From: a virus
Strand: one strand, 5' to 3'
Length of the DNA: 48,115 nucleotides
Virus record (IMG/VR): IMGVR_UViG_3300030104_005128
Coordinates: 1 to 48,115 of that record
Position numbers and translations under genes: made by a program. Of the stretch, positions 1-48,115 are shown piece by piece (within the stretch, counting starts at the first letter, position 1; each line of letters opens with the position of its first letter). The notes under the pieces are model-generated. The model searched no databases, was not told the DNA's origin, and saw only the letters and a list, made by a program, of their open reading frames with translations.

Positions 1-50
1 CTATTGAAACAGGGAATACTGTTGCGGATAGGCTTGTTGGCAAGGAGTAG
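1..50 (+). CDS. 3' end of an unidentified gene (partial)
   Basis: An open frame enters from the left edge and ends at TAG 48-50, encoding the last 15 residues (IETGNTVADRLVGKE). It lies on the same strand as the next gene, whose start is 3 nt after this stop. The Shine-Dalgarno sequence of that gene (AAGGAG) sits inside these last codons, so the two are probably co-transcribed. Too little is present to name a function. Confidence 0.5.
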   Translation, partial: IETGNTVADRLVGKE

Positions 51-52
51 TC

Positions 53-1462
53 ATGGCTGAAGCAATGAAACCACCTGCTGGAGCGATTGATCCTCGTTCT
101 GCGTTGAGTAAGGTTTCAAAAGCCATGCGTGAGTCTCAAGCTGCTTATGATCGTTTGCCTGATGAGCTAAAAGAAGTAGCGAAACAGCAAGCGGAAGGGT
201 CTTTGGTAGAGGATGAGTACCGGCCAAGCGCGATGTCATTGAAAGCGTTTGGTGAGCCTGGTGGTATGCCTGCCCCGGAAGCAAAGGAACAAGATCCTTA
301 CCAGCCAAAAAAAGACGCTACTGCTGAAGATGTTGGACTTGCTGCCGCAGAAGTCGCTTCATTTGCTGACCCAACCCCTGCGTCTGACCTTGTTGCTGCT
401 AAAATGCATTGGGACATGGGGGATAAAGAGTCTGCTGGTGTTGCTGCCGTAGCGGCAGGGATTCCATTTGTTCCTGGCCCCGTCCTTAAAGGAATGAAGA
501 AGGCTGTTGGCCCCGCGAAAAATGCTGCTGAGCAAGTGGCGGCAGAGGTTTCTGATATTGCCTCTGCTGGCATAAAGGCCGTCGAGGGGGCCGCTGAAAA
601 AGCGAAGCAGCTTACTGATGCTGCGCGTGAGTGGGCAGAAAAGGGAACAAACTCTTCATTTTTTAAGCGTTGGTCTGAAGACCTTCCAGTTATTGACGAC
701 CCAAGCGAGCGCCTTCGTGCTGACCCAGACACCTTTCTTTTGCCTGAATGGGACACTAAAGACTGGTCAGACAAGTGGGACTTTGCTCGACCAGAAGAAT
801 CAGTAAAGAACGAAATGATGAAGGAGTTGGATAAGATTGCAACATCCCCAGCGGTTTACAAGCTGTACCATGGGACTCCTTCATTTAAAGGAGATTCAGT
901 TGCTTCTAATCGAACCAAAGACCTTGGTTTTCACATGGGCACAGAAGACGCAGCACATGAAAGATTGAAAGAAAGTGGGGCGTATGCTCACGCTGCAATG
1001 TCTGATATTGATGACCCAGAAGCAATCCCGTTCTTTTTTAAAGCAAAAAGACTTGTTCCTCTTTCTGACCACGGGGTGCATTGGAATGGGTTTGAGGTTC
1101 TGACGGAAGCGCAGCAGCATTTGAGGAGAATTGGGGACACTAAAAGTGCAGAGTACTTAGAAGACGCAATGCTTGCGCCAACCATCAGCAAGCTGACGCC
1201 AAAAAAAGAACGAGAAGACGTTATCCAACTGCTAAAGAATGTGGGTTTTGACGGGGCTGTCTACGTCAATAGAATAGAAGACCGGGGAAGTCTTTCGTTT
1301 ATTGCTTTCCCTGGCACCACAAACGTAAAGCTTGCAGACACCTCTAAAGATTTGGGCAAGGTGCGAGGAACGTTTGGAGTTGAAGACCCCAGATTGGCCC
1401 ACGGTGTTGGTTTGCCTGCGGTTGTTGGAGCAAGAGAACTACAAAAAGATGAAGAAAAGTAG
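53..1462 (+). CDS. ADP-ribosyltransferase-like (polyvalent-protein type) phage protein
   Basis: 469 residues. The N-terminal half is Ala/Lys/Glu-rich and looks like a virion-associated linker or coiled-coil region. From about residue 268 the protein resembles the ART domains attached to phage polyvalent and MuF-type proteins: a YHGTPSF motif near 271, GFHMGT near 295, and a terminal GFDGAVYVNRIEDRG...SFIAF strand pair near 398-415. Known members transfer ADP-ribose from NAD+ to host proteins and are often carried in the virion. Start ATG 53 has AAGGAG just upstream. It converges on the minus-strand cluster and ends at a terminator at 1477-1504. Family assignment is by motif only; the target is unknown. 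Confidence 0.6.
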   Translation: MAEAMKPPAGAIDPRSALSKVSKAMRESQAAYDRLPDELKEVAKQQAEGSLVEDEYRPSAMSLKAFGEPGGMPAPEAKEQDPYQPKKDATAEDVGLAAAEVASFADPTPASDLVAAKMHWDMGDKESAGVAAVAAGIPFVPGPVLKGMKKAVGPAKNAAEQVAAEVSDIASAGIKAVEGAAEKAKQLTDAAREWAEKGTNSSFFKRWSEDLPVIDDPSERLRADPDTFLLPEWDTKDWSDKWDFARPEESVKNEMMKELDKIATSPAVYKLYHGTPSFKGDSVASNRTKDLGFHMGTEDAAHERLKESGAYAHAAMSDIDDPEAIPFFFKAKRLVPLSDHGVHWNGFEVLTEAQQHLRRIGDTKSAEYLEDAMLAPTISKLTPKKEREDVIQLLKNVGFDGAVYVNRIEDRGSLSFIAFPGTTNVKLADTSKDLGKVRGTFGVEDPRLAHGVGLPAVVGARELQKDEEK

Positions 1463-1464
1463 CC

Positions 1465-1716
1465 CTACTTCTTCTTAGCCTCTGCCTTTCCGGAGGCTTT
1501 TTTTGAAAGCCCCTTGGCAAGCTCTTTTGTCTGCGCCTTCATGTACGCTTTTTGCTCTTTCTCCGTTCTCCGGCGATTTGGCCTATTGTCACGGTGTTTT
1601 TCTTTTAATGCTTGATGGTCTTTCTCAGTCTGTTGCCTGACCCGTTTTTCTCCTTTTGTTTCTAGCTGCTCAACTGCGAGGGGTAATCTCATTTCTTTAG
1701 GCTTCACGCTGCTCAT
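1465..1716 (-). CDS. Small, very basic hypothetical protein
   Basis: 83 residues, extremely rich in Lys, Arg, Glu and Gln, with a Lys/Ala C-terminus (KKASGKAEAKKK). It is probably helical and possibly nucleic-acid binding, but no family is recognised. It is the last gene of a four-gene minus-strand cluster: its ATG overlaps the transglycosylase stop in an ATGA junction, and AAGGAG precedes it. Its 3' end also encodes the forward terminator of the converging gene, which explains part of the Lys-rich tail. Confidence 0.65.
   Translation of the reverse strand: MSSVKPKEMRLPLAVEQLETKGEKRVRQQTEKDHQALKEKHRDNRPNRRRTEKEQKAYMKAQTKELAKGLSKKASGKAEAKKK
1477..1504 (+). terminator. Rho-independent terminator for the ART-like gene
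   Basis: AGCCTC at 1477-1482 pairs with GAGGCT at 1493-1498, followed by a run of seven T (1498-1504). On + it ends transcripts from the ART-like gene 15 nt after its stop codon. It lies inside the 3' end of the convergent minus-strand gene. Confidence 0.75.
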
Positions 1717-2369
1717 TGCTGCTCCTTCCGCGCCGATGCACCACCGTGCATAGACTTTTGTTTGTACGTGCTGGGCGGCTTCACAGGCTTCGGCCGGGCA
1801 CCAGCGCCGATGAAGTCAGGAGGGGGCACAGGGCCTCCCTCCGCCTCTGGAGGCTTCTCTACGTCGAGAGCGCCCATAATCGACGCCACATAATCTCTCG
1901 TTTCTTTTGGAATCTCACGCTTGCCAGCCTGAGCCTTACGAACGTTACCCATGCCCAAGTTGTAACCAGCAAGCATTAGCTCACGGTCGCCCTTAAATAC
2001 ACGGTCAAGACGTGAAAGCTCCTGCGCGCTGGCAGCAATGTTCTGTTCAGGGTCAAATGGATCGCTAACTTTCCACTCCTCCCACGTCGGCTTCATCAAC
2101 TGCATCAACCCGCGAGCACCGGCAGGGCTAACAGCACGCTCATCCCCGCCACTCTCCTTGGCCATCATCACGTAAAAAAGAGCAGGATCTACGTTGTATT
2201 TAGAAGCATACTTGTCGACTAGGTGCCCGTACTTCTTACGAAGCACAGGCACCAAGTCTCGAAGCTCTTTACTTTTTGGCGCAACTTCGTTGCGCGGTGT
2301 CCACGAAAGCCTGGGTCGTGCCTTTCCAGATAAACCCTGAGCAACAGCCTTTTGTTCAATAGACGCCAT
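1713..2369 (-). CDS. Lytic transglycosylase (SLT domain)
   Basis: 218 residues with a soluble lytic transglycosylase (lysozyme-like) domain at about 45-165: catalytic Glu72 in AKESGG, then SPAGARGLMQL (81-91), AGYNLG (134-139) and RDYV (158-161). Enzymes of this family cleave the MurNAc-GlcNAc bond and form 1,6-anhydro-MurNAc. No signal peptide is evident, so it more likely acts from the virion during DNA entry than as an exported endolysin; a separate amidase is at 33.0 kb. The Pro-rich tail (175-205) may anchor it. Upstream and downstream genes overlap it (TAATG and ATGA). Confidence 0.88.
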   Translation of the reverse strand: MASIEQKAVAQGLSGKARPRLSWTPRNEVAPKSKELRDLVPVLRKKYGHLVDKYASKYNVDPALFYVMMAKESGGDERAVSPAGARGLMQLMKPTWEEWKVSDPFDPEQNIAASAQELSRLDRVFKGDRELMLAGYNLGMGNVRKAQAGKREIPKETRDYVASIMGALDVEKPPEAEGGPVPPPDFIGAGARPKPVKPPSTYKQKSMHGGASARKEQQ

Positions 2370-2695
2370 TAATTTCTGGGCTCCGTAGATTCATTTGCAT
2401 TCTGACCAGCGGTGGCATTGATTGCGTCCATCTTTTTGTCTTTGAAGTTTGACCTGGCTTTGCTTCCCAAGCCAACGCCAACAGCAGATGTTGCCGCAAT
2501 GCCTGCAAGAGCAACGGGCTGAAGGCCGGGAATAGCCATCGCTACAAAAGGAGCGGCAGCCAAAACTCCAAGCCCAACGTCTGCGAGTGTGCCAGATGCC
2601 TTCTGGCCTTTCGAGATTGGCTTAACCCTGGGGGCAGGAGTGCCTACCTCGGTCACCCTTCCTGCAAGTCCGCGCTCTATGCTTGCGTATGCCAC
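2369..2695 (-). CDS. Small membrane-associated hypothetical protein
   Basis: 108 residues. A hydrophobic stretch from about residue 35 to 75 (GVLAAAPFVAMAIPG, then VALAGIAATSAVGVGLG) could form one or two membrane segments, followed by a charged tail. The start codon of the downstream transglycosylase overlaps its stop by 1 nt (TAATG), so the two are translationally coupled. A role in membrane penetration alongside the transglycosylase is possible but is inference. Confidence 0.65.
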   Translation of the reverse strand: MAYASIERGLAGRVTEVGTPAPRVKPISKGQKASGTLADVGLGVLAAAPFVAMAIPGLQPVALAGIAATSAVGVGLGSKARSNFKDKKMDAINATAGQNANESTEPRN

Positions 2696-2698
2696 GTT

Positions 2699-3034
2699 TT
2701 ACCCGAAGATGTAGTCTACTCTACAGAAGGTGTACTTCATTCCACCACTCTCTACAGTTACAGGTTGTCCACCACGGATATTATATCCAAGTTGCTTCCA
2801 TGTTCTGGTGTAGGTGGTGTCATCTTCAAAGAAAAGCTCGACTTGATTAGAGCCACACACAACTGTAATCTTCTTTTGCTTAACTTTTGGTGGGCGTCCT
2901 ACTCGCTTAACGGGTGCTGAAATGGGTCCAGGTGTAGAGTCAGCAACCGGCGGAATGTCAGCAACAGCGTTAACTGCGGCCTTCTTAGTTGTGCGTGACC
3001 GGCTTTTAGTAGTGGTCTTTTTTGCTGTCGGCAT
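2699..3034 (-). CDS. Small hypothetical protein with AT-hook-like segment
   Basis: 111 residues. The N-terminus is Lys/Thr/Ser-rich (KKTTTKSRSRTTKK), then a GRPP core in KRVGRPPKVKQKK resembles an AT-hook, which binds the minor groove of AT-rich DNA. The C-terminal 50 residues look like a small beta-rich domain and are not recognised. It is the first gene of the minus-strand cluster and diverges from the 3056 gene with almost no space between, so its promoter must lie within or across that gene's start. Confidence 0.65.
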   Translation of the reverse strand: MPTAKKTTTKSRSRTTKKAAVNAVADIPPVADSTPGPISAPVKRVGRPPKVKQKKITVVCGSNQVELFFEDDTTYTRTWKQLGYNIRGGQPVTVESGGMKYTFCRVDYIFG

Positions 3035-3055
3035 GTGTTCCTCTCGGAGTGTTTG

Positions 3056-3580
3056 TTGACTAAAGATAAGCGAATACGTCTTCGTATCTCTGAACGTCAG
3101 TATAAGGCAATCCAGGGTGCAGCGGATGATGCAGGACTAAATGTACCTTCGTTTATTAGAAATGCCATTTCGATGGCTATACTGCGCGGAAGTGGTTCTG
3201 AGTATTCGGAAATAACGGTATCTCCAAAAAACAATTCTTCAATAGATAAGTGGTTTGAATGGTTGTGTTCTCGCCAACCTACCGTATCAGACTTCATTGC
3301 TTCGGGTGGAGAGTTGCAGCCAGAATTAAAACTCTCGTTATACAAAGCGCTGCCCAAAATACAAGCTAGACGTTTTGAGAAAACGCTTAAGGGGGTTCGT
3401 TTAGAAGTCATTGGACTTGAAGAGGGTTGCTCCCGGCAGGCAGTACATGCTTCTATAAAGAGAGCAATTAAACAACTCCGAACAAATAATGACTTTGCAA
3501 AAGCGCTTTGCGCTGCAATGCCCGATGCGGGTATTGAAGCAACAATGCTAATTGAGGCAACTAAAAATGAGCAAAAATAA
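3056..3580 (+). CDS. DNA-binding protein, candidate small terminase subunit
   Basis: 174 residues from TTG 3056, chosen because GGAG (3046-3049) lies 6 nt upstream; GTG 3035 would touch the divergent gene. Residues 2-43 resemble a ribbon-helix-helix domain (RIRLRISERQYKAIQ...VPSFIRNAISMAI). Residues 105-142 resemble a sigma region 4-type helix-turn-helix (GLEEGCSRQAVHASIKRAIKQLR). It sits two genes before the large terminase, where small terminase subunits that recognise the packaging site are commonly found. The function is inferred from position plus DNA-binding motifs; a transcription regulator is the alternative. Confidence 0.6.
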   Translation: MTKDKRIRLRISERQYKAIQGAADDAGLNVPSFIRNAISMAILRGSGSEYSEITVSPKNNSSIDKWFEWLCSRQPTVSDFIASGGELQPELKLSLYKALPKIQARRFEKTLKGVRLEVIGLEEGCSRQAVHASIKRAIKQLRTNNDFAKALCAAMPDAGIEATMLIEATKNEQK

Positions 3581-3842
3581 ACCAGACCCAAGGTTCTCTC
3601 TTCAAGACTACCAAGGAATCATTCATGTCTGTGAAGACGTTCTTGATAGTTACCGAAAAGGCCGAATGGAAAAGAAAGACGTGGACGCAATCATGTCCAT
3701 CGTCACGGTTTCAAGACAAACACTTACAGATAAAAATAGGTACAACCAAAAGAAGAACCCTGCGGTAAAGAGTGACCAAGAGGTTTTGAGTGGAGTTACC
3801 AGTGGCGGGCCGTTCAACGTGTTCGCGGGTGGAGTTAAATGA
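3567..3842 (+). CDS. Hypothetical protein between candidate TerS and TerL
   Basis: 91 residues from ATG 3567, preceded by GAGG at 3555 and overlapping the end of the previous gene by 14 nt. No domain is recognised. The middle is charged and helical (LDSYRKGRMEKKDVDAIMS), and the tail is Gly-rich. Its stop overlaps the terminase start (ATGA), so the three genes are coupled. Given its place it may be a packaging accessory factor, or even the true small subunit. Confidence 0.65.
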   Translation: MSKNKPDPRFSLQDYQGIIHVCEDVLDSYRKGRMEKKDVDAIMSIVTVSRQTLTDKNRYNQKKNPAVKSDQEVLSGVTSGGPFNVFAGGVK

Positions 3843-5458
3843 CTCTTCTGTCTCCACAAAGCCCGGACTTTTGGGATCCTCTGACATATTGTTCCTCGAA
3901 TAAAATCCGGTCAAAAAGTGGGGCTCTTGTTCCTTTTGAACTCTGGGAACATCAGCGTATTTTGGCTGCGGCTGTACAGCGCTGCTACAGAGAAAATAAA
4001 TGGCTTGTGCATGTAAAGCCACGTCAGGAAGGAAGCAGCACATTCTTTACGTGTGTTGCTACGCAACACGCAATGTTCAGAACAGGTTGTCGCGTTGGCC
4101 TGCTTGCTCATAAAAAAGAAACCGCAAAAGCCCTTTCAGAAATGGCTGTTCGTTTTCACCGCCACCTTCCAGCAGAAATAAAACCAAAGAAGTCTGTTGG
4201 ACTAAAAAGAACTCTTGAGTTTCCTGTTCTTGATAGTCGAATGGTGATTGCTTCAGTAAAAGACGAAGAACCTTTGCGTGGTGAAACGGTTCAGGTATTG
4301 CTTGCTACTGAGATTTCTAAGTGGTCAGATACGGCAGGCCCAGATGCGTGGACTTCTGCTCTAAACGCTGTACCAAGTAACAGTGGCTTTGTTATTGCTG
4401 AGTCTACGCCAAGCTACCATGGTGACCAGCTTCATGAAATCTGCCTGGACGCAGAAAAGCCACACAGCAAGTGGTTGAAGGTTTTCATTCCCTGGACAAT
4501 GGTAAATGAGTATTCGGTTCAGCCGCCCTCAAGCTGGCGACCAGATTCAGTGGTGCAAGAATACGCAGACAAACACCACCTCACTGCGGCACAAGCCTTC
4601 TGGATGCAAACTGAAGGGCTGCAAAAGTGTAGGAACAACCTTGAAAAGTTCCGTGCAGAGTATCCAGTAAATGAACTTGACTGCTGGGTTCTTGCTGGCG
4701 AATCTGTGTTTGATTCAAAGAACCTTATGTCAATGATGGAACGTATCGACAGAGGGACCGGCCTTAGCGTTGAAACGTCTGAGTACGTTGAGTTTGAAGA
4801 ACCAAGAGAAGAAAACAAGTATTTGATTTTTTGCGACCCTGCTGGGTCTTGGTCCACCAGAGATATGTTTGGTGTTCAAGTTCTAAATGTAGACAACTGC
4901 ACTCAGGCTGCTGAATACCTTGGGCATTCTGAAGCATTTAAAATGGCAAGAGAACTCGCAAAGCTTTCAAAGAAATACAATGATGCGCGAATCTATGTTG
5001 AAGCCAACGGTGTAGGTGAGGCTTTAATTTCTCACCTGCTTACAATGGGAGTGAAAAACCTCTACCATAGGAAGGCCAGCGCACATGGCCGCTCTGGCTA
5101 CACCCGCATTCCCGGTTGGTATTCGACGGTAAAAACAAAAGCCCAAGCAATCAGTTTTCTTCAAGAGCTTATCTCTGATGAGTCTCTTACTATCAACTCT
5201 ACTCGCTGTATTCGTCAGCTTTTGAATTATCGTGGTCAATGGGACAAGCTTTCTCGCGACTCGTCTGGTGGTCACTATGACCTTGCTGCATCTATGGCTG
5301 GCGCAGCTTGGGCGTGGAGGATTGAGGTTGGCGCTCGATGGGATAAGAGAAAGATGTCAGACCAACAAAGGTCACGCGATAATTGGAGGCGTCTGATGAA
5401 CCGCATTGACCGTCAAGCAAATATGAATTCAAATAGTCCTTGGGGTCATCACAAATGA
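3839..5458 (+). CDS. terL: Terminase large subunit
   Basis: 539 residues. The ATPase half has a Walker A-type motif KPRQEGSST (60-68) and Walker B VQVLLATE (151-158). The nuclease half has the RNase H-like acidic residues: Asp in IFCDPAG (about 333), Glu in IYVEANG (about 387) and Asp in HYDLAAS (about 480). TerL drives DNA translocation into the prohead and cuts the concatemer. Length is normal for the family. It overlaps both neighbours by 4 nt and is followed directly by the portal gene, the usual order. Confidence 0.93.
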   Translation: MTLLSPQSPDFWDPLTYCSSNKIRSKSGALVPFELWEHQRILAAAVQRCYRENKWLVHVKPRQEGSSTFFTCVATQHAMFRTGCRVGLLAHKKETAKALSEMAVRFHRHLPAEIKPKKSVGLKRTLEFPVLDSRMVIASVKDEEPLRGETVQVLLATEISKWSDTAGPDAWTSALNAVPSNSGFVIAESTPSYHGDQLHEICLDAEKPHSKWLKVFIPWTMVNEYSVQPPSSWRPDSVVQEYADKHHLTAAQAFWMQTEGLQKCRNNLEKFRAEYPVNELDCWVLAGESVFDSKNLMSMMERIDRGTGLSVETSEYVEFEEPREENKYLIFCDPAGSWSTRDMFGVQVLNVDNCTQAAEYLGHSEAFKMARELAKLSKKYNDARIYVEANGVGEALISHLLTMGVKNLYHRKASAHGRSGYTRIPGWYSTVKTKAQAISFLQELISDESLTINSTRCIRQLLNYRGQWDKLSRDSSGGHYDLAASMAGAAWAWRIEVGARWDKRKMSDQQRSRDNWRRLMNRIDRQANMNSNSPWGHHK

Positions 5459-7236
5459 GCAACTACGTTTCTGATGCAGAGTTTGCCGGTTCTGCCGAGC
5501 AACAGTCAAAAGAGGCCAAGACCCTTCGGAAGATGGTCACCCTTATTACTCAGACTGAAGAGAACTTTAAGACATACCGTGCAGATGAGTTGATTAGAAA
5601 CCTTTCGTACTATCGAGGGGAGTTTTGGGGTGGTGATGGGTACTCATCTCAAATTAATCCAACGTCTTCTAGGAATTATGCGGCGGTACAGAACGAAGTA
5701 TTTCCAATCATTGATACCATTGCCTCATCGCTCGCAATGGATCTTCCCCAGGTTGAAGCTATTGACCAGCGGGCAATGTCTTACAAGGTTCCAGAGCGGC
5801 ATCAAGATGCGACATTTGCGGGCAAGAGGGTTGCTGCGGCACTGAACTTCTTTGCAGAAGAAGACCAGCTTGATGACATCCTTCGTGAAATGATTCTTCA
5901 TGCGCTTCTGTTTGATATGAGCGTATTGAAAGTGATGTGGTCATCAGACTTGGGCCGACCAATTTGGAGGACAAAGCTTCCATGGGAGGTTCACTTTGAC
6001 CCCAATGCAAAGCGTGCCGCTGATTCGGCGTGGGCTTTTGAGCGGTTTGTTCTACACATTGATGACCTTCGCGATCGAATTGATTCAGGGGTCTACAACA
6101 AAGTAAAGAAGACAATCAAAGGTGACACGTACCCGCGCTCGCTTGTTCACTCTCACATGAAAGACGAAGCAGAGATTAAGCTTCGCGAGGCCGGGCTAAA
6201 AGAGTACGTGTCTCTTGTAGAGTATTGGGACTTTAAAAGAAACAAGCTGTACCATCTGCATCCAGACACAAATCAGCTTTTGATGGAGTCTGAAATTCCG
6301 TATGGGCGACCATACGAAGTCTTGGTGTTTCATCCTGGTATTGGCCGCATTCGCGGAATCCCCGACACAACGTTGGTTGCGCCGATTCAAAGAGACATCA
6401 ATGAATTGGTTAGTGCGCGTCGAGAGATCGTTGCTCGACTACCGAGAAGAATGCTTGTGGATTCTAAGCTGTTTCGGTCTGAGGAAGAGTTTGAGCGGTG
6501 GAAGAATGCCCGGACATGGGAACCGACATTGATTCACGCCCCACCAGATGGAAACATTGATTCTAATATCTGGGTCAGCCCAGAAATGAAGACGACGTTT
6601 GATTTCAACAACCACCTGAGTCAGGCTATTGATTCAATTCGTTGGCTACCTGGCATGGCTGACTACCAGCAGGGCCAAGTAAAGAACATTCGGACGGCTG
6701 CTGAAGCAAACATGATCCGATCCGCAATTGAAGGCCGTTTGGCAATTCGTTCAAGAAAGGTTGTTCGGATTGTTACGTCCATGTTCAGGCGTGCTTTGGA
6801 TGCGTTTAAATGGGCGCTGGTAAACAAAGAGTTTTCTGGCGTCAATGTAGATAGGCTGTCTCGTCTTCTTCAAGTTGATGTTGATGCAGCAACGTTTGAA
6901 AAAGAAATTGTTGAAGCGTCACCGGCTTTCCGGCTACTTCCGTTTAGTCCGCTAATGGAAGACAAGATTGTTCGTCGCGCTCATTTGATTGAGTTGATTT
7001 CTTACTTGTCTTCGGGCGGTCCTCTTAGCGAAGCAATCGACCAAAAGGAGCTTGCTCGCGAAGTTGTAGAGGCGTTTGGATTTAGGCCGTCTTTGGTAAA
7101 GACTGAATCAGTTGAAGATTTTGTTGCTATGCAAGAATCAGCTTCTCCAGAAGCACAAGCTTTAGAAGAAATGGCAGCTATGGGTGGGTCGCCTGAAATG
7201 CCCCCCATGGGAATGCCCCCCATCCCTCAAGGTTGA
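5455..7236 (+). CDS. Portal protein (head-tail connector)
   Basis: 593 residues from ATG 5455 (ATGA overlap with terL). Portal-like features include the N-terminal NLSYYRGEFWGG...NEVFPIIDTIASSLAMDLPQ segment, the long helical middle (DILREMILHALLFDMSVLKVMW) and a clip/wing region. The dodecameric portal forms the DNA entry and exit channel at one vertex and docks the terminase and tail. Size and position directly after terL fit podovirus-type portals. The C-terminus is Met/Pro/Gly-rich (MPPMGMPPIP), similar in composition to the protein encoded at 8164. Confidence 0.85.
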   Translation: MSNYVSDAEFAGSAEQQSKEAKTLRKMVTLITQTEENFKTYRADELIRNLSYYRGEFWGGDGYSSQINPTSSRNYAAVQNEVFPIIDTIASSLAMDLPQVEAIDQRAMSYKVPERHQDATFAGKRVAAALNFFAEEDQLDDILREMILHALLFDMSVLKVMWSSDLGRPIWRTKLPWEVHFDPNAKRAADSAWAFERFVLHIDDLRDRIDSGVYNKVKKTIKGDTYPRSLVHSHMKDEAEIKLREAGLKEYVSLVEYWDFKRNKLYHLHPDTNQLLMESEIPYGRPYEVLVFHPGIGRIRGIPDTTLVAPIQRDINELVSARREIVARLPRRMLVDSKLFRSEEEFERWKNARTWEPTLIHAPPDGNIDSNIWVSPEMKTTFDFNNHLSQAIDSIRWLPGMADYQQGQVKNIRTAAEANMIRSAIEGRLAIRSRKVVRIVTSMFRRALDAFKWALVNKEFSGVNVDRLSRLLQVDVDAATFEKEIVEASPAFRLLPFSPLMEDKIVRRAHLIELISYLSSGGPLSEAIDQKELAREVVEAFGFRPSLVKTESVEDFVAMQESASPEAQALEEMAAMGGSPEMPPMGMPPIPQG

Positions 7237-7261
7237 CAATTGGCAGCCACAGGAGTTTTCA

Positions 7262-7603
7262 ATGCATGATCTAAAAGCACTAGCAAAAAAAGCGAACAAG
7301 GGTGACAAGGAAGCGCTGACTATTCTTGTTCTTGAAATGCCTTCTGGAATCATGGGAGACATGAAGCCTGAAGATTTTTCTAAGAAGATGGAAGAAGATG
7401 ATGCGTTTTCTGAGTATGTAAACAAGCAAGAGCGTCCAAATAAAGACGCATTCAATCCATACGAAGAAGACGATATGGATTCTGGTAGCGTAGAAAGCGA
7501 CGTTGCCATGTTGCTTGAAAAATGGACTGAGCGTGACCCTGAAACCCCTGCTGGTTCGTATTATCAAGACCTTAAAGAGTTGTATGAAAAACACTTCTCG
7601 TAA
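7262..7603 (+). CDS. Acidic hypothetical protein in head module
   Basis: 113 residues from ATG 7262 with AGGAG about 6 nt upstream. It begins with a basic stretch (LKALAKKANKGDK) and is then strongly acidic with predicted helices (EEDDMDSGSVESD). No family is recognised. It lies between portal and scaffold, so a head-assembly or virion role is plausible but only inferred. Confidence 0.7.
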   Translation: MHDLKALAKKANKGDKEALTILVLEMPSGIMGDMKPEDFSKKMEEDDAFSEYVNKQERPNKDAFNPYEEDDMDSGSVESDVAMLLEKWTERDPETPAGSYYQDLKELYEKHFS

Positions 7604-7612
7604 GGATTAGCT

Positions 7613-8155
7613 GTGCCGATTCATGAATACAGATGCTTGTCTTGTAAGCTTGCTTACGAAGAATTGTTTCTTGGGTCAGACGTTATTCCTGAACATGATG
7701 ATTGCCCATCGTGTGGGAAGCCATCAAAAAAGGTCAACGTAAACCACTTTCGCCACATTGGTCCCGTGTTTGAAGGTCTAGAGCACTACTCTCAAAACCT
7801 TCTTACGCGAAAACAGCGGGCGTCTGGACAAGAATTCAAGTCGTACAAAGACATCCAAAGGTTTGAACAGGAAAACAACCTTTGTCGTGTGACACCTGGC
7901 TCGTCTGTACACAGAGAACAGGTTGAATCTGCGTATGAAGAAGACTTTGAAAAGTCTAAGCGGCTTAAGGAATCTGGCCTTGAAGGTGTAGCCGACTACA
8001 TTTACCAAAAAGAAATGCAGGATGCTACGGGATGGTCAGACTCTAAATATACTCGTTGGAAAAACTTACATGATAAGGCGCAATCTGACGCCAAGTCTGG
8101 CAAGATTGATATATCACAAGCAGCAACAGCCAAACCACTGTCTGCGAATAGTTAG
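7613..8155 (+). CDS. FmdB-type zinc-ribbon protein
   Basis: 180 residues, GTG start. The N-terminus is a zinc ribbon of the FmdB/CxxC_CXXC type: MPIHEYRC, with Cys8/Cys11 and Cys31/Cys34 (CLSC and CPSC). The rest is charged and helical. FmdB-like ribbons occur widely in phage head modules without an assigned function; metal binding is supported by the four cysteines. A second, shorter FmdB-type protein is encoded on minus at 36566-36760. Confidence 0.75.
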   Translation: MPIHEYRCLSCKLAYEELFLGSDVIPEHDDCPSCGKPSKKVNVNHFRHIGPVFEGLEHYSQNLLTRKQRASGQEFKSYKDIQRFEQENNLCRVTPGSSVHREQVESAYEEDFEKSKRLKESGLEGVADYIYQKEMQDATGWSDSKYTRWKNLHDKAQSDAKSGKIDISQAATAKPLSANS

Positions 8156-8163
8156 GAGTTACG

Positions 8164-8703
8164 ATGGCCGCCCCGACACCAGAAGAAATCCAAAACATGC
8201 CGCTTGAGCAGCTTGAACAACTCATTATTCAAGAGGCCGGTCGTGTTCAGCAGCTTATGGGCGCTGAAGGTGGGGCCGGTGCCGAGATGCCGCCTGAGCC
8301 TGCGCCTCCTATGGATATGCCAGCGCCAGGAATGGAGGCTGTTGCTCCTTATATGGACACAGGCGTACCTCTTGATATGCTTTCTGCTGACATTATTCAG
8401 CAAGCAACAACCGCTTTGGTGGAAGGCGGCTATCTTGACCTAGCTTCAAGTGAAATGACACCAGAACTTATCCAAGTGCTTCAAGCAGTAGCAGAGCGTG
8501 TTGCACCTGGAATTTACGATATGTCTAACGATGCAGACCTAATGGAGTTTGTGAATGGAATCGCAAATGGAACAATCCCAGTCCCCAGCGCCCGAGAATC
8601 TGTCGCCGCAACCGCAACCGGAGCCGACCAGCCAGCCGAGCCTGCCGATGCCGGAAACCCCGGAGCAAGCCCAGAGCTTGGAGGCGGAGCCGGAATCTAC
8701 TGA
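8164..8703 (+). CDS. Hypothetical protein, Met/Pro/Ala-rich, overlapping the scaffold gene
   Basis: 179 residues, ATG with TAGGAG 5 nt upstream. An N-terminal helix (PLEQLEQLIIQEAGRVQQL) is followed by a Met/Pro-rich linker and a helical domain at about 70-135. The last 50 residues are low-complexity Ala/Gly/Pro/Glu and are encoded in a 149-bp region shared with the next gene in another frame. It is probably a head-assembly accessory protein because of its location; no family is recognised. Confidence 0.75.
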   Translation: MAAPTPEEIQNMPLEQLEQLIIQEAGRVQQLMGAEGGAGAEMPPEPAPPMDMPAPGMEAVAPYMDTGVPLDMLSADIIQQATTALVEGGYLDLASSEMTPELIQVLQAVAERVAPGIYDMSNDADLMEFVNGIANGTIPVPSARESVAATATGADQPAEPADAGNPGASPELGGGAGIY

Positions 8704-9472
8704 AGTCAAAGGAACAGATGATCTTCAGTCAGATGCGCCGAATCAAGAAACTGCGGAGGCAGTGTCAACTGAAACAAAAGATGAAGTTCCAGTTGTTGAG
8801 GCTGCACCTGAGCCTACGCAGGAAATTGCGAAGGAAGAACCGGTAAAAATTGAGTATTCATCTTTTGATGACGTAAAAATGGATGCGTTGTCAAACGATG
8901 TTCGTTCTCATGTTGAGCCGATCATGAAGCTGGTTGCTGCTGAACGGGCAACAATTGAAGTAGAAAAACAAAACTACGAACGCTCTCGGAAAGAGTTTGT
9001 TGACCTTATTGATGCAATGGAGTCGTCTGGGTACGACGTAAAGCCGTTGCAGACCAGGATTGATGAGCAAAACGAATTCATTTCTACAATGTCAAATGAC
9101 ATTATTGATACTGCTTGGCAGGCGTTCAGTACAACACATCCTGAGTTTTCTTCTCTTCCAGAGAATGCACGGGAACTGTTTGCAACAGAACTAGAATCTC
9201 TATTTGAACGGCATAGCGGGGCCACTGTTCTTGATCGTATGAACAATGCGTATGATTATGCGCTTTGGCGATCTGGGATTGACAAGAATACTATAGGTAA
9301 GGAAAAGGCAGTTCAGCCTGCTCCGACCAAATCAGTACAATCAAACCAAAATGCACGTAAACAAGCGGCCATTGCTGACGGCAAGATTGCCACCAGCGCA
9401 CCGGTTCGTTCAGTTGACGAGCTTGATTGGGATGAAGTATTGAATAGACATGCCCACTTGTTGGACCGCTGA
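8555..9472 (+). CDS. Scaffold protein (probable)
   Basis: 305 residues. The start ATG 8555 has GGAG (8544-8547) 7 nt upstream. The first 100 residues are Pro/Gln/Glu-rich and disordered, the middle is a charged helical region with likely coiled coil (VAAERATIEVEKQNYERSRKEF), and the tail is basic. Acidic helical proteins directly upstream of the major capsid gene are typically scaffolds that template prohead assembly and then leave. Sequence similarity is weak in this class, so the call rests on composition and position. The first 50 codons overlap the preceding gene out of frame. Confidence 0.75.
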   Translation: MESQMEQSQSPAPENLSPQPQPEPTSQPSLPMPETPEQAQSLEAEPESTEVKGTDDLQSDAPNQETAEAVSTETKDEVPVVEAAPEPTQEIAKEEPVKIEYSSFDDVKMDALSNDVRSHVEPIMKLVAAERATIEVEKQNYERSRKEFVDLIDAMESSGYDVKPLQTRIDEQNEFISTMSNDIIDTAWQAFSTTHPEFSSLPENARELFATELESLFERHSGATVLDRMNNAYDYALWRSGIDKNTIGKEKAVQPAPTKSVQSNQNARKQAAIADGKIATSAPVRSVDELDWDEVLNRHAHLLDR

Positions 9473-9494
9473 TTCCTATTATTGGAGATAACTG

Positions 9495-10574
9495 ATGCCT
9501 CTTCTTGAGTATGCAACCCTGACAGTCCCAGACGTCGTTAAGAAGTCTGTGGTTTCTTTTTACAACCGCGATCCTTTGCTGAAGGCCCTTCAAGGTCGGA
9601 TGAAGGTCAAGCGTTCTGGTGGAACCCAGGTTCGTGTTGTTCGCGTGAAGTCTGGTCACTCGGATGTGACGGAGATTAATGCGACAAACCTTAGTGTTCC
9701 GCTTGCTAAGCGTGAAACGCTGAGTGCGATGACTGGTGACTGGGCCAAGTACATTAAGCCCATCATCCTTCCGCACATTGATCGTGACCGTATGTCTACG
9801 AAGGAAGAAGTGAAGCGCTTCGTTCAAGATGAGAGTCAAGCAGCAATGCAGTCTCTCAAGAACGATGTTGTTCGTCAGCTTTACATGGGTAACGTCAGCA
9901 ACCTTTCTGGACTTGGTACGCTGAACGGTACGGTTTCTGGACTTACTTCGTCTGGTTTCCAGCGTGGTGCTCTGGTGTTCAATACCCCCGCTGCTCAGGC
10001 TGCCGCTAGCATCCAGTACCTAAACGAAACCCGCGTTAATGACGTGACGGATTTTGTGGATAACTGGCACAACCAGTTCCTTGATGGCGCTACTATTGGA
10101 ACCGATTTCCTTCAGCGTGCTGAAGAGATCAAGATCACTGCGGATACGTTTGCAGAAGATGAAGAAGGGATTTCTCTTGGAATTCTTTCAATCTCTGATC
10201 ACGTTCTGCTTGGTAACGAAGTTCGCACTTCCGGCACAACGACTGGTCCGCAACTTATGTACACTCCGGCTGACTTGTCTTCGGGCAAGGCTCACCCGAC
10301 TGTTTACATGGTGAACGGTGTTCAATACCATGCCAATCGTTGGATGACTGATGCCGCAGTTGGCGCTACGGATCCGGTATACCTGCTGAACCCCAACACG
10401 ATTGAGTATTGGGTCAACGCTAACAACGACTTCCGAGTCACCAAGTTTGCGGATCACCTTGAGACTGGAAACGTTGATGCGGATGTTGGATACATCATCC
10501 TTGAAGCTCAGTTTGCTATGACGAACCTCATGGCTAACGGCTGTACCGCTGAAGCCGCAGTCGCAATTACCTGA
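9495..10574 (+). CDS. Major capsid protein (HK97-like)
   Basis: 359 residues, ATG with GGAG upstream. It matches the HK97-like fold class in size and in layout: N-arm, E-loop region with Gly/Arg/Val-rich strands (GGTQVRVVRVKSG), a long helix (EEVKRFVQDESQAAMQSLKNDVVRQLY) and a beta-rich A-domain. It is placed right after the scaffold. Codon use looks more biased than neighbours, as expected for the most abundant virion protein. It is co-transcribed with the next gene, and a strong terminator follows that pair. Confidence 0.85.
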   Translation: MPLLEYATLTVPDVVKKSVVSFYNRDPLLKALQGRMKVKRSGGTQVRVVRVKSGHSDVTEINATNLSVPLAKRETLSAMTGDWAKYIKPIILPHIDRDRMSTKEEVKRFVQDESQAAMQSLKNDVVRQLYMGNVSNLSGLGTLNGTVSGLTSSGFQRGALVFNTPAAQAAASIQYLNETRVNDVTDFVDNWHNQFLDGATIGTDFLQRAEEIKITADTFAEDEEGISLGILSISDHVLLGNEVRTSGTTTGPQLMYTPADLSSGKAHPTVYMVNGVQYHANRWMTDAAVGATDPVYLLNPNTIEYWVNANNDFRVTKFADHLETGNVDADVGYIILEAQFAMTNLMANGCTAEAAVAIT

Positions 10575-10598
10575 TTCTAACTTTAAGGAGATTTACTC

Positions 10599-11075
10599 AT
10601 GCCTTTCGATTCTAAAGTCTATCTTGACTTCCCAGACGAAGTTACGACTGAGCAGCCTGCCGCTGCCGGTGAAGTACGTGAATTCCTTCACGCTACTCAC
10701 GGAAAGCAGTGGTACAAGCTTGTGAAGAACACCAGTGGTGGTGCGATTCTCAACACTCGTCTGTGTGCCTTTACCACTAGCAGCAACATTGAAGTTGCTT
10801 ATGCTGGAGCAACCACGCTTAAGGCGCAGTTGGCTGGTATTGCTGTACTGGACATCCCAAACAACTCGTATGGTTGGGTGGTATGTCGTGGACAGTGTAC
10901 GGTTGACTCTTCTGGTACAACTGTTCTTGGTGAGCAGTGCCGTCCTGCGGCAACCGGAACTGTTGAAAGCGACTCAACGCCCAGCAGTGACGTAGAAGCA
11001 GCCCAAATCTTCGGATACTGGGTTGAAGCCGGGTCTGGTGCTGCGCAACGAAGCGCAAACATTAGCGTTATGTAG
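10599..11075 (+). CDS. Capsid decoration/head-stabilising-like protein
   Basis: 158 residues with AAGGAG upstream. Nearly all beta in appearance: alternating hydrophobic and polar strands rich in Thr, Ser, Gly and Val, with no charged helices. Small beta proteins placed immediately after the capsid gene are commonly decoration proteins that reinforce the expanded shell (DUF2190-type proteins share this layout). The gene ends about 20 nt before a strong terminator, so capsid and decoration appear to form one high-level unit. Confidence 0.6.
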   Translation: MPFDSKVYLDFPDEVTTEQPAAAGEVREFLHATHGKQWYKLVKNTSGGAILNTRLCAFTTSSNIEVAYAGATTLKAQLAGIAVLDIPNNSYGWVVCRGQCTVDSSGTTVLGEQCRPAATGTVESDSTPSSDVEAAQIFGYWVEAGSGAAQRSANISVM

Positions 11076-11096
11076 TTAGCTGCTACCTGCTAAGAA

Positions 11097-11128
11097 CCCC
11101 TAGGAGTGGTATACTCCTAGGGGTTTTT
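11097..11128 (+). terminator. Strong Rho-independent terminator after the capsid genes
   Basis: Perfect 11-bp stem: CCCCTAGGAGT (11097-11107) pairs with ACTCCTAGGGG (11113-11123) around loop GGTAT, followed by TTTTT (11124-11128). It separates the capsid/decoration transcripts from the tail genes. Read-through or a nearby promoter must feed the next gene. Confidence 0.95.
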
Positions 11129-11142
11129 CTTTGGAGTGGATT

Positions 11143-12666
11143 GTGAACCTTCAGGACTTGCGCGCAGCAATCAGAGTTAAGACCGGGTATCCAGAGCGAG
11201 GCGATACCGGAACAAAGCGCCTGAACAATGTTCTAAATCAAGCACTTCGTAAGCTTTGGGGTGAGATACCAGAGGTTCTACTTCGTGAAGAGTATCGAAT
11301 TATTTTAGAACCACAGATTAAGCTCACCAATGTAAACCTGATTCATACAAACTTTAGTCCATGGACTGTAAACGATAATCGTGTCTTTGCTATTTTAAGT
11401 AGTTCCTCGCCTATCGAATCTACAGATATGTCTGACAAGGTCTTGCGGGGCCGTTGGTTTGAGGTTTACGGAAGTGACAACCGGTGGCACCAGCGAAGAA
11501 TTCAAGATGTGTACCAATATACTGACCAAAAAGAAGGTATTGAGTATGACTTGATTGTTGTAGATATGCCCTTTTCAAGTCAGTTTGCAAAAGCAAACAT
11601 GGATGCACGAATCTATACGTATGAGTACCCATACGATGCGGCACTACAAAGCATTCGTCAGGTCATTAAGAATCCAGAAGAGTCTTCTGTAGAGCTTCCT
11701 GTTTCTCGTTTTGGCCCCGAGATGTCTAGGCATAGGCTTGCTGCTGGATGGCAAGACTCTGGTGAGCCTGACATATACCAGCGTGGGGACTTCTTTCAGT
11801 TGAAAGCACCAAGGTATACGCCTGGAGTTAAAAGAGCCGAAAGAACAAGCTTGTGGGGCTATGACGGGTCAACATTTAAACCTAGCTATGGTCCTGGTGG
11901 GACATTTTCATACAAGGTTTGTCATGTCTGGGGTCGCTGGCCAAAAGAACGAAGCCACTTGTGGCGGGTAAGAGAGCAGCAAGGGTTGCCTTTTTATATC
12001 TCTTCAGTGTCTCCTGCGTCTGCACAGGTGACGACAAAAACAGGCGATCCAGCCATTATAGTTACTACTCCAGACGTTGATTGGATGAATGGCTACAGTC
12101 AAGATGAGGCTCTTTCGCCGCACTCGTACCACCACCACGGTGTGGAAAAGTGGATCTTTAGGGCTCGCCATGAAAACCAGGCTCTAAATTCCTCAGTATT
12201 GCACAGCGATATTTCGGCAGATGGTCAGTATTATCTTTGGAAAATTGTCGAAGGGTATCAGACTTCAGTTACAGACAATGGAAGTCACGACCCTGTAGAT
12301 GTAGATTTTCCATTGAAAGACTTTGTGGGTCATCAGCACATACGTTTCAATCGTCGTCCAACCAACAAAGACAATGTTCTACTGTCTTGCTTGCGTAGAC
12401 CGGACACAATGAAGCACGATGCAGATGCTTGCCGCATACCACCTGAATGCTACAACGCCCTAATTGAGCTTTCTTGTTCATTTTTGTTGGGTGACCGTGA
12501 CGGAAACCTTAAACGAAAAAGCATGTACTATGACGCATACCTTCTTGAACTTGAGAAGCTGAAACGAGACTACTCATTTTCAGGGCATGAGCGACCAGCG
12601 TTTGGTGATGGTCTTGGAACTACCCTTAGAGTTGGTGTTGGCTCATATCCAGTGAAGGAAGCGTGA
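11143..12666 (+). CDS. Tail/adaptor structural protein (head-tail adaptor or tail-tube type)
   Basis: 507 residues from GTG 11143, which has GGAG (11133-11136) 6 nt upstream; TTG 11131 would be 4 residues longer. The helical N-terminus (MNLQDLRAAIRVKTG...LNNVLNQALRKLWGE) resembles adaptor/tail-tubular proteins of podoviruses, which ring the portal. The middle is a large Trp/Tyr/Pro-rich insertion, far longer than T7 gp11, and the C-terminal 90 residues become helical again. Placement between capsid and a nozzle-like protein supports an adaptor or tube role. The exact family is uncertain. Confidence 0.6.
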   Translation: MNLQDLRAAIRVKTGYPERGDTGTKRLNNVLNQALRKLWGEIPEVLLREEYRIILEPQIKLTNVNLIHTNFSPWTVNDNRVFAILSSSSPIESTDMSDKVLRGRWFEVYGSDNRWHQRRIQDVYQYTDQKEGIEYDLIVVDMPFSSQFAKANMDARIYTYEYPYDAALQSIRQVIKNPEESSVELPVSRFGPEMSRHRLAAGWQDSGEPDIYQRGDFFQLKAPRYTPGVKRAERTSLWGYDGSTFKPSYGPGGTFSYKVCHVWGRWPKERSHLWRVREQQGLPFYISSVSPASAQVTTKTGDPAIIVTTPDVDWMNGYSQDEALSPHSYHHHGVEKWIFRARHENQALNSSVLHSDISADGQYYLWKIVEGYQTSVTDNGSHDPVDVDFPLKDFVGHQHIRFNRRPTNKDNVLLSCLRRPDTMKHDADACRIPPECYNALIELSCSFLLGDRDGNLKRKSMYYDAYLLELEKLKRDYSFSGHERPAFGDGLGTTLRVGVGSYPVKEA

Positions 12667-12667
12667 T

Positions 12668-14995
12668 ATGGCTTGGGAAGAGTACCTAGGTAAAACAGTT
12701 GGTTTTGCTAAGGTTATGGGTAAAATGCCGTACTCTGACGGCAGCCTGGCTCTTGAAATTATGAACTTGACTTTGAATCCCGAAGGATTCCTTGAAAGTA
12801 AGTTCAGAATAATGCCGCTTATTCCTAATGAATGGAGCAATAGTTCTGCGTCTGCGTACTCGTCTGGACCTTTGTTTTCAGAACCCAATGGAACATTTGT
12901 AACTGAAAACCCTCAGAGTGGTTTGTCCGGTGTTCTTGCAATGAAGTGTTTCTTGTGGGATGGGGTTGCGCCGGAACTGATTTGGCTTTCTTCACAGGGC
13001 GTGTTTCGGTTTATTCCTGGTTCCCGTTACGGAGAGATGCCGGATACTTCTGGGTATGTGGCCGGGGGTCAAAAGGGTTTTCGTGAAATTAAATACTTCA
13101 CAGATAAGAACGTTAAGCGTTCTGTTACTCCTACAGGAATAAGGCACTTTCCACCTCAAATAGAAGTTGTTGGGAATCGCGTTTATTTTACGTACTGTGA
13201 TGGTGGCCAAGCGTATGTTTGGGACGGCGACCGTCTTCGAGACTATGGGTTTTATAGCTACCCCTCACCCCCACATGCGGTTGGTCCAGCGGCAGGCGAA
13301 GACTGGGTAAATGATGGTGGCTTTAGTGATGGTGGCCGAATTGGAACACTCAATCACAATCTTGTTGATGTTGGTAGCGACGGGGCGGCTATCACTACAG
13401 GTGGAATTGAGGCTGGTCTTTGGTACTATTCGGTAGTTTTTGAAAATGCTGATGGTTCTTATTCAGCCACCTCTGAGCCCGGTGGTCGTGTTGCAATCAA
13501 TCATCATGTCGCCAAGGCTGATTCACCTTGGACAAAATATGGGATTGATTTTCTCTGTAGGCGTTTTTGGGTAAACAGTGTTCCTAAAGGTCCACCGGGA
13601 ACGATTGCTCGTATTCTGCTGAGAACCATGAACCTAAGAGCCCTTCCAAGTAGTGATGATGGCTCCCCTCGGTTTCTTCATAGGATCGCCAACAATAGCG
13701 CTACTGACTATATGGATGACATTCCTGATGGTGAGCTTGGCCCGGTGTGGCAAGACCGAAGGACGACCCCAAGGGGCTTCTTTTTTATGAAGTCTTTTAG
13801 TGGCTCCATGTTTGTGATGAGAACAGAGATGCACTCTTCTCGGGTTTGGTGGAGTGAACAAGGAAACGTAAATGGGGCTACACCAGAAAGCTTTTTTGCT
13901 TCGCATTGGCGGGATGTGTTCCCAGAAACAGGCCCACTAACAGGCGCTCTACCGGCCATTCTTGGCGAAAGAAACCTAATGTTGTTGTTTAAAGATTCAG
14001 CAACACACTACGTTTCTGGAGATTATCCTGAGTGGAGTTTTGGTACTATCAGTAAGACTGCTGGTTGTGCTGGCCCTAATCTTTCCCAGGCGTCACCAGA
14101 TGGTACAATTATCTGGTATGGAAACGGAACGTTTTGGCAGCTTGGGTCAGAGGGTGGAGTCATTGATATTGGTGCTGCTGTAAGACAAAAACTTAAGCAT
14201 GTGAACAAAACAAGAGAGCGCTTCGGTGTTTCTTGGATTGACCCCGTTACCAAAGAAATGGTGTTTGTTCTTCCTTATAAGAACAGTGATGAACCCAACA
14301 TGCAGTTTATCTGGGACTACCAAAACAACGGTTGGCGTCTTCGTAAAGACTTGAGTATTCGGGCGGCTGAGCGGGTAGGCGACTTGATTTGCACTGCTGG
14401 TAAGTGGAGTGGCCGAGTAAACAAAGAGGGAAAAGCAGTAGATAATATCTATGTTTATGGCCGTGGTTACCCAAACTTTCCTGCTGGTGGTTCGCTAAAC
14501 AGCACTTACCAAACTGGTTGGTGTAGTTTTTCTGACTTTGGACCGAGCCTACACGACACTCATCGTGCGGCAGAAGCTATTTTTATGTTTGAAGAACGTA
14601 GCGGAAGTCACTCTACATTGAAGATGTTTGCCGATTGGGATTTGGATTCTCAAATTGGATCTGGAATTACAGTTTCTCTTTCTCATCCAGAAACGAACAG
14701 CATCCCCCTTTACGATGGGGACATTAATGGTGGCCCTGATGCTGTAGAAAGTGAAATGACTATGGATAATACTGCAATTCCAAAATTGCGTAGCAGCGAA
14801 GGAAGGCTGCCTTTTAGAACCAGGCGAGTATATACACACCGTGTCCCGATAGATATTCCTTCTTGCAATGTCTTTAGCCTTTCGATGACATCATCTGCGA
14901 TTCATGAGCCATTTGCGCTAATTAGTCTTGATGTGTTTGGTCCCAAAACAAGCTTGCCTGGTAGTCGTTCTCCAGCGATCTATGAGGGTAATTAA
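12668..14995 (+). CDS. Tail nozzle / tail tubular protein B-like
   Basis: 775 residues. Repeating beta-strand blocks with YFTYCDGGQAYVWDG, FVMRTEMHSSRVWWSEQGN and IWYGNGTFWQLGS resemble the multi-bladed nozzle proteins of short-tailed phages (T7 gp12-like). The SRVWWSEQGNVN segment and the following LLFKDSATHYVSGDYPEW are the most family-like. These proteins form the distal tail tube through which DNA leaves. The start lies 2 nt after the previous stop; the stop overlaps the next start (TAATG). Confidence 0.65.
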   Translation: MAWEEYLGKTVGFAKVMGKMPYSDGSLALEIMNLTLNPEGFLESKFRIMPLIPNEWSNSSASAYSSGPLFSEPNGTFVTENPQSGLSGVLAMKCFLWDGVAPELIWLSSQGVFRFIPGSRYGEMPDTSGYVAGGQKGFREIKYFTDKNVKRSVTPTGIRHFPPQIEVVGNRVYFTYCDGGQAYVWDGDRLRDYGFYSYPSPPHAVGPAAGEDWVNDGGFSDGGRIGTLNHNLVDVGSDGAAITTGGIEAGLWYYSVVFENADGSYSATSEPGGRVAINHHVAKADSPWTKYGIDFLCRRFWVNSVPKGPPGTIARILLRTMNLRALPSSDDGSPRFLHRIANNSATDYMDDIPDGELGPVWQDRRTTPRGFFFMKSFSGSMFVMRTEMHSSRVWWSEQGNVNGATPESFFASHWRDVFPETGPLTGALPAILGERNLMLLFKDSATHYVSGDYPEWSFGTISKTAGCAGPNLSQASPDGTIIWYGNGTFWQLGSEGGVIDIGAAVRQKLKHVNKTRERFGVSWIDPVTKEMVFVLPYKNSDEPNMQFIWDYQNNGWRLRKDLSIRAAERVGDLICTAGKWSGRVNKEGKAVDNIYVYGRGYPNFPAGGSLNSTYQTGWCSFSDFGPSLHDTHRAAEAIFMFEERSGSHSTLKMFADWDLDSQIGSGITVSLSHPETNSIPLYDGDINGGPDAVESEMTMDNTAIPKLRSSEGRLPFRTRRVYTHRVPIDIPSCNVFSLSMTSSAIHEPFALISLDVFGPKTSLPGSRSPAIYEGN

Positions 14996-15852
14996 TGGCT
15001 TACTACGCACCATTTGGTAATTTTCAGAATGAAGTTGTAGACCCTGAAGAACTTCAGCGAGAGTGGCAAGAGGCAAAGCGTATTGCTGAGTCAATGACGC
15101 ACTGGCAAATGTGTACTCAAAATACTGGAAATAGATTTGATTTTAGAGCTATTAAGAACTCGTCGTCTGTAATTGTTCTCCACAAAGGCAAGTCTGGATA
15201 TGCAGGACATGGGTATCAAAGGTTTACAAAGGCCACGTCTAGTGGAAAAAAGTGGCAATGGCATTGTGATGCAGAGTTTTTAAAAGCAACAAACCACAAA
15301 AAGAGCAATGGTGCGTGGCTCGTTCCTTATATGAAAGGCATGCAAGAGGTCTTTGATGGTGACTGCGCCGTCACATGGAAGTCTGAGTATGCTGAACTTG
15401 TTTTGTTTAGCGTTAGTTGGAGGACGTACCGGCTTTCTTCAGAGCACTGGGTAAACAACCCAAGACCAGAAATGGATTATTTTCCTGATAAAATTCGGCC
15501 CAGAGTAAAGTTGGCCATTGAACTTGATGGTGAGCATTTGTCTGGAACTGGCCCAGGAATGAATGTTCCCGTTGATAGATATGATCTTCTCCGTGGACAA
15601 GGAACATTTAATAAAACAGAAAAGTCAACGAGCACTTTTGTCATGATGGTTCCGGCGGGAGAACATCGGGCATCGCCCATTGCTGGGCAACATTCTGCAC
15701 AGTACCAAGACAGGGCCGATGTTCGCAAAATAAATGAAGTAGAATACTTTCCGGGTGGGGTTGACGTGAACTCACCAGAATATGGTGTGTCTATTCCAAA
15801 CTGTAGGCTTACAGTTATTCGGTTTCCTCGGGGAACAATGCTTGGGGGTTAG
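14995..15852 (+). CDS. Virion structural protein, unknown (first of three)
   Basis: 285 residues. A helical N-terminus (DPEELQREWQEAKRIAESM) precedes an all-beta region with a repeated strand style: IRPRVKLAIELDGEHLSG, then STSTFVMMVPAGEH and a terminal CRLTVIRFPRG. This architecture, with an ordered beta sandwich and a long hairpin, suggests a tail appendage or collar protein. No family is recognised. It is the first of three consecutive structural genes of similar style. Confidence 0.65.
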   Translation: MAYYAPFGNFQNEVVDPEELQREWQEAKRIAESMTHWQMCTQNTGNRFDFRAIKNSSSVIVLHKGKSGYAGHGYQRFTKATSSGKKWQWHCDAEFLKATNHKKSNGAWLVPYMKGMQEVFDGDCAVTWKSEYAELVLFSVSWRTYRLSSEHWVNNPRPEMDYFPDKIRPRVKLAIELDGEHLSGTGPGMNVPVDRYDLLRGQGTFNKTEKSTSTFVMMVPAGEHRASPIAGQHSAQYQDRADVRKINEVEYFPGGVDVNSPEYGVSIPNCRLTVIRFPRGTMLGG

Positions 15853-15854
15853 TT

Positions 15855-16913
15855 GTGCCAGATGATTTTCAGTCCGGTAAGACTGTATCTACAGACAGCA
15901 TTAATGAGCATCAAGCTGACCTAGCTAGTCACTTGAATGGTTCAGTAGTAGAATCTGACCTTTCTATGGCTGCTATTGGGTCTGACCAGCTTTACTCTGG
16001 CGCTTTGCGCTCGTCTGCCCAACAAGAAGTTCTTGATGGAACTGTTGTAACCAAACACATTGCGTACCCAGAAACGATTCATAGCCCAGACTGGAACGAC
16101 CCTATTAATTTTCATTCTGATTCAACAGGAATAGTTGGGTCAGTTCTTGCAAAACAGGGTTTTGAGAACGCCTTTCACCGTCAAAGATGGCAAAATATTG
16201 AGCCATACAACTCGGCAGGAACAATCCCAACTGATGGTGCGCCGTACTTTCCTGCACACATTTATTCACCTAAAATGTATAGGTTGAATCCAGGGAAAGA
16301 AGGCTGTTCGGTTTTCTTTTATTTAAACGCAAGACTCTCTACAATGTACACGCGGCTAAATAAAAAGGCCCTAGTAGCTGGCGCAGCAAATGCTGGTAGT
16401 CGTGGGTGGGTTGCCCCTGTGTTTTTCTTTAAACAAAACAAAGATGCTCCGCTTCTTCGTTTTAGTCCGTCTACTGGTCTTGGTGGGTTTGCTTGTGAGT
16501 TTAATGGAACTGCAAAAGCAAACCGTAGATTTAATGATGTTGAGCACATCTACTCTGTAACAGAGACTATGTATATTTCTCGATGGAGCTTAGAAAACCT
16601 CGCGTTTTATTGTGGGTTCTCTAATCCTGATATGTCTGTTTTTAATATGGGCCCAGATGACCCGTTTGACCCATACTTTGCTTGGGCTTTAAAGGGTGGA
16701 AGAGACTCCTTTGACCACCGTTGGGCCGCAGGATCACCTATTGATATGGATTTGATGGCCCTTCCAGCCTCAGACAAAAATGATAACGGCCAGGCGTTCA
16801 AGGTTGGCAACGGAAATGTTGGATACATGGCCTTTGACTACATCCCAATGGATGGAAATAATCCTGACTACACAGAGCAGGCCGCGTGGATTTTTGAAGA
16901 ATGGGGAACATAA
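15855..16913 (+). CDS. Virion structural protein, unknown (second of three)
   Basis: 352 residues, GTG start 2 nt after the previous stop. The N-terminus includes a helical segment (DSINEHQADLASHLNGSV), and the remainder is aromatic and beta-rich (GCSVFFYLNARL, GWVAPVFFFKQNK, YMAFDYIPMDG). Not recognised. Its position between the nozzle-like and ejection proteins suggests a tail component. The next gene starts directly after its stop. Confidence 0.65.
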   Translation: MPDDFQSGKTVSTDSINEHQADLASHLNGSVVESDLSMAAIGSDQLYSGALRSSAQQEVLDGTVVTKHIAYPETIHSPDWNDPINFHSDSTGIVGSVLAKQGFENAFHRQRWQNIEPYNSAGTIPTDGAPYFPAHIYSPKMYRLNPGKEGCSVFFYLNARLSTMYTRLNKKALVAGAANAGSRGWVAPVFFFKQNKDAPLLRFSPSTGLGGFACEFNGTAKANRRFNDVEHIYSVTETMYISRWSLENLAFYCGFSNPDMSVFNMGPDDPFDPYFAWALKGGRDSFDHRWAAGSPIDMDLMALPASDKNDNGQAFKVGNGNVGYMAFDYIPMDGNNPDYTEQAAWIFEEWGT

Positions 16914-17948
16914 ATGGGGCTTTTTAATGATTCATATAGTCCTGTTGTTGGTCCTGATGGAGATGCACCCATCAATGCTAATGATATTTATGGCAAGCTT
17001 CTTTTCCATCCTCGCTCAGATATTGCCCCAGCCAACCAAACCTTTGAAGGTCTAAATGGTGGGATTGATTACCGGCATTTTTCACCGTTTGAAAAAATAA
17101 CAAATGGTCTTGATGCTGGCTGTTTTCGTACTGGAACGTTTGCTCGCGGATACAACTATGGGTTTAACTTTCCAGATAGATACCATGCTTCAATGTACAC
17201 GGCTTCGACAGCCCAACAGCTTGGTGGTGCTGCTTCTCAACGCTTGTACCATGTCCATCAATCATTTGCTGTTCGCTTTTTTTGCCCATGGAAAGCATCG
17301 TGTTTTATAACTTGGCAGGGATGGTTTAAAGCTGAGCTATCTAAGTTCAGTGGAAAACAGTTTGGTGAGCGTTGGGATTTAAAGCTTAGGATTAATGGTC
17401 ATGTCCATGCAGGATCCTACGCAAAGGTTCCATCAATGAAGCACTCAACGTCCTCATCTTCTGGTAGCAAGACGACCAAGTCTTCTAAAGAAGATCGGTT
17501 TAGGTGGCTTCAACGGTCGCTTCAATTTGAAGCAAAGCGTGGGTTCAACACAATTGAAGTAATGAACTGGCCAAGCATTATTAAAGAATATGCTGATAAC
17601 GATGACCGACAAACACCAAAAATGGTGACCATGTGTGGTGGGATTTCTGTGTTGGCTGTACGCCTCAACCATGAGGGTGAGGGTTACCAAGAAAACAACG
17701 AGACAGGTCACAAAACCCAGTTGCCGTATAATGGTGGAGAGGGGACCAATAGTCCATTTTCCGTTTCTGAAAACCACCCTGATTTTAATACTAAAGATGT
17801 GGAACAATTGCAGTCTATAAATGACATAGATTTTGACGATGATAGCTTTAATATTAATACCTTGACCGAAGACGGTCAGGACATTGTTAGCGGTCCTCGC
17901 ATAAGAGAGCCACGCCTTGAATCAGGCGACCCCCCAACTTCTAATTAA
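16914..17948 (+). CDS. Virion structural protein, unknown (third of three)
   Basis: 344 residues. The beta-rich core (SFAVRFFCPWKASCFITWQGWF, then WDLKLRINGHVHAG, GFNTIEVMNWPS and ISVLAVRLNHEG) parallels strand arrangements in the 14995 gene product. The last 80 residues are acidic and disordered (DDRQTP...DFDDDSFNIN). Family unknown. Its start codon immediately follows the previous stop, so translation is coupled. Confidence 0.65.
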   Translation: MGLFNDSYSPVVGPDGDAPINANDIYGKLLFHPRSDIAPANQTFEGLNGGIDYRHFSPFEKITNGLDAGCFRTGTFARGYNYGFNFPDRYHASMYTASTAQQLGGAASQRLYHVHQSFAVRFFCPWKASCFITWQGWFKAELSKFSGKQFGERWDLKLRINGHVHAGSYAKVPSMKHSTSSSSGSKTTKSSKEDRFRWLQRSLQFEAKRGFNTIEVMNWPSIIKEYADNDDRQTPKMVTMCGGISVLAVRLNHEGEGYQENNETGHKTQLPYNGGEGTNSPFSVSENHPDFNTKDVEQLQSINDIDFDDDSFNINTLTEDGQDIVSGPRIREPRLESGDPPTSN

Positions 17949-17957
17949 GGATTTCCA

Positions 17958-18671
17958 ATGGCTCTTGCATCTGACGAACTTGAAGAAAGAGTAGCGTTGC
18001 TTGAGGGCAAGGCGGAGTCTTCTGCCGCAGGCACAAAGGGGGCCTGGCTTGCTCCCACTGCCACCATTGGTGCCCAGTTGGCCCCGGCTGTTATCGCGGC
18101 ATTTCCAACTAAGTATGAAAAACAACTTAGAAAGATTCATGCTGGTGATGCAAAGGCACTGAGGCGGGCAGGTAAGCTTACACCGCAACAGCGCGCTGAA
18201 GCTCGCTCAATTCAAGAGAGGTATGAGCAGCAGGCTAGGATGGTTGCGGGGCGTGGTTCTGCTGTTGGTGGCGCTTCAGGAATGGATAGGGAAGCTGCAA
18301 GAGATATTAGAAGGCAGGGCCGGGCAGCGTCATCTGAATATCTAAAGGGAGCCCGGCAAGAAAACATTGCTCGAATGCAGCAGCTTGCTCAACGAGTACG
18401 TGGAACACAGACTCAGCTTGGCAAGATGGCTGATGCCCGAAAGGCGCAAGTTACTGGCGCTGTTTCTAAAGCCGCAACAAGCGCTGCTACCTCTAAAGCA
18501 ATGAAGCAGTGGGGAGATATTCGCCGCCAAAAGGCCGCCGACATGAGAGAGTCTGGGCTAGGCGCTGCTAAAAAGCTTTCTGCTAAAGCCAGAAGGGCGG
18601 GTTTAGAGGGCTATAGGCGCGGAAAGGAAGAAGTTGAATTGCAAGAAGGCTACACACCTGGTTTCGCATAG
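17958..18671 (+). CDS. Internal virion/ejection protein, small (gp14-like by position)
   Basis: 237 residues, Ala/Arg/Gln/Lys-rich and predicted almost wholly helical after residue 55 (QQRAEARSIQERYEQQ, ENIARMQQLAQRVRG). An N-terminal hydrophobic patch (APTATIGAQLAPAVIAAF, about 30-50) could insert in a membrane. It begins a set of three helical proteins of rising size, the arrangement seen for T7 gp14-gp15-gp16, which leave the capsid first and form a conduit across the envelope. Function is inferred from position and composition. Confidence 0.6.
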   Translation: MALASDELEERVALLEGKAESSAAGTKGAWLAPTATIGAQLAPAVIAAFPTKYEKQLRKIHAGDAKALRRAGKLTPQQRAEARSIQERYEQQARMVAGRGSAVGGASGMDREAARDIRRQGRAASSEYLKGARQENIARMQQLAQRVRGTQTQLGKMADARKAQVTGAVSKAATSAATSKAMKQWGDIRRQKAADMRESGLGAAKKLSAKARRAGLEGYRRGKEEVELQEGYTPGFA

Positions 18672-18680
18672 GAAGATAAA

Positions 18681-20957
18681 ATGGCAGAACAACCTACGGG
18701 CGGTCTTGGGGAATACTTTGCTGGTCGGCACTATCCGACCGCTACTGCACTGGACCCCGAAGTTGAAGCCAATCTACGTGCTCGGTATTCAGAAGCTTTT
18801 TCTCTGCTAGCCAGAACAGAGAACCAATGGAAAACTGAAACCATTGAGAGCCATTCCAACATTCAAGTGGCTTTGATGAACTCATTTACCAAGTCGCTTC
18901 AGGCCGCTGCTTCATCGGCCATGGCTGGAGCCACAAGCCAACGCGCACAGGCTGACCTTCTTGGTTCATTGATGAAAACCTACAAGGGCTCCTTGGACAT
19001 GCTTGGGACTGTTCCAGATAGTGTGCTGAAGGGCTTCATAGCCTCAGACCAAAGCATGCAAGCAAGTTTTGAAGCAAGAAATAGAGACTTGATGCAAGAG
19101 TTGCGAAACCTAACCCCGGAGCAAGCACGGGAAAAGATTAGTCTAGAATATGGCTCAGTAATCAGAAACACCTTTGGTAATGCAAACGGTGGGGCAATGG
19201 GCCTGCTGGTCCGTGATGGCAACCCTGTTGAAGTGTACAATGCCAGGATTGATGCCAACCGAAGAGTAGGTAGGCAAGCTGATGATGGATACACCAAACT
19301 TTTGGCAATGTTGTCTCAATCAAAAGAACCCGGCCATATTAGCTTGTTTAATGAGCTTGCTAATGAAAGAGCCAAAGGGGACCATGGCTCAATAATTAGC
19401 AACGCTATTACGCAGGGCTTGCAGCGATCTCTCTGGACCCCAACAACTGGTGGCGCGAACGCATCACAAATTGCAGCAGCCGAATCTAAAAAGCTTCTTC
19501 AAGAGCAGATTGAGTACGCCAAGAGTTTTGGTGCGGGCATTCCTCCCCAGATGCTTGGGGAAGTCATGAGTCTTTACGATGCCAGCAGTGAGCTAGCTCT
19601 GAAGGGTCCAGAGGGATATGCTGCTGGGTTGGCAAAGATGCAGTCTCCAGCAGAGTTTGACGAAGCGCGTTCCATTCTTAGGAAGGGACTGGAAACCCTG
19701 GCCCCAACGGATGCCCTTACGGCAAGTGTTCGCAATTGGTTTGCTATGCCTGGGTTTAGTCGTTGGGCAGCCATCAATGGGTTTACTGACCCCATGGCGG
19801 CTACTCGGTACGCATCTCGACACCCAGATGAGTTTGTTGCGTTTACTCGTTTGAACGAATCTGACCCTGATATTGACTTGGGTGAGTTGCAAGGACGGAT
19901 GCAGCAGGAAGGTATCTACAGGACGAAGGGACCACTTAAAACAAAGTATCTTTCTAAGCCTATTGAGAGAGTCCTTGGCGTTGGGATTAAAGCCTCCACC
20001 GGTCGGGGTATCTTTCCTGGTGAAACCAGCATTGAAAAAGCCAAAGAAGGTATCGCTTATGCAACGGAAGAACTTGAAGCCCTCAAAAAGAAAGACCAGA
20101 CGACACCGGCTCAAGGTCAACAAGGACTGCCTGACGATGATCTTGAAAGGCTTCCAGAAGCAGGGGAAGATCCGACCGAAGTTACGCAAAGACCTGATGA
20201 CCCTGCCTTTGAAGACGATGAAGTAAGAGCTTCAGATAGGTTTTTGGCTTCCATCACGCCAAAAGCACGGGAGCGCCTTGAAGGTGAAGATGCGCTTACA
20301 GGAGCAGCCAGAAGGCGAGAATTGAAGCGCATCCTGCGTGCATCCAAGGGTGTAGTAAGGCGTCTTGAGGGCCAAGAAGCAGACACGGTGTACTTTAAAC
20401 CCGACGATATGAAGCCTTTGCCCGAGCCTACTCCTCAACCAGAGCCAGCGACAGAGCCAGAGCCGCGAAAGCGGATAGCATGGGGCTCATGGGCTACATC
20501 TTGGAGCAATCAAAACCCCGAAAAAGCTGAAGCTGCTTCTAATGCTGTAGAGAAATTGGTGTTTGGAGATAGTCTTAATAATGCAGAACTTGCTGTTATT
20601 AATAGCATTCCGCCCAACGCCATTCGCCTAACCGCAGCAGGAAAGATGAGGCTTAGCAAGCTGCTACAGGACCAAAAAGTACAAGAAGAAATAAGTAAGG
20701 CGATTAATACGTTCATGACTGAACAGGGTGGTAGAGATCCTGTGATCCTACCGACTGAGCCACGCGAGGAACCTGAGCCACTACCGGCGGGATTCCCAAC
20801 AGGGTCAGTTGATCCCCAGGTTATTAAAGAAATTGAGAGTAGATCAGACGTCCCGCCAACTGAAGGGACGATTGCTAATGGTTTAGCAAAGAAGGCAAAG
20901 AAGGAAAAGAAGGTTGAGCCACCAGCACTTGGCACCAACACTATGGGCGGACCCTAA
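18681..20957 (+). CDS. Internal virion/ejection protein, medium
   Basis: 758 residues. The N-terminal 450 residues are mostly helical (NIQVALMNSFTKSLQAAASSAM, SAEFDEARSILRKG-like segments), and the C-terminal 280 residues hold Pro/Glu-rich disordered linkers (PLPEPTPQPEPATEPEPRK). The start follows AGGAAG, and the stop overlaps the next start (TAATG). It is placed where T7-like phages carry gp15, a core protein that pairs with the largest ejection protein. No enzymatic motif is visible. Confidence 0.6.
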   Translation: MAEQPTGGLGEYFAGRHYPTATALDPEVEANLRARYSEAFSLLARTENQWKTETIESHSNIQVALMNSFTKSLQAAASSAMAGATSQRAQADLLGSLMKTYKGSLDMLGTVPDSVLKGFIASDQSMQASFEARNRDLMQELRNLTPEQAREKISLEYGSVIRNTFGNANGGAMGLLVRDGNPVEVYNARIDANRRVGRQADDGYTKLLAMLSQSKEPGHISLFNELANERAKGDHGSIISNAITQGLQRSLWTPTTGGANASQIAAAESKKLLQEQIEYAKSFGAGIPPQMLGEVMSLYDASSELALKGPEGYAAGLAKMQSPAEFDEARSILRKGLETLAPTDALTASVRNWFAMPGFSRWAAINGFTDPMAATRYASRHPDEFVAFTRLNESDPDIDLGELQGRMQQEGIYRTKGPLKTKYLSKPIERVLGVGIKASTGRGIFPGETSIEKAKEGIAYATEELEALKKKDQTTPAQGQQGLPDDDLERLPEAGEDPTEVTQRPDDPAFEDDEVRASDRFLASITPKARERLEGEDALTGAARRRELKRILRASKGVVRRLEGQEADTVYFKPDDMKPLPEPTPQPEPATEPEPRKRIAWGSWATSWSNQNPEKAEAASNAVEKLVFGDSLNNAELAVINSIPPNAIRLTAAGKMRLSKLLQDQKVQEEISKAINTFMTEQGGRDPVILPTEPREEPEPLPAGFPTGSVDPQVIKEIESRSDVPPTEGTIANGLAKKAKKEKKVEPPALGTNTMGGP

Positions 20958-23900
20958 TGATCAATGAAGACCCCCCTGAGACTGCTACAGAAGGCACTTC
21001 ACCTACTCCTGTTGGGGGCATGGCCCTTTCAACGGAGACTGGTGTTGCTACTGAGCAGTATGCTCAAAGGGATCTTGTTGAGGGCATTCCAGAACCAGTA
21101 GAAACAGACGACGCTATTGCTGATGCTGGCCCTATTGATACTGACTTGCGTGACCAAATTATTCGTGAAGCAGAGGCTTCACCTTATGAGCGCCTACCTG
21201 AGCCAGAAGAGGGCCCGGCTGCTCCTATTTCTGTGTGGGATCTTGACCATGATGCTGGTCGTATCTGGAGAAATGCAGATAAATCCCTGAACCCAACAGA
21301 AACTAAGTATGAAATTGCCCGTGGGTGGAGCCAGAGAAGCGACCTTGACCCCTCAGTTGTTGAAGAAGAACAAGAGCCTGGGATGTTTGATAGCATCTTT
21401 GGAATTCTTGAACCGGTTGATATACCAAGGCGGTCATCTTGGCAGGGTGGATACCGAATTGGAAGCATTCTGCCAGAGACTACTGAGCAAACTGGAGAAA
21501 AAACCATCTCCAGTACATTTGGGGATCTTGCTTCGTATGGTCTTGAAAAGTTCATGGTGTCTGCGCTTGGGCCAAGCGAGCACCCCACAATAGGTTCAAG
21601 TTCAGACTACGAAAGCAACATAGAACAGATAGGCACAAACCTATATAAAGCCATTTCTGAGGGCACCCCCTGGAAGCCTGGAGGGTTGCATAGAAAGGGT
21701 GTAGAAGAAGGCCCGCTGTTTTTGGATAGAGATTCCTTTTGGTATCAGTCCAACCCAACAGGGATGCATCTTCTTGATGCAACTGTTCCAAAGGAGTTGG
21801 CAGCAAAACTGTATGATTCAAGCGGCGCTTCTTTGATGACGCCGTATTGGTACACGTTGACCACCGATGCTGGCCGTCTTGCCCATGGTCTTGCTCTTGA
21901 GGTAGCCCTTGACCCTATGTGGTTTTTAGGTCCAGCAAAGGCAGCAGAGATTGTTTCTGTTGCTGGCAAAGCCATGCGAGCAAACTCCGTTGTTGTAGAG
22001 GCTGCTGGAGCGGCATCGCGAGCAGCTAAAGAACTCAACACTAAAAGACAGTGGCTACACGACGCAGTTCGATTTGTAACTGAAACCGGTGATTCTATTA
22101 AAGACATAAAGTCAGCGTTTCGTGTTGCTGGGGATCATGCAGCAAATAATGCGGACGTTGCTCGTCAAAAAGCTGCCGAACTAGTGGGCTTGTCAATCAA
22201 AGCAGACAGTCAAGACACCCTTGATGATGCTGTTGGTGGCCTTCAAAGGGTACTTACGGAAGAAAAGACACTACTGGAAGCCAGAGCAGCAGACTTTGGC
22301 ACATCTAAAGTCGCACAAAGACAAGTCAAAGCACATCAAAAGAAGATTGATGAAATACAGGCAGACCTTGACCTGCTTACTGCAAGCCCAAAAGCATCCA
22401 AAGTAAAGGCAACTCTTCTTAAGATGGCGAAGAGGCGCACCCTTAGCGCTAATGCTTGGGCGTCAGATGCAGAAGCAATCAGGCGGTTTTCTCGTATCGC
22501 AGATGCCGCTGAGTCATCCAAAGATGTTGGTAAGCTTGTTCATGAGAAGTCTGCAATCCCTATGTTTGGAACGTTTCATGTTCCGGGTTCCACCAAAACG
22601 GTAGATGTTCTCAGTAAGAGCCAGATTAAATCTGTTTCTAATCTTGTAAGCAAGGCAATGCCTGATGATGGTGTTCTTGTTGCTGCTATAGACAAGGCCA
22701 AAGCCTGGAAGAAGCCGCTTACAATCTCAGAAGTCCGCACAAAAGAAGCTAAAGCTATTGAGCAAGGTTTGTCTCCGTCAGCCCTGCTGAGTCCCGGTCA
22801 AAAGCTTTTGTTGGTTGCAGATGATGTTGGAATAAAGCCAGTCAAGCTGTACTCAAAGAAGACATGGGACTTTGTTGCGCAGACATTTGGCACTCGGCAT
22901 ATCCAGCCATTGGTTGCTTCTGTGTCTGCTGGTATGGAGATGGCTCACTACGGTGCCCGTGGCTCGTTTATGATGCAGCTTCCGTGGTCAAACAAGTTCT
23001 ACATGGAACTAAAGCGTGTAGAGCCTCAGACGTGGGCTAACTACCAAGAAGCAGTCACTAAGTACATGAACTCGCTTACTGCTGGTGAAGCGAATGTGAT
23101 GTCTGAAACACAATCACTGCTTCTTCGGGCGGTAAAGCTGCTCCCCAATCACAAACGTTGGGCAAAGGACCGAGAAGCAACGGTTTCCGCTGAAATCACC
23201 AGCATTAGTGGTCGCATTGCTGACCAGATGGCTGACGTTGAGCGCAGGGAGCTACACCAGCGCCTACTTAAGTTGGAGTTTGAAAAGCGAGAATTGGTTC
23301 GCATTCAGTCTAAAGACTATGGGCCAAACAATTTTTTGGATGATGCTGCTGACTACCATGAGCGTGGGGCGCGGGTTTTAGAACAAAACCCTTGGCTTTT
23401 GGGTATGTCGGAACGGGTTGGTGACTTGGTATCCAAGTATGCAGCAGAGGTTGGTGCAACAGAGTACGAGGTTGCTACTGCTCTTGTTGCCATTGCGCGC
23501 TTTGCAAAGGGTGACAAGCTGCGTGCAGAAGAGTTGGTGAACCAACTGCATAGAGCGCATGAATTTGTTCAGGATGCGCCGCACCAGCCGTTGGCTGAAG
23601 TGACAATGACAACCATCATTGAGGCCGCAACCAGCCAGGACTTAAACAAACTAAAGCTTTTTTCTCGAATAGGTTCAGAGAATGTTGCTGAAGTTGTTTA
23701 CAGAATGCACGCTAACATTCTTGATGGCAGGCCGTTTAATGATGAAACGGCTCAAGTCATTAGAAACATGCTTTCCGATGTTCTTGGCCAAGACCAGCGC
23801 CTTGTTGATGAGATACTGACCTATGCTGGCGGTGCGTTTGCACATGGGAATCCAGAAAAGGCCCTTTCTCTTCTTGCTATGGACATAACGGGTGACCTAA

Positions 23901-26900
23901 GCAAGCTTGCTGATGGCTTGTCAAAGGGAATGCTTCAGCCAAACGCAATCCCAACAGAGTTGTTTACTAAACGGGGAACTCATTTTCACGACGTAGACAC
24001 GCCAGAAGTTGTTGGGCCTTTGCGGCGTGGTCAAACAATGGAAGAGGCGATGTACGCCATTAAGGACATGCCTGTTGAGTACGGCGTGTTCTATGAAAAT
24101 GGAATGCAGATTGCTAGAGTAAAAGGAAAGCAGACTTCTATTGAAATGCCTGTTTCAAGGGACATTTCTGAAGCACATGAAGCTGGAAATATATGGTTTA
24201 TCCACAACCACCCATTTATTTTAAAAGACTTTATTTGGTCTTTTGATAAACCCACACGTAAGTTTATTAAAAAGCACGGTATTGAGTTTGATGACCTGCT
24301 TCCCCCGCTTCACCCGAGTCCGTCTGACTTTGCGGCTGCTTGCGCCAGGAACCAAAGCCACTACATTGCTGTTGGTCAGGACGGAACCTATTGGCTAATG
24401 AAGCGGCCTGATGATGGCTGGCCAATTAAACCCCCTGAAGGGGCGTCTGACATTGACAAGGCTCGTTGGGCAAATGAACAAACCAAAGCAATACGCACAC
24501 TTGTCGATGCTCAAGTAAAAACCTGGTCGAAAGAGTTTTCCGCTAAGCTTCTTCCTTCAATATCCGCAGAATTAAAAGGTATTGACGACCTGTTGTCCGC
24601 AAAGAAGCTGACACATAGTCAGTACAAAACTTTAAAGATTCAAATAATCAAACGGTGGGGTGAACATGCCGCAAAACAACTCTATGACGAATTCAACACC
24701 GCAATCCCAACAGCAATCAGCGCCCACATCGCCACAAAAAACCCCCAAGCAGGACGGTTTGTCTCTACAAGACATGCCATTGGCGGACGCCACCTTCGTA
24801 CAGGATTTGTTGACATCGACACTGCAAGAGGTGTTTACAGCGTTGAACGCGGCCTCACAAGAAAGCGAATCCTAAAAGCCGTTGAAGATAAAATAACGGA
24901 AACAAAGAGAAGAGTTCACAACCTGAAAGAGTTGGCGGAAACAACTGAGTTTGTCAGTCCATCCAAGGCCATAGAGGGCATTTCATCTGTCCTTTCAACA
25001 AAAATAAAGGTTCGTGCAGACGACTTTGTTAGCACTGTTAGTGATGCTTTTCGTTCGGCAGGGGCGGTAGGAGAAGATGCCGACAAAGTTTTCTTTCAAT
25101 TCATGGATATGTTCAACTCATGGGTACGCTCTAGTTACCCGAATGGAAAGCCCCTTCTTGATTCAAAGGGGAACAAGATTGCAATTAGTGCAAAGGATTG
25201 GTTGAACAATGCTCGAAAAGAACTGGCGCTTCCAGATGGGATTTCTGCAAATCAAGTAGAGGGCTGGCGACGTAAGTTTATCAACTTCACCAGTGCAGAG
25301 TCCCAAATGAGAGACTTTGCAGTTAATCTTGTTGCCGCTTTGGATAGGGCAAAAAAGGGTAAGGGCCAAAAGGCAGGGCTTTTTACGAGAAAAGAGACTC
25401 GCCACCAAGCCAGGGTTCTTCGTGAAGACAGGGTCGCTCGCGCACTTGACCCGATTATTAACAGTGCCACTGATGAAGCTGATGCAATTCAAAAACTAAA
25501 GAAGATTTTTGATAACGTTCTTGATGTTGGACAAGACCCTATAAGAAACCGTCTTAGTACGAGCATGTCAGAGCAAGTTGCTAAGACAATGATGAGTGGC
25601 GGTGATGTTGAGCGCGCTCTTTCTAAAGCAAGGGATAAAGGCAAAAGCCTTGTTGAATCTGAAATAAGCAAAATTCAAGAAGAGATTAGGTCGGTAACTC
25701 CACGTCTTGAAATCCCCAAAAAGAAGAAAGGAGAGACAGACATTGTTGCTTTGAAGGATTGGGAAAACTCTTTGTGGTCTGACTTCAAAGAAATGACCAA
25801 GGAAATGACTGAGGAACAAACCCTCATGGCTGCCTTCACAGCCCTTCGTGACGCACCGCGTGTAGCCACAGATAAAACGGTAGGGAAAGAGCTTCTAAGC
25901 CACCTTAATGGCCGATATAAGCAAGTGTTTGGAAGCAGGTTCGATGAAGTTCCACCAGAAATAAAGCCCCTTGTTGAGATGTTTGGTGACTTCATTAAAA
26001 AGTATGAGGATCTTTACGCTGAACATGGAATGGCCTTTGTTAAAGATCCTGAAGCCATGATGCGGTTTTGGGGCGTGATGGACTATGCGCCACACATGGC
26101 GGTTTCAAATGAAATCATTGCCAAGGGCGGGTATGCTGGAGCAGTTACAAACCGTCAGTCAGTAATTAATATTGGTTCAAGATTGGAAGACAGATTGTCT
26201 ACAAGCCTTGACCAGAAAAAGATGCGGTCAATTGCTGGCACCATCAAAGAAGTAAACCATGCTGTAAATTCGCCAGGAGTGACGTTTACGATTGACCCTG
26301 TTGGGTTGCTTGCTCGATATGTAAAAGCAAACCAGGCAATGAGCGCGCAAGAGTTTATGTTTGCTCTACTGCAAGGAAAGGTTCTTCGTCCATTTCGTTC
26401 TCGGTCAGTTTTTGACCATGAGCTTGACCTGCTTGCAGCAAGATACCGTATTGCTCCAGAAGTAGACGACATAGAGGCGGCTGTTCGTCAGCGTGCCGGT
26501 GAGTTTGAATTGGCCAGACTGGATGAACTAAAACAAAGTCCAGACATGGTATCTATGAGTCAAGTTGCTAGGGATCTTGGGTTTGTTCCACTGTTTGAAA
26601 GAGCAGTTAAATCCTTAAATATGGACCTTCTTGTTCAAGAGGGTGCAGATGCCTGGCGCGCAGCAGGTATTGATGTTGATGACGTAATTAAAGCTGTTCG
26701 TCAAAACAAAGACGAGTTTAGTCCCTTTGCCAAGTGGATTCATGAAGTCCCCGAGTATCAGCAAGGCGACAATATTTTAAGAATGATGTTGGCAATCAAG
26801 GCCGATGACTTTGCAAACGGTAGGGCTTTGTTTGACCCTGTTGCAATGCAAAAAAGCTTTAAGTCTGACCGGCTAGTGCGGCAGGCTTCGGTCATGAAGA

Positions 26901-28867
26901 AGCGCGGAAAAACAGATGAAGAAATCTACAACTCACTCATCAAGCATTTCTCTAAAACAGAGCTTGAAGCGTGGGATGATGTAGCTGAACAAATAAACAA
27001 ACGTTCTGCTGAACTGCAAGTTGGCGTCAAAGTAAATAATGGCGCATCGCTTCAAACGTTCTTTGACCAGGGACATGAGATGTGGAGGCTGTATGTCCCA
27101 CACGGTGTCGCCAGGTCCATGGATGATCTCTTTACTTTTTCTGAAAGAGCAACACAGGGTGCCGTTGGTACGGCTGTAAAGATTGGGCAGAAGCTAAACA
27201 CTTGGTGGAAGCTTCGCGTAACCGTCATTGCCGCTGCGTTCTCTGCTCGAAACCATTTGTCTAATAAGTTCAGTCAGATTTTAGACACAGACTTTGATGT
27301 TCTAATGAACCCAAAGTTGGCGTTGGACGTATCAAATCTGAACGTCCTTATTGGAATGAATGAGAAATACGGCAGCGTTAAGAATGCCGTTAAGTATCTA
27401 TCTGCACCAAAAAGTCAGTACGAAACAAAGCTACAGTACGCCAAGCGTCAAGCTGAAGCAGAGTATTTGGAGGTGCTGCGCATTTGGGGTGATGAGTTTG
27501 ACCTTGGTGATGGGGTCTTCCGAACCGCAGATGAGGCTATTGATGTTCTTAGAAAGCACAACGTTATCTCTGGTGCTTTTACTCAGTATGTAGATGTTGG
27601 TGAGTTTGAGAAGGGTCTTGCCGAAGTCATGTACTACGGCGGTATTAAAAGAAATACAGACAAGATTAAGAAGTATGCATCTGTAGCAGAAGACGCCTTG
27701 ATTTTTGCATCCCCAGTTTTGATGACTGGTGGGTTGTGGCCCATTGGCTTGCCAAAGGGGCTTGGTGCTGCGGTTTCTCGCAACGTAGAAAACCACGCCA
27801 GAATCGGAAGCTTCATTGCAAACGTCAAACGAACCAAGAATTTTGATGTTGCGTCTGAGCATGTAAACAGATTTTTGTTTAACTATGGTGACCTTACCGG
27901 TGCCCAGAAAGTATGGTGCAGGCTGTTCGTTCCATTCTTTACCTGGACCCAAAAGAACATGGCTCTACAGTTGAGGATGATGCAGGAGAAACCTGTGTTT
28001 TACTCTCAATTTAATAGAGTTCTGTTGACGCATGGTCCAGAGGTTGTTGAAGCCTACAATGCTGAACAGGCTGGTATCCCGTACATTCCTGCTCACCAAT
28101 CTAAACCAATCAATATTCGTACAAGAGAATCGCACACAAGAAACCTTGTACGGTTTCCTCTTCCTGGTCATAAGGGCGCATACATTGAAGGCTTTGGCCT
28201 TCCTCTTGAGCCGTTTGCTGAGACTTCAGGGCTCATCACAAGCTCATTCCAGCCATCTAAATGGCTTGGTAGGTATGATAAACGGAAGCCAAATCTAAGG
28301 CTTCTTGGTCAGATGCATTTCGTGTTGAAGATGATTGGTGAAGCGTCATTCCAGTACAACACTTTCTATGACAGGCCCATCAGTGAAATGACCAATGGGC
28401 GTCTGGTTGCACAGACAATTTCTGGGCTTAGGAAGGCACCCCTTGTCGGTGATTCAATGGCTGACACAATGTCAGATGTATTTGGCATCCACCATTATCA
28501 GCCGTGGAATAGCCGACTGGGTCAGTGGACTGATGACATTCAAGTTGGCTACATTCCAAACTATTTGTTTGCCCAACTTCCGTACTCACGGATTTTGCGA
28601 GATGCTTCGGCAGCTACAATGGCCTACAATTTCTCTTTGCTAAATACGTCACCACAAGACCTTGGTTTTGATGTAAAAAGAGAAAGTCCTATTAACGATG
28701 CCTGGAGGATCACTGACGCAATGACTGGTTTGCGAATCATTAGTGATGACCCGGAGTTCCGTAAAAAGATTTACCAATATCGTATAGATGATGCTCACTC
28801 AGAATACTTGAAACGTCATGGTGTTATCAGACAATATCAAGTAGACTACCCACGGAGAAAGCCCTAA
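20957..28867 (+). CDS. Giant internal virion (polyvalent-type) protein with JAB-like motif
   Basis: 2636 residues, the largest gene. Most of it is helical with coiled-coil stretches. Around residues 1020-1150 it contains a JAB/MPN-type metalloprotease signature: FIHNHPF near 1081-1087, followed by HPSPSDFAAA near 1117-1126, the His-x-His and Ser...Asp ligands of that family. The C-terminal 500 residues have two hydrophobic segments (about 2265-2290) and a conserved-looking structural tail. It takes the position of the T7 gp16-type ejection protein, but here the transglycosylase is a separate gene at 1713. JAB enzymes cut isopeptide or peptide bonds; activity here is untested. Confidence 0.7.
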   Translation: MINEDPPETATEGTSPTPVGGMALSTETGVATEQYAQRDLVEGIPEPVETDDAIADAGPIDTDLRDQIIREAEASPYERLPEPEEGPAAPISVWDLDHDAGRIWRNADKSLNPTETKYEIARGWSQRSDLDPSVVEEEQEPGMFDSIFGILEPVDIPRRSSWQGGYRIGSILPETTEQTGEKTISSTFGDLASYGLEKFMVSALGPSEHPTIGSSSDYESNIEQIGTNLYKAISEGTPWKPGGLHRKGVEEGPLFLDRDSFWYQSNPTGMHLLDATVPKELAAKLYDSSGASLMTPYWYTLTTDAGRLAHGLALEVALDPMWFLGPAKAAEIVSVAGKAMRANSVVVEAAGAASRAAKELNTKRQWLHDAVRFVTETGDSIKDIKSAFRVAGDHAANNADVARQKAAELVGLSIKADSQDTLDDAVGGLQRVLTEEKTLLEARAADFGTSKVAQRQVKAHQKKIDEIQADLDLLTASPKASKVKATLLKMAKRRTLSANAWASDAEAIRRFSRIADAAESSKDVGKLVHEKSAIPMFGTFHVPGSTKTVDVLSKSQIKSVSNLVSKAMPDDGVLVAAIDKAKAWKKPLTISEVRTKEAKAIEQGLSPSALLSPGQKLLLVADDVGIKPVKLYSKKTWDFVAQTFGTRHIQPLVASVSAGMEMAHYGARGSFMMQLPWSNKFYMELKRVEPQTWANYQEAVTKYMNSLTAGEANVMSETQSLLLRAVKLLPNHKRWAKDREATVSAEITSISGRIADQMADVERRELHQRLLKLEFEKRELVRIQSKDYGPNNFLDDAADYHERGARVLEQNPWLLGMSERVGDLVSKYAAEVGATEYEVATALVAIARFAKGDKLRAEELVNQLHRAHEFVQDAPHQPLAEVTMTTIIEAATSQDLNKLKLFSRIGSENVAEVVYRMHANILDGRPFNDETAQVIRNMLSDVLGQDQRLVDEILTYAGGAFAHGNPEKALSLLAMDITGDLSKLADGLSKGMLQPNAIPTELFTKRGTHFHDVDTPEVVGPLRRGQTMEEAMYAIKDMPVEYGVFYENGMQIARVKGKQTSIEMPVSRDISEAHEAGNIWFIHNHPFILKDFIWSFDKPTRKFIKKHGIEFDDLLPPLHPSPSDFAAACARNQSHYIAVGQDGTYWLMKRPDDGWPIKPPEGASDIDKARWANEQTKAIRTLVDAQVKTWSKEFSAKLLPSISAELKGIDDLLSAKKLTHSQYKTLKIQIIKRWGEHAAKQLYDEFNTAIPTAISAHIATKNPQAGRFVSTRHAIGGRHLRTGFVDIDTARGVYSVERGLTRKRILKAVEDKITETKRRVHNLKELAETTEFVSPSKAIEGISSVLSTKIKVRADDFVSTVSDAFRSAGAVGEDADKVFFQFMDMFNSWVRSSYPNGKPLLDSKGNKIAISAKDWLNNARKELALPDGISANQVEGWRRKFINFTSAESQMRDFAVNLVAALDRAKKGKGQKAGLFTRKETRHQARVLREDRVARALDPIINSATDEADAIQKLKKIFDNVLDVGQDPIRNRLSTSMSEQVAKTMMSGGDVERALSKARDKGKSLVESEISKIQEEIRSVTPRLEIPKKKKGETDIVALKDWENSLWSDFKEMTKEMTEEQTLMAAFTALRDAPRVATDKTVGKELLSHLNGRYKQVFGSRFDEVPPEIKPLVEMFGDFIKKYEDLYAEHGMAFVKDPEAMMRFWGVMDYAPHMAVSNEIIAKGGYAGAVTNRQSVINIGSRLEDRLSTSLDQKKMRSIAGTIKEVNHAVNSPGVTFTIDPVGLLARYVKANQAMSAQEFMFALLQGKVLRPFRSRSVFDHELDLLAARYRIAPEVDDIEAAVRQRAGEFELARLDELKQSPDMVSMSQVARDLGFVPLFERAVKSLNMDLLVQEGADAWRAAGIDVDDVIKAVRQNKDEFSPFAKWIHEVPEYQQGDNILRMMLAIKADDFANGRALFDPVAMQKSFKSDRLVRQASVMKKRGKTDEEIYNSLIKHFSKTELEAWDDVAEQINKRSAELQVGVKVNNGASLQTFFDQGHEMWRLYVPHGVARSMDDLFTFSERATQGAVGTAVKIGQKLNTWWKLRVTVIAAAFSARNHLSNKFSQILDTDFDVLMNPKLALDVSNLNVLIGMNEKYGSVKNAVKYLSAPKSQYETKLQYAKRQAEAEYLEVLRIWGDEFDLGDGVFRTADEAIDVLRKHNVISGAFTQYVDVGEFEKGLAEVMYYGGIKRNTDKIKKYASVAEDALIFASPVLMTGGLWPIGLPKGLGAAVSRNVENHARIGSFIANVKRTKNFDVASEHVNRFLFNYGDLTGAQKVWCRLFVPFFTWTQKNMALQLRMMQEKPVFYSQFNRVLLTHGPEVVEAYNAEQAGIPYIPAHQSKPINIRTRESHTRNLVRFPLPGHKGAYIEGFGLPLEPFAETSGLITSSFQPSKWLGRYDKRKPNLRLLGQMHFVLKMIGEASFQYNTFYDRPISEMTNGRLVAQTISGLRKAPLVGDSMADTMSDVFGIHHYQPWNSRLGQWTDDIQVGYIPNYLFAQLPYSRILRDASAATMAYNFSLLNTSPQDLGFDVKRESPINDAWRITDAMTGLRIISDDPEFRKKIYQYRIDDAHSEYLKRHGVIRQYQVDYPRRKP
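24666..24875 (+). CDS. Possible nested gene inside the giant ejection protein gene
   Basis: A 69-residue frame shifted +1 relative to the host gene, starting at ATG 24666 with GGTGGGG upstream. The product begins with a Gln/Ser/Thr/Pro-rich, disordered region (MPQNNSMTNSTPQSQQQS) and ends in a convincing amphipathic helix (FVQDLLTSTLQEVFTALNAA). Composition is unusually protein-like for a shadow frame, and the host frame uses more C-ending codons here than around it. It is offered as a candidate only; a chance open frame is the alternative. Confidence 0.22.
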   Translation: MPQNNSMTNSTPQSQQQSAPTSPQKTPKQDGLSLQDMPLADATFVQDLLTSTLQEVFTALNAASQESES

Positions 28868-29307
28868 TGTCAATTCACTCCTGGTCCATGGCAGGGTATT
28901 CGTACAAAAACAATGCCAGCGTAACCAATGCGTTGTCAGTTCACGAAGTTACTGCTGATACAACAAATTCTCCAGAGTCTTTTCGGTTTCCTGCCCGTGG
29001 AAACATTCAATCTATTGAAGTGTACTTCACTTCTTTGTCTGATACTGGACTGGAGTGTTCAATCTTTTTGGCAAGAGATTCTGACGGTGATGTCGGCATT
29101 TCTCCTGGTACTCCTACCGGAGCAACACAGGTAGTTCAGCAGGGCGTTAGCGGCGGAGCAACGGTTGGGTTCTGTGTCTTTGAAATTAATACAGACTACC
29201 ACTTTGATTCTGGCGTAACCAATGCCAAGGATGGTTCTATTTACGCCTGCCTTCGGTTGAATGGCGGCACTGGTACTGCTGATATTCGTGTCAACTGGAG
29301 AGCTTGA
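28867..29307 (+). CDS. Small beta-rich structural protein
   Basis: 146 residues, TAATG overlap with the giant gene. The sequence is nearly all Ser/Thr/Gly/Val-rich beta strands (FRFPARGNIQSIEVYFTS, AGT-type turns, ADIRVNWRA). Such small proteins between ejection and fibre genes are usually appendage or fibre-attachment proteins. No family is recognised. Its stop overlaps the next start (TGATG). Confidence 0.6.
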   Translation: MSIHSWSMAGYSYKNNASVTNALSVHEVTADTTNSPESFRFPARGNIQSIEVYFTSLSDTGLECSIFLARDSDGDVGISPGTPTGATQVVQQGVSGGATVGFCVFEINTDYHFDSGVTNAKDGSIYACLRLNGGTGTADIRVNWRA

Positions 29308-31856
29308 TGTCTCGCGTATATGACAACAACATCAAAGTAGATGCATCAGGGAACGCCACAATTACTGGCGACCTGACTGTAAATGGAACAACTACTACAA
29401 TCTCGACCACAAATAGTGTTGTATCAGACAAGCTAATTGAGTTGGGCAATGGGACTAGCGGCACCCCATCGGGCGATGCGGGTGTTGTTGTTGAGCGTGG
29501 CTCAAGCACTAATGCAGCTATTGTATGGGACGAGAGTGAAGACCGGTGGGTAGCGGCAACCACGTCTGCTACTGGTGCAAGCACAGGTGACCTGACAATC
29601 ACGCCAACAGATTTTAACGTTAGCGATCTTGTTTTTACTCCTGATGGCACCAGCACATCTGCAATCACAACTGCCGGATCCCTAAAGATTCGCGCTACTA
29701 ACAACATACACATCGGTGATGACGGTGTGGACTCTATTCGCCTTGGTAGAATCAACAGCACAGCGGCCAAGATTCATATTCGTTCAGGCACGGACGCTGA
29801 CCTTGTTGTTGCTAACTCTAAGGTTGGTATTGGCGTTGATGATCCTGACACTGCACTGGAGGTTTTTAATACAAGCACCCAGCAGAAGTGGTCTTACGAT
29901 GCAGACAGCTTTGCCACTCTGACGGTCGCTGATGCCAGTCACACTACGATTGCAAATGGTGAAACTGGCGACCTAATTCTTGACGCTGGCGATGATATTC
30001 ACCTTGATGCTGGTGGGAATACTTGGAAGCTTTTGGTAGCGGGCAGTCTCAAGTCTTACTTTGAGCATGACAATAGCGGTGACATCACCCTGCACAACGA
30101 AACGCAGGACAAGGATCTTAAGTTCAGCGGAAACGACGGCGGCTCTGGTGTCGTCGCACTTCGTTTGGACATGGCTGATGCTGGCTCAGCCACGTTTAAC
30201 TCTTCAGTCTCCATGAAGGAGAAGGCGAGCGCTGACGCAGATGTGGCGGCTTATGGGCAGTTGTGGGTCAAGACCGGAACACCAAACGAGCTTTACTTTA
30301 CCACTGATGCAGGCGATGACATCCAGATCACGTCTGGTACGGCCATGGCTTTCGTTGGAGACATCACAGGCGTAACTGCCGGAGATGGTCTTTCGGGTGG
30401 CGGAAACAGTGGTGCCGTTAGTCTTGCTCTTGATTTGAATGAGTTGTCAGCGACTACTGTAGCTGTTGCAAGCGATAGCATCGCAATCATTGATGCTGAT
30501 GATAATGGCTCTAAGAAGGAATCAATTGCTGATTTGGTAACAGCGATTGCAGGAACGGCTGCCTCAACAGGATTGAGTGCCAGCAGTGGTGTTCTCAGTG
30601 TTTCTGACCTTCACCCTGTTGGTGTAGACGGCGCTGCCAATCAGCTACTAACAGACGATGGCGACGGCACAGTCACCTCTGAAGCCGGCCTCACTTTTGA
30701 CTCTGGGCTCCTTACAGTCAGTGGGAACACTGATGGTGCCCATACCGCCCTTGTTCTAAAGAACGAAGACGACACGGCTGATTCAAACGGCTCAGTCATT
30801 CTGCGGTTTGATCTGGAAGACACAAGCGGGAACGCAGTGGATTCAGGCTCTATCCGGGTCAAGAAACTCAACTCGTTTACCAACACATCCAGCACACAAG
30901 ACTCCAAGATGGATTTCTATGTGTCTGAAGATGGCACCATTACCAGGCAGGGGGCGTTTGTCGGTGGTAGTGAGTTTTCGTTTGGTAACAGAAACTCCAC
31001 GATCAATATCGACGCTTCTTCGGGTACAAACACTGCCGGTAAGACTCTGACGATTCGGGGTGGCGCAGGTACAGGCAGCGGCGCAGGCGGCTCGATTGTA
31101 TTTAAGACTGCCGATGGCGGCGGAAGTGGTAGTGGCGTCAACAGTCATGCAACTGCACTGACTCTTGCCGATGACTTGTCTGCGACGTTTGCTGGCGATG
31201 TAACTGTGTCGGGTGGTGACATTGCGTATGGAAACGGACAAGACGCAACGCTCACTGTTGATGCGGTTTCAGGGACGGATACTGCTGGTAAAGACCTGAC
31301 GATAAAGGCAGGTGTTGGAACTGGAGCGGGTGACCCCGGTGACATTCACTTCCAAGTCGCTGTTCCTGGCGGTAGCGGTTCTTCAGCGCAGAGTACCGTA
31401 CCTACGATGTCGATGAGCCCCGAAGGTGTGAGCACTTTCTGGGGCGGTACTGCTGCACTGGGCAACGACACTGGCGTAGGTGACATTGTTACGTTTGGGA
31501 CAGAGGATTCGTCAGACACCCTTGCTGCGGGCCGACTGATGTACCTCCACACAGATGGCAAGTGGAAGTATTGCGATGCAGATGCCGTTGCTACGGGTGG
31601 AACTCAACTACTCGGTATCGCTCTGGGCACTGCGGTTACTGACGGTCTTTTGATTCGTGGCTTCTTCAAGCTCAACAGCTACACTGAAGGAACGTGGAAC
31701 GAAGGGCTTCCTTGCTACGTGTCAGAAGCAACCGGCGAGATTGATTTTACGGCCCCATCTGCAAGCGGCGACTTCGTGAGGGTAGTCGGGTATGGGACTG
31801 ACACAAGCGGCGTCATCTTCTTCAACCCATCAGCCACAAACATTGTGATTGCTTAA
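29307..31856 (+). CDS. Tail fibre protein
   Basis: 849 residues from ATG 29307. Strong fibre-like character: repeated Asp/Gly/Thr/Ser-rich beta units such as GNATITGDLTVNGTTTTIS, then ELGNGTSGTPSGDAGVVVERG, and several ASGTNTAGKTLTIRGGAGTG-type repeats (about 560-700), a pattern frequent in fibres of aquatic phages. Fibres bind the host surface and confer host range. The C-terminal 130 residues look like a separate cap domain (GDIVTFGTEDSSD...). Codon use is richer in C/G at third positions than the ejection genes, as is the next gene. Confidence 0.8.
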   Translation: MSRVYDNNIKVDASGNATITGDLTVNGTTTTISTTNSVVSDKLIELGNGTSGTPSGDAGVVVERGSSTNAAIVWDESEDRWVAATTSATGASTGDLTITPTDFNVSDLVFTPDGTSTSAITTAGSLKIRATNNIHIGDDGVDSIRLGRINSTAAKIHIRSGTDADLVVANSKVGIGVDDPDTALEVFNTSTQQKWSYDADSFATLTVADASHTTIANGETGDLILDAGDDIHLDAGGNTWKLLVAGSLKSYFEHDNSGDITLHNETQDKDLKFSGNDGGSGVVALRLDMADAGSATFNSSVSMKEKASADADVAAYGQLWVKTGTPNELYFTTDAGDDIQITSGTAMAFVGDITGVTAGDGLSGGGNSGAVSLALDLNELSATTVAVASDSIAIIDADDNGSKKESIADLVTAIAGTAASTGLSASSGVLSVSDLHPVGVDGAANQLLTDDGDGTVTSEAGLTFDSGLLTVSGNTDGAHTALVLKNEDDTADSNGSVILRFDLEDTSGNAVDSGSIRVKKLNSFTNTSSTQDSKMDFYVSEDGTITRQGAFVGGSEFSFGNRNSTINIDASSGTNTAGKTLTIRGGAGTGSGAGGSIVFKTADGGGSGSGVNSHATALTLADDLSATFAGDVTVSGGDIAYGNGQDATLTVDAVSGTDTAGKDLTIKAGVGTGAGDPGDIHFQVAVPGGSGSSAQSTVPTMSMSPEGVSTFWGGTAALGNDTGVGDIVTFGTEDSSDTLAAGRLMYLHTDGKWKYCDADAVATGGTQLLGIALGTAVTDGLLIRGFFKLNSYTEGTWNEGLPCYVSEATGEIDFTAPSASGDFVRVVGYGTDTSGVIFFNPSATNIVIA

Positions 31857-33004
31857 TGCCAGATATTTCCACCATCAAAGGCGTAGCCGCTGGCAGTATC
31901 AACACCGTCAACGGCGTTGCTAAGGCGAGTTGTTCCACCATCTCTGGTGTGACCATGCCTGCTTCTGGCGCGTCTTTGTGGTGCATTTCGTCAGTTGACG
32001 GCGGTATTGCTACAGCAGCCCATTCTGACTTGAATGATTGGACGGCCTACGTCAGCGCCAGTACGGATAGTAACTCCGATTATGAGTACATCGCTTATGG
32101 AAAGGATGGTTCTGGATCGGGACTGTGGGTTGTTGTAGGACAAGATGAAGATCGAGAAATCCGATACTCTTCCGACCCAACCAACACCTCTGGTTGGAGC
32201 GACATCAACACCTCCACTACTAACAGGATGTACGGTGTTGCTTGGGGCAACAATGTTTGGATTGCAGTGGGCGAAGACGGCGAACTATGGCGCTCCACAG
32301 CCGGAACAACTGGGTGGTCATTGATTGACCTATCCGGCGTTACTGGGTGGTCGAGCAGTACAACTATCCAGGACGTAAGGAGCGACGGCGCGGGTAACTG
32401 GATGTTCCTTCAGGGAACGACTGTTTTTACGTCTACAGACGACGGCGCATCTTGGGCTAAGCTTGAAGACCTTGGAGATGCCAACCACCTTAACGACTCA
32501 AACTACACTGCTTATTCCGTAGTTTACACATCCAATCGGTGGTCTGTTCTACTGGCAAAGTCAGGGAACGCCAGGGTATACCACGCAGCCTCAAGCGACA
32601 CAGGAACCTGGACTGCGGCAACCGTAGGTGGGTCGGCTATCACAGGCAACAACCTCGCTGCCGGTGCCGCACGTCACATGGCTGCGGGAGATGGAACGGT
32701 CCTGATTGTAAACTTCAACGATAAGCATGTTGCAAGAAGCACAAACGGCGGACAAGACTTCACCAAGAGCACCAACGTCCTCAACAGATTGGATGCAAGG
32801 AACGTAGCTACTGATGGAAATGGTAACTGGGTAGTTGTGTACGCTGCGGGGCGCGTATCCATTAGCACTGATGACGGTGAGAACTTCTCAGAGCAAACCG
32901 GTGTTCAAGACGGCGGCTCCAATACCAACCTTCGATTCCCCACTGGCGGCAGCAATGTTGAAACCCTCACTGGCGTCGCCGCCGACGTTTATCTACCCGT
33001 ATAG
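31856..33004 (+). CDS. Asp-box beta-propeller protein, probable fibre tip
   Basis: 382 residues. Repeated blades contain Asp-box-like motifs, S-x-D-x-G-x-x-W/F: STDDGASW (about 194), STNGGQDF (about 295) and STDDGENF (about 336), with WxxV-type strands (GLWVVVGQDED, NNVWIAVGEDGELWRS). This is the sialidase/BNR propeller pattern, usually a carbohydrate-binding scaffold. A TAATG overlap with the fibre gene suggests it is a receptor-binding tip or fibre partner. Catalytic residues of a sialidase (Arg triad) are not evident. Confidence 0.7.
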   Translation: MPDISTIKGVAAGSINTVNGVAKASCSTISGVTMPASGASLWCISSVDGGIATAAHSDLNDWTAYVSASTDSNSDYEYIAYGKDGSGSGLWVVVGQDEDREIRYSSDPTNTSGWSDINTSTTNRMYGVAWGNNVWIAVGEDGELWRSTAGTTGWSLIDLSGVTGWSSSTTIQDVRSDGAGNWMFLQGTTVFTSTDDGASWAKLEDLGDANHLNDSNYTAYSVVYTSNRWSVLLAKSGNARVYHAASSDTGTWTAATVGGSAITGNNLAAGAARHMAAGDGTVLIVNFNDKHVARSTNGGQDFTKSTNVLNRLDARNVATDGNGNWVVVYAAGRVSISTDDGENFSEQTGVQDGGSNTNLRFPTGGSNVETLTGVAADVYLPV

Positions 33005-33014
33005 GATCTGACCT

Positions 33015-33617
33015 ATGGCACTCATCTTTCTCGATAGGCAGCACACAGGCAAGCCTGGTCGCAAAGCGAGCGACCGGGGTGCTGAAGCTGACCTTGACGG
33101 AGATGGGAAAGTAGAAGTCCATGAGCGAGAAGCCATGCTTACACCAAAGTATTTGCTTCACGCTGAAGAACGCTTGATTGAACTGGGCCATGATGTGATC
33201 ACCCTTAGCGATGGCTGGTATAGCGAACGCCATGACAGGGTGAATAGATATTCTGAGCGCGTTTCCGGCTCAAAAATCTACATTGCGGCTCATCTTAATG
33301 CTGGTGGCGGAAACTATGGTGCATTGTTTTACGACAGTCGTTCATCGTCTGGAGCAAAACTTGGCCAAGAAATAGCCCTTAAGATGAAGCATACTTGTCC
33401 TGAGCTTGAAGGCGGTATCAAAGTCATCCCGGCCAAACCCGGTGACTGGACGGTACATGCGCTCAACACAATCAGAGGCGTGGGATCTCCTGTGGCTCTT
33501 TGTTTTGAACCTTGTTTTATTGATAATGATACTCATAGGCCCATGCTGACTGATGAAGGCTTGTCCAGAATTGGCGTTGCCTTGGCAGATGGTATTGACG
33601 CATGGCTTAATAGTTAA
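33015..33617 (+). CDS. N-acetylmuramoyl-L-alanine amidase endolysin (Amidase_3) with EF-hand-like loop
   Basis: 200 residues. Candidate zinc ligands are His10 (LDRQHTG), Glu39 (HEREAML) and His93 (AAHLNAGGG), with catalytic Glu165 (CFEPCF), matching Amidase_3. Between the first two lies DLDGDGKVEVHE (26-37), which matches an EF-hand calcium loop at positions 1, 3, 5, 9 and 12. The enzyme cleaves the MurNAc-L-alanine amide bond of peptidoglycan. No signal peptide or SAR segment is visible, so release must depend on the holin-like genes that follow. Confidence 0.9.
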   Translation: MALIFLDRQHTGKPGRKASDRGAEADLDGDGKVEVHEREAMLTPKYLLHAEERLIELGHDVITLSDGWYSERHDRVNRYSERVSGSKIYIAAHLNAGGGNYGALFYDSRSSSGAKLGQEIALKMKHTCPELEGGIKVIPAKPGDWTVHALNTIRGVGSPVALCFEPCFIDNDTHRPMLTDEGLSRIGVALADGIDAWLNS

Positions 33618-33629
33618 AGGAGTTGAGCA

Positions 33630-34007
33630 GTGGCAACCTCACTTAAAGTTTCTGGTTTTAGCAGCGGCGCATTGGCGTACAAGATTGTTTATCTAAACAA
33701 CGACACGCCCGTTGCTACCATTCAAGAGAACGTGACCGGTACGTCTGGTCATCTTTACTCTGTAAATATTCACAACAGTGCGGGCTCTGCTGTTCACGTC
33801 AAGCTTAGTGATGGCGCTGCTCCTGAGCTTGGTACGACGGCACCCCAATGGATTTTTAAGTGCCATGCCCAGGAACGACTTAAGATTGATATTCCTAGTG
33901 GGGTTCCGTTTTCAACAGCTTTGAATTTGTGGACAACACTGTTGCCTGATTCTGATGACACAACTGTACCGGCAGGTACGGTTACCGTTACACTTGTTTG
34001 CTCATAG
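33630..34007 (+). CDS. Small beta-sandwich structural protein, paralogue A
   Basis: 125 residues, GTG start with AAGGAG upstream. All-beta and charged-poor. It aligns with the next gene product: GHLYSVNIHNSAG-AVHVKL here and GTIYACEIDNTKNGVAVYVKL there, then IPSGVPFSTALNLW and IPEGVSYNTYLSFW, then TVTLVC and VKLLV. A tandem duplication is therefore likely. Role unknown; probably a virion surface protein. Confidence 0.65.
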   Translation: MATSLKVSGFSSGALAYKIVYLNNDTPVATIQENVTGTSGHLYSVNIHNSAGSAVHVKLSDGAAPELGTTAPQWIFKCHAQERLKIDIPSGVPFSTALNLWTTLLPDSDDTTVPAGTVTVTLVCS

Positions 34008-34016
34008 GGGTTTATT

Positions 34017-34403
34017 ATGGCTACAACCACTACAACTATTGCCGATCCCCTTGGGACAAAGCTGATTATTGATTCTTCTGCAAATGCAGAGGCCGAAGAT
34101 GATGTGACCACTACCCAGACTGGGACCATTTATGCGTGTGAGATTGACAACACTAAGAATGGCGTTGCTGTTTATGTGAAGCTTACTGAGGTTCAGAATG
34201 CTACCTCTGGCACAAACGGTGCAGCGTGGCAGTTCATGGCTCCAGCTTCTACCAAGATCACCTACATGATTCCAGAGGGTGTCAGCTACAACACATACCT
34301 TTCTTTCTGGTGTGTCGTCAGTCCATTCACGACCAGTTCTGAAAGTGCAGATTCAGCAACAAGTCCTGGCAGCGATGTTGAAGTAAAGCTTTTGGTTACA
34401 TGA
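34017..34403 (+). CDS. Small beta-sandwich structural protein, paralogue B
   Basis: 128 residues. It is the tandem partner of the 33630 gene, sharing the VYVKL, TKITYMIPEGVSYNTYLSFW and VEVKLLV strand order. The N-terminus is Thr-rich. The 35789 gene product has the same small all-beta style. Such multicopy small proteins may decorate the capsid or fibre. No family name can be given. Confidence 0.65.
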   Translation: MATTTTTIADPLGTKLIIDSSANAEAEDDVTTTQTGTIYACEIDNTKNGVAVYVKLTEVQNATSGTNGAAWQFMAPASTKITYMIPEGVSYNTYLSFWCVVSPFTTSSESADSATSPGSDVEVKLLVT

Positions 34404-34410
34404 GGTCATT

Positions 34411-34602
34411 ATGAAGGCTGTATTTGAAAAACTATTTGATTCACAGAAGCGCATCTCTTGGCGGCGTCTTGCTGTTCTTGCACTTGGAACAGTGTTGCTT
34501 GGGTTTGGTCTTCTGGATTCCACACAGTGGCTTTACCTTGGCCTTGCTTACATTGCTGGTGATTCAGCAGAGAAGGCAATGGCTGCTCTTGGTAAGAAGT
34601 AG
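34411..34602 (+). CDS. Small membrane protein, holin candidate
   Basis: 63 residues. Basic N-terminus (DSQKRISWRR), then a hydrophobic helix at about 20-35 (LAVLALGTVLLGFGLL) and a second weak one at 40-50. GAGG lies 5 nt before the ATG. It is the first of five consecutive small genes with membrane segments after the endolysin gene. Holins make timed lesions in the inner membrane. Size and context fit, but the specific holin cannot be picked without experiment. Confidence 0.6.
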   Translation: MKAVFEKLFDSQKRISWRRLAVLALGTVLLGFGLLDSTQWLYLGLAYIAGDSAEKAMAALGKK

Positions 34603-34607
34603 GTAGT

Positions 34608-34856
34608 ATGGAGTCGATAATCGCAGCGGTTATCGGCGCTGTCATATCTTTCATTGCGGTGATCTTTTACTCACCAATTGGTATTCGTCGTAAGAAGGGT
34701 GAGTCACAAGCACCGGACAATAAGGCTGCCGCCATTGCTCGCGGCACCATTCAACAGTCTTTTGAAGATGATGTTGATGGTATTAACAAAGCCGTGTCTG
34801 GTGATTCTGCCGCATCAGACTTGGCTGATATAGGCAATGCACGCAGGAGGCGGTAA
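34608..34856 (+). CDS. Small N-terminally anchored membrane protein, lysis region
   Basis: 82 residues. One N-terminal transmembrane helix (about 3-22, IIAAVIGAVISFIAVIF), a positive stop (RRKKG), then a polar, acidic-to-basic tail ending RRRR. The topology (one TM, soluble tail) suits a holin-associated or inner-membrane spanin-type protein. The stop overlaps the next start (TAATG), so the two are coupled, as spanin pairs often are. Confidence 0.6.
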   Translation: MESIIAAVIGAVISFIAVIFYSPIGIRRKKGESQAPDNKAAAIARGTIQQSFEDDVDGINKAVSGDSAASDLADIGNARRRR

Positions 34857-35296
34857 TGTTGTTCCTTATGCTGGGGACTGCACTAGCCGCAGATCCAATC
34901 GCCCGCCCTGCACAACCGGAAACGGTTGAGGGTGAGTGTGCAAAGGTCTTTCCAATCAGCCGGGGACAACCATTTCCTATCCAGATTGTCGGGACGCCGG
35001 CCAATACTGCATCCTGTGGGGCGGTGGTTGTCCCCCTTTCTGATTATTCTGATCTTTTGAAAACAGAAAAATGGGGTGAGGCCCTTTACCAACAATACAA
35101 GATTGACGTTGCGGAGTTGGAATCCGAACGTGACTGGTACAAAGGTAAACTTGAAGAAGAGATGGAGCCTCCACCATTCCTTGAACGCCCCGCAACACAG
35201 CGGTGGTTTGGTAGAATTGAAACACTTGTCACAGTTGGTGTGGTTGCTGCCGGTCTTGGCGCTGCTTATCAATATGGTGCCGGGGGGTCTAAATGA
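34856..35296 (+). CDS. Secreted or membrane-bound protein, spanin-like candidate
   Basis: 146 residues. N-terminal signal-like segment (MLFLMLGTALAAD), two cysteines (28 and 54), a coiled-coil region (about 75-103, ALYQQYKIDVAELESERDW) and a C-terminal hydrophobic helix (121-138). AGGAGG precedes the start. A periplasmic coiled coil with membrane anchoring would fit disruption of the outer membrane, but no lipobox is visible. The assignment is inference from topology and location. Confidence 0.5.
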   Translation: MLFLMLGTALAADPIARPAQPETVEGECAKVFPISRGQPFPIQIVGTPANTASCGAVVVPLSDYSDLLKTEKWGEALYQQYKIDVAELESERDWYKGKLEEEMEPPPFLERPATQRWFGRIETLVTVGVVAAGLGAAYQYGAGGSK

Positions 35297-35505
35297 AAGA
35301 AGTTAAAGACTTTTTTGATTCAAAAATGATTATCTTTTTGGTCACTACCGTGTTCCTTGCGGGCGGTGGTTGGATGTCACTGGGTTCTTTGGGTGACCGG
35401 GTGACCAAGCTTGAAGACAAGCAAGACATTGTTGGTGAGGACATCCGAACCATGATGAAGAACCAGGCTAAAATGTGTCACGCTCTTGAAGTGGATTGTC
35501 AGTAG
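35293..35505 (+). CDS. Small membrane protein with coiled-coil tail
   Basis: 70 residues. Transmembrane helix at about 11-30 (KMIIFLVTTVFLAGGGWMSL), then an amphipathic heptad-like tail (GDRVTKLEDKQDIVGEDIRTMM), and two C-terminal cysteines (62, 69). ATGA overlap with the previous gene. The one-TM-plus-coiled-coil layout resembles phage holin-like proteins (XhlA type) and small spanins. Not named with confidence. Confidence 0.6.
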   Translation: MKEVKDFFDSKMIIFLVTTVFLAGGGWMSLGSLGDRVTKLEDKQDIVGEDIRTMMKNQAKMCHALEVDCQ

Positions 35506-35510
35506 TTCTT

Positions 35511-35786
35511 ATGGATGAACAAACCGTAGCCGATACCACCAGCAGTCTCGTAACAGCGCTGCTGGAGTATGGAGCTATGGGTATCTTTGCTCTTTATCTA
35601 ATTGTCACGAACTGGTTTGGTCAGAAAAGACTGGACCGTGTCATGTCTAAGAGTGAAACCGTTGCGACAGAACTTACAGAACGTCTTGCTGCCAATAGCG
35701 CTAAACTCGATTCATTATTGGAGGCAAAGAAGCAGGATCAATTGAAGAAAGATATTGCTAAGATGATCGAATCCAAAGAGTCTTAA
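35511..35786 (+). CDS. Membrane protein with coiled-coil tail, lysis region
   Basis: 91 residues from ATG 35511; an upstream TTG at 35496 is in frame, but the ATG gives a cleaner N-terminus and follows the previous stop. One hydrophobic helix (about 15-36, VTALLEYGAMGIFALYLIV) precedes a long charged coiled-coil tail (ELTERLAANSAKLDSLLEAKK). It is the fifth small membrane protein in a row. Probably part of the lysis set; the exact role is unknown. Confidence 0.6.
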   Translation: MDEQTVADTTSSLVTALLEYGAMGIFALYLIVTNWFGQKRLDRVMSKSETVATELTERLAANSAKLDSLLEAKKQDQLKKDIAKMIESKES

Positions 35787-35788
35787 TT

Positions 35789-36205
35789 ATGCACTCAGTA
35801 AAACGACATCTCAGCAATTCACCTAGTGGCACTGGCATAAAGATCACCCCAACAGACAGTGCGAATGTTGGCCAGAGAATCCATACTCATGGGTTGTCGT
35901 ATGAAGACTCTATCTTTGATGAAGTCTACCTATACGCATACAACAGCCACTCGTCTTCAGTCACGGTAACGCTTCAATGGGGTGGAGTTGTCAGCCCAGA
36001 CAACCTCATTAGCATCCCGCTTGCCTCGAATAGCTTTCTTAATATTGTGTGCGGTCTTCCAATCTCTGGAAAGAAACTCATCTCTGCGACCGCGAGTGTT
36101 GCAGATAAGATCGTTATCTATGGTCATGTTGAGTGCCATTTGCACCACGAAAAAACCCCCGCCGGGGCTGATTCCGACAGGGGTCAAACAGGAAACAACT
36201 ACTAA
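35789..36205 (+). CDS. Small structural protein (beta-rich)
   Basis: 138 residues. A strong beta pattern (DEVYLYAYNSHSSSVTVTLQW, then IVCGLPISGKKLISATAS and KIVIYGHVE) resembles small structural proteins often found near fibre genes in aquatic phages, and the 33630/34017 pair in style. The last 25 residues (HEKTPAGADSDRGQTGNNY) are encoded by DNA that also forms a reverse-strand terminator-like hairpin, so the tail may be shaped by that constraint. Confidence 0.65.
   Translation: MHSVKRHLSNSPSGTGIKITPTDSANVGQRIHTHGLSYEDSIFDEVYLYAYNSHSSSVTVTLQWGGVVSPDNLISIPLASNSFLNIVCGLPISGKKLISATASVADKIVIYGHVECHLHHEKTPAGADSDRGQTGNNY
36150..36169 (-). terminator. Terminator-like hairpin for the minus-strand operon
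   Basis: Read on minus: AGCCCCGGCGGGGGTTTTTT, a short GC stem (CCCC/GGGG around GGC) followed by six T (A-run 36150-36155 on plus). It lies beyond the last minus-strand gene and inside the convergent plus-strand gene, the mirror image of the terminator at 1477-1504. Confidence 0.6.
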
Positions 36206-36429
36206 GACGCTTTGCTTAGTGCTGGTAGATTTCTCTTAACGGACGGATGGTCCGGTGCAAGCAACGTTCGTTCGATGCTGGTGTACTGCCCCGAGCATCG
36301 CTTACAAACGTAGTGCCGGCCACGCTTGAGCCACCCACGGGGCAGTACAAAAGAGCCATCTTTCTGTGATGATTGAATAGGGTATCTACGACGGCATGCG
36401 TCACAACCAAGATGCGTATTAAGTTCCAT
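36202..36429 (-). CDS. Small zinc-finger-like protein
   Basis: 75 residues. Two CxxC pairs (Cys9/Cys12 and Cys42/Cys45: CDAC, CKRC) separated by a basic segment (PRGWLKRGRHYVC) suggest one zinc ribbon, likely nucleic-acid binding. It is the distal gene of the minus-strand replication module. Its start is preceded by AGAGAAGAG on minus and by a strongly structured leader (36447-36497). The last 4 nt region converges with the plus-strand gene, overlapping it by 4 nt. Confidence 0.7.
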   Translation of the reverse strand: MELNTHLGCDACRRRYPIQSSQKDGSFVLPRGWLKRGRHYVCKRCSGQYTSIERTLLAPDHPSVKRNLPALSKAS

Positions 36430-36446
36430 TCTCTTCTCTGAAAAGG

Positions 36447-36497
36447 CCCCCTACCCGGTGGGAACTGCGGCTCATGCATTGCAGTGGGGGTAGGGGG
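36447..36497 (-). promoter_or_regulatory. Nested stem-loop in the leader of the zinc-finger gene
   Basis: On plus, CCCCCTACCC (36447-36456) is the perfect complement of GGGTAGGGGG (36488-36497). Inside the loop ACTGC (36464-36468) pairs with GCAGT (36481-36485). In minus-strand RNA the 3' arm is followed by CCTTTT, so it could act as an attenuator between the two zinc-ribbon genes. No protein-coding frame is convincing in 36430-36565. Confidence 0.6.
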
Positions 36498-36517
36498 TGG
36501 GGGAACCCCTGGGGGGG
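36486..36517 (+). repeat. G-quadruplex-forming G tracts
   Basis: Four G runs on plus: 36486-36490, 36493-36497, 36499-36503 and 36511-36517, with loops TA, T and AACCCCT. This satisfies the usual G4 pattern with long tracts. It overlaps the 3' arm of the adjacent stem-loop, so the two structures compete. Confidence 0.7.
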
Positions 36518-36531
36518 AACCGTAAATAACT

Positions 36532-36550
36532 TAGGATGAGTACCATCCTA
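36532..36550. other. Stem-loop downstream of the short FmdB gene
   Basis: TAGGATG (36532-36538) and CATCCTA (36544-36550) form a perfect 7-bp stem with loop AGTAC. It lies 16 nt beyond the stop of the minus-strand FmdB-type gene. There is no long T run, so it may be an mRNA-end or processing hairpin rather than a true terminator. Confidence 0.45.
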
Positions 36551-36565
36551 TAAAAGATAACACGA

Positions 36566-36760
36566 CTACTTAGCCTTGCTGCCCTTCAAACCGTAGTTAT
36601 CCTTTGCCCAACCAACACCCTGTAGTGAGAAGCTAGACATAGATACTTTCTTTGTCATTGCTTTGCTGCACTTGGTACATGTTGGCGCAGCATCACTGTG
36701 CTTTTGCAGTCGTTCTACCTGCTGGTCGCAAGGTACGCATTGGTATTCATATAGAGGCAT
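36566..36760 (-). CDS. Short FmdB-type zinc-ribbon protein
   Basis: 64 residues starting at ATG 36760 (MPLYEYQC); the open frame extends further upstream, but the FmdB family begins exactly here. Cys8/Cys11 and Cys28/Cys31 (CVPC, CTKC) form the zinc ribbon; the tail is basic and ends GLKGSKAK. FmdB proteins are putative regulators with no proven activity in phages. It is the second FmdB-type ribbon of the window and lies between two structured non-coding stretches. Confidence 0.75.
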   Translation of the reverse strand: MPLYEYQCVPCDQQVERLQKHSDAAPTCTKCSKAMTKKVSMSSFSLQGVGWAKDNYGLKGSKAK

Positions 36761-36938
36761 ACTTAAGAATACCCCACCCAAGCCGTGACACCCAGGTGGG
36801 GCCAAATCTGCGGGCTATGTGCAAAGCATAGCCGCCATTAAGCCAATCCCAACGGCGACCTGCTCCACACCCAAGTAGATGTTCTAAAGAACATTAGGTT
36901 TAATTGGCCACTATGGCCAAGCAGTCAGTAACATAAAG
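36761..36938 (-). other. Non-coding interval with several stem-loops, next to tRNA-Asn
   Basis: No convincing gene. It holds GCTATG/CATAGC (36814-36819 and 36827-36832, extended by GCG/CGC), the palindrome ATGTTCTAAAGAACAT near 36880-36896, and TTGGCC/GGCCAA (36904-36909 and 36915-36920). The last lies 19 nt after the tRNA on minus and may protect or define its 3' end. A leader for the FmdB gene is also included here. Confidence 0.5.
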
Positions 36939-37011
36939 CTGGGGCGGGTGGACTCGAACCACCAACCTTCCGGGTAACAACCGGATGCGCTGCCAGTTGC
37001 GCTACACCCCA
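36939..37011 (-). tRNA. tRNA-Asn (GTT)
   Basis: A complete cloverleaf on minus: acceptor TGGGGTG/CGCCCCA, D arm GCGC...GCGC, anticodon arm TCCGG-TTGTTAC-CCGGA with anticodon GTT, variable AGGTT, and T arm GGTGG-TTCGAGT-CCACC. The discriminator is G73, correct for Asn. CCA is not encoded. Its first 10 nt overlap the stop region of the upstream RuvC-like gene. It reads AAC/AAT codons. Confidence 0.95.
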
Positions 37012-37535
37012 TTATCCAATGACACCTGCGGCAAGGTAGACAAGCCATACAAAGCTATGCAAGCTGCGTCTGCAAGCCCGTCATGGGGCTTTGTACGCTT
37101 TCCCGGTGAAAGGTCTAGGTCAGGTACTCTTTTGGAAGCAACGTACACTGAGCGCCCCTTACCATCGCCGGAAACGTCCTTGAGCACAGACTTGGCCCAT
37201 GTCTTTGGGGATACCTCAATGAATGGTATGCCCACAGCAGACAGGATTCCCTTCCACAAACCATAGCCAAGACCAGTGCTGAACGTAGAAGATACGCCCT
37301 GACCTGGTCGGGCCCATTGCTTTTCAAGAACAGCAAGCAAGATGTTGTTGTCATTGCCAAGAGAACGGAAGGCGTCAACCATTCTTGATTCGTTGTAGTC
37401 TCGCTTGCTTCCCTTACCAAGACGAAGCGTGAACTCTTTTGATGTCAAGTATGATGAGACTGCACTACCGTGATGATTGAGCACAACCAGTGCCCCATCT
37501 TTTCCTGGGTCAATGCCAATAACAACGTGGTTCAT
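37002..37535 (-). CDS. RuvC-like Holliday junction resolvase
   Basis: 177 residues with the RNase H-like resolvase signature: Asp9 in VIGIDPGKDGAL, Glu71 in LAVLEKQ, and Asp152/Asp156 in HDGLADAACIA. Such enzymes cut four-way DNA junctions made during recombination and prepare branched DNA for packaging. Length matches RuvC. ATGA overlap with the upstream gene; its stop codon lies within the tRNA-Asn gene, so mRNA and tRNA must be processed from one transcript or made separately. Confidence 0.88.
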   Translation of the reverse strand: MNHVVIGIDPGKDGALVVLNHHGSAVSSYLTSKEFTLRLGKGSKRDYNESRMVDAFRSLGNDNNILLAVLEKQWARPGQGVSSTFSTGLGYGLWKGILSAVGIPFIEVSPKTWAKSVLKDVSGDGKGRSVYVASKRVPDLDLSPGKRTKPHDGLADAACIALYGLSTLPQVSLDNGV

Positions 37536-37930
37536 AGGTATTCCGGTGGTCTAAACGCAAGCATATCAAAAGGATCTTTATGTTCTTTGTGCTGCAAATG
37601 GGTTGAGTCCAGTAGCAGCCACCACCAAGAGTCGTCTGTTATTCCAAGCCAGTCGTTTACGTGTGACCTTGTTGGTGCTTCAAGAAACTTCTTGCATGGT
37701 GACAATGATGGGTTTCCATTTGGAGCACCGAACCCACTAATCCAACCATAGAATGTGCTGGTCTTTACTGAGACACCGTACCCTTCAGCAAGGGCTTTGA
37801 TTGCACCAGCAACACCACCACATTCATTGGTCTTGTTTGCTAACAGGGCTGCCGCAATGGTTAGGGGCCGCTTTCTGGCGGACCCCTTTCCATTTGTTCG
37901 TTTACTTGAATGCTTCTTTTGGGATGCCAA
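37532..37930 (-). CDS. Hypothetical protein, possible HTH
   Basis: 132 residues from TTG 37930, chosen because AGGA lies 7 nt upstream on minus; longer GTG starts would overlap the previous gene deeply. Basic N-terminus (SQKKHSSKRTNGKGSARKRP), then a helix-turn-helix-like stretch (GVAGAIKALAEGYGVSVKTSTFYGWISG) and a Trp-rich DDSWWWLLLDSTH segment. DNA binding is plausible; not identified. It overlaps RuvC by 4 nt and the upstream gene by 29 nt. Confidence 0.6.
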   Translation of the reverse strand: MASQKKHSSKRTNGKGSARKRPLTIAAALLANKTNECGGVAGAIKALAEGYGVSVKTSTFYGWISGFGAPNGNPSLSPCKKFLEAPTRSHVNDWLGITDDSWWWLLLDSTHLQHKEHKDPFDMLAFRPPEYL

Positions 37931-38141
37931 AATCAGATCCTTCGATTGAACTCCTGTACCAAAGCATCCCCTCAGCACTGAGAAACAGAACACTCATGAC
38001 GTTGCCATAATTATCTACGGATACCATTGGTATACCGTCGTCTTCCAGCAAGGACAGTGCAAGTGAAACAGCGCCAGGGGTGTGTGGTACGAATCTTACG
38101 GGGGTTACAGTATCGCTATACTTAGAACCCATATTCATCAT
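37902..38141 (-). CDS. Small hypothetical protein downstream of SSB
   Basis: 79 residues starting at ATG 38141 or 38138 (AGGG lies 4 or 7 nt upstream on minus), overlapping the end of the SSB gene by 20 nt. A compact alpha/beta pattern (AVSLALSLLEDDGIPMVSVD, VMSVLFLSAEGMLWY) is seen, with no recognised family. The larger open frame reaching to 38342 is not supported, since it runs antisense in codon character through the SSB tail. Confidence 0.6.
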   Translation of the reverse strand: MMNMGSKYSDTVTPVRFVPHTPGAVSLALSLLEDDGIPMVSVDNYGNVMSVLFLSAEGMLWYRSSIEGSDFGIPKEAFK

Positions 38142-38562
38142 TATACCCTGAATATGCGCCTCCTTCTGGCTTAGCATCTCCTGTAGCGTTTGATGGTGGG
38201 TACTGCTGTGGTGCTGATCCGCCTGAATGTCCAGCGCCGTTATTAGTTGGTGCAGCTTGAGCGCCATCTTGTTTTCCATCAAGTGTCGCAACAGAGAAAG
38301 CACTAATGCTTGTAAAGAAAACTTTCTGACCATTCTTTTCATAGCTTGAGTGTTTTACTGAGCCCTGGACAATCACCATATCACCTTCACGAAGCTGGCT
38401 TGCAGCCTCCTTGTTCTTGCCAAAGACTTCTACTGTATGTGTAGTGTTGAAACGCCGTCCGTCGTAGTGTGTTCGCCACGTAACCATCCTAAAGCTAATG
38501 GCTGCGCCACGCTCTTGAGGGTCAGTCTTCAACACACCAATAAGATTTACCTGATTAAGCAT
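38122..38562 (-). CDS. ssb: Single-stranded DNA-binding protein
   Basis: 146 residues from ATG 38562 (MLNQVNLIGVL), preceded by GGAG 7 nt upstream on minus; the longer frame is an artefact. An OB fold at about 1-95 with typical strands (VNLIGVLKTDP, ISFRMVTWR, HTVEVFGK, GDMVIVQGSV, FTSISAFSV), then a Gly/Gln/Pro-rich disordered linker and an acidic-aromatic tip (YNDEYGF) like SSB tails that recruit partners. It protects ssDNA in replication and recombination. It overlaps the Cas4-like gene by 8 nt. Confidence 0.88.
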   Translation of the reverse strand: MLNQVNLIGVLKTDPQERGAAISFRMVTWRTHYDGRRFNTTHTVEVFGKNKEAASQLREGDMVIVQGSVKHSSYEKNGQKVFFTSISAFSVATLDGKQDGAQAAPTNNGAGHSGGSAPQQYPPSNATGDAKPEGGAYSGYNDEYGF

Positions 38563-39562
38563 CGTCATTCTCCATAATGTAGATTTTAATTTTGTTCGTT
38601 TTTTGTAGCCACCTGCTCTCTTCTGCTCGTTCTTCTCCCCCTGGGAAACATGTTTTCCAATACCTGCAATAGTCACATGGGAAGGACAGCCTTCCCTTCT
38701 TATCTGGCCCATAAGGGCGCTCAATATCTTCCGGTGATTTAGATAGAATCACTCGACGGAACTTGTCTTTGATTGCTTGAACCGCAGCTTCATCGTACTT
38801 TATCCACTGCCCAACGATTGGAAACGCTGGCCACCAGTTGCCGTCATCGTCAATGACTGCTTCCTTTGCCGTCGTAGCTTTTCCATAGGCAATCAAGTAC
38901 GTATAGCCATAGCCCTTTGATGCCATGTATGACTGCACCTGCTTATAGTACGAATCACTAGGGTCAAGGCCGCTTTTGCGGAACTTCTTAAACGCATAGT
39001 CCGACATGGACTTTACTTCTAAGATGGCTGAACCCCACTCTGGTGGCTCGTTACTTTCAGAGTGTGTCTTCTTAATGGGAATCGCCATTGAACCATCAGG
39101 ATGACCAGGGACATTGGCTACACGACCATCCTCAATAGGAACCTGTAGTGAAACCTCTTCCTGTTCAGCACCAATGAACATCAAGGCTGGCCTGTGTGCC
39201 CTGCTTTCATTTTCAAATGCTTCCGCAATAGCAGAAACAATGAACGCTTCAGTCACGTCACCAATAGTAAAAGCAATCTTCGATGATGCATCTATTGGGT
39301 ATCCATTCTCAACATAGTGGTGGTATGTATATGCAAGCGCACGCTCACATCCCCCGCTGCTGGAGAGTCTTAATGAACCTGTAGATGTTCGCTGCTCAGA
39401 TAGCTGACGTAGAATGGACTCTCCCATTGCTGTAGCTGAATGTTTACTGCTCTTTAGTTTTGATGTTTTGGTAAGCCTTTCGCGTACCATCTTGGCTATG
39501 TCTGGAAGCCACGCTTCTGTGCCATCGTTAAACGATGTCATTGTCCAATGCATTTCTTTCAT
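38555..39562 (-). CDS. Cas4/RecB-like PD-(D/E)XK nuclease with four-cysteine cluster
   Basis: 335 residues (start could be 39562 or 39553). Cys72 in GGCERALAY pairs with Cys296, Cys299 and Cys305 in CDYCRYWKTC, the iron-sulphur ligand layout of Cas4/AddB-type nucleases. Nuclease residues: GHPDG (153-157), LEVKS (181-185) and YYKQVQSYM (205-213). Such phage exonucleases recess DNA ends for annealing, which fits the Rad52-type protein two genes away. The 3' end overlaps SSB. It is not evidence of a CRISPR system by itself. Confidence 0.85.
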   Translation of the reverse strand: MKEMHWTMTSFNDGTEAWLPDIAKMVRERLTKTSKLKSSKHSATAMGESILRQLSEQRTSTGSLRLSSSGGCERALAYTYHHYVENGYPIDASSKIAFTIGDVTEAFIVSAIAEAFENESRAHRPALMFIGAEQEEVSLQVPIEDGRVANVPGHPDGSMAIPIKKTHSESNEPPEWGSAILEVKSMSDYAFKKFRKSGLDPSDSYYKQVQSYMASKGYGYTYLIAYGKATTAKEAVIDDDGNWWPAFPIVGQWIKYDEAAVQAIKDKFRRVILSKSPEDIERPYGPDKKGRLSFPCDYCRYWKTCFPGGEERAEESRWLQKTNKIKIYIMENDDA

Positions 39563-39869
39563 CCTCGTCTAGAGATTTTATGTGCTCAACAAGCACTTCA
39601 AGGTTTAAGTCTTTGTCCGACTGCCCCATTACAAGTCGTCCAATTACGGTGACCAATTCACCAGTTTTACACTTATCAATTAAGATTTTTCCAGGTGTGC
39701 CAAGGGCGATAAGCGGAACCCTTAGATCATATTTGTGATACTTCTCGCTTGGGTTGTAGAGTCTTGCCCTAACCCTCATGCCAGATGATTTAGTTCTACC
39801 GTTGTAGGCTGCGTTTTCTATGTACCCAATGCACACAACAGTAGATGGAAACCTGTGCCGAAAAGACAT
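39528..39869 (-). CDS. OB-fold, SSB-like protein (second copy type)
   Basis: 113 residues. An SSB-like order of strands is visible: VVCIGYIENAAYNGRTKSSG, MRVRARLYNP, YDLRVPLIALG, TGELVTVIGRLVMG, LNLEVLVEHIKSL, with a GELVTVIGRL core typical of SSB strand 4. The tail is acidic. It lies between the annealing protein and the nuclease. Either a second SSB or a recombination mediator; identity is unsure. The frame overlaps the nuclease start by 35 nt. Confidence 0.55.
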   Translation of the reverse strand: MSFRHRFPSTVVCIGYIENAAYNGRTKSSGMRVRARLYNPSEKYHKYDLRVPLIALGTPGKILIDKCKTGELVTVIGRLVMGQSDKDLNLEVLVEHIKSLDEDERNALDNDIV

Positions 39870-39871
39870 GA

Positions 39872-40654
39872 CTATTCCTCATTAGATGGTTCATCCCCAC
39901 CAATAAACAGTTCATACTTCGCAAGCATTTCTCCAAGCTTTCCAGCTTCATGCCATGAGAGAAGTCTTTGAGACAGAATCTTAAGACGTTCATCATCCAA
40001 CTTTGTGGGGTCAATATCTTTAAGACCTCGCTTAAAGAATCGAGAGTCCTTGCTGATGGCTGTTGCAGTCTCAAGAACAAACGGAATGAACTCACGCTTT
40101 ACTTTGTTCTCTCTTAGAACAAAACGAATACGTTCAAGCCTCCGCTCTCTTGGGTCGTGCTTCTGAAACAAGTCTGCTTGTAGCTGCTGTATTGACGGAG
40201 CAACACCATACTTGGTCTTCTCTCCACGCTTTGTGCATACAACAAGGTACTCTGGTGGGCAGTCTGGACGTGCTTCTGAAAGCTGAACCTTTGTTTCACC
40301 AAGCTCATATAGATGCCGACCCACGCCCCACTTCACAGCGGCACGTTTAAACGCATCTGACAAGCCACCCTTGTCACCCTCGAACGCAGTATCACCAGCC
40401 CCATCAGACTTAGAAACCCATGTTCCACCAACACAAATAGATAGTGTACAAATGTTCTTACCTTTGGATGTTTCAATGTATGCGTCTTGCCAGTTGTGTG
40501 ACCCAACTGCCGAGTCCAATCTATCCATGACTGCTCTTGCATCTACATAGCAAAGCACTCTGGCCCAGTTTCCAAACGATCTATCAATCCTCCAGTAAAC
40601 ATCCTTGTCATTAAATGGACGCCGTAGTTCATCACAAGCTTGTTCCCAAGTCAT
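39872..40654 (-). CDS. Rad52-type single-strand annealing protein (Sak-like)
   Basis: 260 residues. The N-terminal 120 residues carry the Rad52/22 double-strand-break repair signature: NWARVLCYVDARAVMDRLD, then VSKSDGAGDT and GGLSDAFKRAAVKWGVGRHLY (96-116). These proteins form rings that anneal complementary ssDNA, supplying phage recombination with no need for RecA. The C-terminal half is helical and charged. ATG 40654 has GGAG upstream on minus and overlaps the HTH gene by 23 nt. Confidence 0.9.
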   Translation of the reverse strand: MTWEQACDELRRPFNDKDVYWRIDRSFGNWARVLCYVDARAVMDRLDSAVGSHNWQDAYIETSKGKNICTLSICVGGTWVSKSDGAGDTAFEGDKGGLSDAFKRAAVKWGVGRHLYELGETKVQLSEARPDCPPEYLVVCTKRGEKTKYGVAPSIQQLQADLFQKHDPRERRLERIRFVLRENKVKREFIPFVLETATAISKDSRFFKRGLKDIDPTKLDDERLKILSQRLLSWHEAGKLGEMLAKYELFIGGDEPSNEE

Positions 40655-40919
40655 TTGTTTCTCCTGCTTTTAGGTTCGCAACCAGTGTTTTTATGTCACC
40701 GCAGAATGCGGCAAGCGATACTTGTTGTGGCTCAATGAGCCTACGTATCAGTTTAAAGGTGGGGTTTCGTCCCCTTGAAATAATGTCTCTTGTGTGTCGT
40801 GGGTTTACACCTCCCTGCTCATGCAGTTTTTTGATTGTTATTCCTTTTGCTTTTGCCACCAAGTGCAGCCTGAATCTGAACTGAAGTGACGAAAGGTCTG
40901 ATGTTTTTCTCTTCCCCAT
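40632..40919 (-). CDS. Small HTH DNA-binding protein
   Basis: 95 residues. A helix-turn-helix of XRE-like type at about 27-61 (ITIKKLHEQGGVNPRHTRDIISRGRNPTFKLIRRL). It lies between DnaB and the annealing gene and may regulate the module or assist helicase loading. The N-terminus is basic. It is unrelated in sequence to the XRE protein at 42424 beyond the motif class. Confidence 0.65.
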   Translation of the reverse strand: MGKRKTSDLSSLQFRFRLHLVAKAKGITIKKLHEQGGVNPRHTRDIISRGRNPTFKLIRRLIEPQQVSLAAFCGDIKTLVANLKAGETNDLGTSL

Positions 40920-40925
40920 GGTTCC

Positions 40926-42338
40926 TCACAGAACTGCGCCACCCCAATCGGGCTCGTTAAAGCCATCATCACAAGAGTCATAGACCCTTTGAAGAGTAAG
41001 CCTTGCCCACAATCGAATGTCTTTCTTTGAGTGGTCCCTGCTCTTGAGTGACATCAACTCAAATGGCTGGAACATGTCGGCAAGTTCCGTGTTCTCATAG
41101 TCTTGGTTGTTTGACTTCTTTGGTTTTTTGTATTGGAACTGTCGATACAAACCGAATGCAAGCGCCGCATCATGAAGAGGCTTGTCTGAATCTCTGAAGT
41201 GATGGGACTGTGGCACACCACGACGACCATTAATCACAGACTCCTCTGTTCCACGATTAAGCTGGAGCAATGCAATCACAGCCACGTTCTCTTGCTTTGC
41301 TATACGCCGAAGCACTTCGCTAATCTCGTCCACCTCCCATGATCTATTCCTGTTCTTTGGAAGGTTTGATGGCGGCCTGATTAACTGAAGATAGTCTACC
41401 CAAATCACCTTGCAGTCATGCTTTCTAACAAGCCTACGTATTGAACTTTCAACTGCGTCTGCTGTAGATGATGCATCGTCTACAAAGATAGGCTCACCCA
41501 TCAACGAGTCTGCCGCCTCCATCAGCCTGTCAGTTTTGTCACCATCCTTTTCATGGATGCTACTTACCTGAACCCCAGCAACAATGGACGCCATACGGTC
41601 TACAAGCTTCCACCTTGGCATTTCTATGGACAAGATACCTTGGGCTATGCCCGACTGAGCAGCACGCAACACAGCGGAAACCAGGAACATTGTCTTACCA
41701 ATCTCTGGCCGACCACCGATGATCGTCATGTAGCCCCGTGGCCAACCTACATAATGATCATCAAAGGTTTTAAATCCTGTAGGAACATACTCAACATCAT
41801 CACCATCAAGAATGCTACGCCAGGCAGACTTACGTTCACTTGCTGCTTCTTGTAGAGAAAGAATCCCTTGGATTGAATCAATCTCTCCGCACACACCAAG
41901 CACGCTTGACTCTGCGCTGCGGATAATATTCTCTGGTTCTTCCTCACTGTCTTCAAGGTTTGCAAGTATCTGCTTAGCAGCAAGCTTTAGTTCCCTAAGC
42001 CTATGACACGAAGCAATACGGCTGGCGTATTGGCGAAGCATCTGGTCACTAATGATCGTTTCATCACCAAGCCTGCTTACATAGTCAATACCACCAAACT
42101 TCTTACAGCCCTGTACTCCAGAGGTTTCAATAAGAGAAACTAAATCTGCTGGTTTATTCTTAGCTATTCTAGAGAGTACCCAAGAGTACAATTTCTGGTG
42201 TTCTAAATTAGAGAAATGTTGTTCTCTTAAGAGATCATCTACTAGTACTAGTGATTCTCCACTAGAGACTAGTATTGTTCCTAGTACTAGCCGTTCTGTT
42301 TGAACGGGTCGTAGGTGAGCAAACTTATCTTGTGTCAC
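40926..42338 (-). CDS. dnaB: Replicative DNA helicase, DnaB-like
   Basis: 470 residues, GTG start at 42338 with GGAGG 7 nt upstream on minus. N-terminal DnaB domain (1-100), linker, then the RecA-like motor: Walker A GGRPEIGKT (208-216), Glu239 in SIEM, Walker B VIWVDYLQL (311-319), and Gln359 in LLQLNR. It unwinds the fork for phage replication. The C-terminal 100 residues are variable. First gene of the minus module; the first 40 codons contain a strikingly palindrome-rich tract (42223-42290). Confidence 0.93.
   Translation of the reverse strand: MTQDKFAHLRPVQTERLVLGTILVSSGESLVLVDDLLREQHFSNLEHQKLYSWVLSRIAKNKPADLVSLIETSGVQGCKKFGGIDYVSRLGDETIISDQMLRQYASRIASCHRLRELKLAAKQILANLEDSEEEPENIIRSAESSVLGVCGEIDSIQGILSLQEAASERKSAWRSILDGDDVEYVPTGFKTFDDHYVGWPRGYMTIIGGRPEIGKTMFLVSAVLRAAQSGIAQGILSIEMPRWKLVDRMASIVAGVQVSSIHEKDGDKTDRLMEAADSLMGEPIFVDDASSTADAVESSIRRLVRKHDCKVIWVDYLQLIRPPSNLPKNRNRSWEVDEISEVLRRIAKQENVAVIALLQLNRGTEESVINGRRGVPQSHHFRDSDKPLHDAALAFGLYRQFQYKKPKKSNNQDYENTELADMFQPFELMSLKSRDHSKKDIRLWARLTLQRVYDSCDDGFNEPDWGGAVL
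42223..42290. repeat. Palindrome/CTAG-dense tract in the 5' end of dnaB
   Basis: Contains perfect palindromes TCTCTTAAGAGA (42223-42234), ACTAGTACTAGT (42241-42252) and CTAGTACTAG (42281-42290), and six CTAG in 49 bp. It is encoded with rare-looking CTA leucine codons (L17, L19, L23, L30, L32 of DnaB). A DNA-level role such as an origin or an operator cluster is suggested. Confidence 0.55.
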
Positions 42339-42375
42339 TTCCTTGCCTCCAATGGCAGCTTTTAACTCACGGCAC

Positions 42376-42411
42376 TTGACCGCAGAGGACCACTAAGTTA
42401 ACCCGTGGTTA
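42376..42411 (+). promoter_or_regulatory. Phage promoter, family member 1, with overlapping inverted repeat
   Basis: TTGACC (42376-42381), a 17-nt spacer starting GC, then TAACCC (42399-42404). An inverted repeat TAACC-CGT-GGTTA spans 42399-42411 over the -10 position and suggests repressor control, perhaps by the XRE protein it precedes. It drives the rightward transcript starting about 42411; GTG 42424 follows. Confidence 0.55.
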
Positions 42412-42423
42412 GGGAGGTGTCAA

Positions 42424-42681
42424 GTGGACACAGTCAAACAGCCTGAAAAGGCAGGTAGAACCGTGGGTTTTGGAGAGATGCTTCGAGTCCTGCGGAAGCG
42501 TGAACAGTTAACCCAGGAAAAGCTGGCCGCACGTTTAGGAGTAACGAACGCGAGTGTGTCACTATATGAAAGTGGTAGGCGTCTGCCTGGTAGAAGCACA
42601 ATAGCTAAGCTACCAAAGGCATTGAACCTTACGTCTAATGAATTCATCTTGATGCTTGATGTTGCAGAACAAGCAGGATGA
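42424..42681 (+). CDS. XRE-family transcriptional regulator
   Basis: 85 residues, GTG start with GGAGG 6 nt upstream. Classic Cro/CI-type helix-turn-helix at about 20-65: LRKREQLTQEKLAARLGVTNASVSLYESGRRLPGRSTIAKL. It is the first rightward gene opposite dnaB and the natural candidate to bind the inverted repeat at 42399-42411 and switch between the divergent transcripts. ATGA overlap with the next gene. Confidence 0.85.
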   Translation: MDTVKQPEKAGRTVGFGEMLRVLRKREQLTQEKLAARLGVTNASVSLYESGRRLPGRSTIAKLPKALNLTSNEFILMLDVAEQAG

Positions 42682-43577
42682 AGAAGATAAAAAAGACGCC
42701 ACGCGAAGTAGAACCAAGCAAGGCTTACTATGAAGGGCGCATGGACATGCGTGTCCTTGGTTCAACACTCGGGTGGTACAAGACAAGAGAGAACAAACGA
42801 ACCAAGAAGTATCCAATACTAAATGCTGGGCTTATTCAAATAGGAATAACGACCCATGTTCTTGGCTTATGCCAGGGCAGGCGCGAGATATTTATTGGTA
42901 GAGATGGAACACTGTGGCGTTATGCACACAAACTTTTGCCGTCAGAAGTAGCGCCCGTATCAGACTTGGATGAAGCAGACCTGCGTGGGTGGGCTGATGC
43001 CTGCGCCCGTGCAGTCATAGATAGAATAACGCCAAGCAATGAAGCCACAGTCACCGAGCAATCAAACTATCGCTACCGTAAGATTGTCAGGGCCCTTGTT
43101 GAACAAAGAATCATGGACGCTGCGGCGATAGGATACGAAAGGAACGCCACTATATATGCCCGTGGTGTCTCTTCTTCTTGGACAGATAAGGACATACTTG
43201 TACCAAGGCACGCTAGCATACGGCACGCAACGCTCGTATCACTGGTGCTTGCTTTAGATGCAGACAAAGCTGCTCAGCTTATTGAACTTGCGGCTTTGAT
43301 TGAGATGCGTGTGCCCTTTGTATCAAGAGAAGCAGCATTAAATATCTATCAGCAGTCTGCTTCTTTGCTTTCAAGACTATGTCCACAGTGGTGGAACCAA
43401 GGCTATGTATGTAACTGGCAGATGGTTGGAGATATAGAGCGCCTGTTTAGAGCACAGTACATACGTATGATTGAGAGTGCGTGGGATAGTGACACGCAGT
43501 TCGAGACAGCCGGCGGTGTCACCCTGCGGAACCTGGTGAAATCACCCCTTGAAAAAGAAACTACTCAGCAAAGCTGA
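42678..43577 (+). CDS. Hypothetical protein, unknown function
   Basis: 299 residues, ATGA-coupled to the XRE gene. Basic N-terminus (KKIKKTPREVEPSKAYY), a beta-rich part (IQIGITTHVLGLCQGRREIFIGRDGTLWRYAH) and a helical C-terminal half (AALIEMRVPFVSREAALNIYQQ). No motif is recognised. Its stop codon lies in a perfect 8-bp hairpin (43562-43580). Because it shares the regulator's transcript it may act early or in a switch. Confidence 0.65.
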   Translation: MKKIKKTPREVEPSKAYYEGRMDMRVLGSTLGWYKTRENKRTKKYPILNAGLIQIGITTHVLGLCQGRREIFIGRDGTLWRYAHKLLPSEVAPVSDLDEADLRGWADACARAVIDRITPSNEATVTEQSNYRYRKIVRALVEQRIMDAAAIGYERNATIYARGVSSSWTDKDILVPRHASIRHATLVSLVLALDADKAAQLIELAALIEMRVPFVSREAALNIYQQSASLLSRLCPQWWNQGYVCNWQMVGDIERLFRAQYIRMIESAWDSDTQFETAGGVTLRNLVKSPLEKETTQQS

Positions 43578-43593
43578 GTACCTGGGGGCCAGG
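43562..43593 (+). terminator. Tandem hairpins between two operons
   Basis: TACTCAGC (43562-43569)/GCTGAGTA (43573-43580) with loop AAA, then CCTGG (43581-43585)/CCAGG (43589-43593) with loop GGG, followed by TTT. It contains the stop codon of the previous gene and abuts the -35 of the next promoter. It may terminate the XRE transcript, although the T run is short. Confidence 0.5.
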
Positions 43594-43594
43594 T

Positions 43595-43645
43595 TTGACA
43601 GCGGGTTGACGCCAGGTTAAGCCCCACAGACCGGCAGAGAACCGG
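43595..43645 (+). promoter_or_regulatory. Phage promoter, family member 2, with leader hairpin
   Basis: TTGACA (43595-43600), 17-nt spacer, then TAAGCC (43618-43623). CCGG-CAGAGAA-CCGG (43631-43645) forms a hairpin placed where the 5' end of the mRNA would be. The same promoter and hairpin recur at 47258-47308. AAGGAGG and ATG 43665 follow. Confidence 0.7.
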
Positions 43646-43664
43646 CCGAAACAAGGAGGTGAGC

Positions 43665-43997
43665 ATGCAGCTTACGAGTGAAACACAGAAATACCTTAAC
43701 CTTTTGTCTGATGTTGAAGAGGTTATTAAAAAGGCAAACCCTGAAGGCATTATTGGGGTTACTATCGGAACTATTCAGCGATGTGAAGCCCACGTTCATG
43801 TCAATAAAGAAGAGTTTGATGAGTCATTTAAAAAAGACAATGACTGTGAGATTGTTCTTGATGAGTCATCGTTTAGATGTGACATCGAGTGCTATCCTTT
43901 ACCAACGGTAAGGGTCTTTTGTATTGATATGGAAGGCAGCAAGTTGGCTTACAAAAAAATAGTCGAACACTATTGGAAAACACTCGACGAGGAGTAA
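43665..43997 (+). CDS. Hypothetical protein, first gene of the RAMP operon
   Basis: 110 residues from ATG 43665 with AAGGAGG 5 nt upstream, preferred over GTG 43659. An N-terminal helix (SETQKYLNLLSDVEEVIKKAN) is followed by alternating strands (IIGVTIGTIQRCEAHVHVNKEEF, TVRVFCIDMEG). Mildly acidic. No family recognised. It begins the operon driven by the 43595 promoter. Confidence 0.65.
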   Translation: MQLTSETQKYLNLLSDVEEVIKKANPEGIIGVTIGTIQRCEAHVHVNKEEFDESFKKDNDCEIVLDESSFRCDIECYPLPTVRVFCIDMEGSKLAYKKIVEHYWKTLDEE

Positions 43998-44000
43998 GCT

Positions 44001-44270
44001 ATGGGTTGGAACGAAGAAGCAAAGCAAAAGCTAACCATGGCAAGAGCCCTCTTGAGTGACGTTAGGTACTCCATTGTTGTCCATGAGTTCCGCTGTTCAG
44101 AGTGTGACTCAAAAAGGTACGACAGCTTTGACATGCATCACATGAGGGAGGCTTGCCAGGCAGGCATTTCACGGATTGATAAAGCAATAAACTTTATAGA
44201 CAAAGGAGGGGACAATGAGCCCACAACCACCAGAACCAATCGGACAAATAAGAGTAGGCGGAGAAAATAG
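44001..44270 (+). CDS. Small Cys/His hypothetical protein
   Basis: 89 residues. CSEC (Cys32, Cys35), HH (46-47) and Cys52 suggest a possible small zinc site; the tail is Thr/Asn/Arg-rich and basic (TTTRTNRTNKSRRRK). The last 56 bp also encode the start of the next gene in another frame, so the basic tail is constrained by that overlap. Unknown role in the RAMP operon. Confidence 0.6.
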   Translation: MGWNEEAKQKLTMARALLSDVRYSIVVHEFRCSECDSKRYDSFDMHHMREACQAGISRIDKAINFIDKGGDNEPTTTRTNRTNKSRRRK

Positions 44271-44553
44271 AACCCTCTACCTTGGAAACTACACTCAGAA
44301 CCAACGAATAGCGTTGTTCATTGTCTCTGAAAATGGAGAGCAGTACGCCACCATATCAAGGAACTTGCCTAATCTTGAGCTTGAAGGCGATGAGTTCTTT
44401 GTTGGATGGTATGACCTAAACCCTCAAATCATGAAGGACTTGGTTGACTCTCCATACTTTGAAGACACAGGAAAGTTTGCTCTTGGTGAAAACGTAAAGA
44501 TGCCTGTGTGGAGATTGCGTCCATTGATTGGGGTTATCGGGGGTGAAGAGTGA
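44215..44553 (+). CDS. DUF4313-like hypothetical protein
   Basis: 112 residues, ATG 44215 with AAAGGAGGGG upstream, a very strong ribosome-binding site inside the previous gene. LYLGNYTQNQRIALFIVSE, GEQYATISRNLPN and a WYDLNPQIMKDLV segment resemble the DUF4313-type small proteins found on mobile elements. No function is known for the group. It overlaps the next gene by 4 nt (GTGA). Confidence 0.65.
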   Translation: MSPQPPEPIGQIRVGGENRTLYLGNYTQNQRIALFIVSENGEQYATISRNLPNLELEGDEFFVGWYDLNPQIMKDLVDSPYFEDTGKFALGENVKMPVWRLRPLIGVIGGEE

Positions 44554-44945
44554 GGATTATTTTTGAACACAAGCGTGGCCCCTGGGAAATCGAAACAGTT
44601 GATAGCAACGATAGGTTTGAACATCACATAGGCAAAAGAGTGGATGATGTTGAGCCGTGGGTAGCGCCTATCTTCTGGACCGAGAGTCACTTTTGGGATG
44701 ATGAGCAGCGAGCGGCGCATGCTCGCTTGGCTTCATGTATTCCTGACATGTATGAGTTTCTTTGCCACATATTACTTATGGCTGAAGACAGTCCGTCACA
44801 GGCAAATCCTGTGGTAGCAAAATGGGCAATGAAGCTTTTCTATAAAGCAAGTTCAGAAAAACAATGGAGGAGCATGAACAAATGTAGAAAGCTGCGCTTT
44901 CAGCTTGGCTTTCCGGTAGACGACGACACTTTTCTTAAAGAGTAA
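44550..44945 (+). CDS. Hypothetical protein in the RAMP operon
   Basis: 131 residues, GTG start overlapping the previous stop. The N-terminal half is Trp/His/Asp-rich (WVAPIFWTESHFWDD), and the C-terminal half is helical (MYEFLCHILLMAEDS, VVAKWAMKLFYKASS). No motif is recognised. It is the gene just before the RAMP-like protein, separated by 37 bp. Confidence 0.65.
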   Translation: MRIIFEHKRGPWEIETVDSNDRFEHHIGKRVDDVEPWVAPIFWTESHFWDDEQRAAHARLASCIPDMYEFLCHILLMAEDSPSQANPVVAKWAMKLFYKASSEKQWRSMNKCRKLRFQLGFPVDDDTFLKE

Positions 44946-44982
44946 ACCAACCAGGCATCAAAGAATGCCAAGGAGAAACAAC

Positions 44983-45834
44983 GTGAAGAACCTTCTTGAA
45001 AACGTAAACGAAACGATGGAAACAAGTACCAATAGTTTTCTTGTTGAGCTTGAGTTCAACGATGGTGTATTGGGTGGCAACCCAAAGCATCCCGATGTCT
45101 TTCGTATGCATATTGAATCACGGCTACGGCGTGAAGCAAAGGCAGCACAGAAGCGTGGGGATACACCGCCATCAGAAGAACGCATTCAAGAGATTGTTGC
45201 CCGTTCAATGGAAGAGATGTTTGGTGAGAACGTAGAAGAGACTATTGCTAATGAGCAGGAAAAGAACCATACGACATTCAAGTACAATGAGTTCGGCCCC
45301 TACATTGAGACACGACAAATCAAAGCGATGCTTCGTGAGATGATGAGCACGCTGGGAATCACAATGTCTAAGCGTGGGAGCAAGCAAACCTATCAGCACT
45401 TGCTTGCAGTCCAGGCTTGTGATGAAGAGGGTCAACCGTTTGAGGGTGAGCTACTGAATCAGCTTAACTTTGAACGTGATGACGAAATCGTTGAGGAGGT
45501 TGATGACTATGTAGTGATGTGTGCTCATGTCATTGGACCACAGGGACCACGCTCTTGTATCAAGCACCATGACCGCATCTGCAATGCAAGGATTCGCTTC
45601 TTGATTCGTGCCCCAGCCGATATGCCAAAGTCCAGAGCGACGGCTGTGCTTCGTGACAAGGAGATTATCAAGATGCTTGCTCATGCACAGAACGATGGGC
45701 TCGGTGCGTCACGGTCACAAGGCTATGGAAAGTTCACGATTGTGCGTCTTGAGCGGTTGACTAATATTCGTTGGGTTGTGGGGGAAGACAAGCCCGACAC
45801 TACTGCAAAGAAAGAAAAGACTGAAGCAGCATAG
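44983..45834 (+). CDS. RAMP-superfamily (Cas5/6/7-like) protein
   Basis: 283 residues from GTG 44983, which has AAGGAG 7 nt upstream; ATG 44965 would add six residues but has no good site. Two RAMP hallmarks are visible: FGPYIETRQIKAMLRE (about 104-119), like the PYIPGSSLKGALR segment of Cas7/Csm3/Cmr proteins, and the glycine-rich loop DGLGASRSQGYGKF (238-251) before a final strand (TIVRLERL). Between lies an insertion rich in acidic residues. RAMPs are RNA-binding or RNA-cleaving proteins, usually in CRISPR complexes. No other cas gene is nearby apart from a Cas4-like phage nuclease, so an independent role is likely. The repeat array follows directly. Confidence 0.65.
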   Translation: MKNLLENVNETMETSTNSFLVELEFNDGVLGGNPKHPDVFRMHIESRLRREAKAAQKRGDTPPSEERIQEIVARSMEEMFGENVEETIANEQEKNHTTFKYNEFGPYIETRQIKAMLREMMSTLGITMSKRGSKQTYQHLLAVQACDEEGQPFEGELLNQLNFERDDEIVEEVDDYVVMCAHVIGPQGPRSCIKHHDRICNARIRFLIRAPADMPKSRATAVLRDKEIIKMLAHAQNDGLGASRSQGYGKFTIVRLERLTNIRWVVGEDKPDTTAKKEKTEAA

Positions 45835-45841
45835 TTAGCCT

Positions 45842-45866
45842 GCCCCCTGGGCTTTGCCTGGGGGGC
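45842..45866 (+). other. Strong hairpin between the RAMP gene and the repeat array
   Basis: GCCCCCTGGGC (45842-45852) pairs with GCCTGGGGGGC (45856-45866) around loop TTT, 11 bp including two G-T wobbles, 7 nt after the RAMP stop codon. No T run follows, so it is not a typical terminator; it may block 3' exonucleases, fold the RNA or mark the array start. Confidence 0.65.
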
Positions 45867-45871
45867 TCATC

Positions 45872-46251
45872 CCATTGCAACGTACCTTTCCATACCCCCT
45901 CCAGCCTTTGCAACTTACCTTGCCTGGCCATCCCTCACCCATTGCAACCTACCAACACACGTCCCATCGCTCCACCTCTTTGCAACTCACCACACCGTTC
46001 CCAGCCCGTCCCTTCCCGCCCCACCATTGCAACGTTCCCAGTCTCTCCGTCCCTCGCCTTTGCAACGTGTCGAGTCGGCCCTGACCTTACCTGTCCACTG
46101 CAACTGTCCTTCTCTGTCCTCGCCAAGCCTTTGCAACTGTCCAACCCAAGCCCCATCGCTCCTTACCTTTGCAACGAGCCGCGCTTCCCCGTTTCCTTCC
46201 GCTCCATTGCAACTCTCCATGTCACTCTGTTTCTCCTCTCACCTATGAAAC
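45872..46251. repeat. Array of eleven CCWTTGCAACNNNCC motifs
   Basis: TTGCAAC cores begin at 45875, 45908, 45942, 45980, 46027, 46060, 46098 (CTGCAAC), 46131, 46169, 46207 and 46245 (degenerate ATGAAAC). Spacings are 33, 34, 38, 47, 33, 38, 33, 38, 38 and 38 bp. The core is preceded by CCA or CCT, contains the palindrome TTGCAA, and is usually followed by three variable bases and CC. Intervening DNA is pyrimidine-rich and non-identical, except that CCCATCGCTCC appears twice, each 17 bp before a core. Spacings do not keep a reading frame, so this is not coding. Confidence 0.8.
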
Positions 46252-46301
46252 TCACCAGCACCCACCAGGCCACCACATCTCAGCCCATCATTTAAACTTT
46301 T

Positions 46302-46333
46302 GTAGTGCTCGTATAAAACAGTAGCGCTCGTAT
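46302..46333 (+). repeat. Tandem direct repeat upstream of a small gene
   Basis: GTAGTGCTCGTAT (46302-46314) and GTAGCGCTCGTAT (46321-46333), one mismatch, 19 bp apart. It lies between the array and the TTG start at 46345, and a TATAAA occurs between the copies. It is likely a binding site or promoter element for the downstream genes. Nothing else is seen in 46252-46301. Confidence 0.55.
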
Positions 46334-46344
46334 CGAGGTGCATA

Positions 46345-46578
46345 TTGAGCACGACACATCGCATTGTGGTCCTTGCAAAGTATCCAGCAGGACATCATAG
46401 ACACAAAGTAAATCCAAACTGGCATGCCTATGCTGACAATAAACTTGACCCATCAGACCCGGAGCTAAATGACAAAGTAACTATGCTGCGAACCATTGCC
46501 CTTATGTCTGGAGCAAAGGTCCGCATTGGTAGACTGGAAGCAAATCAAAGTATTTCTAAAGCAGCAGGAGATGAGTAG
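46345..46578 (+). CDS. Small hypothetical protein
   Basis: 77 residues, TTG start supported by GAGG 6 nt upstream. HHRHK near 17-21 and a C-terminal helix (DKVTMLRTIALMSGAKVRIGRLEANQ). No family recognised. Its stop overlaps the next start (TAGTG). Likely expressed with the following genes from the region of the tandem repeat. Confidence 0.55.
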   Translation: MSTTHRIVVLAKYPAGHHRHKVNPNWHAYADNKLDPSDPELNDKVTMLRTIALMSGAKVRIGRLEANQSISKAAGDE

Positions 46579-46919
46579 TGAGCATTACATTCTATTGCCC
46601 AGACTCTTTAGATGATGACGTTACTTGCAACTTTGCCAACGGGAATGCCTTAGATGTCTTGCGATTAATAGGCAAGTTCAATGAAGATGACCCGTACTAT
46701 GGAGAGTGGGATGTCGATGACCTTCCATCGGTTCAACGCTCAATAATGAAAGCTCTCAATGTAGATAAGCAACGGGCTTATCTTGTTCGGCCACAGCAAA
46801 CTGACCGACGAGTCATTTACCAAGGCAACACAGATAAACAAACAATAGGGAGGCTTGTCGCGCTTCAATACCTCGTAGCTTATGCTGCAAAACACAGATA
46901 CAAAGTAGTTTATTCTTAA
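46578..46919 (+). CDS. Small acidic hypothetical protein
   Basis: 113 residues, GTG start overlapping the previous stop. The N-terminus (ITFYCPDSLDDDVTCNFANGNALDVLRLIG) is acidic; the C-terminus is helical and basic (TIGRLVALQYLVAYAAKHRYK). No motif recognised. The layout of small acidic proteins is typical of phage early regions that inhibit host proteins, but no target can be read from sequence. Confidence 0.6.
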   Translation: MSITFYCPDSLDDDVTCNFANGNALDVLRLIGKFNEDDPYYGEWDVDDLPSVQRSIMKALNVDKQRAYLVRPQQTDRRVIYQGNTDKQTIGRLVALQYLVAYAAKHRYKVVYS

Positions 46920-46935
46920 AAAATGGAGGCTCAAA

Positions 46936-47181
46936 GTGAGCACAAAGAGTAGAATCCAAAACTGTTATCCACCGAAGACCGACTTTCAGTTCAAAGCATT
47001 TGAATCAATAGTGAACATGCTGAGGTACACACATGGCTATCAATACAAAGACATTAAAGAGTTCTTTGCTGATGCAATAGGCGAGGCCATCATTGATTCA
47101 GATTGGGATGGTTACCTATATGAACTTGATAGTAGAGAGTATCAAGTAAAGTCAAAATATGACCGAGTCTTTGGATCTTGA
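46936..47181 (+). CDS. Small hypothetical protein
   Basis: 81 residues, GTG start with GGAGG about 8 nt upstream. Mixed helix content (DFQFKAFESIVNMLRYTHGYQYKDIKEFFADAIGEAIID) and a charged tail. No family recognised. It is followed by the second copy of the promoter-hairpin cassette after about 75 bp that hold an AT-rich stretch and TACGTA but no gene. Confidence 0.6.
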   Translation: MSTKSRIQNCYPPKTDFQFKAFESIVNMLRYTHGYQYKDIKEFFADAIGEAIIDSDWDGYLYELDSREYQVKSKYDRVFGS

Positions 47182-47257
47182 TTCATATATATTAGAGCGC
47201 GACGTGTTACGTACACACACAAGAGGCTGCTCGAAAACCCAGGTTCAACCGACACAC

Positions 47258-47308
47258 TTGACAGCAGCTTGACGACCAGTTAAGTTGTTAGGGTCGGCAG
47301 AGAACCGG
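47258..47308 (+). promoter_or_regulatory. Phage promoter, family member 3, with leader hairpin
   Basis: TTGACA (47258-47263), 17-nt spacer, then TAAGTT (47281-47286). Hairpin TCGG-CAGAGAA-CCGG (47294-47308) has the same seven-base loop as the copy at 43631, with one stem pair changed from C-G to U-G. AATGAGGTG and ATG 47341 follow. Confidence 0.7.
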
Positions 47309-47340
47309 CTACACTCAACACAAATAATGAGGTGAATGAA

Positions 47341-48115
47341 ATGGACCTTGTAAGCAACACCATGAGAAGCAACGATAAGTTTATCTTTATTTATAAAGAT
47401 ACCTACGGGATGGTTTATGAATGCGGCGCTAATACATACGAAGCCGCAAGAGACAAAGCACAAAAGCTTTTCCATGAGGATCTTGTTGCCGGGGAGTGGG
47501 ATGGCGGCGATAAAAGCAATTGCATTTATCCAAAGCCTGGCACCGAAGCTGAACGGCAGTTCAACATGACAAGGATTGCTCTTTCATCAAGGAAAGATAG
47601 TCCTGAAGAGGGCAAGACCTATGCACTGATTGATGGTGCTGGTAAGCCGTCTATTGCAAACGGAAACACACTTGCTGAAAGTGAAGTCAAGCCCAGTGGG
47701 TACGATGAGTTCATGCAAGATGTCTGCAATGACGATGAACCTGACACTGACACGATGGCAAGGGATATGTCTCCTCAGCAACTCAATAAGATTGCAAAAG
47801 ACTTTGAAGATAAAGTCAATGACACACTGGAGGCAATGACCGAAGCTATGAACCCGGCAACCCCTGAAGAAACATGGGAGCAATGGGAAAAGAAAACAGT
47901 TTCATCTGTGAATGACCCGACAACCCCTGTATTTACAGGTGATTGGTCAGATCGTCCGAGTGTTCATAGTGAAAAGCGTACTGTAAATGCAATGGAGGTC
48001 AGTGAGGTAGCAAAGGAACGCCAAGCAAGGCATGATGAGATGCTTGCTCAGCTTGGCATTGCCCGTGCTCCAGAGAATGTTTCAATCACAAAGGCTGGAT
48101 ATGAGCGGGGCAAGA
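47341..48115 (+). CDS. Hypothetical protein, 5' part (runs off the window)
   Basis: ATG 47341 with GAGG upstream opens a frame that continues to the right edge without a stop (258 complete codons). Composition is acidic and polar, with several Pro/Asn/Asp-rich stretches (PTTPVFTGDW, NDDEPDTDTMARDM) and a helical segment (LNKIAKDFEDKVNDTLEAM). No family recognised. It is controlled by the duplicated promoter and hairpin leader. The 3' end and total length are not visible. Confidence 0.75.
   Translation, partial: MDLVSNTMRSNDKFIFIYKDTYGMVYECGANTYEAARDKAQKLFHEDLVAGEWDGGDKSNCIYPKPGTEAERQFNMTRIALSSRKDSPEEGKTYALIDGAGKPSIANGNTLAESEVKPSGYDEFMQDVCNDDEPDTDTMARDMSPQQLNKIAKDFEDKVNDTLEAMTEAMNPATPEETWEQWEKKTVSSVNDPTTPVFTGDWSDRPSVHSEKRTVNAMEVSEVAKERQARHDEMLAQLGIARAPENVSITKAGYERGK

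Follow-up and report, generated by a model that had tools for sequence, protein, structure and literature searches.

The giant gene and its genomic context

The window, that is, the whole 48,115-base virus record analysed here, comes from an uncultured bacterial virus, and a single gene on its plus strand encodes a giant protein of 2636 aa. This gene is located within one long plus strand block together with the terminase, portal-like (phrog_332/156) and head genes. Relatives were gathered by a TerL scan of viral contigs (62-80% TerL identity) and by a second scan reaching down to about 50%, and homologous giants are present in the relatives G001, G002, G005, G007, G008, G009, G013 and G018. 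The giant is a very large phage protein in which a conserved scaffold is combined with enzyme-like modules that differ between relatives, as in polyvalent and giant internal virion proteins. The label of ejection protein is based on the gene order and on the link between a module of the sister G001 and internal virion proteins (see below), which together make the virion delivery proposed in an earlier, sequence-only reading plausible; the giant protein is probably carried within the head and leaves it together with the DNA. The features discussed here are as follows.

20957..28867, plus strand: giant ORF, 2636 aa, uninterrupted; probable internal virion (ejection) protein
23942..24841, plus strand: variable slot, residues about 996-1295; JAMM domain in the window, HExxH zincin-like module in G001
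23993..24481, plus strand: predicted JAMM/MPN-type domain, residues 1013-1175; from alignment A2, models, fold searches and the RadC-profile scan
24077..24079, plus strand: E1041, candidate general-base Glu; invariant in 5/5, and placed directly ahead of the first core strand by both models
24203..24214, plus strand: HNHP, residues 1083-1086, with H1083 and H1085 as candidate zinc ligands; invariant in 5/5, with a core strand ending there in both models
24215..24316, plus strand: insertion that separates SPSD from HNHP, with two helices predicted; from alignment and models
24317..24328, plus strand: SPSD, residues 1121-1124, with S1121 as candidate oxyanion residue and D1124 as candidate zinc ligand; S and D invariant in 5/5, at a helix N-terminus in both models

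Elsewhere in the window, a tRNA-Asn (gtt) gene (36938-37011, minus strand) is found between the late plus strand block and the minus strand replication genes. The latter form a replication/recombination block (37002-42338, minus strand), which includes a Holliday junction resolvase (37002-37535), a Cas4-type exonuclease, an Erf-like annealing protein and a DnaB-like helicase.

A conserved JAMM/MPN signature

The sequence-only reading had pointed to FIHNHPF and HPSPSDFAAA as JAB/MPN ligand motifs, and both are found where it placed them, in frame in the giant ORF. The complete JAMM/MPN signature can be recognised around them, that is, a Glu which that reading had not named (E1041, in the context VEYGVF) upstream of HNHP, the HxHP motif (H[S/T/N]HP) and SxxD, in this order. 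When the giant protein was shuffled 20,000 times, the pattern E..H[NST]HP..SxxD occurred in 0.1% of the shuffles and HNHP in 0.25%. The spacing is unusual. HxHP and SxxD are usually about 7-10 residues apart, and the gap of about 36 residues in the window group is due to an insertion common to the group, which is predicted to form two helices.

Alignment A2 contains the domains of all the JAMM-carrying giants known, namely those of the window, G002, G005, G007 and G008. The window domain shares only 24-27% identity with the four homologous domains, and 18 of about 162 columns are invariant, among which are the E, H, N, H, P, S and D of the signature. The chance that the five named positions are all invariant is about 1e-5, which is a rough figure, the motif having drawn attention beforehand. 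Thus the candidate metal ligands are preserved in all homologues with the domain (5/5), as the JAB/MPN assignment would have it.

Predicted fold and family searches

The structure of the domain was predicted with AlphaFold for the window and for its G002 homologue. The window model (five sequences) is of low confidence, with a mean pLDDT of 58 and best blocks of 70-80, and the G002 model has a mean pLDDT of 76 and a core of about 80-91. For the window model, the top Foldseek match in the PDB is JAMM1 of Pyrococcus furiosus (probability 0.99, E 5e-3), and JAMM1 leads again for the G002 model (probability 0.98), with zero PDB matches under E 0.001 for either model. In the VIA comparison of the window model, JAMM1 (Z 6.3) is tied with the Prp8 MPN domain (6.7) in a list made up mostly of JAMM/MPN proteins (Z 5-6.7), and the G002 model matches JAMM1 with Z 7.9 (rmsd 4.2, 106 residues), followed by BubCD (7.5), AF2198 (6.5), the AMSH-like Sst2 (6.2) and RadC (5.6); it should be noted that a VIA Z of 6-8 is the range of common arrangements, and that a Z under 8, taken by itself, may reflect no more than such an arrangement. 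In both models, the Glu immediately precedes the first core strand, HNHP closes a core strand, and the S and D open the helix that follows. The argument for a JAMM fold is therefore that fold, motif and position agree, and the JAB core that structure prediction was expected to reveal is present in the two predicted models, although the E-values and Z-scores are moderate.

Deaminases, which have a related fold, are interspersed among the VIA matches of the G002 model (Z 5-7). Deaminases use a Cys-based zinc motif. A cytidine deaminase was rejected as an identity for the domain, since no such motif was seen and the JAMM set is conserved in full.

In the BFVD library of viral structures, the domain has stronger Foldseek matches than in the PDB, with a probability of 1.0 and E-values from 4e-5 to 1e-3, including RadC proteins and minor capsid proteins. 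The best of them, A0A1X9HW54_1, is a 1304-residue fragment of a large viral protein, which is perhaps another giant with a JAB domain. Along the alignment of the giants, the RadC/JAB profile (hhalign) reaches 63-78% only at the positions that include the JAMM domain, whereas values do not exceed 1.2% in the rest of the giant and 2.6% in the reversed control; the match is short, comprising 20-27 columns around HNHP.

At the level of sequence families, the domain is without a recognised family in the Pfam, NCBIfam and PADLOC searches of the domain and the giant, and PHROGs gave nothing convincing for either, one homologue weakly matching the unannotated phrog_7416 (E 0.0023). The Pfam Prok-JAB model (PF14464) had zero matches in the window or the 8 relatives, and hmmscan was likewise silent, while 11 of 14 control genomes were matched, 7 of them over the cut-off. 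No true relative among isolated phages was found by tblastn with the giant or with the domain of one homologue, and PDB sequence searches with the window segment and the domain profile returned no JAMM protein, the top matches being designed or unrelated proteins. Scanning genome contigs with the C-terminal and domain alignments gave zero matches, and scanning viral contigs with the domain alone gave only three carriers, all already known. The A2 profile also had zero matches in 11 further records, most of which are without the region or have another module there; the five rows of A2 are too divergent for pattern scans. Finally, a tape measure identity (PF20155) is unsupported, with E 0.019, well below the cut-off.

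A slot with different modules in related phages

The closest relative by TerL is G001 (80% identical). When its giant was compared with that of the window by BLASTP, residues 16-995 (39%) and 1296-2636 (51%) matched, with no match between them. The giant of G001 is without HxHP, and its slot holds HELIH followed by N..E. By tblastn (down to 3e-15), homologous segments are found in a DarB-like protein and in the internal virion proteins of a number of phages, Autographiviridae among them, and no family name was given to the module by Pfam. In a six-sequence alignment of the module, the H, E, H, N and the downstream E are invariant, a pattern that is expected of HExxH + E zincins, and we consider the module zincin-like by this pattern.

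G001 is sister to the window in the tree of the C-terminal region (100/100), and the N-terminal tree agrees (91/98). Since the four other JAMM carriers (G002, G005, G007 and G008) form the sister clade, the simplest history would be that the zincin-like module took the place of the JAMM domain in the line leading to G001; two gains of the JAMM domain may be the alternative.

The giants of more distant relatives have still other contents in the slot. In G009 (L063), whose giant has 3400 aa, there is an insertion of about 1300 residues with HELWH (about 990-2320), for which a search against isolated phages found no relatives, and which is a candidate zincin by the HExxH motif. The slots of G013 and G018 have no metal motif. 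By eye, the slot of G013 (L062; residues about 975-1450) includes segments that resemble winged-helix DNA-binding domains (TELSARLGRSEKQIQKSI..., LMQAMTRLHEGGYIEQIPGG...). The unrelated modules at the same site in the window and in G001 suggest that peptidases for delivery at infection can be interchanged in the slot.

Comparison with known systems

The domain shares with the JAMM/MPN metallopeptidases (P. furiosus JAMM1, AMSH/Sst2, AF2198 and BubCD) the same E, HxHP and SxxD set and the same order of core strands and helices, but differs from them in the gap with its two-helix insertion, in having no detectable sequence family and in being embedded in a phage protein of 2636 aa. RadC-type JAB domains have the same HNHP...PS..D motif, with a profile match over the short stretch given above, and large proteins that include them are likewise known from phages and mobile elements (PMC5512222). 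However, the domain described here has an insertion, its place is taken by a zincin-like module in the sister, and its fold score is lower for RadC than for JAMM1. Siphophage minor capsid proteins with a JAB-like domain, found in BFVD, provide a similar predicted fold in an annotated virion component, but they are of about 290-630 aa, belong to other phages and are without the giant scaffold; they were compared by predicted fold. The zincin (HExxH) modules of podophage internal virion and polyvalent proteins, such as N4 vRNAP, P1 DdrB and DarB-like proteins, are likewise metallopeptidase-like modules in giant packaged proteins. A homologue of this podophage type is found in the same slot of G001, although its motif is unrelated to the JAMM motif of the window.

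Polyvalent proteins with JAB (RadC) domains and ejected proteins with zincins are thus already known (PMC5512222), as is an HExxH domain in the N4 virion RNA polymerase (PMC12633501). In the open-licence literature, our search found no JAMM domain in the middle of a giant podophage-like protein that is exchanged, in one and the same position, for a zincin-like module between sister phages.

Proposed function and its alternatives

Based on the above, residues 1013-1175 probably form a divergent metallopeptidase of predicted JAMM/MPN fold that is active. The main reading, to which we assign a probability of roughly 0.6, is an active JAMM peptidase in a swappable slot of the giant protein, with the target left open; the weights expressed below for particular targets are alternatives inside this statement and are not to be added to its figure. 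In the mechanism that we infer, from the zinc and the peptidase activity to packaging and the time and target of action, and for a fold that is itself predicted, the exchangeable JAMM module would sit with a conserved scaffold region on either side. If it works as known JAMM enzymes do, H1083, H1085 and D1124 would be the zinc ligands, while E1041 would serve as the general base and S1121 would stabilise the intermediate. The shared function of the slot would be proteolysis, because the sister has in the same place an unrelated zincin-like module of the podophage internal-virion-protein kind. The peptidase would most likely act after ejection, its target being either a host protein or the giant itself. 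For zincins embedded in polyvalent proteins, Iyer and colleagues proposed that they process the protein which carries them or, after injection, act on host proteins (PMC5512222).

Between these two targets, a host protein is placed slightly above self-processing, since some relatives carry a substitute for the module and others do without. Nevertheless, in a possible reading that we hold tentatively, the JAMM domain cuts the giant, or a virion protein that neighbours it, either within the head or once ejection has taken place. The central position between two conserved scaffold regions and the replacement by a zincin-like module in G001 are consistent with it, and the same role was proposed for the embedded peptidases of P1 DdrB and N4 vRNAP-like polyvalent proteins; however, N4 vRNAP is packaged uncleaved (PMC5512222), and the scaffold can do without such a metal motif in G018 and G013. 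The sequence-only reading had first suggested host ubiquitin-like proteins as a target; in this more specific role, the domain would strip off ubiquitin-like modifiers that stem from bacterial defence through Bil/Bub-type or CBASS conjugation, which appears unlikely. Bacterial ubiquitin-like conjugation strengthens anti-phage defence (PMC10097602), and BubCD and JAMM1, the latter solved with the ubiquitin-like SAMP2, are among the best fold matches. Yet the pointer to this target is that fold neighbours have such substrates, and fold matches by themselves reveal no substrate; moreover, the zincin-like module that replaces the domain has no known link to such modifiers. It is similarly improbable, and offered as a conjecture, that the slot is an arms-race cargo bay of an injected giant, in which related phages swap unrelated metallopeptidases (JAMM, HExxH types, or none) so that each destroys a different defence protein of the host; the JAMM version would then take ubiquitin-like modifiers off proteins of the host or the virion.

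The domain could also process nucleic acids or nucleotides, as RadC-like and toxin JABs have been argued to do (PMC5512222, PMC3482391). The RadC profile does match, RadC being the one sequence-profile neighbour tried, and the polyvalent proteins of phages and mobile elements can include RadC domains (PMC5512222). However, the match is confined to a short stretch around HNHP, the PDB fold matches favour JAMM1 over RadC, and the same slot of the sister G001 holds a zincin-like peptidase module. The metallopeptidase look of both exchanged modules, as judged from their sequences, favours proteolysis over a nucleic-acid role, which we regard as doubtful. Inactive MPN domains are common (Prp8, Rpn8, EMC8/9), some of them are among the fold matches, and the domain might accordingly be a JAB-like structural element devoid of activity. 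Inactive MPN domains usually lose their ligands. In the five giants every ligand position is invariant despite the large divergence, so an inactive domain seems very unlikely.

Implications

The giant ejected proteins of podophages often have metallopeptidase-like modules, for which the question is self-processing versus host attack. For the active JAMM peptidase proposed here, the presence of two unrelated metallopeptidase types in the same slot of sister phages is a natural exchange, which argues that the slot is for proteolysis. The JAMM domain in the slot would also provide a link, still speculative, to bacterial ubiquitin-like defence. The window and G001 thus constitute a clean pair for testing what the metallopeptidase-like modules of such proteins do.
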